The position numbers were made by a program, and so were the translations under genes. DNA of 37,425 nt. Source: a virus. Within the stretch, counting starts at the first letter, position 1. Every line of letters starts with the position of its first letter. Below the pieces are notes generated by a model. That model was not told where the DNA came from. It was given only the letters and a program-made list of their open reading frames with translations, and made no database searches. Location of the stretch: the IMG/VR virus record IMGVR_UViG_3300023179_000266, positions 1-37,425 of that record. One strand, written 5' to 3'. Shown piece by piece: positions 1 to 37,425 of this stretch.

Positions 1-76
1 CAGCATATAGCTGTATCAAGAAGTGGTACTTTGTTGCGATGTTTTTTTAATGGCAAACTTGTTAATAGCGCAACAA
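1..76. repeat. terminal overlap, left copy (identical to 37350-37425)
   Basis: The first 76 bases are identical to the last 76. The repeat lies inside a coding region whose frame continues through it, so it most likely reflects assembly of a circular or circularly permuted molecule, not a biological terminal repeat. The unit genome is 37,349 bp. Confidence 0.95.
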
Positions 77-861
77 ATACAAATTCATATATTCTGACTG
101 GTGGCGGATATGTTGGGTGGAATGGCAGCTCGGGGTATTTTACTGGATACATGGCAAACATTAGAACGGTAGCAAATGCTGTATACACCGCAGACTTCAC
201 TCCTCCCACAGCACCTCTCACCAACATCACTAACACATCCCTGCTCCTCAACTTCACCAACGCTGGTATCTACGATGCCACAAGCAAGAATGATCTGGAG
301 ACGGTGGGGTCGGCGCAAGTAAGCACGTCAATATCGGCTAAGTGGGGAACAGGGAGCATTAAATTCAACGGCAGTACGGATTATTTGCGGATGCCTGATA
401 CACCGTTGTTAACTATGGGTTCCGGTAACTTTACGATTGACGGATGGATTTATAGAGTTGGCTCAGGGGCTACGCAGATAATTTGTTGTCAGGGCGGGAA
501 TACAGGATCGTCAACGTCTTTCGGTTTTAGGCTTGACTCATCTAATAGGTTGTCAGGTTTTGTTTATTCCGGCACGACTGCTTACTTAGGAAACTCAACG
601 GCTGCGGTTTCTCAAAACCAATGGGTTTATGTAGCAATGGTTCGCAATGGAAACACCATCACGCTTTACATCAGTGGAAGCGCAGACGGAACCATATCTG
701 TAACAGGTGTAAGTATTAACGACTCTACTCAACCATTAGGCATAGGAACTTACGGCGATTTGGCTGCCGATTATTTCAACGGCTATATGCAAGATTTCAG
801 AATTACTCGGTACGCAAGAGATGTCACGGTAGTGCCAACAGCAGCGTTTCCCACCTTATGA
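1..861 (+). CDS. LamG-repeat tail protein, 3' part (continues from 36234..37425)
   Basis: This is the C-terminal 286 codons of a 658-residue protein that starts at 36234 and crosses the circular junction. Base 1 is the first base of codon 373, and the frame is continuous through the 76-bp terminal overlap. It contains the end of a second, and a complete third, concanavalin-like LamG (Laminin_G_3 type) domain. The typical pattern is visible: FTIDGWIYR, then NQWVYVAMVRNGNTITLYISG, then GYMQDFRITRYARD. Such domains bind carbohydrate in phage tail appendages, so a receptor-binding role at the tail tip is inferred. The stop overlaps the next gene as ATGA. Codons are richer in GGC and ACG than in the capsid genes, hinting at exchange of this module. 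Confidence 0.85.
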   Translation, partial: QHIAVSRSGTLLRCFFNGKLVNSATNTNSYILTGGGYVGWNGSSGYFTGYMANIRTVANAVYTADFTPPTAPLTNITNTSLLLNFTNAGIYDATSKNDLETVGSAQVSTSISAKWGTGSIKFNGSTDYLRMPDTPLLTMGSGNFTIDGWIYRVGSGATQIICCQGGNTGSSTSFGFRLDSSNRLSGFVYSGTTAYLGNSTAAVSQNQWVYVAMVRNGNTITLYISGSADGTISVTGVSINDSTQPLGIGTYGDLAADYFNGYMQDFRITRYARDVTVVPTAAFPTL

Positions 862-1196
862 GCTTAACTATGTACTGGACTAAAAACGGGTCTATCCCAT
901 CACAAGAAACCGATGGAACAGAGGGCTGGCAACAGGCTCCATCACCACCGACAGACATTCCTGAAGGCAAGGAACTTGTATGGTTGAACTGGGAATGGAT
1001 CATCCGTGACCCTAAGCCACAAGACAGAGCAGGTTACCAGTGGAATTGGCAGCACGATACAAGAAGCTGGGTAGAAGGTTCGTGGGGAACAGTTGAGGTT
1101 CCTGTCTTTGATGACCAAGCAGAGCCTACGTTGGTTATTGAGTCTCTAACATCATCACAGGTATCTGTGCTAACTAGTTCTCAAATTGTTTTATAA
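858..1196 (+). CDS. small tail-associated hypothetical protein (112 aa)
   Basis: The gene starts inside the stop of the LamG protein (ATGA), so it is probably translationally coupled to it. The product is rich in tryptophan and proline, with a central part reading LVWLNWEWIIRDPKP and QDRAGYQWNWQHDTRSW. No catalytic motif is visible. Small proteins coded directly after a phage fibre gene are often fibre chaperones or accessory tip proteins; that role is inferred from position only. Its 3' end overlaps the oppositely oriented HNH gene by 23 nt, so the insertion of that gene may have replaced the original C-terminus. Confidence 0.7.
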   Translation: MSLTMYWTKNGSIPSQETDGTEGWQQAPSPPTDIPEGKELVWLNWEWIIRDPKPQDRAGYQWNWQHDTRSWVEGSWGTVEVPVFDDQAEPTLVIESLTSSQVSVLTSSQIVL

Positions 1197-1755
1197 AGTT
1201 AGCAATAAGTTGATGTTCTTCAGCAGTACCGTCATTCTTAATACGGTTAGCTCTCCACGACATGATGATTACGTTACCTTTAACGTATCCCTTAGAGGAA
1301 TCAATCCTGTCAAAGCTAGGTGAATTATCTTGACGGTGAGCTGCATGATAGTCCAACTCAATACCTAATATCGGACAATGAGTAGGGAATGTTATGTCAG
1401 CAAACGATATATCCCATTCATGTTTGTAGTTAGATGCTTTCTTACGTCTAAACTTTTCCCTGATGGTTTGATAAAAGTCTTCATAGCGTACAGCAGACTC
1501 TTCAGGGAAATGACCCCACTTGTCTTTATAAAGTAATCGTTTACGGACAGCAGCGGCTTGTCCTGGTAGTTGTTCTGATGTCAGCCTACCACTATTAACT
1601 AACTTCATAAACAGTTGATTAACACGTTGTCTACTAACTTTACCTAACTGCTCTCTGATTTCTTCAGTGGTTTTTCCTTCCAACACTGAACGATAAACAA
1701 GATCAATACGTTCCTGTGGTGTTAAGTTAGTTTTAGCAAAGTGTAATGATTTCAT
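1174..1755 (-). CDS. HNH / endonuclease VII-like nuclease with N-terminal HTH
   Basis: A 193-residue protein read against the late genes. An N-terminal helix-turn-helix-like region (TTEEIREQLGKVSRQRVNQL) is followed by a C-terminal nuclease signature: CPILGIELDY, then SPSFDRIDSSKGYVKGNV, then WRANRIKNDGT. This resembles free-standing HNH/Endo VII-type phage endonucleases, which cut DNA at specific sites and can promote their own spread. The ATG at 1755 is preferred over an in-frame start 48 nt upstream because GGGAGA lies just before it. It has its own -35/-10 (1775-1803). Placement against the flow of late transcription suggests a mobile insertion. Confidence 0.8.
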   Translation of the reverse strand: MKSLHFAKTNLTPQERIDLVYRSVLEGKTTEEIREQLGKVSRQRVNQLFMKLVNSGRLTSEQLPGQAAAVRKRLLYKDKWGHFPEESAVRYEDFYQTIREKFRRKKASNYKHEWDISFADITFPTHCPILGIELDYHAAHRQDNSPSFDRIDSSKGYVKGNVIIMSWRANRIKNDGTAEEHQLIANFIKQFEN

Positions 1756-1774
1756 AGAGTCTCCCGAAATAACT

Positions 1775-1803
1775 ATGGTAACACGGATAACCAACATAGT
1801 CAA
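1775..1803 (-). promoter_or_regulatory. sigma70-like promoter of the HNH gene
   Basis: Read on the minus strand: -35 TTGACT (1798-1803), 17-bp spacer, -10 TACCAT (1775-1780). The start is expected near 1768, about 13 bases before the ATG at 1755. It overlaps the divergent + strand promoter element by seven bases, so the two may compete. Confidence 0.5.
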
Positions 1804-1838
1804 GAGACTTTACAACAATATTTCAAGTGTGGTAAAAT
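1797..1838 (+). promoter_or_regulatory. late-arm promoter with repeated 25-bp core (copy A)
   Basis: The block TAGTCAAGAG-A-CTTTACAACAATAT at 1797-1821 matches 24 of 25 bases at 30082-30106. It contains a -35 TTTACA (1809-1814), then 18 bp, then a -10 TAAAAT (1833-1838). Initiation is expected at about 1845-1846, the A of the next ATG. The conserved bases upstream of the -35 suggest an activator site. No biochemical evidence. Confidence 0.6.
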
Positions 1839-1845
1839 AACAACA

Positions 1846-2091
1846 ATGGATACTATCAAGTTAACACAGTACTACGAAGAGCGCTTTGATCTCATGAGCC
1901 ATCCTGGATGGAAAACTCTGATTGAAGATGCTAAAGAGTACAGAGATGCAGTAGCGGACATAACCACCATCAATGATGGAGAAGAGCTACAGCAACGTAA
2001 AGGTCAACTAAAAGCATTAGATTGGCTCCTGACAATGAAAGAAGTCTGGGAAAAAGCCTATGAGGATTTAACTAATGAGATTACTGAATGA
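1846..2091 (+). CDS. hypothetical acidic protein (81 aa), probable leaderless start
   Basis: First gene downstream of promoter copy A and first of the head-assembly segment. The product is helical and acidic (WKTLIEDAKEYRDAVADI) with a C-terminal KALDWLLTMKEVWEKAYEDL stretch. No enzyme motif is seen. It overlaps the zinc-ribbon gene by 17 nt. There is no Shine-Dalgarno sequence; the ATG lies 7 nt after the -10, so translation may start at the 5' end of the RNA. Position before the scaffold gene suggests a head-assembly role, not proven. Confidence 0.75.
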   Translation: MDTIKLTQYYEERFDLMSHPGWKTLIEDAKEYRDAVADITTINDGEELQQRKGQLKALDWLLTMKEVWEKAYEDLTNEITE

Positions 2092-2314
2092 TTTTGAATG
2101 CGATAACGGGCATGTAAGCGAACATATTACTGATCGTTATCAACTAAGTGTGCAATGCCCACACTGTGATTTGTCAGCTAAACGTCTATTAGCAGCACCG
2201 AGAAGTAAATTAGAAGGTATCACTGGTGCTTTTCCTTCTGCTTACGACAAATGGGCTAAGGTTCACGAACAGGCAGCTAAAGCAGCACAATCTAAGTCCT
2301 ACTACAAGGGATAA
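2075..2314 (+). CDS. FmdB-like zinc-ribbon protein (79 aa)
   Basis: The N-terminal half carries a small zinc-ribbon pattern: CDNGH (Cys9, His13) and CPHC (Cys28 and Cys31), spaced as in FmdB-type ribbons. The C-terminal half is a basic tail with SAYDKWAKVHEQAAKAAQSK. Similar small ribbons sit next to scaffold or capsid genes in many aquatic podoviruses; their function is not known. The start overlaps the preceding gene by 17 nt. Confidence 0.75.
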   Translation: MRLLNDFECDNGHVSEHITDRYQLSVQCPHCDLSAKRLLAAPRSKLEGITGAFPSAYDKWAKVHEQAAKAAQSKSYYKG

Positions 2315-2353
2315 CTTAGATTCTTTTTTAATTCCTAACAATTGGGTTATCCC
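2308..2353 (+). promoter_or_regulatory. inverted repeat in the leader of the scaffold gene
   Basis: GGGATAAC (2308-2315) and GTTATCCC (2346-2353) are exact 8-bp inverted arms separated by 30 nt that include a six-T run. In RNA they could form a stem just upstream of the scaffold ribosome-binding site (AGGAG), possibly regulating it. There is no T-run after the stem, so it is not a classical terminator. Confidence 0.35.
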
Positions 2354-2367
2354 GACTAGGAGAACAG

Positions 2368-3144
2368 ATGGCTAATTTTGTAGATTCTTTAGATGAAGAC
2401 ACCACTAACGATGAGTTTCAAGCAGAAGCAGTAAAGGCTGAAGCACCAACACAGGAACCTGTGATCCCTGAGAAGTATAAGGGTAAATCATTAGATGACA
2501 TCATTAGGATGCACCAAGAGGCTGAAAAGTTAATTGGTCGTCAAGCACAAGAAGTTGGTGAAGTTCGTAAGTTAGCGGATGAACTAATCAAGAGGCAAAT
2601 CACACCGCAGGAAACTGCACATAAAACCATCGAAGATGATACTGACTTTTTTGCCGATCCTGTTAAGGCAGTACATAAAGCAGTAGAAACACATCCAGCA
2701 GTGCTTCAAGCTCAACAGGCTGCAGCACAGATGGCAAGGATGCAAACAGCAAACAGGCTCGCTCAAACTCATCCAGATTACTCAGACATCTCTTCTGATC
2801 CTGAGTTCGCTGAATGGGTTAAGTCTTCACCAGTTCGTCAAAGGTTATACATAGAAGCTAACAATCAGTTTGATTTTGATTCAGCTAATGAGTTGTTAAC
2901 TAACTTCAAAGCATTGAAGAGAGCTAAGCAGGAAACTGTACAGCAAGCAGCACAGCAGTTAGAAGATCAAAGAGAACGAACATTGAAAGCAGCTACTGTA
3001 TCTATTGATGGCGCTACAGGTGAGCAGAGCAAGAAAATTTATCGTCGTCAAGACCTTATTCGGCTTCAATTAACTGACCCTGATCGCTATATGGCTTTAC
3101 AAGATGACATCATGTTAGCTTACAGTGAAGGTAGGGTTCGATAA
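2368..3144 (+). CDS. capsid scaffolding protein
   Basis: A 258-residue hydrophilic, strongly helical protein directly before the major capsid gene. It has an acidic N-terminus (DSLDEDTTNDEFQAEA), the motif IPEKYKGKSLDDIIRMHQEA typical of podovirus scaffolds, and a long Gln/Ala-rich helix (QQAAQQLEDQRERTLKAAT). The basic, Arg-rich C-terminus would contact the coat. Scaffolds direct procapsid assembly and leave before or during packaging. The start has AGGAGAACAG upstream. The assignment rests on order and composition. Confidence 0.85.
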   Translation: MANFVDSLDEDTTNDEFQAEAVKAEAPTQEPVIPEKYKGKSLDDIIRMHQEAEKLIGRQAQEVGEVRKLADELIKRQITPQETAHKTIEDDTDFFADPVKAVHKAVETHPAVLQAQQAAAQMARMQTANRLAQTHPDYSDISSDPEFAEWVKSSPVRQRLYIEANNQFDFDSANELLTNFKALKRAKQETVQQAAQQLEDQRERTLKAATVSIDGATGEQSKKIYRRQDLIRLQLTDPDRYMALQDDIMLAYSEGRVR

Positions 3145-3168
3145 CCTAAACTTAAAGGAAACTTAAAA

Positions 3169-4143
3169 ATGGCAGCAGTAGCATATCCTGGAGGAAGTAC
3201 CTCCATTGTAAACAAGACCAACGCAGATAAATTTATCCCTGAGATTTGGTCAGATGAAATAATCGCAGCCTACAAGAAGAACCTTGTTATGGCTAACCTC
3301 GTCAACAAAATGACGATGCGTGGTAAGAAAGGTGATGTTCTTCATATTCCTAGCCCTACTCGTGGTGCAGCGGTTGCTAAGGCAGCTAACACTGCTGTTA
3401 CGATTCAGGCTAACGTTGAATCTGAAGTTCAGGTCAACATCAACAAGCATTATGAGTACTCACGCCTTATCGAAGACATCGTTGAAGTACAGGCACTGTC
3501 ATCGCTTCGCCGTTTCTACACTGAAGATGCTGGTTACGCTCTTGCTACTCAGGTAGACAGCGATCTTATTCAGATTGGTCGTCTGTTCAACGGTTCTCAT
3601 GCTGCTGGCGCTACTGGCGACTACAGTGTTGCTGGTACAACCACTGCCTACATTGGTGGTGATGGTACTACTGCATTCGTAGGCGGTGCTGGTGCTGGTA
3701 ACGCAACTGCATTGACTGATGCTGCTATTCGTCGCACTATTCAGCGCCTTGATGATGCTAACGTACCTCAAGATAGTCGTTACTTTGTTATTCCTCCTGT
3801 TGCTCGTAACACCATGATGGGTCTTGCTCGTTTCACTGAGCAGGCATTTGTCGGTGAGCAAGGTGGTAACAACACCATCCGTAACGGTCAGATTGGTGAT
3901 GTATACGGTGTTAAGGTATTTGTTTCTAGCAATGCTGACACTGCATACGCTTCTTCTGGTACTGCTCCTCGTGCTTGCCTGATGTTCCACAAAGACGCTT
4001 TAGTCCTTGCAGAGCAGATGGCTGTTCGCTCACAGGCTCAGTACAAACAAGAGTATCTGGCTACGCTGTACACTGCTGATACACTGTACGGTGTTGCAGA
4101 GCTTCGCAACGATGCTGGTATTGCTTTGATCATTCCTAGCTAA
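3169..4143 (+). CDS. major capsid protein
   Basis: A 324-residue protein with the features of HK97-fold coat proteins of aquatic T7-like phages: IPEIWSDEIIAAYKKNLVMANLV near the N-terminus, then GDVLHIPSPTRGAAV, YEYSRLIEDIVEVQA, and a C-terminal half with VIPPVARNTMM and IGDVYGVKVFVSSN. Codons are strongly biased to GCT, GGT, CGT and AAC, more than in neighbouring genes, as expected for the most abundant virion protein. It is preceded by AAGGAAAC and followed by a strong terminator hairpin (4156-4184). Confidence 0.93.
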   Translation: MAAVAYPGGSTSIVNKTNADKFIPEIWSDEIIAAYKKNLVMANLVNKMTMRGKKGDVLHIPSPTRGAAVAKAANTAVTIQANVESEVQVNINKHYEYSRLIEDIVEVQALSSLRRFYTEDAGYALATQVDSDLIQIGRLFNGSHAAGATGDYSVAGTTTAYIGGDGTTAFVGGAGAGNATALTDAAIRRTIQRLDDANVPQDSRYFVIPPVARNTMMGLARFTEQAFVGEQGGNNTIRNGQIGDVYGVKVFVSSNADTAYASSGTAPRACLMFHKDALVLAEQMAVRSQAQYKQEYLATLYTADTLYGVAELRNDAGIALIIPS

Positions 4144-4155
4144 TACAAGCACTAT

Positions 4156-4184
4156 AGAGAGGCTGCTTCGGCAGCTTCTCTTTT
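4156..4184 (+). terminator. intrinsic terminator after the capsid gene
   Basis: The arms AGAGAGGCTGC (4156-4166) and GCAGCTTCTCT (4171-4181) pair over 11 bp with one G-U, capped by a TTCG tetraloop and followed by a short T run. A very stable hairpin right after the capsid gene would end most transcripts there or protect the mRNA 3' end. Confidence 0.8.
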
Positions 4185-4197
4185 ATAAGGGGTTACT

Positions 4198-4362
4198 ATG
4201 GTCACTTTTAGATGTATATGGTCAAACAACTTAATGAATGTTGAATATGACTTTGATATTGCTGAGATGAGAAAACATCCTGATTACGAAGAAGTAAAAG
4301 AAGAGCAACCAAAACAAGAAACTAACAAACAAAAGGTTACTAAGAACACTAAAGAGGGTTGA
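4198..4362 (+). CDS. small capsid-linked hypothetical protein (54 aa)
   Basis: The ORF begins [20 protein letters not shown] and continues with [16 protein letters not shown], then a Lys-rich tail. Small proteins with a DI..M..HP.Y.EV core are commonly found directly after the coat gene in aquatic podoviruses; function unknown. RBS AAGGGG lies 6 nt before the ATG. It ends 1 nt before the next gene. Its stop region (GAGGGTTGAC) supplies the ribosome-binding site of the glycine-rich gene. Confidence 0.75.
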
Positions 4363-4363
4363 C

Positions 4364-5539
4364 ATGGCGCTTAAGATCAAAGGATCTTCTACTGCTGGTG
4401 CAGTACCAACAACGTTAGAAAATAGACAACTAGCTGTTAACACAACAGATAAGAAACTGTTTGTTGGTGATGGCACTAACGTTCAAACACTAACAGGTAC
4501 GATAGCATCACAGGATGCCAACAATGTAAACATCACTGGTGGTACGATTGCTAACGTATCACTACAGAATATCATCCCTGTATCATCTAACGTTAGCTTC
4601 CAAGAATTCACTGCTTCCGGTACTTGGACTAAACCAGGTAACGCCACCTTTGTCATGGTTGAATGTTGGGGTGCTGGTGGAGGAGGTGGTAGTGGTAAAA
4701 GAAACAATTCGATTTCTTGTGGAGGAGGTGGAGGTGGAGGAGGCGCATTAGTAAAATTTATGTTTAGAGCGTCTGATTTGCCTTCGACTGTGTCAGTTAC
4801 CGTAGGCGCTGGTGGCACAGGTGGAGCTGCTGTAACAGTAGATAGTACGAATGGGAACAACGGTACGACAGGAGGCAACACATCGTTCGGTTCTTACTTA
4901 ACAGGATACGGCGGTAGCGGTGGAGGTGGTGGTGAGACTTATACAGGATACGGCGGTGGCGGTGGTGGTAGCGGTAGCGCCGGTAGTTTGTCCATTATTG
5001 GTGGCAATGGCGGTTATCCTACTGGATCAATGGGAGGAACAGCTTCAGTTGGTGGTCAGTCTAACACTAGTGGCGGTGGTGGAGGTAGTTCCACTTATGG
5101 TTCTGGAAACACTGAATGGGGCGGTGCTGGTGGAGGTCCTGTTAGTTCAAATGCTGGTTATCCTATAGCTTATGCAGGTGGATCATCAATATACGGAGGA
5201 GCCGCTGGAGGTGCTGGAGGTTCTGTTAGTAACTACACAGGTAGCACAGTAGTATATTCATCAAGTGCTGGTGGAGCCCCTAATTCCTTTGTAGCAGGCG
5301 GTGGTGGAGCAGCTGGTACTACAGGTGCTAATGGACAAGATGGTGTTCAAAACAGTGTTAGAAAAAGTGGTTCCGGCGGTGGCGGTGGTGGCGCAAGTCT
5401 TGCAGCAGTAGCAGGTACGGGTGGAGCTGGCGGCACAGGTGGTGGAGGTGGAGGAGGAGGAGGTGCTTCACAAAATGGTTACAACTCCGGTGCTGGTGGC
5501 AATGGCGGTAACGGTATCTGCCGTGTCTATACTTGGTAA
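4364..5539 (+). CDS. glycine-rich tail adhesin
   Basis: A 391-residue protein. Residues 1-45 ([14 protein letters not shown] and [13 protein letters not shown]) match the small N-terminal attachment module seen in many phage fibre and tropism-determinant proteins. Residues about 80-100 ([19 protein letters not shown]) begin a glycine-rich domain with many runs of 4-9 Gly separated by Ser, Thr and Tyr, ending [14 protein letters not shown]. This resembles polyglycine-II adhesins such as T-even gp38-type tip proteins, where exposed loops decide receptor choice. A role in host recognition is inferred. GGT/GGC/GGA repeats make the gene prone to slippage and recombination. Confidence 0.8.
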
Positions 5540-5548
5540 GGTGATGCT

Positions 5549-5791
5549 ATGAGATGGGCAATCATTAAAGATCATGTCGTTGACAATGTAGCGTTAGCTG
5601 ATGAAGCATACGCAGTACAGCAAGGATGGATTCCTTGTCCGGACTTCGCAGGACCAGGATGGGGTTATGTTGATGGTACGTTTACAGAGCCTTTGCCGGT
5701 AACAATTACAGAACCACAAACACCCACTAAAGAAGACCTGTTAGCTCAATTACAAGTAATACAACAGCAGATACAGTCGTTAGGAAACTAA
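5549..5791 (+). CDS. tail fibre accessory protein (80 aa)
   Basis: Begins MRWAIIKDHVVDNVALADE and contains GWIPCPDFAGPGWGYVDGTF, the pattern of small proteins coded after phage fibre genes (unknown residue at N-terminus, then W/G-rich strand, then Gln-rich helix QLQVIQQQIQSLG). A chaperone or minor tip role for the glycine-rich adhesin is inferred from position. Ends 1 nt before the next start. Confidence 0.65.
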   Translation: MRWAIIKDHVVDNVALADEAYAVQQGWIPCPDFAGPGWGYVDGTFTEPLPVTITEPQTPTKEDLLAQLQVIQQQIQSLGN

Positions 5792-5792
5792 C

Positions 5793-5996
5793 ATGGCACT
5801 GCAAGCTGATGAACATGTAAAGCAGTTAGGTGATGCTTTATCAATTATCACTGTTGTAGGTACACTAACAGAGCTAATCCCTGCCATAGCAGCTATCTTA
5901 ACTATCATATGGACTGCTATACGGATATGGGAAACAGATACAGTACAACGTATGTTTGGAAAGAAGGAGAACACAAATGCCGACAGTAGGGACTAA
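5793..5996 (+). CDS. small membrane protein, holin candidate (67 aa)
   Basis: A short protein with a polar N-terminus (ALQADEHVKQLGDAL), one long hydrophobic segment at about residues 17-45 (SIITVVGTLTELIPAIAAIL then TIIWTAIRIW), and a charged tail (RMFGKKENTNADSRD). This fits a small single-span (class II/III-like) holin or a membrane-anchoring virion protein. A second holin candidate lies beside the endolysin (14913), so which one triggers lysis is open. It overlaps the next gene by 20 nt. Confidence 0.65.
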   Translation: MALQADEHVKQLGDALSIITVVGTLTELIPAIAAILTIIWTAIRIWETDTVQRMFGKKENTNADSRD

Positions 5997-6129
5997 GAAG
6001 TTTCCATACACTGCTAAAGGAAAGAAACAAGCGGAAGAGTATGCGTCAAAGACAGCAAAGAAGATGCATGAAAAAAAAGAATCTAAAGCAATGAAGGCTA
6101 AAGAACGTAAGATGGGTTATCCGTCATGA
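5977..6129 (+). CDS. small basic protein, MPTVGTKKFPYT type (50 aa)
   Basis: A 50-codon ORF with AAGGAG seven bases before the ATG. Sequence begins MPTVGTKKFPYTAKGKKQ and is lysine-rich throughout. Proteins with this GxKKFPYTxxGK start occur widely in podoviruses next to tail-tube genes; role unknown. First of a run of four short, highly basic genes joined by 4-nt ATGA overlaps, so translation is probably coupled. Confidence 0.75.
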   Translation: MPTVGTKKFPYTAKGKKQAEEYASKTAKKMHEKKESKAMKAKERKMGYPS

Positions 6130-6281
6130 AGAAGAACCCTGCTAAGGTAGGTAAAGTTATGAGAGAGTACAAAGAAGGTACTCTACACAGTGGTAAGAAA
6201 GGACCACTAGTTAAGTCTCGCGAACAAGCAGTTGCTATTGCGTTGTCAGAGGCTGGTATGGCTAAGAAGAAAAAGAAATGA
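6126..6281 (+). CDS. DUF6496-like small basic protein (51 aa)
   Basis: Contains VMREYKEGTLHSGKKGPLVK followed by SREQAVAIALSEAGMAKKKK, which matches my memory of the DUF6496 signature found in phages and some bacteria. Very basic, hence possibly DNA-binding or packaged, but no function is established. Starts within the stop of the gene before (ATGA) and ends in the same way. Confidence 0.75.
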   Translation: MKKNPAKVGKVMREYKEGTLHSGKKGPLVKSREQAVAIALSEAGMAKKKKK

Positions 6282-6424
6282 AACAAGGTTTATACGCCAA
6301 CATTCATGCTAAACGTAAGCGTATTGCTGAAGGTTCTTCTGAAAAGATGAGAAAGCCTGGAAGCAAGGGTGCTCCTACTAACAAAGATTTTAAGGAGGCA
6401 GCTAAAACTGCTAAGAAGAAATGA
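6278..6424 (+). CDS. small basic protein, LYANIHAKRKRI type (48 aa)
   Basis: Sequence begins MKQGLYANIHAKRKRIAEGS and continues SEKMRKPGSKGAPTNKDF, with an AAKTAKKK end. This is a recurrent, uncharacterised phage protein usually found beside the DUF6496-like gene. Third of four overlapping genes; both junctions are ATGA. The lysine/arginine load suggests nucleic-acid contact, which is inference only. Confidence 0.75.
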   Translation: MKQGLYANIHAKRKRIAEGSSEKMRKPGSKGAPTNKDFKEAAKTAKKK

Positions 6425-6678
6425 AAGATTCTAGGTTAGCAAGAGCGGGAGTGTCTGGATATAATCAACCTAAAAGAACACCAGACCATCCTACCAAAAG
6501 CCATATTGTTGTAGCAAAGGACGGTGATCAAGTTAAGACGATTCGTTTCGGTCAACAAGGCGTTAAAGGTTCTCCTGAGGGTACTGCAAGGAATAAATCA
6601 TTTAAGGCTCGTCATGCAGCAAACATAGAAAAAGGTAAGATGTCTGCTGCGTACTGGGCTGATAAGGTGAAATGGTGA
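6421..6678 (+). CDS. conserved small basic phage protein (85 aa)
   Basis: Recognisable core: LARAGVSGYNQPKRTPDHPT, then KSHIVVAKDGDQVKTIRFGQ, then KARHAANIEKGKMSAAYWAD. The same core occurs in many aquatic phages beside tail genes; function is unknown. The last of the four overlapping basic genes. Its stop (TGA 6676-6678) overlaps the start chosen for the tail tube gene by one base. Confidence 0.8.
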   Translation: MKDSRLARAGVSGYNQPKRTPDHPTKSHIVVAKDGDQVKTIRFGQQGVKGSPEGTARNKSFKARHAANIEKGKMSAAYWADKVKW

Positions 6679-7331
6679 TGGCTACTTATCTAGACTGCAT
6701 CAACGGCGTACTAAGAAGGCTAAGAGAAACTGAGGCTGCTAGCCCTATTGACAATGCGTATGTTAAGTTAATTGGGGACTTTGTTAACGAAGCTAAGCGT
6801 GAGATTGAAGATGCTTGGTCTTGGTCAGTGCTTCGTACCACAAAGACGATCACTACTGTTAGCGGTACTCAGAATTATCAGATACCAGACACAAATCCTA
6901 GAAGTAAGATATTAGTTGTCTACATACCATCTGTCTATAGAGATCTAACACAGGTATCTCAGGATCAGATGCACATGTGGAATAACACACAAGCACAATC
7001 CTCTGGTACACCACAGAACTTTGCTGTAGGTAACTCTGTTAGTTCTACAGGTGTGTTAACTGTTGACTTATGGCCTGTACCAGCATCAACACTTACGGTT
7101 AAGGTAGACTGTGTTGTACCACAGCCAGATCTTGAGACAGCATCAACAACTGTTTATGTACCGTCAGAGTTAGTTATCCAAGGTGCTTACTTAAGAGCTA
7201 TCAACGAACGTGGTGAAGATGGTGGTCGCTTAAGTGAACAGCAGGGAGAACTCTATCGTAAAGCAGTGGCATCATACATAGCCATTGAAGCAGAAAGATA
7301 CAAAGATGAAACTACTTGGGAGTGGGTTTAA
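6678..7331 (+). CDS. tail tubular protein A-like (head-tail adaptor, gp11-like)
   Basis: A 217-residue protein placed directly before the tail nozzle gene, as T7 gp11 precedes gp12. It starts ATYLDCINGVLRRLRETEA, then has the helical FVNEAKREIEDAWSWSVLR segment and a beta-rich middle (LWPVPASTLTVKVDCVVPQP), and ends in a helix with YRKAVASYIAIEAERYKD. Two in-frame ATGs exist (6672 and 6678); 6678 is preferred because AAGGTG lies 8 nt upstream of it and it gives a one-base TGATG overlap. Forms the ring joining portal to nozzle in relatives. Confidence 0.82.
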   Translation: MATYLDCINGVLRRLRETEAASPIDNAYVKLIGDFVNEAKREIEDAWSWSVLRTTKTITTVSGTQNYQIPDTNPRSKILVVYIPSVYRDLTQVSQDQMHMWNNTQAQSSGTPQNFAVGNSVSSTGVLTVDLWPVPASTLTVKVDCVVPQPDLETASTTVYVPSELVIQGAYLRAINERGEDGGRLSEQQGELYRKAVASYIAIEAERYKDETTWEWV

Positions 7332-8857
7332 TGTCCGCTCCTTTACAATCAGTTAGCATAGTAGCGCCTGGCTTTGCTGGTCTTAACACACAAGACTCTT
7401 CACTAGGACTTCCTAAAGAGTTTGCGTTAAGAGCAGAAAACGCTGTCATTGATCAATATGGTCGTATTGCTAGCAGAAAAGGATGGGATAACCTAAACAG
7501 TGCTGTTGGCTACAGCAATACAGAGCCAACACTGATTACTGAGATCATTAAGACTGACGGTACACCAATCATTGCATCCATCGGTGATAACAAAATATTC
7601 ACTGGTACGTCTACGCTAACACAGGTATACAACGGTTCTGCTTGGACAGCACAGAACTGGAAGGCTGTAACGTTTAACGGACATACGTACTTCTTTCAAC
7701 GTGCTCATGATCCGGTTATGTTTGACCATGCTGCTAACACATGGACACTAATGTCAGCACATGCAGGCTATTCAGGTACTGTACAGTTAGCTAATGAAGT
7801 GTTAGCTGCTTATGGTCGTATATGGGTTGCTGATACAACATCAAACAAAAACACTGTATGGTGGTCAGATGCGTTAGTAGGTCATAAATGGACTGGAGGT
7901 AATGCTGGTTCTATCAGCATTGAAAAAGCATTCACTAATGGTACTGATAGCATCGTAGCATTAGCAGCCTTTAACGGCTACTTAGTTATATTTTGTAAAC
8001 GATCTATTGTTATCTATACAGGTGCTACAACAGATCCATCATCTAACTTGTCATTGGTTGAGGTTATTGATGGTGTAGGGTGTATCGCTAGAGATTCAAT
8101 ACAAGATGTCGGTACTGATATCTTTTTCTTATCTGATACAGGTGTTCGTAGCTTAGGTAGGATCATACAAGAGAAGTCTCCTCCTTTGTTCGATGTATCA
8201 AAGAACATAAGAGATGACCTTATTGCTGATGTTAACACCAACAACGGTACTACTGACATCAGATCAGTGTACTATGAAAAGGATGGTTTCTATCTGTTGT
8301 CATTACCTACAGCAGGCGTATCATATTGTTTTGATCTAAAGGGTAGGTTACAAGATAATTCATGTAGAGTTACTAAGTGGACTATAGCACCTAAGTCATT
8401 AGCAGCTACTTCAACAAGGAAGTTGTACTTAGGTCGTATATCGTACATTGGTGACTATGGTGCTTTACCTTCTGACAATGGTAACTCTTTTAGGTTCGCA
8501 TACTACACAGCACACCTAGATGCTTCTGCACCATCAGTGTTAAAGATGCTGAAGAAGTTATCTTTGTTTCTTATCGGTGGTTTAAACACTAACGTGTTCT
8601 TGTATTCTGCTACTGACTATAACTCATTGTACTCAGCAACACAGATTAACAATATTGGCGGTACAACACGATCAGAATACAACATAAGCGAATACAACAT
8701 TGCTGAATACAACAGCGGAGCATTTGTAAACAACGCTAAGGTTAGCTTAAATGGTACTGGTAGGGTATTTCAGATTGGTATAGAGGCTAACATCAGTGCA
8801 GATTCTCTTTCTATTCAACAGATGGATGTTTACTTCAAAACAGGTAGACTTGCATGA
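7331..8857 (+). CDS. tail tubular protein B-like (tail nozzle, gp12-like)
   Basis: A 508-residue beta-rich protein. The N-terminal motif GFAGLNTQDSSLGLPKEFAL followed by AENAVIDQYGRIASRKGW is the usual opening of podovirus nozzle or stabilisation proteins. Repeated blade-like segments follow (YNGSAWTAQNW, HTYFFQRAHDPVMFDH, VWWSDALVGHKWTGG, LVIFCKRSIVIYTG). It ends with strands having SEYNISEYNIAEYNSG. ATG 7331 overlaps the stop of the adaptor (TAATG) with GGAGTGGG upstream; the longer TTG reading is rejected. The nozzle caps the tail channel until ejection. Confidence 0.82.
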   Translation: MSAPLQSVSIVAPGFAGLNTQDSSLGLPKEFALRAENAVIDQYGRIASRKGWDNLNSAVGYSNTEPTLITEIIKTDGTPIIASIGDNKIFTGTSTLTQVYNGSAWTAQNWKAVTFNGHTYFFQRAHDPVMFDHAANTWTLMSAHAGYSGTVQLANEVLAAYGRIWVADTTSNKNTVWWSDALVGHKWTGGNAGSISIEKAFTNGTDSIVALAAFNGYLVIFCKRSIVIYTGATTDPSSNLSLVEVIDGVGCIARDSIQDVGTDIFFLSDTGVRSLGRIIQEKSPPLFDVSKNIRDDLIADVNTNNGTTDIRSVYYEKDGFYLLSLPTAGVSYCFDLKGRLQDNSCRVTKWTIAPKSLAATSTRKLYLGRISYIGDYGALPSDNGNSFRFAYYTAHLDASAPSVLKMLKKLSLFLIGGLNTNVFLYSATDYNSLYSATQINNIGGTTRSEYNISEYNIAEYNSGAFVNNAKVSLNGTGRVFQIGIEANISADSLSIQQMDVYFKTGRLA

Positions 8858-9066
8858 GTAACTATGTAAAAACAACCAACTTTGCTGCTAAAGATTCTTT
8901 AGTGACGGGTAACCCAGCTAAACTAATCAAAGGTACAGAGATCAACACAGAGTATGACAACATTGCCTCTGCTGTCTCTTCCAAAGCAGATCTAGCTTCA
9001 CCAACATTCACTGGTACTGTGACGTTACCAACTGGTGGTGTTGTTTATGATGATGGGACATACTGA
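8854..9066 (+). CDS. small fibre-like peptide (70 aa)
   Basis: Begins MSNYVKTTNFAAKDSLVTGN and has AKLIKGTEINTEYDNIASAV, then KADLASPTFTGTVTLP, a segment common at the N-terminus of phage fibre and appendage proteins. Here it stands alone as a short gene, perhaps a minor virion part or the remnant of a longer fibre. Both ends overlap neighbours (ATGA at the start, TGATG at the end). Confidence 0.7.
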   Translation: MSNYVKTTNFAAKDSLVTGNPAKLIKGTEINTEYDNIASAVSSKADLASPTFTGTVTLPTGGVVYDDGTY

Positions 9067-11036
9067 TGAGTACCTCTACATTAACTCAAGAAGATAAAGT
9101 TCTTGCCTTAAACAACATATTAACAACACCTGTTGGCACTCCGAACATTACACAGCAATTGTTTGATCAAGCATCAAAGATTGTTGATAAAAATCCAGGT
9201 GGTAAAGTAGATACACCGTTTGGTAATTTGTTTGCTAGAGATGCTGCTTTTTTATACTCAGAGTTTAATAAACTAGGTGTATCTAATCCTTATAAGTTAT
9301 CAGCACAGGTTGTTGGTGATGGTCCTGATGCTGTTGTTAAATACACTGATGGTACTACAGGTAATGTTATCCAAGAAGTTAAAGTATCTGAAGGTGGTTC
9401 ACTTAAGTTAGGTCTTACAGGAGGTAAAACAGGTGATGTTAAAGGCTATGACCTTTACATGGTTCCTGGTACTTCACCTGGAGGACAAACTAACTTAACA
9501 TTGGCGTCTGAAAAAGTAGCTCCAGGACAGTGGGTAAAGTTTAGAGATAACATACTTAAACCTGTTGCCATAGCCGCTGCTGCTTATTTTGGGGCTCCTC
9601 TTCTTGGAGAAGCCTTAGGTATTACAGGTGCTGGTGCTGCTGGTGCTGGTGCTACAGCCTCTTCTGGTTTAGCTGTTGCTGGTGTAGAAGGAGCTGCCGC
9701 TCAAGCTGCTTTATCAGCTCAGCAGGCTGTATTGGCTGCTGGTGGTACAACTGCGGCTGCAAACATAGCCGCTGACGTAGCTGCTGGTAACGTTGCTGCT
9801 GGTTTGTCCGTTGCTGATGCGGTTGCCGCTGGAACAACAACAGCAAAAGAAATAGCTGCGTTAGGTGCTGTAGATGCAGCAGGTAACATCGTAGGTGGTG
9901 GCGGTGCTATCACAGCTGGTACTACAGGTGCGCTTACAGGCGCTAATGCGTTGTCAGGGACAGTAGCAGGGAGCACTTTAGCAAGTACAGCAGCTAATGC
10001 CGCTAAAGCAGCGACACCAGGATTACTTAGCAACGCTATTTCTGCTGGTACTAACTTAGCATTAGTTGAGGATGCTGCAAAAAAACTACGTGATCAAGGA
10101 AAGATAAGTCAAGAAGAATATAGTAAGTTAGCTGGTGAGTTAGAAAGTAAATACACTAACTTAGGACTGTTCGGACAGCAAGGCCTTTACAATGTTGGTA
10201 AAGAAGCAGCTGGAATGGTTGGTCAGTTTACACCTTATGGTGTTACTAATCAGTTGTTTGGTTCTACTGTGAACCCTGAAACAGGTGCTTTACAAACTAA
10301 CTTAACTGCTGCTGGTGAAGCGTTATACAACCCATTTGCTAGGGTAGCAGCACAGTCTGCACAGGCTGCTGAGATGACTAACGTTGATCAGTTAGCTAAA
10401 GATTATTACAACAAAGTAGCTGCTTTGTCTGCTCCTGAAACTGCTCGTCAGAGGCTTGCCCTAGAGGAGAGAATGAGAGCACAAGGTAGGCTAGGGTTAC
10501 TAAGTAGTACCGTAGACCCTGTTAGTGGAAGAGAGATAACAACATCTGCACCTGAACTGTTAGCACAAGAACAAGCTATAGCTCGTCAACAACTAGAAAG
10601 AGAACTACAATCTAGACAAGCTGCCTTAGGTGAAAGAGGTACACTAATCGGACAAGGAACTGCTGCGTACAGTCCTATTAGTAACTTGTTAGCTATGCAG
10701 GCACAGCAACAACAGCAATCAGCACAGTTAGGGCAAATGGCTCAGCAAGGTAGGATAGCTGCTGCTCAATTGTTTGCTCAACCTGCTGCACAAGGGTATA
10801 CTAACGCGGTACAGGCAGGTATTGCTGGATTAGGCCAAACAGGTCAAACAGAACGTCTTGGTATTGCTTCTAACTTAGCAGCACAACAAGCTGCTTTAAA
10901 TGCGTTAGCAGTAGGTAGAACCAATGCAGCTAATACATTACTTTCTCCTCAGGCTTTGAACCCATTAGTAACAGCAGGGACAAACATCATAGGATCAGCA
11001 GCGGATAAACTACTTGGTAGCATTGGTTTAGGTTAA
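9066..11036 (+). CDS. internal virion (ejection) protein, Ala/Gly-rich
   Basis: A 656-residue protein located after the tail tube genes, where podoviruses code internal core proteins. Residues about 170-330 are extremely rich in Ala and Gly (GAGAAGAGATASSGLAVAG and similar), a composition able to insert into membranes. The C-terminal part is helical and Gln/Ala-rich (RQRLALEERMRAQGRLGLL, AQQQQQSAQLGQMAQQGR). Ejection proteins form a channel through the cell envelope during DNA entry; this role is inferred from order and composition, with no enzymatic motif seen. Confidence 0.7.
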   Translation: MSTSTLTQEDKVLALNNILTTPVGTPNITQQLFDQASKIVDKNPGGKVDTPFGNLFARDAAFLYSEFNKLGVSNPYKLSAQVVGDGPDAVVKYTDGTTGNVIQEVKVSEGGSLKLGLTGGKTGDVKGYDLYMVPGTSPGGQTNLTLASEKVAPGQWVKFRDNILKPVAIAAAAYFGAPLLGEALGITGAGAAGAGATASSGLAVAGVEGAAAQAALSAQQAVLAAGGTTAAANIAADVAAGNVAAGLSVADAVAAGTTTAKEIAALGAVDAAGNIVGGGGAITAGTTGALTGANALSGTVAGSTLASTAANAAKAATPGLLSNAISAGTNLALVEDAAKKLRDQGKISQEEYSKLAGELESKYTNLGLFGQQGLYNVGKEAAGMVGQFTPYGVTNQLFGSTVNPETGALQTNLTAAGEALYNPFARVAAQSAQAAEMTNVDQLAKDYYNKVAALSAPETARQRLALEERMRAQGRLGLLSSTVDPVSGREITTSAPELLAQEQAIARQQLERELQSRQAALGERGTLIGQGTAAYSPISNLLAMQAQQQQQSAQLGQMAQQGRIAAAQLFAQPAAQGYTNAVQAGIAGLGQTGQTERLGIASNLAAQQAALNALAVGRTNAANTLLSPQALNPLVTAGTNIIGSAADKLLGSIGLG

Positions 11037-11045
11037 GGATAAATC

Positions 11046-12314
11046 ATGGCACAACAACAGGACATGGGTTTGTTTGGTGTTTCACCGCAAGATATTTTAG
11101 CTCAACAACAAAAGGCTGACCAAGAGTTGGCTATGCGTCAAGCACAGTTTGCTCCTGGTCAGGGTTTGATGTATCAAGCTGCTAGTGCTGGTCAGCGTGC
11201 CGGTAGAAGTATTGCTGGTTTGTTTGGTATAGAAGACCCTGCTTTGAAAGAAGCAACACAGATGGATGAGCTTAAGAAAGCAGTGGCTTCTCAGTGGGAT
11301 GGATCAGATCCAGAGAAAGCATTGGAATTGTTTGTACAAGAAGCTAACAAACGTGGGTTTACTTCACAGGCTCTAAAGGCTTCAGAGAAGTTAACTGATC
11401 TTAGGATGAAGAAGGAAGAGAAAGAAGCTACCATTGGTCTTCGTAAGGCGCAGACAACAGAGGCACAGAGGAAAGGTGAAGCAGCAGGTCAGGAGAAGCG
11501 ACCAGAGTTTGTTCGTTTACAAGAGGAAAGAAACAGACTTCAACAATTGTTAAACATGTCAACGGATGATGCTGAGAAAGAAGCGCTAACAGCACAGATA
11601 GCAGAGATATCTAAATACTTAGATAAACAGAGTTCGTTTGCCCCAAAAGCGCCTCCTAAACCAGAGTCGTTTGGTGTAGATAGGGAAGCTATTTCAAAAG
11701 AAATGTACGGTAAACGCTTTGGTGAGTTAACACAACAAGAACAACAAGCTGTTAACAAAAGAGTTGTAACCGAATCTAGGACAAACCAACCAAGTATCAA
11801 CATTACCCTACCAAAAAACTTAAAAGCTATTGGTGAAGTTAGACAAGATTTTCTAAGAACGATTGATCCAAACGTAAAAGCATACAACTCTGCTAGTACA
11901 TCAGAAACAATGTTTGATCAAGCATTAGCAGGTAACTTCCAAGGATGGAGAGCAGCGATTACACAGTTAGCTAAGTCAGTTGGTGATAGTCAGATCAGTG
12001 CTAGAGAAATTGACGCATATGGATTAGACCCAAGTTTAGTCGGTAATATTGTCGACAAAGCTAACACATTATTAACAGGAACACCTTCTAGGGACACAAT
12101 ATTAGGTGCTAAGAAGATAGCAACAGCTATTAAAAATATCAATCAACAACGAGCACGTAAAGAACAAGAAGTTTATTTGGATCTTGCTACGAAAGCAGAA
12201 GGGTATTCACCAGAAGCTAGGAGATACTTTGACTTACCGTTCCTCGCGCCTGGTACTGATACAGGTACAAATCAAAAAACAACATCTCGTGGTACAAGAT
12301 ACACCGTTGAATAA
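11046..12314 (+). CDS. internal virion protein, coiled-coil rich
   Basis: A 422-residue hydrophilic protein with long predicted helices and heptad-like runs (LRMKKEEKEATIGLRKAQ, KRPEFVRLQEERNRLQQLLN, KKIATAIKNINQQRARKEQE). It lies between the Ala/Gly-rich and the large internal proteins. No catalytic signature. Likely the middle component of the ejection apparatus, by analogy with three-protein cores of T7-like phages. RBS is weak (AAGGATAAATC). Confidence 0.65.
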   Translation: MAQQQDMGLFGVSPQDILAQQQKADQELAMRQAQFAPGQGLMYQAASAGQRAGRSIAGLFGIEDPALKEATQMDELKKAVASQWDGSDPEKALELFVQEANKRGFTSQALKASEKLTDLRMKKEEKEATIGLRKAQTTEAQRKGEAAGQEKRPEFVRLQEERNRLQQLLNMSTDDAEKEALTAQIAEISKYLDKQSSFAPKAPPKPESFGVDREAISKEMYGKRFGELTQQEQQAVNKRVVTESRTNQPSINITLPKNLKAIGEVRQDFLRTIDPNVKAYNSASTSETMFDQALAGNFQGWRAAITQLAKSVGDSQISAREIDAYGLDPSLVGNIVDKANTLLTGTPSRDTILGAKKIATAIKNINQQRARKEQEVYLDLATKAEGYSPEARRYFDLPFLAPGTDTGTNQKTTSRGTRYTVE

Positions 12315-12327
12315 TTAAGGAATAAGA

Positions 12328-14916
12328 ATGCCTACTTATACGATTAACGGTAGAAGGGTAATAACAGAACAACCTTTATCAGATGACGAGATTGATGAGA
12401 TTGCTGCTTCTCTACCTACAACTAGTGGAGTAACACCTAAAGAGTTATCTAGAGTATTCCAACGTAATCGTCCACAACAAACAGGTGTACCTACTGGTGA
12501 CTACTTAAGTGATGTGGTTAAAGGCGCTATAGCAAGGTTTGGTCCACAGGTTATGAGGGTTATAGGTGGTATGGAAGCTCAGTTGGAGACACCTTCTACA
12601 CAACCTTCGTTAACACAAAACATTGAACAACAATTCATTAGACCTGTAGAAAAAGCAGCTCAACAGGCTATTGGTTATCAGCAGATAGCGCCACCATCTA
12701 AAACAGCGAGAGCTATTGGTGCTGGTATTGAATCAGCATTAGATCCTGTTAGTATAGCATCAGGTGTTGGTGGTATTGTGCCTAGAATTATGGCTGGATT
12801 CTTACCAGGTGTTGGTGCTGATATTGGTAGTCAGTCTTTAGAAAAGTATGGTACAGAGGCTCAAGTAGTAGGTGCTTTGTTAGGTGGTGGTACTGTTGGC
12901 GCTGTTCAAGGTACGTTACCAAGGGCAACCTCAATGGTTGAGAAGGCTAAACCGTTGGTGCAGCGTATGCGTGGTAATGTTCCTGAAGAAGAGGTTCTAC
13001 GACAAGCCGACAACACTGTAACTTCTATCTTCCAAGCAGCAGCACAGGCTGATCCTAAGTTTGCTGAAGCATTGGCTAAGTCACAGCAGATCAGTGCTAC
13101 AACAGGTGTGCAGTTACCAGCATCAGCGATACTAAACAACAATCCTGTGATTGCTGATCTTATTAGAAACTTAGCAACAAGAGATCCTAAGTTCCGTAGT
13201 CAGTATGGTTCACAGTTTGAACAAGCAATGGATACTTTGTCAGGAAGAGCTACCAGATTGTTTGGTGATCCTACGCAGGCTAACTTTATTCTTCAGCAAA
13301 CACTAAAGAACATACCTTTAGATAAGGTACAACAACGTAGGCTTGACGCTCTTAACCAACAAATAGCTAAGTCTTCTACCTTTAAAGTTGAAGATCCAGA
13401 GGCTCTTGGTACTCGTGTTGCTAAGTTAGTTGAAAGACAGGAAAAAGAAGCTAGAGAACTTACACAACCTTTCTACAAAGCTGCTTTTGATTATGCAGAA
13501 CAAAATAACATCAATCTACCAGCCGCAGGTGTTGAGGATATCTATAGATTTGTAAACGATACAAGAGCTGCTGATAAGTTTTTCTCTTTTCCTTCTATAT
13601 GGAATAAAATAACAAAACCACCGTCAGAGAGAAACCCAGGTGGCTTTGGTCCAGTTAAAGACGAAGCAGGTAACTTAGTCTTTAAGGATGCTTCCATAGC
13701 TGATATAGACTCTTTAAAAAGAGAAATCAACTTACAACTTAGAAAAACAAAAGACGATCCAGCATCACAAAGATTGTTGTTATCCCTTAAAAACTCCTTT
13801 GAAGACACGATCTCTAATGTATCAGAAGACTTTAGTCGTCTCTACAAAGCAGCAGACGCTGCATACTTAGAACGTGTCGGTCTTCCTTTTAATCAAGAGG
13901 CTATTAAACAGATTGATAGAGCTAAGTTTAACGAGGCTGTTCTTCCTGCCATCACTAAAAACAAATCAGCATTGTCTCAGTTTGTGGATGCTACTGGTGA
14001 AGAAGGAAGAGACTTAGCTATGAAGGCTTTTCTGATGGATTTTGACCGTGTTGCTGTTAAAGATGGTGTCATTGATCCTAAAGTAGCCCGTAAGTGGTTG
14101 AAAGAAAACTCTGGTGAGTTAGTTGTTCTTGGTGATAAAGCTGATGTTATACGCAAAGCAGTCACTGATGTTACTGAACTGAACGCACAGAAAACAAGAA
14201 TCAACAACGCATTCACAGAAGTTAGAAAAGGTAAGTTACTTGAACTAGAAGGTAAAACTGCTCAGGACATCGTCAACAACCTGTACAGTAACCCTGCTAA
14301 TGTAGATCGTTTCTTACGTACTCATGGCAGTAACATTGATACATTGAATGCTGTTAGATCGTTTATGTTAGATGATATTCTGTCAGCACAGAATCCAATA
14401 GAGGCTCTAACAGATCGAACACGTAAGGCTACTTACGACAAAGTCTTTGGTCCTACGTATGCTAAGAATGTAGAGAATCTTGCTGAAGCTGCTCGTAGGT
14501 TATCTGAGAATCCTGCTGATGTTAAGTTTAACGTAGAAAAAGTACCTAAAACACCTGTAGAAGAGTCTTTAGGTTTTACACCAGAATCAGCGTTTTCCAA
14601 GGCTAGGGATAGATTTACATCAGCACCTTATGTAGCTGCTGCGTTATTGTCTAAGTTTTGGGCAAAGCAGACAGCAGCAGCCACTGACGAGAAGCTAAAG
14701 ACTTTATTGTTAGACCCTAAAGCAACTAGGATATTGTCTGAAGCACTGACACCTAAAACTGACGGTACGTTGGATCTTACAGCAGCTAAAAGGTTAGTCG
14801 ATTTAGGTAGGAAAGCAGGTATTGATTGGACTACGATGGTTATCGACGATGCTGCTAGAGGCGCTATTAGAGCTATTCCAGCTATTCAGGCTGGTATGCC
14901 GGAGGAGATGCAGTGA
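12328..14916 (+). CDS. large internal virion (ejection) protein
   Basis: An 862-residue protein, the largest coded here. It starts MPTYTINGRRVITEQPLSDD, has a hydrophobic Gly-rich stretch at about residues 130-200 (IGAGIESALDPVSIASGVGG, ALLGGGTVGAVQGT) and then a long, mainly helical, charged body. No lytic transglycosylase motif is seen, unlike T7 gp16. Position and size match the large internal core protein that helps DNA cross the envelope. The last codons overlap the holin-like gene by 4 nt (ATGA type). Confidence 0.7.
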   Translation: MPTYTINGRRVITEQPLSDDEIDEIAASLPTTSGVTPKELSRVFQRNRPQQTGVPTGDYLSDVVKGAIARFGPQVMRVIGGMEAQLETPSTQPSLTQNIEQQFIRPVEKAAQQAIGYQQIAPPSKTARAIGAGIESALDPVSIASGVGGIVPRIMAGFLPGVGADIGSQSLEKYGTEAQVVGALLGGGTVGAVQGTLPRATSMVEKAKPLVQRMRGNVPEEEVLRQADNTVTSIFQAAAQADPKFAEALAKSQQISATTGVQLPASAILNNNPVIADLIRNLATRDPKFRSQYGSQFEQAMDTLSGRATRLFGDPTQANFILQQTLKNIPLDKVQQRRLDALNQQIAKSSTFKVEDPEALGTRVAKLVERQEKEARELTQPFYKAAFDYAEQNNINLPAAGVEDIYRFVNDTRAADKFFSFPSIWNKITKPPSERNPGGFGPVKDEAGNLVFKDASIADIDSLKREINLQLRKTKDDPASQRLLLSLKNSFEDTISNVSEDFSRLYKAADAAYLERVGLPFNQEAIKQIDRAKFNEAVLPAITKNKSALSQFVDATGEEGRDLAMKAFLMDFDRVAVKDGVIDPKVARKWLKENSGELVVLGDKADVIRKAVTDVTELNAQKTRINNAFTEVRKGKLLELEGKTAQDIVNNLYSNPANVDRFLRTHGSNIDTLNAVRSFMLDDILSAQNPIEALTDRTRKATYDKVFGPTYAKNVENLAEAARRLSENPADVKFNVEKVPKTPVEESLGFTPESAFSKARDRFTSAPYVAAALLSKFWAKQTAAATDEKLKTLLLDPKATRILSEALTPKTDGTLDLTAAKRLVDLGRKAGIDWTTMVIDDAARGAIRAIPAIQAGMPEEMQ

Positions 14917-15380
14917 TGTTTGAACTCATCGGTGCTCTTATCGGCGGTGTGTTTAGGTTAGCCCCTGAAGTGCTGAAGATCTTAGATCGTAAGTTTGAAA
15001 GAGAACATGAGCTAAAGAAGTTAGACGTTGAAGTCTCTATTGCTAAGATGCAGGCAGAGTTTGCTCTACAGCAGGGACATCAGCGTCTACAAGAGCATGA
15101 ATTAGATGCTATAGGCGAAGCATTCAAACAACAAGCAGAGTCTGATGGTAAGGCTTGGAAGTGGGTAGCGTCACTGTCAGCACTAGTTAGACCAGCAGTG
15201 ACTTACTGGTTTGTTTTCTTTTACTCAGCAGTAAAGATTGCAGGGCTTTACTTAGCTTTCTTACAAGACGGTAGTTGGACTTCTGTGCTCATCACAGGCT
15301 GGACTGATTTCGATGAAGGAATGCTTGCTATGATACTTACGTTCTGGTTTATTGGTAGAGTATGGGAATCAAAGAAGTAA
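14913..15380 (+). CDS. holin-like membrane protein, GTA_holin_3TM type
   Basis: A 155-residue protein. An N-terminal hydrophobic patch (FELIGALIGGVFRLAPEVL) is followed by an amphipathic helix (KILDRKFEREHELKKLDVEV to about residue 75) and two membrane spans at about residues 92-113 and 125-150 (PAVTYWFVFFYSAVKIAGLY; GMLAMILTFWFIGRVWES). This order matches the 3TM holins linked to gene-transfer-agent release. It overlaps the endolysin by 19 nt, which supports a lysis cassette. Start GTGATG context: ATG at 14913 is used. Confidence 0.78.
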   Translation: MMFELIGALIGGVFRLAPEVLKILDRKFEREHELKKLDVEVSIAKMQAEFALQQGHQRLQEHELDAIGEAFKQQAESDGKAWKWVASLSALVRPAVTYWFVFFYSAVKIAGLYLAFLQDGSWTSVLITGWTDFDEGMLAMILTFWFIGRVWESKK

Positions 15381-15952
15381 TCTCAATTGCTGAGCCATTG
15401 ATTAAGAGATTCGAAGGATGGAGAAGTAAACCTTATCTGTGTAGTGCTAACGTACCCACCATAGGTTGGGGGTCTACTATGTATGAGAACGGAGATAAGG
15501 TAACCTTAGATGATCCTGAGATCACAAAAGAAAGAGGACAGGACTTGTTCGAACTTGATGCAGAGAGGTTCATACTTCAAGTCTACAAAGCCTGTCCAGT
15601 GTTGACGAAACACAATAACAAAGCTGCTGCTATCCTTAGCTGGACTTACAACTTAGGCGCAGCTAGGCTTAGATCATCCACGATGCGAACAAGAATAAAC
15701 CAAGAACGATGGGAGGAAGCTGCTCAAGAACTAAAACGTTGGAATCTTGCAGCAGGTAAAGTAACCAGAGGCTTGATTCTTCGTCGCGAAGCTGAGGCAT
15801 CACTCTTCCTTAGCCCATCCAATGACAAAGCTAAAGATAGCAATGTTAATAAAGATGAAGAACCCTTCGAGAAAAGCCTCGTCTCCGTCCTTGTCAGTTA
15901 CGACAAAATCATCAGAATAGCAGATACCAAGCATAAACCCTGGCAGAAATGA
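15362..15952 (+). CDS. endolysin, GH24 (T4/P22-type) muramidase
   Basis: A 196-residue lysozyme that cuts the glycan strands of peptidoglycan. The catalytic triad region is clear: Glu18 in KRFEGWRS, Cys27 in PYLCSANV and Thr33 in PTIGWGS, with the family spacing E-x8-(D/C)-x5-T. Cys in the Asp position is known in R21/P22-type enzymes. The helical core follows (ILSWTYNLGAARLRSSTMRT, WNLAAGKVTRGLILRREAEA). A 40-residue C-terminal extension beyond the usual domain end is Ser/Lys-rich and unassigned. No signal peptide, so export depends on the holin. No spanin gene was recognised. Confidence 0.9.
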   Translation: MGIKEVISIAEPLIKRFEGWRSKPYLCSANVPTIGWGSTMYENGDKVTLDDPEITKERGQDLFELDAERFILQVYKACPVLTKHNNKAAAILSWTYNLGAARLRSSTMRTRINQERWEEAAQELKRWNLAAGKVTRGLILRREAEASLFLSPSNDKAKDSNVNKDEEPFEKSLVSVLVSYDKIIRIADTKHKPWQK

Positions 15953-15995
15953 CCAACCCCATACATTAGGCATAGTTTTCCTTAGTGACCGTTAG

Positions 15996-16019
15996 CCCTC
16001 CTTGATGGAGGGTTTTTTT
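15996..16019 (+). terminator. Rho-independent terminator of the late arm
   Basis: CCCTCC (15996-16001), loop TTGAT, GGAGGG (16007-16012), then seven T. It ends the + strand late transcripts between the endolysin and the oppositely oriented nrdJ. Read on the minus strand it has no T-run, so it acts one way only; early transcripts may run on into the late arm antisense. Confidence 0.92.
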
Positions 16020-16025
16020 ATCTAT

Positions 16026-17924
16026 TTAGATCTCACAGACACCCGAAACACATGCCAATTGCTGAGCACCTTCGACGTTATCATCTACTTCCTTAAGATC
16101 ATCCCAGTTGATGTTCGTAGGCATTTTACTTAAAAGTTCGTTGTACTCCTGTTCAGTACATGTCTCATAAGGAGCCTGCCTATACGTACCACCATCCATT
16201 GGCAAGAACGATACACCAGTACAGATATCGAAGTTCCTGTACACCCAAGCCCCTACAGCAGGCCAATCTTCTTCGTTCACTGATATCGTCACTGAAGGCT
16301 TATGTTCGCACCAGTTAAGTTGGTATACCTTCCATAGGTTTAAGTGTTCAATAGATGATACGTCATCTCTAGTCACTGCTGACTCTGGAGCCTTCATAGG
16401 AAATGAGAACACTGTTGTACTATCTGGCCTCATCACACAAGGCTCATTAGGGATACCCTGGCTGATCATAAACGCCGTAAGAGGATCTTTTTTATCCGAT
16501 CTAACACGTCTAATGTAATACGGAGCATGTTGTGGGTGAATTCCACTAGCAGTGCCACACAGCTGAGAAACAGTACCAGAAGGCTTAACGCAAGTGATCG
16601 CAGCAGAGACGGGAATGCCCAAAGCACTCGCTGTAACTTCATTCGTAGTGACTGCCTCATGCTTAAGATCCTGTAGTGTTAATGGTAATTTATAATCATT
16701 AGGATCATTTAACAATGGGTTGTCGTAGATACCTGTTAGTGATACACCCAATAGACGCTCTTCAGAAGTGTTTCTCTCCCATATCTTACGTAGGTAAGGG
16801 AAGTCAGTCATTGTGCTCTGCCAAGTGCCTAAGATAGACGCTACACGTACTTTGTAGCGTAGATCCTCAACGGTATCTGTAGCTCTGACAATGACCTCAG
16901 TGAGGTTACAGAATTGGTAAGGACGTAGGATAATCTCACTACAGGGATTCGTACCAAAGTCATGATTAGGATCTCTACGACCATTGATGGCAGCTTGTTT
17001 CTGTGCTGCTTCTCTATTGAAGATACCACGCTCACCTGAATGACTTTCATAGATCGAACACCATTCACGCATAAACTGTCCAACAGACGGTCTACTTGTA
17101 TATACAGCAGAATTGTTCGCTAAACTACGTTGTCCTTGTTGTTCCCACCAAGCACCAGCTTTAGCGTGTGCCATACGATCATCACTTAGATCACTTAAAG
17201 ATATCATTGCAGATCGTCGCACACCACCCACAACAACAACTTCCCCGATTTTGCACAGAATATCATGGCATTCCAAGGACGAGAGACGACGACCTTTGGC
17301 GATATGGAACTTCCTAATAACAAACTTGAATAGTTCAACGAGGGGTTCTGGACCAGAAGCTCTGCCTCCAAAGGTCTTAAGTCTTGCCCCAGCAGGTCTA
17401 ACTTTGGAGACATCCCATTTTGCAACTTCTCCAGCATACAGTAAAGCAATAAGTTGTCGTAGTGCTTTAGCCCAACCTTCTTTGCTGTCGGATACAACGA
17501 TAGTAGTTTTACTATCAAATAACTGATCAGGGACTTCAGGTAATTGATTAACATAGATAGATTCTACAGAGAAACCGACACCAGTACCGCATAGAAGAAT
17601 ATACATAGCTTCATCGAATGACTTAGGATCATCAATGGGTAGGTATGAACAATTATATCCTGCAATGTTCTGACGCTCCAGTGCCTCACCAGCAGTCATC
17701 ATACACCGCATAGAAGGCATCACATCAAGGTTTACAATAGCTTTGTGTACAGTTTTGTAGATATGCTTAGGAATCTCATACTTATGTTTCTTCAGTAACT
17801 GCTTTTGCATAAAAGCCATGTAGCGATCTACAGTCTCACCCCAGTTCTCTCTACGTCCTTGTTCGTCAAGAAACCTACTGTAGCGGCTCTTGTGGATAAA
17901 TGCTTGGTAGTTATTCAACTTCAT
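16026..17924 (-). CDS. nrdJ: class II (B12-dependent) ribonucleoside-triphosphate reductase
   Basis: Reduces ribonucleotides to deoxyribonucleotides for phage DNA synthesis. Key residues are visible: Cys92 (GYNCSY) and Cys339 (QFCNL), the redox pair of the active site; the thiyl-radical Cys328 and Glu330 in NPCSEI; and a C-terminal Cys625-x4-Cys630 pair (CVSGVC) that relays electrons. The order and the absence of a partner subunit fit the monomeric adenosylcobalamin-dependent type. At 632 residues it is about 100 shorter than the Lactobacillus enzyme. It is the last early gene; its ATG overlaps the stop of the gene before by 3 nt (ATGA). Confidence 0.93.
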   Translation of the reverse strand: MKLNNYQAFIHKSRYSRFLDEQGRRENWGETVDRYMAFMQKQLLKKHKYEIPKHIYKTVHKAIVNLDVMPSMRCMMTAGEALERQNIAGYNCSYLPIDDPKSFDEAMYILLCGTGVGFSVESIYVNQLPEVPDQLFDSKTTIVVSDSKEGWAKALRQLIALLYAGEVAKWDVSKVRPAGARLKTFGGRASGPEPLVELFKFVIRKFHIAKGRRLSSLECHDILCKIGEVVVVGGVRRSAMISLSDLSDDRMAHAKAGAWWEQQGQRSLANNSAVYTSRPSVGQFMREWCSIYESHSGERGIFNREAAQKQAAINGRRDPNHDFGTNPCSEIILRPYQFCNLTEVIVRATDTVEDLRYKVRVASILGTWQSTMTDFPYLRKIWERNTSEERLLGVSLTGIYDNPLLNDPNDYKLPLTLQDLKHEAVTTNEVTASALGIPVSAAITCVKPSGTVSQLCGTASGIHPQHAPYYIRRVRSDKKDPLTAFMISQGIPNEPCVMRPDSTTVFSFPMKAPESAVTRDDVSSIEHLNLWKVYQLNWCEHKPSVTISVNEEDWPAVGAWVYRNFDICTGVSFLPMDGGTYRQAPYETCTEQEYNELLSKMPTNINWDDLKEVDDNVEGAQQLACVSGVCEI

Positions 17925-18097
17925 TGATCTTCCTCTTCGGTATCGTCTAGTTCGTCAACTAAATCATCAAACATGGCTTCGATTCTGTCCTCAAACCTAT
18001 CTACCAGTTCCTCTGCTGTGATGTTAAGTATCTCAAGTAGAGATATTTCATCTAGTCTTTTTAGTTTATCAAATAAGTCCAGAATCGTTAACGCCAT
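17921..18097 (-). CDS. small acidic protein (58 aa)
   Basis: A 58-codon ORF with AAGGAG eight bases before the ATG. The sequence MALTILDLFDKLKRLDEISL continues with LEILNITAEELVDRFEDRIE and ends in a strongly acidic tail (DELDDTEEED). No known domain. It resembles small acidic regulators or inhibitor-type proteins only in composition. It overlaps nrdJ by 4 nt and follows the DUF3310 gene by 2 nt, so it belongs to the same operon. Confidence 0.8.
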   Translation of the reverse strand: MALTILDLFDKLKRLDEISLLEILNITAEELVDRFEDRIEAMFDDLVDELDDTEEEDQ

Positions 18098-18099
18098 AG

Positions 18100-18342
18100 T
18101 TACTCCTTATAATACTTTTTCTTTACTGTGTCGTAGTTATCAATCAAATACTCCAGATAGTGTACTGCTTTCTGTAGATCTTCTTTACCATTCTTACGAT
18201 GGAATCGTTGGATATACTTAACTACATTAGCGGACCAAGGATCTAATGACCATGCGCTGATGACATCCCAAGGCTGTAGTGTTGTCTGCTTATAGTGATC
18301 ACCTCCAACCTGTTTAGCTTGGTTTGAGTATTTCTGTAGCAA
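18100..18342 (-). CDS. DUF3310 protein (T7 gp1.7 nucleotide-kinase-like), TTG start
   Basis: An 80-residue protein. The core NQAKQVGGDHYKQTTLQPWD, AWSLDPWSANVVKYIQRFHR and KNGKEDLQKAVHYLEYLID is the DUF3310 signature, known from T7 gp1.7, a nucleotide kinase-related protein. No ATG exists near the domain start; the open frame extends far upstream only as a shadow of the exonuclease gene. A TTG at 18342 has AGAGGAG six bases upstream and gives a protein starting LLQKYSNQ, so I choose it. It overlaps the exonuclease by 29 nt. Confidence 0.8.
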   Translation of the reverse strand: MLQKYSNQAKQVGGDHYKQTTLQPWDVISAWSLDPWSANVVKYIQRFHRKNGKEDLQKAVHYLEYLIDNYDTVKKKYYKE

Positions 18343-19048
18343 GTTTTTCTCCTCTACGTTGTTGCTGCCATCCACCACAGTCTTGGCACTGGTATCGCTG
18401 GTACTTTCCCGTGGCAGTAGTGCTATACCCCCTCCGCTGTATATTGAAACTCCCGCACCGTGTGCAGCTTGCGTAGCCGTTACTAATACTGACGTTTGGG
18501 TGGGTTCGAATCCAGGGAAGAAATCGCTCATAGACCTTTTCCAGTATGATGACATCCTGTTTGTTATACTGCTCCATCACTGCCCAGGCTTCTTTGTCTT
18601 TGTTCATACATTTGATCCAAAGCTCAAAGCCTTCATGTTTAAACTTCTGGCCTACTCCTAACGCTCTAGCAACATAATCTAACTTGTTACTAGGAAATCT
18701 AAACTCTTTTCTAGCAGTCTTTAACAGGTCAATTTGATGATAAGGTGCTGGTGGTTGCATCCCTGCTTCTAGGAACTCTTTGTTGAGTGTCGGTATATCA
18801 AACCTAGTACCGTTGTAATGTATTACCGCATCACACTCATCAAGTAAGCTGTGGATCTTCTTTAGCATCGTCTTCTTACCGTTTAAGATGCTACTGAACA
18901 TCACACGATCACCACCATACCACTTAGCTGCCCAACACAAAACACTACTACTGTCTACGATCTGACTGATGCTGATGTTTTGTCTAAACAATCCCCAGAC
19001 ATAAGCAGTGTTAGGTGCTGACTCAATATCAAGTAGAAGGATTCTCAC
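18314..19048 (-). CDS. DnaQ-like 3'-5' exonuclease (RNase_H_2 type) with C-terminal zinc ribbon
   Basis: A 244-residue protein. Exo I: LLLDIES (Asp7, Glu9); Exo II: HYNGTRFD; Exo III: EQYNKQDV, the DEDD catalytic set of the RNase H-like YprB/RNase_H_2 group. The C-terminus has two Cys pairs, CTRCGS and CQDCGG, a zinc ribbon likely to bind nucleic acid. The polymerase has its own proofreading domain, so this second exonuclease may process recombination intermediates or degrade host DNA. That is inference. It overlaps both neighbours. Confidence 0.85.
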   Translation of the reverse strand: MRILLLDIESAPNTAYVWGLFRQNISISQIVDSSSVLCWAAKWYGGDRVMFSSILNGKKTMLKKIHSLLDECDAVIHYNGTRFDIPTLNKEFLEAGMQPPAPYHQIDLLKTARKEFRFPSNKLDYVARALGVGQKFKHEGFELWIKCMNKDKEAWAVMEQYNKQDVIILEKVYERFLPWIRTHPNVSISNGYASCTRCGSFNIQRRGYSTTATGKYQRYQCQDCGGWQQQRRGEKLATEILKPS

Positions 19049-19364
19049 TGTCTTCTTCTTCTTTTACTTCTTCTTCTGTATTCAATTCAAACTTATCACA
19101 GTAGTTGTTTATGTATTCACGATGGTCGGAAATGTTAATCTGATTTCCAAACTGTTCAACACTGACTTTTTCTTTGATGTCATATCCGTAGTAAGCACTG
19201 ATGGCTTCACAGCATTTCTCTAACAATACATGCCAAGAACAACCTTCATCAAACACTGTTGTTATGTTGATGTCAATGCTAATAGGATACTCATAATCCC
19301 TAACAAAGTCTCTATCATTAGCAGTATGGCTAATGTTAATGTGTAACCTAACCGTCTCTTTCAT
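19029..19364 (-). CDS. hypothetical early protein (111 aa)
   Basis: Lies between thyX and the DnaQ-like exonuclease with 17-20 nt overlaps at each end, which supports it as a real operon member. The N-terminal half looks like a beta-hairpin (ETVRLHINISHTANDRD and YPISIDINITTVF), the middle has WHVLLEKCCEAISAYYGYDI, and the tail is very acidic (TEEEVKEEEDSENPST). No known family recognised. Confidence 0.75.
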   Translation of the reverse strand: MKETVRLHINISHTANDRDFVRDYEYPISIDINITTVFDEGCSWHVLLEKCCEAISAYYGYDIKEKVSVEQFGNQINISDHREYINNYCDKFELNTEEEVKEEEDSENPST

Positions 19365-20064
19365 CGTCTTCTCCGTTGTTCATTAAAGCATCCCATGATG
19401 CAGGAAATATCTGAGCACATATGTTGTGAATCTTCTCAGCTACTATACGTGTCTCAGCCTGTGCTGACTTATCTAACCTAAGTTGACATACCCTGGCAAA
19501 AGCGTAAAGACTACCACTCCAATACCATTCAGTCATCATGGATTGGGGAAGCACCATCCTAGCCTGCTCAGGACAAATACCTTCTTTAAGCATTTGCTCA
19601 TACAATGATAACATGTAACCAGTGTACTTGTCAACAGTTGCGTTCCAATCAATGTAAGATTTTACAGATTCTTGTAAACTTCCTTGTTTAACGTTATCAG
19701 CTTTACGTCTAAAGTAAGTAGGTTGATAGATCTCAGGTGAACTGTCTACGTAACGTCTGCTTACTTCATTCCATGCTAACCCAACAGTATGCTTCATTAG
19801 CTGACGGGCAACGAAGATTGGTGCTTTGACTCGTAATTGTAGGAAACAATGACTAAAAGGACTCCAATGGTTGTGCTTTGCTAAGTACTTCAGTAGCTTT
19901 GCATCTTTGTCATTGAGCACTGGTAGTGGAAAGAAGTTATTACCCATGTCAACATCATACCAATCAGCACCATCAGACTCCTTATCAAAGGACACACGGG
20001 CTGCATTGACTACTGTTAAGTCATCACCCATGTGTAGTAAGTAGTCAACCTTTATGTTTGCCAT
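19348..20064 (-). CDS. thyX: FAD-dependent thymidylate synthase
   Basis: A 238-residue ThyX-like protein making dTMP from dUMP with FAD and methylene-folate. Family marks are HNHWSPFSHCFLQLRVKAPI followed by FVARQLMKHTVGLAWNEVSR and RY. The usual ThyX core is RHR-x7-S; here the RHR triad is replaced (KHTVGL), as I recall from marine podovirus ThyX proteins, while the NEVSRRY part is intact. It pairs with nrdJ in nucleotide supply. It overlaps genes on both sides. Confidence 0.87.
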   Translation of the reverse strand: MANIKVDYLLHMGDDLTVVNAARVSFDKESDGADWYDVDMGNNFFPLPVLNDKDAKLLKYLAKHNHWSPFSHCFLQLRVKAPIFVARQLMKHTVGLAWNEVSRRYVDSSPEIYQPTYFRRKADNVKQGSLQESVKSYIDWNATVDKYTGYMLSLYEQMLKEGICPEQARMVLPQSMMTEWYWSGSLYAFARVCQLRLDKSAQAETRIVAEKIHNICAQIFPASWDALMNNGEDDERDG

Positions 20065-20476
20065 ATACTTTCCTTAGTGTAGTGGCTAGTTTGCTTTGCT
20101 CTACAGTCTTTTGTCGTTGCTGGTTATCATACAACTTAGCCTTTGATGCTAGCTCTATGAAGTGATCAAGATCAACAACAGCTAACGGTGTAGATCTATT
20201 CTGCTTCAGAACCAGTAAAGGCTCTGTTTCTTTTCCTTCACAGTGCCGTATTGCTTGTTCGTAGTCGTTGAAGATAGCGATTCTTGCTCTGTTCTTGCAT
20301 TCGATGCCGTAACGGAATCTCTCCAAAGCATTCGACGAGAGCCAGACATCCTCGCCCTGTGTACCCATTGGTGTGCTTTTACAGTCATGTTCGCTCAGAT
20401 TAAAAGTATCTCTAAGTTTCTCAACTACTAACTTTTGCAGTAGTCTTCCTTTGTTTTTTGCACTTGAGGGTTTCAA
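20045..20476 (-). CDS. PD-(D/E)XK endonuclease (Holliday junction resolvase-like), TTG start
   Basis: A 143-residue nuclease. The catalytic core is visible: GEDVWLSSNALERFRYGIEC with KN, giving the Asp...Glu-x-Lys (IECKN) arrangement, and a following DYEQAIRH helix. It takes the place of T7 gp3-type endonucleases in similar phages, resolving branched DNA or cutting host DNA. No ATG fits. The TTG at 20476 lies 7 nt after GGAG and is preferred over a TTG at 20482 that sits directly on it. Overlaps the preceding gene by 56 nt and thyX by 20. Confidence 0.75.
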   Translation of the reverse strand: MKPSSAKNKGRLLQKLVVEKLRDTFNLSEHDCKSTPMGTQGEDVWLSSNALERFRYGIECKNRARIAIFNDYEQAIRHCEGKETEPLLVLKQNRSTPLAVVDLDHFIELASKAKLYDNQQRQKTVEQSKLATTLRKVYGKHKG

Positions 20477-20702
20477 TATCAATCTCCGTCCATTGGCTAA
20501 TCCATGCTTTAGGAATGATCATTAGTCCGTTACATTCATCATCGTGTATGGTGGCTGCAATGTGTACACATTCGTTGTTCTCAAATGTCATGAACCCTAT
20601 TGCTTTACACTTCGCAGTATCACCGACACCCTTCTTAGTCCACCCTGAGCTGGCTACAGCATCAACCCATTCTAAATAAACTATTGTGTCGGTGGCTGCC
20701 AT
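20421..20702 (-). CDS. hypothetical early protein (93 aa)
   Basis: Begins MAATDTIVYLEWVDAVASSG and has a beta-rich middle (CKAIGFMTFENNECVHIAAT, LMIIPKAWISQWTEID) and a basic end (KCKKQRKTTAKVSS). Proteins of this size with an IxxEWxD start are common between exonuclease and endonuclease genes in T7-like aquatic phages; function not known. Overlaps the exonuclease by 22 nt. Confidence 0.75.
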   Translation of the reverse strand: MAATDTIVYLEWVDAVASSGWTKKGVGDTAKCKAIGFMTFENNECVHIAATIHDDECNGLMIIPKAWISQWTEIDIETLKCKKQRKTTAKVSS

Positions 20703-21370
20703 ATCTCATCATCCTTCCTTCTAATCCATAACAATTGACCATTTTCTATCACACGTTCTTGATTGTTATCATACGCCTTCAGCACAGCTTCATACATCTT
20801 TAGCTCTGTGTCTGCTTCAGCAAGGATCTTATCTGCTTTCTTAGGACCGATACCGCGTAAGCCTTCAATGTTATCTACCTTGTCTCCAGTAAGGATTTGT
20901 CGGTAAAAGTTTTTAATAGCTTCTTTGTCGTCGATGTAATAACTCTCTTTCTTTACTGGGTTGTAGTGATGACCAGGAATCATGTCTAAGTCTTTGTCAA
21001 TGGTAACGATTACCGATCTGTCGCGTAAGCTGGTGGCATGGATTCCAATAGCATCATCAGCTTCTTGTCCGTCAACCACTCTGAAGTCCCAAGCAGTATG
21101 CAGGTACTCACGAAGACGATGAAGATGAATGGGCCTAGGCGCATCTTTTCTATTTCCTTTATAAGGTTGTGTCTTAGCGATATCATATCTAAAGTTATTA
21201 GATCCTGTTAGATAGCCGACACAATCATCAGAAGAGAGGTCTATAAAGACCAACTCTTCCAACAACTCTGCCATGGTTTTGATGGCTACAGCCTCAGTCT
21301 CTTCATTGCAGGCAAAGCCTACTCTATAACAGAGAATGTCACCATCAATGATTGGCAGTTTAGAGTACAT
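20681..21370 (-). CDS. 5'-3' exonuclease (T7 gp6 / FEN-like)
   Basis: A 229-residue PIN-type nuclease that removes RNA primers and degrades DNA from 5' ends. Motifs in order: IIDGDILCYRV (metal-binding Asp), the DGQEADDAIG acidic cluster, SVIVTIDKDLDMIPG, and a helix-three-turn-helix TGDKVDNIEGLRGIGPKKAD for DNA binding. Length matches the phage family. The start overlaps the SSB stop by 11 nt. Confidence 0.92.
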   Translation of the reverse strand: MYSKLPIIDGDILCYRVGFACNEETEAVAIKTMAELLEELVFIDLSSDDCVGYLTGSNNFRYDIAKTQPYKGNRKDAPRPIHLHRLREYLHTAWDFRVVDGQEADDAIGIHATSLRDRSVIVTIDKDLDMIPGHHYNPVKKESYYIDDKEAIKNFYRQILTGDKVDNIEGLRGIGPKKADKILAEADTELKMYEAVLKAYDNNQERVIENGQLLWIRRKDDEIWQPPTQ

Positions 21371-21764
21371 CTTCCGTTTCTTCCTGATCCTGTTGTGGAT
21401 TGGAACTGTAAGTTACTAGGTCAGTGATGACTAGCTTCTTCAGTGACGGTGAAACACCTTTCTTGTTCTTAAAGGTCCAAGAATAAGCACCTAAGACACA
21501 AACAGCTTTAGTACCGTTACCAACATGTGCTAACACTTCATCACCATTTTTATCTAACGGCTTGATGGTGTGGTTACTCTTAGCGGTAATGAAGAAGCCT
21601 TTACCTTCTTTGTTGCGAACAGTGATACCCATATCCTCTAAAGCCCTTACAGCTTTGTCTGACAGGTTTGTCAGATCTACTTGATACTTACCAGACATGT
21701 CGTTAGGCTTGTCCAAGAAAGGCCACATAAGGGTTGCTTCGATACGTACAGGTTTAATATCCAT
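21360..21764 (-). CDS. single-stranded DNA-binding protein (T7 gp2.5-like)
   Basis: A 134-residue protein with a beta-rich OB-like body (VRIEATLMWPFLDKPND, SGKYQVDLTNLSDKAV, KAVCVLGAYSWTFKNKKG) and an acidic C-terminal tail ending DQEETEDVL. The acidic tail is typical for gp2.5-type proteins that contact polymerase and helicase. It protects ssDNA at the fork. The gene sits between the polymerase and the exonuclease, consistent with a replication operon. Confidence 0.82.
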   Translation of the reverse strand: MDIKPVRIEATLMWPFLDKPNDMSGKYQVDLTNLSDKAVRALEDMGITVRNKEGKGFFITAKSNHTIKPLDKNGDEVLAHVGNGTKAVCVLGAYSWTFKNKKGVSPSLKKLVITDLVTYSSNPQQDQEETEDVL

Positions 21765-21772
21765 AGTTTTCC

Positions 21773-21988
21773 TCAGTTTAACTTTGCTTTGTCAATTACC
21801 ATCATTGCCATGATGTCTGCTTTTACACTATCCTCTGCTGACTGAGCAACAGAGTACAACAGCGTTACCATCACACCATTTGATACAAGTTTGTCAGAAC
21901 TTATGTCCATTAGTATATCACCATCAGCACTCCTTGTAAAGCGAACAGTAATAGTTAAGTCTTCGATCTTCAATGGATCGGTAATCAT
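21773..21988 (-). CDS. hypothetical early protein (71 aa)
   Basis: Starts in the stop of the polymerase gene (TGATG, one base shared) so is likely coupled. Begins MITDPLKIEDLTITVRFTRS, then SADGDILMDISSDKLVSNGV, then a helix with YSVAQSAEDSVKADIMAMMV. No known domain; position between polymerase and SSB suggests a replication accessory, which is a guess. Confidence 0.7.
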   Translation of the reverse strand: MITDPLKIEDLTITVRFTRSADGDILMDISSDKLVSNGVMVTLLYSVAQSAEDSVKADIMAMMVIDKAKLN

Positions 21989-23628
21989 CAGTGGGTTTCC
22001 TTCCAGTTATTACCTACTTTGTATTCCCCTGTCAGAGGACAACGTAACCCTAAAGTTACTCCAGCTTCTTCGATAGCTTTTACAGCAAGCTCACCAACGA
22101 TTGTTCCGTGTTCTTCTGCTACTTCTATCTGTATTTCATCATGGACGTTAGCAACAAACTTAGCAGGTATCTTTAACTTCTTCAGTGAATCATGAAGGTG
22201 GATAAGACCTTGTTTCATGCAGATCGCCCCAGCTCCTTGAAGAAGTGTATTAAGTGCTGCGTGTTCCGACCGTATCCATAGTCTACGACCATCCAATCCT
22301 GGCACAAACCCTTTCTCTGCATACTTTGCAACTTTCTCTTTAAGCATTTTGAGAGCTGGCGTATTCTTAAGGAACGTGGCGATAAGCCTCTTTCCAGCAT
22401 CTGCGTTGCCTCCGACAATTGATCCGATCTTAGCTGGGCCAGCCCCGTATAGAAACGCGTAGATAAACGTCTTTGCTTGAGGTCTGGTTTGTAAACCAGC
22501 AGCGAGTTGGTTTTTGCTGTGGACATCCCCATTGATCACCTCCTTTGTATAGTCCTCATCTTTCATGTAGTGAGCTAACATCCTCAATTCTAACCCTGAA
22601 GCATCACACCCTACCAATACGTTACCAGCATCTACGGTCCATACCTGCCTTGATATCTCACCATAGTCAGCAGTCACTGAAGGAACCTGAGCCATGTTAG
22701 GGCTATGGTGTGTCATACGGCCTGTGACAGCACCGTTAGTGATGACTTTGCCATGAACCCTACCATCGTCAGCAACGTGCTCTAGCCATGATGAAGCCTG
22801 TGCAATACGCTTTTGTATTAGCAGGTAATCAGCCATTGCCTTAGCCTCTGGATAGGGTAGCTTAGACAGAATAACTTCATCTACCATAGGCTTACCTGTC
22901 TCAGTAAACTTATCAGGCTTCCACCCTAATGATGTCAGTCTACGTCCTATCTGATCTCTAGAGCCAGGGTTAAACACTTCAACATGATCCTTTAGTTTCT
23001 TTCCTGTCTTTTCACTGATCCTTTCTGTAATGATGGGTGGGAATATTGATTGTAGATTCTCCTCTATGTTAGACAACTTAGACTGTAGTTCGGACACAAA
23101 AGCAGTACATAACGGTATGTCTAACTTAAAACCATTACGCTCTTGCTGTGCAATGATAAACTGTACCTTGTGCTCCAGCGCAATGCTTTGCGGTGAAAAG
23201 TCCTTCATATCTTCGCATAGTTTGCGGTGAAGTTCACCAGTAAGATGTACATCTTGGATACAGTAATCAATCATTTGCTGTGTCAGTGCAGTGAAGTCTT
23301 GGAAGTCAATCTTGTGATTCCCCAGCCTTTTTCCCCAAGCCTCTAGACTGTGTCCTCCTTCGATACTGGGATTCCATAGCCTCGACAGCACGAGAGTATC
23401 GCAAGCCTTCTTGAGTGGTATCGTAATGTTCCACAATCTCCGTAGGTAGTAGCCGTCGAAGCTGATTAGATTGTGTCCGATCACTATGTCGTAATCCTCT
23501 ATAAGAGGCTTTAGTGTACTTGCTTGAGTATGACATACAACCTCACCCGTTGTCAGATCCTTTGTTACTACGCAAAAGATAACACTCTGCTTCATGTCCG
23601 TTTCTATGTCCAGCACTAAGCTCTTCAT
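21988..23628 (-). CDS. DNA polymerase A family (T7 gp5-like) with 3'-5' exonuclease
   Basis: A 546-residue replicative polymerase. Proofreading domain: LDIET (Exo I), GHNLISFDGYYLRRL (Exo II), YCIQDVHLTG (Exo III). Polymerase motif A is VGCDASGLELRMLAHYM, motif B is RPQAKTFIYAFLYGAG and motif C is ANVHDEIQIEV. The residue matching E. coli Pol I position 762 is Tyr (in TFIYAFLYG), as in T7; in viral surveys Tyr here goes with fast lytic phages. It is shorter than T7 gp5 (704), and no thioredoxin-binding loop is obvious. Start ATG at 23628 lies within the upstream small gene. Confidence 0.95.
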   Translation of the reverse strand: MKSLVLDIETDMKQSVIFCVVTKDLTTGEVVCHTQASTLKPLIEDYDIVIGHNLISFDGYYLRRLWNITIPLKKACDTLVLSRLWNPSIEGGHSLEAWGKRLGNHKIDFQDFTALTQQMIDYCIQDVHLTGELHRKLCEDMKDFSPQSIALEHKVQFIIAQQERNGFKLDIPLCTAFVSELQSKLSNIEENLQSIFPPIITERISEKTGKKLKDHVEVFNPGSRDQIGRRLTSLGWKPDKFTETGKPMVDEVILSKLPYPEAKAMADYLLIQKRIAQASSWLEHVADDGRVHGKVITNGAVTGRMTHHSPNMAQVPSVTADYGEISRQVWTVDAGNVLVGCDASGLELRMLAHYMKDEDYTKEVINGDVHSKNQLAAGLQTRPQAKTFIYAFLYGAGPAKIGSIVGGNADAGKRLIATFLKNTPALKMLKEKVAKYAEKGFVPGLDGRRLWIRSEHAALNTLLQGAGAICMKQGLIHLHDSLKKLKIPAKFVANVHDEIQIEVAEEHGTIVGELAVKAIEEAGVTLGLRCPLTGEYKVGNNWKETH

Positions 23629-23722
23629 ATTTGTGTACCAGCTTGTGATAATCTTCTAAGAGTGTATCGTACTTTTTCTTTAACTCTGAATGCTCTGCTA
23701 TTAACTTATCCATTGCCCACAT
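23543..23722 (-). CDS. small coiled-coil protein (59 aa) overlapping the polymerase start
   Basis: An ORF of 59 codons with GGGAGG seven bases before the ATG. The sequence MWAMDKLIAEHSELKKKYDT and LLEDYHKLVHKYEELSAGH has heptad-like hydrophobic spacing. It overlaps the first 86 nt of the polymerase gene in another frame and the preceding gene by 17. The strong RBS supports translation; the polymerase start itself has a poor RBS and may depend on this gene for coupling. Confidence 0.6.
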   Translation of the reverse strand: MWAMDKLIAEHSELKKKYDTLLEDYHKLVHKYEELSAGHRNGHEAECYLLRSNKGSDNG

Positions 23723-23882
23723 CAGATACCTCCCATTTAAACTCCTTATCTGCTTTGATACCAGCTTTGATAGCTTCTCTGATAGCCCATTGTATCAATA
23801 TCCTAGACTCTTCATTAGTTAAGTCTAACGTAATGGTAGCAGAACCATCTTCATGCTCTACAAGGTTAGTTACTTCAGCCAC
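23706..23882 (-). CDS. small hypothetical protein (58 aa), GTG start
   Basis: Starts with GTG at 23882 that shares a base with the preceding stop (TAGTG); GGAG lies 6 nt upstream. Product (starting GTG as Met) AEVTNLVEHEDGSATITLDL, TNEESRILIQWAIREAIKAG, then IKADKEFKWEVSD. The LT-xEE-xRxLIQxAIxxAIxxGI core looks like small conserved phage proteins of unknown role. Operon member. Confidence 0.7.
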   Translation of the reverse strand: MAEVTNLVEHEDGSATITLDLTNEESRILIQWAIREAIKAGIKADKEFKWEVSDVGNG

Positions 23883-24052
23883 TATGGTCTCCTATTAGCA
23901 TCCTGGATAGCATACATGTAATCACTGAAGCTAGACATCTCTTTAGCAGTATCATTGAAAGCATGGATGACTTCTCCTAGTGAACTACCAGTACGAAGTT
24001 GTTCTAAAGCAAACTTCTTAGTAAGTTCCATAAGCTCTTCATAAGTTTTCAT
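23882..24052 (-). CDS. small hypothetical protein (56 aa)
   Basis: Product MKTYEELMELTKKFALEQLR then TGSSLGEVIHAFNDTAKEMS and SFSDYMYAIQDANRRP, predicted mostly helical. A longer open frame upstream is a shadow of the primase-helicase gene. ATG 24052 lies 14 nt inside the helicase end and its own stop overlaps the next start (TAGTG). Function unknown. Confidence 0.65.
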   Translation of the reverse strand: MKTYEELMELTKKFALEQLRTGSSLGEVIHAFNDTAKEMSSFSDYMYAIQDANRRP

Positions 24053-25649
24053 CTTCGATGACCTCTGATAACCTTCCTGTTGTGTGGCTGTAGTAGACGC
24101 TACAGGCTGGACCTGTCGTACCACTGAATCTGTTCTTGAGTACCCTAATCCTGGTGATATTGCGTTCACGTTCATCATCATGCTGTGCATTCCTTTCCAT
24201 ACCGATAACCATGTCAGACAATTGTGCAATGCTACCAGAGCCTCTCAGCTGTCCTAGCGATGTTGCTGCCCCTTCTTCATGTCCTTTACCATCAGGCCTC
24301 TTTAGGTGGCTGACAATCAGTAAGGATATACCAGTCTCTTGAACCAGCATCCTTAGCTTTGTCATGATCTCATCTAAGGCTTTCCTTTCATCGCCAACAT
24401 CACCAGCACTGACGACGATGCTAATATGATCCAGCACCACAAAGCTACATCCCAATCCTTTTGACATGAATCTGACTCTTGATAAAATGTTATCAATTGA
24501 CGTACTACCAAAATGATCAAAAAGATAAACCCTATTAGTGCCAAGAGTGTGCTCAAAGGCATCTCTAAACTCCTCATCTGTGTATGCTGTGTCTGGTAAA
24601 TGTAAAGGTTTGTTAGCGTGTATAGACATCAACCCTTTAGCAGTGCGGACAGTAGACTCCTCGAGGAACATCAAACCAATGTTGTCATCTGTCTTACACA
24701 AGATATGATACACGATCTCACGCAACACCTGTGATTTACCCAGTCCAGATCCAGCAGTGAAGGTAACTAGTTCACCCTTCCTAATGCCATAGGTTAGCTT
24801 GTTAAGACCATCAAAGGGATAGTTACATGAAGATTTGATAGCAGGTGTATTGATATCGTCCCACAGCTTAGAGCCATTGACAATGCCATCAGGTACATAG
24901 GTCTCAGCAGCAAACCAATCCTGTATGTATTCCTTTATTGCTCCTTCTTTAAGGTAATCGTTAGCATCCTTGAATGGTGCTCTATGCTTGACAACCTTAG
25001 CTTTAGCACCGAACAGATCCGCTACCTGCGTAGCAGCCTTTTTGCCAGGTTCATCAGCATCAAAAGAGATAACAATGGTTTCAAAAGAGTCAAGATATTC
25101 ATAGTTGGCTTTACAGTCCTTTAGCGCTGCCTGTGCTCCATTTCGGATAGATACTGAGGGATACTTCATACCATTCATTTGATAAACAGCAATGGCATCA
25201 AACTCACCTTCAGTGATGGTAATGCTCTTCCCTCCTTTAGCAAATAAGTGTTGTCCGAACAATGTATTAGCTTTGTTCCAATCTCCTTTGATAGTGCAAT
25301 CAGTCTTAGTAGCTTCATGTCGTACCTTGTATGCTGCTACCTTACCGTCAACGTCATGATAAGGAAACACTACCTCATAGTCCTCAGTAAGTAGTACGTT
25401 GTACGCCTTCAGTGCATCAGCACTAAGGTTTCTCACTGGTATCGAACGATATTGACCTTGAATCATAGGCACAACTTTAGGCTTACTTGTTACATTTTGT
25501 TGTAAGTTGTCAACATTTGTAGACAATTTAGTGTTTGTACCACAACTAAAACAATGACTCCATGTTTCTCCTTTGTCATTCTCTGACACTGATAAGGCAT
25601 CAGAGCTACCGCAATCATCACAACCTTTATGCGTTGCTAAGTATGTCAT
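24039..25649 (-). CDS. primase-helicase (T7 gp4-like)
   Basis: A 536-residue bifunctional protein. Zinc-binding domain: Cys10, Cys13, Cys33 and Cys36 (CDDC, CFSC). TOPRIM primase: Glu148 in TITEGEFDA and Asp197/Asp199 in ISFDADEPGKKAA. RecA-like DnaB helicase: Walker A GSGLGKS at about 300-306, Walker B FVVLDHIS, then LLIVSHLKRPDGKGHEEGAA and the QLRGSGSIAQLSDMV motif. ATG 25649 is chosen because the zinc finger follows at once; the upstream open frame is a shadow of the previous gene. It unwinds DNA and makes primers for the phage polymerase. Confidence 0.94.
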   Translation of the reverse strand: MTYLATHKGCDDCGSSDALSVSENDKGETWSHCFSCGTNTKLSTNVDNLQQNVTSKPKVVPMIQGQYRSIPVRNLSADALKAYNVLLTEDYEVVFPYHDVDGKVAAYKVRHEATKTDCTIKGDWNKANTLFGQHLFAKGGKSITITEGEFDAIAVYQMNGMKYPSVSIRNGAQAALKDCKANYEYLDSFETIVISFDADEPGKKAATQVADLFGAKAKVVKHRAPFKDANDYLKEGAIKEYIQDWFAAETYVPDGIVNGSKLWDDINTPAIKSSCNYPFDGLNKLTYGIRKGELVTFTAGSGLGKSQVLREIVYHILCKTDDNIGLMFLEESTVRTAKGLMSIHANKPLHLPDTAYTDEEFRDAFEHTLGTNRVYLFDHFGSTSIDNILSRVRFMSKGLGCSFVVLDHISIVVSAGDVGDERKALDEIMTKLRMLVQETGISLLIVSHLKRPDGKGHEEGAATSLGQLRGSGSIAQLSDMVIGMERNAQHDDERERNITRIRVLKNRFSGTTGPACSVYYSHTTGRLSEVIEDENL

Positions 25650-25653
25650 GGCT

Positions 25654-25962
25654 CTATTCCAAAATGTTCTTTGATCGCATATCCGATGGCTCATCCGGTA
25701 CGCCGCAGACCTTGTGCATCCACGCGACGTAGAGCTCCGCGACTGAACGAAACTCTCGCGGATCACCGTCCATGTAATACCCCACATCAGGCTCTTTCCA
25801 ACCGGAATAAATGTCACCGTGTCGCTTGCGCTTGGTAAACGTCTCCTTTTGAATACCGAGCTGTTCGTTGCGATAAGCACGCTGCGCCCCCCAACCGCCC
25901 GTCATGCCAAGCGTGTATGTCAGCGGCGCCATGCAAAATTCCTCAAAAGTCAGCTCGTTCAT
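25654..25962 (-). CDS. hypothetical protein (102 aa) with foreign base composition
   Basis: Sequence begins MNELTFEEFCMAPLTYTLGM and includes GWGAQRAYRNEQLGIQKETF and SGWKEPDVGYYMDGDPREF. No family recognised. It is visibly richer in G and C (GGC, CGC, GCG codons) than the flanking genes, so it is probably a recent acquisition. RBS is GGGGGTGAGC just before the ATG. It ends 4 nt before the primase-helicase start. Confidence 0.75.
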   Translation of the reverse strand: MNELTFEEFCMAPLTYTLGMTGGWGAQRAYRNEQLGIQKETFTKRKRHGDIYSGWKEPDVGYYMDGDPREFRSVAELYVAWMHKVCGVPDEPSDMRSKNILE

Positions 25963-25972
25963 TGCTCACCCC
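25959..25972. repeat. 14-bp direct repeat (second copy 26231-26244)
   Basis: TCATTGCTCACCCC is present at 25959-25972 and at 26231-26244. On the minus strand each copy is GGGGTGAGCAATGA, that is a ribosome-binding site plus start codon. The copies bound the 52-aa gene and the truncated remnant, suggesting duplication or recombination at start-site sequences. Confidence 0.6.
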
Positions 25973-26124
25973 CTTGATGGATCTTTGTCCAGACTACGAA
26001 GAATTTTCATATAGGCTTCAGTCTCATCCTGGTATAACAAGATCACTTGATCTTCGCTGACATCGTAGAAAGCGGCCACGTATTCTACGGCTTCGGTGTA
26101 GTAAGCATTTTCTTTATGGTTCAT
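25966..26124 (-). CDS. small hypothetical protein (52 aa)
   Basis: Product MNHKENAYYTEAVEYVAAFY, then DVSEDQVILLYQDETEAYMK and ILRSLDKDPSRG; helical and acidic. AAGGAAC precedes the ATG. The upstream 30 bases hold a perfect -10 TATAAT (26155-26160 on this strand), so it may have its own promoter. Part of a segment bounded by 14-bp direct repeats. Confidence 0.7.
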   Translation of the reverse strand: MNHKENAYYTEAVEYVAAFYDVSEDQVILLYQDETEAYMKILRSLDKDPSRG

Positions 26125-26144
26125 CTTTTGTTCCTTGTTAGTTG

Positions 26145-26234
26145 CTATGCGCTAATTATACACGAAAAACAAGCCCATGACCTACCATTCAGCAGCTTGC
26201 GAACTTCCCACGGTCCCAATGTATGTTTACTCAT
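26145..26234 (-). pseudogene. truncated HTxGPWEV-type gene remnant (29 codons)
   Basis: ORF starts MSKHTLGPWEVRKLLNGRSW with a strong RBS (AAGGGGTGAGC) and stops after 29 codons. HTPGPWEV is the common start of a family of about 70-100 residue phage proteins. Here only this start remains, then the sequence becomes a promoter-like stretch, so I read it as a broken gene. A functional 29-mer cannot be excluded. Confidence 0.45.
26155..26160 (-). promoter_or_regulatory. TATAAT -10 box upstream of 25966..26124
   Basis: A perfect TATAAT on the minus strand, 31 nt before the start of the 52-aa gene. The -35 region at 17 bp is weak (AGGTCA), so an internal promoter is possible but not certain. Confidence 0.35.
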
Positions 26235-26655
26235 TGCTCACCCCTTGCTCTGATTTAGGTTCTTCCCAACTCTCACACTCACACACATACCTGTCAGCAT
26301 TGTGACTAGCGTTACGATCAAATCCATGCGGTGCATCTGGATGGTCTTTACAACGGTTATCCTCCATGACTTCCCCTAAGTTAAAAGGATTATGCCAACA
26401 GATACCCGTTGTATCCTTGGTGACATAACCTCCTAAAGTGTATATGATTTTCTTCTGCCTGTCACCATAGATGTAAATATCCCTATCAACAGTATAGTTA
26501 TCAACTAGCTTCTGCATTGCATTCAACAGTGTATTCTTACCCTTAGCAGGGAATGCTGCCATCAGATCCTCTAAAGAGCATGTACCGCCATTAGAGTGCA
26601 TAAACACTACATACGGTGAAGGCTTACGCTTCCTGGGTTGTATCTTCTTCTTCAT
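26227..26655 (-). CDS. hypothetical protein, possible winged-helix N-terminus (142 aa)
   Basis: Starts MKKKIQPRKRKPSPYVVFMH; residues 20-75 (TCSLEDLMAAFPAKGKNTLL, NAMQKLVDNYTVDRDIYIYG) look like a small winged helix-turn-helix. The C-terminal part has DNRCKDHPDAPHGFDRNASH and ADRYVCECESWEEP, with Cys and His that could bind metal. It may regulate transcription or bind DNA, inferred only. Overlaps the gene upstream by 4 nt (ATGA). Confidence 0.7.
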   Translation of the reverse strand: MKKKIQPRKRKPSPYVVFMHSNGGTCSLEDLMAAFPAKGKNTLLNAMQKLVDNYTVDRDIYIYGDRQKKIIYTLGGYVTKDTTGICWHNPFNLGEVMEDNRCKDHPDAPHGFDRNASHNADRYVCECESWEEPKSEQGVSNE

Positions 26656-26852
26656 ACGTTGAACCCCTTAGCATTCAATGCTTTAGTCAACTGACGCATC
26701 ATAAAGTAAAAACCATAGTCCGAACATAAGCGAACAAATCCACTCAGTACGGCTTCAATCTTAACATCTTCATGGTAATCATCTAACTCTGCCTGTGTTG
26801 GCTCTGAAGCCTTTAGAGCATCTTCAGGTAAGAAATCATCATCAGGATACAC
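26652..26852 (-). CDS. hypothetical protein (66 aa), GTG start
   Basis: Starts with GTG at 26852, seven bases after AAGGAA. Sequence MYPDDDFLPEDALKASEPTQ then AELDDYHEDVKIEAVLSGFV and a helical end (LCSDYGFYFMMRQLTKALNA). Acidic N-terminus; no family recognised. First gene after the repeat-rich control region, so likely among the genes regulated from the promoter at 27141-27169. Confidence 0.7.
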   Translation of the reverse strand: MYPDDDFLPEDALKASEPTQAELDDYHEDVKIEAVLSGFVRLCSDYGFYFMMRQLTKALNAKGFNV

Positions 26853-27012
26853 AATATATTTCCTTTGTAAACTATTGATTCTAAAGATAAAAAGTAGCTA
26901 AAAACAGCTTAGAGGGTACTAGTAATGCCATACTCCTACTTCCTTCTGTACTTAGTACATTGTATGTTACTAAGGGGTGTACATGCTAGTGCTATAGTGT
27001 CCTCCTTCCTTC

Positions 27013-27134
27013 TACATAGGCTATGTATACATAGTAAGTACATAGAATATATTCTAAGTATATACATAGTAAGTACATAGATAGTATTCTAAGTATATAT
27101 TCTAAGTATATACATAGTATACATAGCCTATATA
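27013..27134. repeat. tandem 35-bp repeats flanked by an 18-bp inverted repeat
   Basis: Two tandem 35-bp units (27026-27060 and 27061-27095) differ at 3 positions; each opens with TATACATAGTAAGTACATAG and closes with ATTCTAAGTA. A partial third copy follows (27096-27121). The block is bounded by TACATAGGCTATGTATAC (27013-27030) and its near-exact inverse at 27117-27134 (17 of 18). The left arm contains the palindrome CTATGTATACATAG (27021-27034). It lies within the presumed 5' leader of the minus-strand gene at 26852. The rest of 26853-27172 shows no supported gene. Could be an operator cluster or an origin. Confidence 0.85.
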
Positions 27135-27140
27135 GGTTTT

Positions 27141-27169
27141 AGGGTATCATAGAAAACTAAAGTTGTCAA
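27141..27169 (-). promoter_or_regulatory. early-arm promoter
   Basis: On the minus strand, a consensus -35 TTGACA (27164-27169), 17-bp spacer and -10 TACCCT (27141-27146). The predicted start is near 27134, exactly at the edge of the inverted-repeat block, a position where a repressor bound there would block it. The leader to the GTG at 26852 would be about 280 nt. Confidence 0.6.
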
Positions 27170-27172
27170 TAG

Positions 27173-27367
27173 TTAGTCCTCTGCCTTCTTACGTTCGCTA
27201 ACAATCTCATCATCATCATGCATCAGGGATACATTGCCAACAGCGCAGATATCATCTCGGACATACTTAAAACAATCATTGCATAAGTCTAAGTATTGTC
27301 TTGTTCGAACACTACGCCTAGAGGCTTCATAGTCGCTAAGCACTTCATTGCAGGATAAACATCTAAT
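27173..27367 (-). CDS. zinc-ribbon protein (64 aa) with an apparent ATT start
   Basis: An open frame codes RCLSCNEVLSDYEASRRSVR, then TRQYLDLCNDCFKYVRDD and an acidic-basic tail. Cys3, Cys6, Cys29 and Cys32 form a clear zinc ribbon (CxxC-x22-CxxC) that I recognise from small phage proteins. There is no ATG, GTG or TTG: the frame closes upstream at TAG and only ATT precedes the first Cys pair, with AGGGACGG seven to ten bases before. Either AUU initiates, as in infC, or the start codon is mutated or mis-assembled. Confidence 0.6.
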   Translation of the reverse strand: MRCLSCNEVLSDYEASRRSVRTRQYLDLCNDCFKYVRDDICAVGNVSLMHDDDEIVSERKKAED

Positions 27368-27393
27368 CTTCCGTCCCTACCTTTCTTAAAAAG

Positions 27394-27567
27394 TTACTTT
27401 CCATCATCTTCCATTCTATCCAACAAAGCCATCAACTTAGGGTATAGATCATCCTTAACATCTTCAGCATGGTTTACGTCATCCCATTGACCCCATGAAG
27501 CTGCTACGCTGGAGTCAATCATCGCCTCAATCAAGGCTAACATCATCTGTACTGTCTCTTTAGTCAT
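27394..27567 (-). CDS. small hypothetical protein (57 aa)
   Basis: ATG 27567 follows GAGGG by 7 nt. Product MTKETVQMMLALIEAMIDSS, VAASWGQWDDVNHAEDVKDD, LYPKLMALLDRMEDDGK; acidic and helical. No family recognised. The stop is 26 nt before the zinc-ribbon gene, which likely shares its transcript. Confidence 0.7.
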   Translation of the reverse strand: MTKETVQMMLALIEAMIDSSVAASWGQWDDVNHAEDVKDDLYPKLMALLDRMEDDGK

Positions 27568-27585
27568 TAAAATACCCTCTAGGAT

Positions 27586-27618
27586 CGATTAAAACAGGCC
27601 TACAAGCGATTAAAACAG
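27586..27618. repeat. 12-bp direct repeats spaced by 21 bp
   Basis: CGATTAAAACAG occurs at 27586-27597 and 27607-27618, exactly two helical turns apart, between two small genes. A related AAAACAGCTTAG is at 26901-26912 and 27612-27623. This may be a dimeric protein-binding site. Confidence 0.5.
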
Positions 27619-27634
27619 CTTAGGTGCTATCACC

Positions 27635-27835
27635 CTACATGAGAGCATCTTCGATGCCTTGTAGAGCCTCTAATCGCTTTTGTTTTTCTGTGGTTTTCTT
27701 CAGTGCTTTAGGGCTAACCCAAGTATATGACGGAAATGGCCATCGAGGATCGCCAGGATAACGTATACAGACTAGACCATCAGCATCTGGACCTTGAACG
27801 ATTTCGCATGGTTGTCCGTTGAATGTAAGACTCAT
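27635..27835 (-). CDS. hypothetical protein (66 aa)
   Basis: Product MSLTFNGQPCEIVQGPDADG, then LVCIRYPGDPRWPFPSYTWV and a helical basic end (KALKKTTEKQKRLEALQGIE). The first part looks like a small beta barrel (SH3- or DUF-like strand order), but I cannot name a family. Overlaps the previous gene by 4 nt. Confidence 0.7.
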   Translation of the reverse strand: MSLTFNGQPCEIVQGPDADGLVCIRYPGDPRWPFPSYTWVSPKALKKTTEKQKRLEALQGIEDALM

Positions 27836-28062
27836 TTGGTAATCCTGTATTGTTTTCTGAATTCTATGGTGTCTAAATCTGTAAAGGTTTCCCTATAGTG
27901 CTCTGCCAATTCAATGTCAGTGAAATTATTAAACCCTCCTTCAGACAAGAATCGAACAATCTCATCATAGACATCAGGAAACTTTACTGATGCTACGGCA
28001 TACTCTAATTCTCTCTTAGTACATTCATATAGTACTTCAGACTTCTTTAGTATGGTTGTCAT
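27832..28062 (-). CDS. hypothetical protein (76 aa)
   Basis: ATG 28062 is preferred (AGGAG seven bases upstream) over an in-frame TTG at 28068. Product MTTILKKSEVLYECTKRELE, AVASVKFPDVYDEIVRFLSE, FTDIELAEHYRETFTDLDTI. Helical, charged, no known domain. The gene sits 2 nt after the previous stop. Confidence 0.7.
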   Translation of the reverse strand: MTTILKKSEVLYECTKRELEYAVASVKFPDVYDEIVRFLSEGGFNNFTDIELAEHYRETFTDLDTIEFRKQYRITK

Positions 28063-28064
28063 AG

Positions 28065-28235
28065 TCAATCTCCTGATAGGTCAACAATGGGGTTGATAAC
28101 GTATTCAGTCAATTCTGAAGTCTCAGCATACTCTTCTGCCTTCGCCAGTGTATCAAATCGATCTAGGTGTGTGAGACCTGAATACTCTGGATAGCGATAA
28201 GTTAACAGATAGCCGACAATCTTATAGTTTTCCAT
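28065..28235 (-). CDS. small hypothetical protein (56 aa)
   Basis: Product MENYKIVGYLLTYRYPEYSG, LTHLDRFDTLAKAEEYAETS, ELTEYVINPIVDLSGD. The pattern (short strand, FDTLAKAEEYA helix, strand) is like small phage proteins with an alpha-beta fold, as in the following gene. It lies 3 nt after the stop of 28239..28436 and so shares the operon. Confidence 0.65.
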   Translation of the reverse strand: MENYKIVGYLLTYRYPEYSGLTHLDRFDTLAKAEEYAETSELTEYVINPIVDLSGD

Positions 28236-28238
28236 TGT

Positions 28239-28436
28239 TTACATCCCCTTTGATTTCATCAATTCAGTTTCATAAGCAAACGAAAAGAATATATCTTTAG
28301 ATTGTGTATCGATACCATAGAATTTACCTATTGGCTTGTCGAAAGTATCCAAACAATCTTTAGCATGTCCGATGTCATTGTATGATTGGAATAGATCGCC
28401 TGATTTAATACCGCTACGATAACGTATTTCGAACAT
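28239..28436 (-). CDS. small hypothetical protein (65 aa)
   Basis: Product MFEIRYRSGIKSGDLFQSYN, DIGHAKDCLDTFDKPIGKFY, GIDTQSKDIFFSFAYETELM. Strand-helix-strand order similar to the 56-residue product downstream, so the two may be paralogous small proteins. GGGGG(T)TT precedes the ATG. Function unknown. Confidence 0.7.
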   Translation of the reverse strand: MFEIRYRSGIKSGDLFQSYNDIGHAKDCLDTFDKPIGKFYGIDTQSKDIFFSFAYETELMKSKGM

Positions 28437-28446
28437 GTTAAACCCC

Positions 28447-28533
28447 CTATAGTGAAAAGTAAATCATTGCAGCATACAGTGCACCGAACAGTGCACCACC
28501 TAAGACCAAGATTACATCATTTGATTTTGACAT
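28447..28533 (-). CDS. 28-residue single-span membrane peptide
   Basis: ORF MSKSNDVILVLGGALFGALY AAMIYFSL (28 residues) has a polar N-terminus and one hydrophobic span from residue 7 with a Gly-x3-Gly helix-packing motif (GALFG). AAAGGG lies 6 nt before the ATG, and it fits the operon spacing. Tiny membrane peptides of early phage regions can block superinfection or alter the host envelope; that is speculation. Confidence 0.55.
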   Translation of the reverse strand: MSKSNDVILVLGGALFGALYAAMIYFSL

Positions 28534-28535
28534 GA

Positions 28536-29180
28536 TCAACCCTTTGCAAGTTTAAGTCTGATAACCTTGGACATTTTAACGCCATGGGCGACATAACCGA
28601 TAACCGGAATAGTCTTATCCCAACACTTCCGACAACCCTTGCATTTGCCTTCGTGCTGGTAAGCATGGCACACGCTAACGTTAGCGTCATCATAGGATTG
28701 TGCAATAGTGCTAGACCATGGTGCATTAAGTACCTCGCCGATAACAGAGTCTGACGAACGACGAACAACTACATTAGGCAGTGCATCCATTTGCTCTAAG
28801 ATCGATTGATACTTAGGGAATTTGTACATCCTAGTCGGTAACCAGTGTTTGACCCATGGTGTGCGTTGCATGACATCAAGCATTTTTTCAGCAAGTTTGA
28901 TCGAATACATGTCACCGGAATCGAACCAGCGAAAGTAGCGATCAGAGTCTAAGGCGTGAACCATATCATCGACCCATTCATCCCGCTGCCAATCCTCCTT
29001 GTTATGCTCACGAGGGGCTTTAACGTTAGGGTATAAGTAGTTGCCAGTGGTGGCATAACATCCGGCGCAGGCAGCGACTAATTCACCATTGTCGCCTACA
29101 GATCCCGGACAGGTATCCAAAGCTTGTAGACTCCAAGATCTAATTCCGTCTAGTTTAGATGTAATCGAAAGCTTGAGCAT
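28536..29180 (-). CDS. GP88-family protein (phage gene product 88)
   Basis: A 214-residue protein with the layout I associate with the phage GP88 family: an N-terminal Cys cluster (LDTCPGSVGDNGELVAACAG then CYATTGNYLYPNVKAPREHN), the FRWFDSGDMYS core, and HWLPTRMYKFP. A C-terminal cluster CHAYQHEGKCKGCRKCWDK looks metal-binding. The many cysteines suggest a metal or Fe-S centre. The activity is not known. RBS AAGGAAAC precedes the ATG. It is more GC-rich than the neighbouring small genes. Confidence 0.75.
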   Translation of the reverse strand: MLKLSITSKLDGIRSWSLQALDTCPGSVGDNGELVAACAGCYATTGNYLYPNVKAPREHNKEDWQRDEWVDDMVHALDSDRYFRWFDSGDMYSIKLAEKMLDVMQRTPWVKHWLPTRMYKFPKYQSILEQMDALPNVVVRRSSDSVIGEVLNAPWSSTIAQSYDDANVSVCHAYQHEGKCKGCRKCWDKTIPVIGYVAHGVKMSKVIRLKLAKG

Positions 29181-29224
29181 GATTGTTTCCTTATTGGTTA
29201 GTTGGTCTCGTCAGTATGTGGGCT

Positions 29225-29371
29225 CTATCGGGGACAAAGGCGCGACAGATAGGCGTTGCAGGCTTCAAAGCTGCCGACAAATTCAGGGGTCACAAGCTGC
29301 CAAGGAAAAGCTTTGCGGACAATGTAGCGATCTTCGGCATAGGACCAGATAACTTCATAAGCTGGGTTCAT
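29225..29371 (-). CDS. first early gene, hypothetical (48 aa)
   Basis: ATG 29371 (GGAG six bases upstream) is preferred to a start 66 nt earlier. Product MNPAYEVIWSYAEDRYIVRK, AFPWQLVTPEFVGSFEACNA, YLSRLCPR. No family recognised. It is the first minus-strand gene next to the control region and should be made early. Confidence 0.6.
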   Translation of the reverse strand: MNPAYEVIWSYAEDRYIVRKAFPWQLVTPEFVGSFEACNAYLSRLCPR

Positions 29372-29415
29372 GTTGTGCTCCAGGTGGTTGATGGGTACTG
29401 CTCCGCATAGTCTCG

Positions 29416-29451
29416 CTGACAATAGGTCTGCTGTCAATAGCCAATTGTCAG
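29416..29451. promoter_or_regulatory. dyad operator-like element CTGACAAT...ATTGTCAG
   Basis: CTGACAAT (29416-29423) and ATTGTCAG (29444-29451) are exact inverse arms, with a third CTGTCAAT between them (29431-29438). It lies 45-80 bases upstream of the first early gene (29371) and could be an operator. On the minus strand the central copy reads ATTGACAG and could double as a -35 element. Confidence 0.55.
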
Positions 29452-29458
29452 TTAGTAT

Positions 29459-29519
29459 CGACCATTCGTCGGCGATAAGCGACCATTCCGATGAACGGCA
29501 GACAATCCAGGATGAACGG
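29459..29519. repeat. paired direct repeats with 21-bp spacing
   Basis: CGACCATTC at 29459-29467 and 29480-29488, then GATGAACGG at 29490-29498 and 29511-29519. Both pairs are 21 bp apart (two helical turns), which suggests proteins binding on the same face of the DNA. Confidence 0.6.
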
Positions 29520-29541
29520 TAACGTTGTTCGAATACAACAT

Positions 29542-29557
29542 TGTTTCACGTGAAACC
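29542..29557. promoter_or_regulatory. parS-like site (ParB-binding palindrome)
   Basis: TGTTTCACGTGAAACC matches the bacterial chromosomal parS consensus TGTTTCACGTGAAACA at 15 of 16 bases; the inner 14 bases GTTTCACGTGAAAC are a perfect palindrome. ParB loads at this sequence on chromosomes. No ParA or ParB gene is coded in this genome, so a host ParB would have to bind. Function in the phage is unknown. Confidence 0.75.
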
Positions 29558-29590
29558 AGTGCAGATTGTGCAGGCTTTGGAGTCTGTTCA

Positions 29591-29650
29591 GGTATCTCTG
29601 TAGGGTTCTAGGTTACTCTGTAGGCTTTGAAGTATCTCTATAGGGTGCCT
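29591..29650. repeat. three tandem 20-bp iterons
   Basis: Units at 29591-29610, 29611-29630 and 29631-29650 share the core TATCTCTGTAGGGT-like (copies: TATCTCTGTAGGGT, TTACTCTGTAGGCT, TATCTCTATAGGGT). The exact 20-bp period over 60 bp, next to the parS-like site, resembles iterons of replication origins. Confidence 0.65.
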
Positions 29651-29749
29651 CATCGATACACCTTCGCAGCCTATGCAGCCTATGCACCAACCCAGTGCAG
29701 ACTGTGCAGTCTACTGTACAGATATACAGTGCAGCCTTAATAGTAATGC

Positions 29750-29805
29750 ATTCTCATTAGCATTAGCAATTGGCTATGATTATCAAATGATAATGATTCT
29801 TAATT
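29750..29805. promoter_or_regulatory. AT-rich palindromic stretch with Fur-box-like sequences
   Basis: ATTATCAAATGATAAT (29779-29794) has 7-bp inverted arms. GATAATGAT (29789-29797) equals the first half of the classical Fur consensus, and ATTCTCATTAGCATT (29750-29764) resembles the other half. It may simply be an AT-rich unwinding element of the origin. Confidence 0.3.
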
Positions 29806-29896
29806 GGTTGTTGCAGTGCAGCATAGGGGGGAGGGGTCTGGGTAGTGTTGTAAATGTTGTGGACCCCATCAGACACAAAAAAGAGCTAAATAGAAC

Positions 29897-29913
29897 TGCC
29901 TAAAAAATAGGCA
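29897..29913 (+). other. small hairpin TGCCTA-AAAAA-TAGGCA
   Basis: 6-bp stem (29897-29902 with 29908-29913) and a five-A loop, with only a short T run after it on the + strand. Could be a weak terminator for read-through from the origin, or a protein site. Confidence 0.35.
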
Positions 29914-30081
29914 ATTTATAAACAACAAAGCCTAACCAGTCTATTTAACAATATCTAATATAATCAATAGCTTATAAACAAAGCCTCTGCGGAGCCTCTG
30001 ACACCATGTAAATGGAGTCCCGCCATAGCCTCTAAAGACTGTGCAATCTGTGCTGAATACGTTGCAATAACCATACAGTAG

Positions 30082-30123
30082 TAGTCAAGAGTCTTTACAA
30101 CAATATCATTTGTATGTTACAAT
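30082..30123 (+). promoter_or_regulatory. late-arm promoter with repeated 25-bp core (copy B)
   Basis: TAGTCAAGAG-T-CTTTACAACAATAT (30082-30106) differs at one base from copy A at 1797-1821. -35 TTTACA (30094-30099), 18 bp, -10 TACAAT (30118-30123); initiation near 30130. It would drive terminase, portal and fibre genes, with about 160 nt of leader. Confidence 0.65.
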
Positions 30124-30127
30124 AAGT

Positions 30128-30223
30128 CTACTATGTAGAAACAATGAACAGACGATATACTGACAATAAACAAAAACTTAAATTTATATACTACATACAG
30201 ACTTCATACTGACTACATAGTAG
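30128..30223. promoter_or_regulatory. paired palindromic elements CTACTATGTAG / CTACATAGTAG
   Basis: CTACTATGTAG (30128-30138), at the predicted transcription start, and its reverse complement CTACATAGTAG (30213-30223) lie 85 bp apart. Both contain the ACATAGTA octamer that is found three times in the 27013-27134 block, so the same regulator may act on both arms. Confidence 0.5.
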
Positions 30224-30254
30224 AAATACATAAAATTATATACACTCTTATGTC

Positions 30255-30268
30255 CTGCCTTCCGGCAG
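30255..30268 (+). promoter_or_regulatory. leader hairpin before the small terminase gene
   Basis: CTGCC, loop TTCC, GGCAG: a 5-bp GC stem 22 nt upstream of the ATG at 30291. The ribosome-binding site GAGGGA follows. It could stabilise the 5' end or influence translation. Confidence 0.4.
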
Positions 30269-30290
30269 AGAAACTATATAGAGGGATCTG

Positions 30291-30776
30291 ATGTCAGAAA
30301 TTAAAATTACTGAGGATTGTTCGCTACCTTCATCAGTCAGCCAGGATGTCTTGGCAGTCAATGAAGAAAAGAAAGTGCCTGCGAAAAAGAAAAGATCTAG
30401 AGGTCGTCCTAAGAAGGAAGAAGTACAACAATACATCAAGAGACCTAAAAGAGGTAGACCTCCAGGAGAAGCAGCAAGGATTAAAGAATTCACTGCTTCG
30501 TTGTTGCTGACACACTCTAATGCGATCATAAGAAAGATAGTACATAAAGCATTAGATGATAATGACAAGGATCAGATTGCAGCACTTAAGATGTGTGTTG
30601 ACCGGATGTTACCAGTGTCTTACTTTGAGGATAAAGGACCAGCATCAGGTGCTAAAGCAATTACCATCAACATCACTGGTGTTAATGACAAACCAGTAGA
30701 AATGATTGAACATGAACCAGTTGACGTGGAAACTACGTTGATTGATTACAAAGAAGAAGATGGATCTACAAGTTAA
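30291..30776 (+). CDS. terminase small subunit-like protein with two AT-hooks
   Basis: A 161-residue protein placed directly before the large terminase. Its N-terminal part is very basic, with two AT-hook-like motifs, KKKRSRGRPKKEE and KRPKRGRPPGEAARIKEF, that would bind the minor groove of AT-rich DNA. The middle is helical (SLLLTHSNAIIRKIVHKALD, DQIAALKMCVDRMLPVSYFE), as in small terminases, and the end is acidic. It should recognise phage DNA for packaging. GAGGGA precedes the ATG. Assignment rests mainly on position. Confidence 0.75.
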   Translation: MSEIKITEDCSLPSSVSQDVLAVNEEKKVPAKKKRSRGRPKKEEVQQYIKRPKRGRPPGEAARIKEFTASLLLTHSNAIIRKIVHKALDDNDKDQIAALKMCVDRMLPVSYFEDKGPASGAKAITINITGVNDKPVEMIEHEPVDVETTLIDYKEEDGSTS

Positions 30777-32013
30777 ACTACTTCCCTGGCAACAGGAAGT
30801 CTTCAAAGATCCAGCAAGGTTTAAGATCATCGCTGCTGGTAGACGTACAGGTAAATCTAGGTTAGCTGCTTGGACACTGATCATAGAAGCCTTACAGACT
30901 GAGAAGGGTCATGTATGGTATGTAGCACCTACACAGGGTCAAGCTAGAGATATCATGTGGGGTACATTGCTGGAGCTAGGTCATACCGTTATCAAGGGTA
31001 GTCATGTAAACAACATGCAGATTACGTTATTGAATGGTGCAATGATTTCACTAAAGGGTGCTGATAGACCAGAGACAATGCGTGGTGTTAGTTTGAAGTA
31101 CTTAGTGATGGATGAGTACGCAGACATGAAACCACAGGTGTTCGAACAAATCCTTAGACCTGCTTTAGCGGATCAGAAGGGTAGAGCAATGTTCATAGGA
31201 ACACCAATGGGTAGAAACCATTTCTATGAACTATTTAAGATAGGTGATTTAGGTAAAGATTTGCATTACAAGTCTTGGCACTTCACTAGCTTTGATAATC
31301 CTTTGTTGGATCCAGCAGAGATTGAAGCTGCTAAAAGTTCTATGTCTAGTTTTGCTTTTAGACAAGAGTTCATGGCTTCCTTTGAAGCTGCTCAATCGGA
31401 GATCTTTAAAGATGAATGGATTAAGATCAATGACGAAGAACCGGAGGAAGGTAACTACTTTATTGCGGTGGATCTTTGTGGTTTTAGCGATTCATCACAG
31501 ACGAATCAAACGAAGAATAAGAAACTGGATGACACAGCGATAGCTATTGTTAAGATCAACACTAAAGGATGGTGGATTGCTGACATACAGCATGGTAGAT
31601 GGGATGTCCGAGAAACAGCAGTGAGGATTCTAAAGGCTGCAAAGGACTACAGAGTTAATGCTGTAGGGATTGAGAAAGGTGCACTGAAGAATGCAGTGAT
31701 GCCTTACATGAATGATCTAATGAGAAGATTAAATTACTATCCTCGTATTGAGGAACTAACACACGGTAATAAAAAGAAAACAGATAGGATTGTTTGGTCA
31801 CTCCAGGGTAGATTTGAGCATGGAAGGATTGTTCTTAATGAAGGTGATTGGAATAGCAAGTTTGTAGATCAACTAATGCAGTTCCCTGACCCTAAAACAC
31901 ATGATGATTTGATTGATGCTGTAAGTTATATTGATCAGATACAAGTAGCAGATTGGAATCAAAACCTTGATGAAGAACAGTACCAAGTCATGGATAACAC
32001 TATAGGTTGGTGA
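30760..32013 (+). CDS. terL: terminase large subunit
   Basis: A 417-residue packaging motor and nuclease. ATPase: Walker A IIAAGRRTGKSRLAA, Walker B YLVMDEYADMKP, and AMFIGTPMGRNHFYELF as the coupling motif. Nuclease: FIAVDLCGFSD (metal-binding Asp) and HDDLIDAVSYID near the C-terminus. ATG 30760 is used because it has AAAGAAGAAG before it; the frame opens upstream at a TTG (30742). Overlaps the small subunit gene by 17 nt. Confidence 0.94.
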   Translation: MDLQVKLLPWQQEVFKDPARFKIIAAGRRTGKSRLAAWTLIIEALQTEKGHVWYVAPTQGQARDIMWGTLLELGHTVIKGSHVNNMQITLLNGAMISLKGADRPETMRGVSLKYLVMDEYADMKPQVFEQILRPALADQKGRAMFIGTPMGRNHFYELFKIGDLGKDLHYKSWHFTSFDNPLLDPAEIEAAKSSMSSFAFRQEFMASFEAAQSEIFKDEWIKINDEEPEEGNYFIAVDLCGFSDSSQTNQTKNKKLDDTAIAIVKINTKGWWIADIQHGRWDVRETAVRILKAAKDYRVNAVGIEKGALKNAVMPYMNDLMRRLNYYPRIEELTHGNKKKTDRIVWSLQGRFEHGRIVLNEGDWNSKFVDQLMQFPDPKTHDDLIDAVSYIDQIQVADWNQNLDEEQYQVMDNTIGW

Positions 32014-32015
32014 CA

Positions 32016-33992
32016 ATGAAATTTGAATCTGAAATTACTCCTCAGAATGCTCTAGTAGCATTTGTCATGGATCGTTGTAACGATTGGAGAAACTACAGAG
32101 ATGAAAACTTCCTAGATCGGTGGGATGAGTATGAGCGTTTATGGAGGGGTTTATGGTCTGATGAAGATAAGACTAGGTCTTCTGAACGTTCTAAACTGAT
32201 TTCACCTGCGTTACAGCAGGCTGTAGATAACAAACAAGCAGACCTAGAAGAAGCAGTGTTCGCTAAAGGTGTGTTCTTTGACATCGCTGATGATGTTGCT
32301 GACAACAACAAAGCAGACATTGAGGTAATGCGTACTCGTTTGTCTGAAGATTTTAAGAAAGATAGAATTCGTAAGCAGATTGGTCAGGTAATGACCTTAG
32401 CAGAGGTATACGGTACTGGTATCGCTGAGATCATTGTTAAGCAAAAGAAGCAACTAAAGCCAGCTACACAGCCTACAGCACAGCCTGGGTTGTCTATGAT
32501 TGGTGTTAACGCTAACGTACGTGTTGCTGTTGACTTAAAACCAATCAACCCAAGGAACTTTCTGATTGATCCTAACGCAACAACCATTGAAGATTCGATG
32601 GGTTGTGCTGTGGAAGAGTATGTTGGACGACATGCTGTTGTTCGTGGCATGGAAGATGGTGTTTACAAACAGGTATCTTTAGGTGACGCCTCGTTAGATA
32701 CTGACTTAGAAGAGAATCAAGACTTAACTTACTACCAGAACGACAAAATACTTATGTTGAGGTACTACGGTTTAGTACCTAAGAAACTGTTAGATAACCC
32801 TGAAGAGTATGCAATCTCTGATGAAGAGAAGTATTCAGACATGGTGGAAGCATTAGTTGTCATTGCTAACGGTGAATCTTTGTTAAAAGCAGAGCCTAAT
32901 CCGTTTATGATGCAAGATAGACCTATTGTTACTTACCAAGCTGACACAGTTCCTGGTAGGTTTTGGGGTAGAGGTACAGCAGAGAAAGCATACAACATGC
33001 AAAAAGCTGTTGATGCACAGATTCGTAGTCATGTAGACTCGTTAGGGCTGACAGCAGCGCCTATGATGGCTGTAGATGCCTCTAGGTTACCAAGAGGACA
33101 GAAGTTTGAGATCCGTCCTGGTAAAACCATCATGGTTAATGGTAACCCACAAGAGATCCTACAACCCTTTAAGTTTGGTGTTACGGACAAATCCAACATA
33201 GAAACAGCACAAATCTTCGAAAGAATGATGCTGCAAGCCACAGGAACACTGGATACAGCTAACTTACCATCACAAGTAAGCGGTGGTGACGCTGCTTCTG
33301 CTGGATTGGCTATGGCTGTTAGTGGTATCATCAAGAAAAACAAGCGTTCCTTAGTGAATTTCCAAGAAGATTTCCTTATTCCGTTCGTTCAAAAGGCTGC
33401 ATGGCGGTATATGCAGTTTGCTCCTGACAGATATCCAGTACAAGACTTTGACTTTGTACCTACAGGTACGTTAGGAATGATCGCTAGAGAGTTTGAACAG
33501 GCTCAAATGATGGCTCTGCTGTCTACTTTAGGTCCAAATAGTCCTATTGTACCCTTGTTACTACAAGGAATCATTGAAGATTCATCGTTACCTAACAGAG
33601 AAACCTTGTTAACGCAACTTCAGCAGCTTTCACAGCCTGATCCTAACCAACAACAGGTACAACAACAGGCTGCACAGCTTCAATTAGCGGATGCACAGGC
33701 TTCAGTGCAGGAAAAACAAGCTAGAGCACAGAAAGCAGTAGCAGAGGCTCAGAAAGCTGCTGTAGAAGCTCAGTTAATGCCTGAAGAGGTAAGAGCTAAG
33801 ATCGTTAATGCAGCAACACAGAACCTTCCTAACAACGATGAGACAGCAGAACGTGAGTTTCAACGTAGAATTAAGATTGCTGAGCTAATGTTGAAGGAAG
33901 AAGACATTAAAAGTAATGAAAACATCGCTAAGATGCAAATGGAGGCTAAGAAACAAGTAGATAAGCAATTCAGTGACGCTCTTGGTGAGTGA
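32016..33992 (+). CDS. portal protein
   Basis: A 658-residue portal (DNA entry ring of the capsid), directly after terL. Typical T7/P22-like features are RWDEYERLWRGLWSDEDKTR, SKLISPALQQAVDNKQADLE, and TVPGRFWGRGTAEKAYNMQK AVDAQI, then the LTAAPMMAVDASRLPRGQKF segment. The C-terminal 150 residues form a Gln/Ala-rich coiled coil (QQVQQQAAQLQLADAQASVQ), as in portal barrels. ATG 32016 replaces an upstream TTG (32007) in the same frame. It ends overlapping the possible GTG start of the next gene. Confidence 0.92.
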   Translation: MKFESEITPQNALVAFVMDRCNDWRNYRDENFLDRWDEYERLWRGLWSDEDKTRSSERSKLISPALQQAVDNKQADLEEAVFAKGVFFDIADDVADNNKADIEVMRTRLSEDFKKDRIRKQIGQVMTLAEVYGTGIAEIIVKQKKQLKPATQPTAQPGLSMIGVNANVRVAVDLKPINPRNFLIDPNATTIEDSMGCAVEEYVGRHAVVRGMEDGVYKQVSLGDASLDTDLEENQDLTYYQNDKILMLRYYGLVPKKLLDNPEEYAISDEEKYSDMVEALVVIANGESLLKAEPNPFMMQDRPIVTYQADTVPGRFWGRGTAEKAYNMQKAVDAQIRSHVDSLGLTAAPMMAVDASRLPRGQKFEIRPGKTIMVNGNPQEILQPFKFGVTDKSNIETAQIFERMMLQATGTLDTANLPSQVSGGDAASAGLAMAVSGIIKKNKRSLVNFQEDFLIPFVQKAAWRYMQFAPDRYPVQDFDFVPTGTLGMIAREFEQAQMMALLSTLGPNSPIVPLLLQGIIEDSSLPNRETLLTQLQQLSQPDPNQQQVQQQAAQLQLADAQASVQEKQARAQKAVAEAQKAAVEAQLMPEEVRAKIVNAATQNLPNNDETAEREFQRRIKIAELMLKEEDIKSNENIAKMQMEAKKQVDKQFSDALGE

Positions 33993-33994
33993 TC

Positions 33995-34555
33995 ATGGAT
34001 GAAGAAAAGCTACTTCAGTTAGCTTCACTTGTAGGAAAGCTAAGAAAGAAAGTATCTGACATTGAAGACAAAGCAGATACGATAAAGAAACTGCAAGGAC
34101 CACAGGGAGAGCAAGGTTTACAAGGTCCAAAAGGTGATGCAGGTAAAGATGGTTTACCTGGAAGAGATGGTAAAGACGGTAGAGATGGTGTTGATGGTAA
34201 GGACGGTAAAGATGGTAAGCCAGGAGTATCAGTTGTTGATGCTTACATTGACATTGATAACTCACTGGTACTTAGGTTATCTAATGGCATTGATGTATCT
34301 GCTGGTGAAATGCCTGCCATACCATCTAAAGCAGATTCAATATATGTTTCAAACACACAGAACTTTAGCTTAGATGGTTTACCAACTGCTGGACAGTTCC
34401 CACAACCAGATTACTTTGTTGTCAAACAAGATGGTGAATGGCGTAAAGCACCATTTACATACTTACAGGCTTGGTTAGATCAGGTTACCTATTTAACAAC
34501 AGAAAGTGGTGATCGCTTGACAACAGAGTCTGGTGATTACATTATCATGGAGTAG
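33995..34555 (+). CDS. collagen-like virion protein
   Basis: A 186-residue protein. An N-terminal helix (LLQLASLVGKLRKKVSDIED) is followed by fourteen Gly-X-Y triplets at about residues 35-77 (GPQGEQGLQGPKGDAGKDG and on), then a beta-rich end with a duplicated LTTESGD. Triple-helical fibres of this type form shafts in phage tails. It follows the portal, where it may make a neck fibre or tail spike. ATG 33995 with GGTGAG upstream is preferred over GTG 33989. Confidence 0.82.
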   Translation: MDEEKLLQLASLVGKLRKKVSDIEDKADTIKKLQGPQGEQGLQGPKGDAGKDGLPGRDGKDGRDGVDGKDGKDGKPGVSVVDAYIDIDNSLVLRLSNGIDVSAGEMPAIPSKADSIYVSNTQNFSLDGLPTAGQFPQPDYFVVKQDGEWRKAPFTYLQAWLDQVTYLTTESGDRLTTESGDYIIME

Positions 34556-34557
34556 AC

Positions 34558-35346
34558 ATGGCTGACGTAAAGATATCAGCTCTATCAAACGCATCAACAC
34601 TAACAGGTACTGAAGTAGTTCCTGTTGTACAAAGTGGTGTTACTTACAAAACTACGTTAAGTAACATTGCTGCTTTAGCTGGTGCAGGTTCAGTGACATC
34701 AGTGGGTATGTCAGTACCTACAGGACTGTCTGTAGCAGGTTCTCCAGTAACTTCTTCAGGTACTTTAGCGGTAACATATGCTGCTGGTTATGCGATACCA
34801 ACCACAGCTAAACAAACTGATTGGGATACTGCTTATGGATGGGGTAATCATGCGTCAGCAGGTTATCTAACATCAGCAACAGCAGCAACAACATATCAAC
34901 CGTTAGATGGTGACTTAACTGCTATTGCTGCCTTAGCAGGTACATCAGGATTACTAAAGAAGACAGCCGCTAACACATGGACACTAGATACATCAACGTA
35001 TCTAACAACAGAAACAGATCCAGTGTTTACTGCTAGTGCTGCTGGTGGTATCACATCAACAAACATAAGTAACTGGAATACAGCATACGGTTGGGGTAAC
35101 CATGCCTCTGCTGGCTATGCGGTAGGAACAACAACAATCACTGCAGGTACTGGGTTGTCTGGTGGTGGTAATTTGTCCGCTAATAGAACTTTAAACCTTG
35201 CTGATACAGCAGTGACTGCTGGTAGTTATACAAGTGCAAACATCACTGTTGATGCTCAAGGTCGTATTACTGCTGCTTCTAATGGCTCTGGAGGCGGTGG
35301 CGGTGGTGGATCAGGATCAAATAATTATGCTTGGTTTGTAAGCTGA
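34558..35346 (+). CDS. tail fibre protein with duplicated motif
   Basis: A 262-residue fibre. The N-terminus MADVKISALSNASTLTGTEV is a common virion attachment module. The middle has two copies of TAYGWGNHASAGY (about residues 91-103 and 175-187) and TTYQPLDGDLTAIAALAGTS. It ends with a Gly run ([20 protein letters not shown]). Modular repeats like this are typical of fibre evolution by exchange. It ends 9 nt before the next ATG. Confidence 0.78.
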   Translation: MADVKISALSNASTLTGTEVVPVVQSGVTYKTTLSNIAALAGAGSVTSVGMSVPTGLSVAGSPVTSSGTLAVTYAAGYAIPTTAKQTDWDTAYGWGNHASAGYLTSATAATTYQPLDGDLTAIAALAGTSGLLKKTAANTWTLDTSTYLTTETDPVFTASAAGGITSTNISNWNTAYGWGNHASAGYAVGTTTITAGTGLSGGGNLSANRTLNLADTAVTAGSYTSANITVDAQGRITAASNGSGGGGGGGSGSNNYAWFVS

Positions 35347-35355
35347 GGACATAAC

Positions 35356-36234
35356 ATGGCAACATTAGTATTAGATTCAACAACTAAATCACTTAAGGCG
35401 GTGATGTCTGGAGCTGCTACAGCAAACAATCCAGAGTTCACTGTTGCTTATGCTGATAGCACATCATCGTCACTTACTGAAGGGTCAAATGATGGTGCTT
35501 TAAATGGAACTACAGCAGTTACTTTAGCTTCTGCTCCTAGTACATCAACACGTAGAGTTATTAAATGGGTTACCATCCAGAATAAAGACACAGCAGCAGT
35601 AACTATTACAGTTACCTATGAAAACTCTACTGGACCAACAACAAGGCAAATCGCTAAAGTAACATTACAGCCTAATGATACATGGACAACAGACGGTACA
35701 TTTGACTCTAGTGGGAACTTAAAAACTGTTATTGGCTCAGTCAATTTAGCCTCTCAAGTAACGGGTACGCTTCCTGTTGCCAACGGAGGTACAGGCGTTA
35801 CGACATCCACGGGTACTGGCTCGGTTGTTCTATCAACATCGCCTTCGTTTACCACCCCTGTGTTAGGGACACCTACATCAGGAACCTTGTCGGCATGTAC
35901 AGTAGACGGCACAAACAAGGTCGGCTATCTCGGCGCACCACAATCTACAAATACAACAGTGGCGGCAAGTGACGCGGGGAAGCACATTTACTTTACGGGC
36001 GGTTCTACAGCAACGCTTACAGTAAACACGAATGCGACTACTGCGATTGATATTGGAACCACAATTCTTGTGGTGAACAACAACTCTGGGAATCTGACGA
36101 TCTCAGGGGCTGGCGTGACGTTTCAACTTGCTAACGGAGCCACAGGAAACAGGACGGTGGCAACAAAGGGATTAGCTACGTTACTTAAAGTGGCTACGGA
36201 TACTTGGTATGTCTCTGGTGCAGGAGTGACCTAA
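35356..36234 (+). CDS. tail fibre protein with NGGTG repeat region
   Basis: A 292-residue fibre. N-terminal half (VLDSTTKSLKAVMSGAATAN, RVIKWVTIQNKDTAAVTITV) is a beta-rich domain; then LPVANGGTGVTTSTGTGSVV, STSPSFTTPVLGTPTSGTL, the common phage fibre repeat; then a strand-rich end (GKHIYFTGGSTATLTVNTNA). From about 35740 the codon use turns to GGC, ACG and GCC, unlike the first half, which suggests a recombination junction. Its stop overlaps the next ATG (TAATG). Confidence 0.78.
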   Translation: MATLVLDSTTKSLKAVMSGAATANNPEFTVAYADSTSSSLTEGSNDGALNGTTAVTLASAPSTSTRRVIKWVTIQNKDTAAVTITVTYENSTGPTTRQIAKVTLQPNDTWTTDGTFDSSGNLKTVIGSVNLASQVTGTLPVANGGTGVTTSTGTGSVVLSTSPSFTTPVLGTPTSGTLSACTVDGTNKVGYLGAPQSTNTTVAASDAGKHIYFTGGSTATLTVNTNATTAIDIGTTILVVNNNSGNLTISGAGVTFQLANGATGNRTVATKGLATLLKVATDTWYVSGAGVT

Positions 36235-37425
36235 TGGCTGGTAACTTAACAGCGATGATTGCCGCCGCCTTCGCAGGCAGCGCAGTTGTCTCCGACCCCT
36301 ATTACGAATACACCACCCTGCTGCTTCCCGGCAACGGAACCAACGGCGCACAAAACAATACCTTCTTAGATGCGTCTACCAACAACTTCACCATCACCCG
36401 CAACGGCAACACCACACAAGGCACTTTCTCACCGTTCTCGCAGACGGGGTGGAGCGGTTCTTTCAACACAAGTACAACGTACTTAACGGTTACAGACACT
36501 TCAAACCTACGTTTTGGTAGCTCAAACTTTACGATTGAAGCATTTGTTTATCGTGCTGCAAGCGGAGCGACACAAACAATTGCTAGCAAAGGAGCGTCCA
36601 CACCTACGGGTTGGGTTTTCCAGATTAGTTCGGCAGACAAATTAGTCTTTACGGACACAAGCACAAGTATTACCGGAGCAACTTCATTAGCAGCTAATAC
36701 ATGGTACTACGTTGCGGTTGTTCGTGCCGGAACAGGATCAAATCAAACCACGTTGTATGTCAATGCGGTATCAGACGCAACAGGAACGTCTGCGACTACA
36801 TTTAGTCAAACAGACAACATGAAGATTGGTGCTGATCGTAGCAACACAAATTTTGCTAACGGTTATATCTCAAACTTAAGATTAAGTAATACAAACAGGA
36901 CAATCTCAAGTACACCGACCTCTGCGTTGGCAGCAGACTCTAATACTATTTTCTTAGGGCTTTACAACAACAGATTCCAGTACACAGACAGCACTGCTGC
37001 GTTTACAAATATGACTGTTACGGGCACCCCCTCCGTACAAGCCTTCTCCCCATTCAACCCCACCTCAAGCTGGTCTGCCGTGACCAATGGTGGGTCAGGG
37101 TATTTTGATGGGAGTGGGGATTATTTGACGATTCCTGCAAATACGGCAATAAACTTTGGAACAGGGGATTTTACGGTTGAAGCGTGGGTTTATCCTACGG
37201 CGACCCCAGGAGATGGTGGCGGCCCACTAGCAGGCGTCACTGGAAACATTCTCTTTACTTATCAGGCTGCAGGCAATACTTGGGGTTTTGGCAGAAACTT
37301 TGTAGCTTGGGATACATTGTTTAATCAAGCGCCCATCTTAAATACGTGGCAGCATATAGCTGTATCAAGAAGTGGTACTTTGTTGCGATGTTTTTTTAAT
37401 GGCAAACTTGTTAATAGCGCAACAA
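36234..37425 (+). CDS. LamG-repeat tail protein, 5' part (continues at 1..861)
   Basis: N-terminal 397 codons of the 658-residue LamG-repeat protein. A short N-terminal segment (AGNLTAMIAAAFAGSAVVSD) could be an attachment or hydrophobic leader. First LamG-like domain at about residues 28-245 (SNFTIEAFVYRAASGATQ, NTWYYVAVVRAG) and second from about 255 (GYFDGSGDYLTIPANTAI, FTVEAWVYPTATPGDG, NTWQHIAVSRSGT). The frame runs unbroken through the window end. Its GC-rich codon use continues that of the second half of the preceding gene, so the two may have arrived together. Confidence 0.87.
   Translation, partial: MAGNLTAMIAAAFAGSAVVSDPYYEYTTLLLPGNGTNGAQNNTFLDASTNNFTITRNGNTTQGTFSPFSQTGWSGSFNTSTTYLTVTDTSNLRFGSSNFTIEAFVYRAASGATQTIASKGASTPTGWVFQISSADKLVFTDTSTSITGATSLAANTWYYVAVVRAGTGSNQTTLYVNAVSDATGTSATTFSQTDNMKIGADRSNTNFANGYISNLRLSNTNRTISSTPTSALAADSNTIFLGLYNNRFQYTDSTAAFTNMTVTGTPSVQAFSPFNPTSSWSAVTNGGSGYFDGSGDYLTIPANTAINFGTGDFTVEAWVYPTATPGDGGGPLAGVTGNILFTYQAAGNTWGFGRNFVAWDTLFNQAPILNTWQHIAVSRSGTLLRCFFNGKLVNSAT
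37350..37425. repeat. terminal overlap, right copy (identical to 1-76)
   Basis: The last 76 bases repeat bases 1-76 exactly, closing the genome as a circle. See the left copy. Confidence 0.95.

Follow-up and report, generated by a model that had tools for sequence, protein, structure and literature searches.

Among the systems that come closest to the locus reported here, winged-helix autorepressors of the HxlR/MarR type act on an operator that is a single palindrome, far shorter than the array described below, and 5′ stem-loops of the ompA type stabilise bacterial mRNA. In part of the published account of plasmid pSM19035, the omega protein (ParB) is described as one small binder of arrays of 7-bp boxes, which lie in both orientations and overlap several promoters (PMC9499535). 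At the level of titles and abstract openings, no description of an element of the present kind was recognised in the literature.

The window, by which we mean the whole 37,425-base stretch analysed, is the complete virus record IMGVR_UViG_3300023179_000266. Its source is an uncultivated virus of bacteria, and its close relatives were met only as metagenomic contigs. The minus-strand genes (29180 to 16026) include those encoding a primase-helicase, a DNA polymerase, an exonuclease, a ribonucleotide reductase and a thymidylate synthase, and the plus-strand genes include those encoding the terminase, portal, major head protein, tail proteins and lysozyme. RNA polymerase, integrase and known repressors were all missing from the window proteins scanned, and a tRNA search of the window found none. 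Because no phage RNA polymerase was among these proteins, both modules probably depend on the host polymerase. Between the two modules, the stretch 29540-29740 contains many GTGCAG/CTGCAC-like words and repeats of 9-20 bp, and similar CAGTGCAG-type words occur in the relatives; this stretch is a possible origin or control region.

How is the replication module transcribed? The minus-strand promoter proposed in the initial annotation, TTGACA followed 17 bases later by TACCCT, is present (Table 1). Its -10 hexamer is preceded by TGA, which supplies an extended -10 TG, so that the site combines hexamers 16-18 bp apart with an extended TG, as in sigma-70 promoters. Such a pattern alone is not rare, TTGACA-N15-19-TANNNT having 5 matches in the window against 3.5 expected, and the promoter is credible because it is conserved in relatives. 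The predicted +1, at about 27134 when counted from the last -10 base, coincides with the outer edge of a 124-bp block that reaches to 27012. This block is an array of CTAnnTA/TAnnTAG boxes in dyad order, lying only downstream of +1 and irregularly spaced, at about 4-15 bp; it holds 15 of the 94 such heptads in the window. Two tandem 35-bp repeats had been reported within it, and these were recovered (91% alike, TRF score 132). The 18-bp inverted repeat said to enclose them also exists, but it is exact over 15 bp only and imperfect out to 27012/27135, and one arm shares its inner end with copy 1. The outer arms belong to a 51-nt pair that is 80% complementary (27012-27062 / 27085-27135). A search of the window for exact 10-nt inverted-repeat pairs lying within 130 nt gave 13 rows and six distinct pairs, of which two are in the array and one is at the second promoter considered below. 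As for the leader, which had been put at about 280 nt, 291 nt follow the -10 here, but the leaders of relatives are shorter (120-172 nt) and this length is peculiar to the present contig.

Table 1. Positions of the promoters, repeats, boxes and neighbouring genes in the window
Feature	Position	Strand	Basis
Sigma-70-type promoter, TTGACA (27169-27164)-N17-TACCCT (27146-27141)	27141..27169	-	Pattern match and conservation
Dyad-ordered CTAnnTA/TAnnTAG box array from +1; long inverted repeat/5′-leader hairpin	27012..27135	-	Repeat, alignment and fold analyses
35-bp tandem repeat, copy 1	27026..27060	-	Repeat search, TRF
35-bp tandem repeat, copy 2 (91% like copy 1)	27061..27095	-	Repeat search, TRF
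Outer inverted-repeat arm, 15 bp exact	27016..27030	.	Read from shared 10-mers
Outer inverted-repeat arm at predicted +1, 15 bp exact	27117..27131	.	Read from shared 10-mers
P66, first downstream gene, two-helix protein by prediction	26652..26852	-	Model
P142, gene following P66, modelled as a winged helix, candidate regulator at both promoters	26227..26655	-	
Zn-ribbon-like ORF upstream of the promoter	27173-27367	-	Our label, from C-x2-C pairs
Promoter TTTACA-N18-TACAAT with extended -10 TG, ahead of the structural operon	30094..30123	+	Pattern and relatives
CTACTATGTAG at predicted +1 of the second promoter	30128..30138	+	Repeat/relative comparison
CTACATAGTAG, inverted partner of CTACTATGTAG, 85 bp downstream centre to centre	30213..30223	+	

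Comparison with relatives showed that the promoter and array stand upstream of the same small gene, P66, in all 92 related loci with enough sequence. Because the arrangement is kept in every testable locus, it is not due to chance. The loci, 95 in all, had been placed by tblastn on the start of P66, the first downstream gene. TTGACA and TACCCTAAA occur together in 91 of the 95, 17 bases apart in 89 and 18 apart in 2; of the remaining four, three are contigs that start inside or after the leader, and one (L039) reads TAACCT. These loci overlap, since one contig can yield several, and the 91 with the exact -10 comprise 48 distinct sequences. When the 48 were aligned, the -35, TGATACCCT and the first boxes, CTATATAGGCTATG, proved nearly invariant. 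An exact 29-mer covering the promoter and the start of the array was found in 65 viral contigs, once in each. Box order defines two array types, type 1 with 14 sequences, including the window, and type 2 with 34; both the number and the order of the boxes vary among relatives, and one array (L160) carries extra 9-bp units on one side only. Varying unit number and a one-sided expansion of this sort might also arise if the repeats had expanded passively beside the promoter and had no function. However, the near invariance of the first boxes at +1, the preservation of the dyad order and the paired compensating changes in locus L065 all speak against that explanation, which we consider very unlikely. 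Separately, one contig (L067) carries a 95%-identical piece of the primase gene at its end and none of the neighbouring genes.

A second copy of the promoter and dyad design, absent from the initial annotation, was found at the promoter of the structural operon. The next gene, P161, is probably the small terminase, judging by position, and its upstream regions were collected from 105 loci, 48 of them distinct. By our reading, the +1 box is present in 39 of the 48, after TTGACA...TATAAT/TAGAAT/TACAAT or TTTACA...TACAAT; that is, the hexamers vary and the box stays. The other 9 come from distant phages, in which P161 is 36-41% identical. Across 30 distinct leaders, the two boxes at this promoter are 72-73 or 85-86 bp apart. 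The same leader also contains, at 30246-30290 on the plus strand, a small hairpin, CTGCCTTCCGGCAG, which reads CTGCTTTCAGCAG in some relatives, a change on both sides, and is followed by CTATATAG directly ahead of the ribosome site. P161 itself (30291-30776, plus strand) has two AT-hook-like RGRP motifs, the Pfam AT_hook match falling slightly below cut-off.

The presence of this second site also bears on whether the array could be a replication origin or another protein-DNA assembly site, with partition- or initiator-like iterons. In favour of such a role are the AT-richness of the tandem and inverted repeats, their place some 1 kb before the primase-helicase gene, and the extra 9-bp units in L160. 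However, the cumulative GC-skew minimum, at 28-29 kb and thus 1-2 kb from the array, tracks gene orientation, and all testable relatives have the array in one and the same position beside a promoter, with its smaller second copy likewise tied to another promoter. We therefore regard this role as highly improbable, and the earlier suggestion of a second origin found no support.

Do the two leaders share a recognisable word? CTATGTA occurs 17 times in the window against 7.3 expected, a count reached in 0 of 100 shuffles, and 10 of the 17 copies fall in the two leaders. Two other candidates were rejected: CTATGTAG as an enriched 8-mer (3 found, 1.9 expected) and the window's own word common to both leaders, a 9-mer matched in 66 of 200 shuffles and so not beyond chance. 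Among loci of type 2, a 12-mer, CTATGTAGGCTA, is common to both leaders in 29 of the 45 distinct loci that have both leaders and P142; in the three loci tested, shuffles shared as much in 0, 3 and 4 of 200. The leader types of the two promoters agree in 43 of these 45 loci, an agreement that linkage alone could explain.

The element is a real, conserved regulatory element with two sites. We infer its mechanism as follows. The array would be a cis-regulatory operator array placed just after the start site of the host-type promoter for the replication module, and a sequence-specific phage regulator would block or slow RNA polymerase by binding several of the CTATGTA(G)-like boxes that run downstream from +1. 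With a like site at the +1 of the structural operon, one regulator could govern both modules and their timing. P142 is the candidate regulator; because its gene comes second after the first array, it would exert negative feedback. We give about even chances to this reading, in which a phage regulator binds operators that occupy the first transcribed stretch behind each of two promoters for host RNA polymerase. DNA sites are preferred because the same short word appears, in both orientations, at two unrelated leaders. A broader proposal seems to us rather unlikely: that this phage family, in which no RNA polymerase gene was found, controls its two modules through one clade-specific dyad motif, placed where transcription from each promoter begins, and that the motif differs by clade (CTATGTAG here, ATTATAAGT/ACTTATAAT in relatives) with position and dyad layout constant, as though regulator and sites co-evolved as a set.

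Alternatively, the array might act as a 5′-terminal hairpin in the leader RNA, protecting the mRNA from 5′-end-dependent decay or serving as a processing or protein-binding site in RNA. We hold this to be possible, though doubtful. Folding of 27005-27136 gave -50.2 kcal/mol (z -7.6, with 0 of 200 dinucleotide shuffles as stable), and the second leader also folds below its shuffles (z -3.2). In each of the 15 arrays tested, the boxes fold better in their true order than when permuted (z -2.2 to -5.6, with 8 of 300 permutations as good in the worst case), which indicates that the dyad order is more than a by-product of self-complementary boxes, although against random order with flips the result is weak for the window (19/300) and L160 (26/300), where such sequences do nearly as well. 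The stem between the first and last boxes is paired in 263 of 264 cells and includes one change on both sides, from U-A to C-G in L065, which shuffles reached in 27 of 500. Two loci with shifted 5′ ends, L025 and L160, were left out of one compensating-change analysis and kept in the RNAalifold analysis and in the 263/264 count. Sites located solely downstream of +1 fit an RNA function as well.

Other observations argue against the RNA hairpin. Of 34 distinct arrays, 31 fold more stably as the transcript strand than as its complement, and under plain dinucleotide shuffles this asymmetry was matched in 4 of 200 cases for L064 and 10 of 200 for L022. As proof of an RNA hairpin, however, it failed the permutation control: in the 12 arrays tested, the bias persists when the boxes are permuted (even in the best case, 16 of 200 permutations attain the real value), and it is therefore largely one of composition. 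For the second leader the sign is opposite, the complement folding better than the transcript strand in 19 of 19 cases, and the letters of the outer arm are not matched to each other. A common word at two leaders is unnecessary for a hairpin, none of the 35 pairs that RNAalifold assessed in the type-2 arrays had a change on both sides, and an Rfam search of the window gave no match. Box order and first-last pairing are as compatible with a dyad in DNA as with a stem in RNA, and the strand-asymmetry and covariation tests fail to separate DNA from RNA. Of the earlier proposal of repression or RNA-based control, then, what stands is a conserved regulatory element with the same layout at a second promoter, which may act through DNA sites or through the leader RNA.

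If the boxes are operators, which protein might bind them? In the P142 model, residues 14-74 form helix-strand-helix-helix and a two-strand wing, with block pLDDT of 78-93 over residues 11-70. HxlR/MarR-type regulators are among its best structural hits (Foldseek best E 0.013; VIA Z 9.4, with rmsd 2.7-3.4 over 72-76 residues, the tool's stated typical background of 7-8 being barely lower). Sequence comparisons gave no family match at the curated cut-off, no Pfam HxlR/MarR match, no match among PDB sequences below E 0.47 and none among phage records; a profile search of genome contigs for a host or prophage returned 50 pattern matches and zero relatives. Array and P142 occur together in 137 loci. 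The array alone was found in 14, all of which end 50-318 bases past the array start, and P142 alone in 6, namely five truncated contigs and L039. Because the two are linked, this co-occurrence is weak evidence, and counting against P142 is the recombination of P142 type and array type, 6 of 38 distinct array/protein pairs being mismatched. The C-terminal tails of P142 vary among relatives, L012 included (93 to 203 aa), after an invariant GICWHNPFN end. The idea that P66 has a known DNA-binding fold was rejected on its model, a two-helix hairpin. Together with the Zn-ribbon protein, it flanks the promoter in the close and the distant group alike, and the two are alternative candidate regulators. 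The Zn-ribbon-like ORF seemingly starts at ATT (GGGACGGAAG ATT AGA TGT); among 25 distinct contexts in relatives, the start is ATT in 4 and ATG in 21.

In four distinct distant leaders (L123, L128, L131 and L137), a promoter again lies where the same Zn-ribbon gene ends; after it come dyads that are AT-rich but differ in sequence, and a P66 with weak similarity (aligned in L123, L128 and L131). The arm length of these dyads exceeds shuffles in three of the four, the inverted repeat of L137 being within chance, and such retention of a dyad in another sequence also fits the leader hairpin. A word common to the leaders is not beyond chance in L123 and L131. P142 was not detectable in the distant loci, which removes it as a general factor of the wider group; because it is undetected and the dyads are kept, another or replaced factor must serve the distant phages. 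In the second-module leaders of the distant phages L123, L126, L127, L128 and L137, at a minus-strand promoter, 9-bp tandem units like ACATAGAAG also sit about 30 bases past the -10.

The two-promoter element offers a testable handle on how an apparently host-polymerase-dependent phage separates replication from assembly, and its diverging operator sets form a natural series for studies of regulator-site co-evolution. How does it compare with described systems? Like ompA-type stem-loops, the array has a stable stem at or near +1; unlike them, it shares a short word with a second leader, in which a short stem closes a loop of 60-75 nt. Set beside the omega heptad operators and parS, as portrayed in the pSM19035 account, it likewise has 7-bp boxes in both orientations at the promoters of several units. 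It differs from them in that the boxes are CTAnnTA with irregular steps rather than contiguous WATCACW heptads, that the sites lie only downstream of +1, and that the modelled proteins, P142 (winged helix) and P66 (two helices), include no ribbon-helix-helix. The predicted fold of P142 resembles that of the HxlR/MarR-type winged-helix autorepressors QsrR, HxlR and YodB. Unlike these, P142 lacks a Pfam family match and its operator is putative; like them, it is a small candidate regulator encoded inside the operon that it may control.
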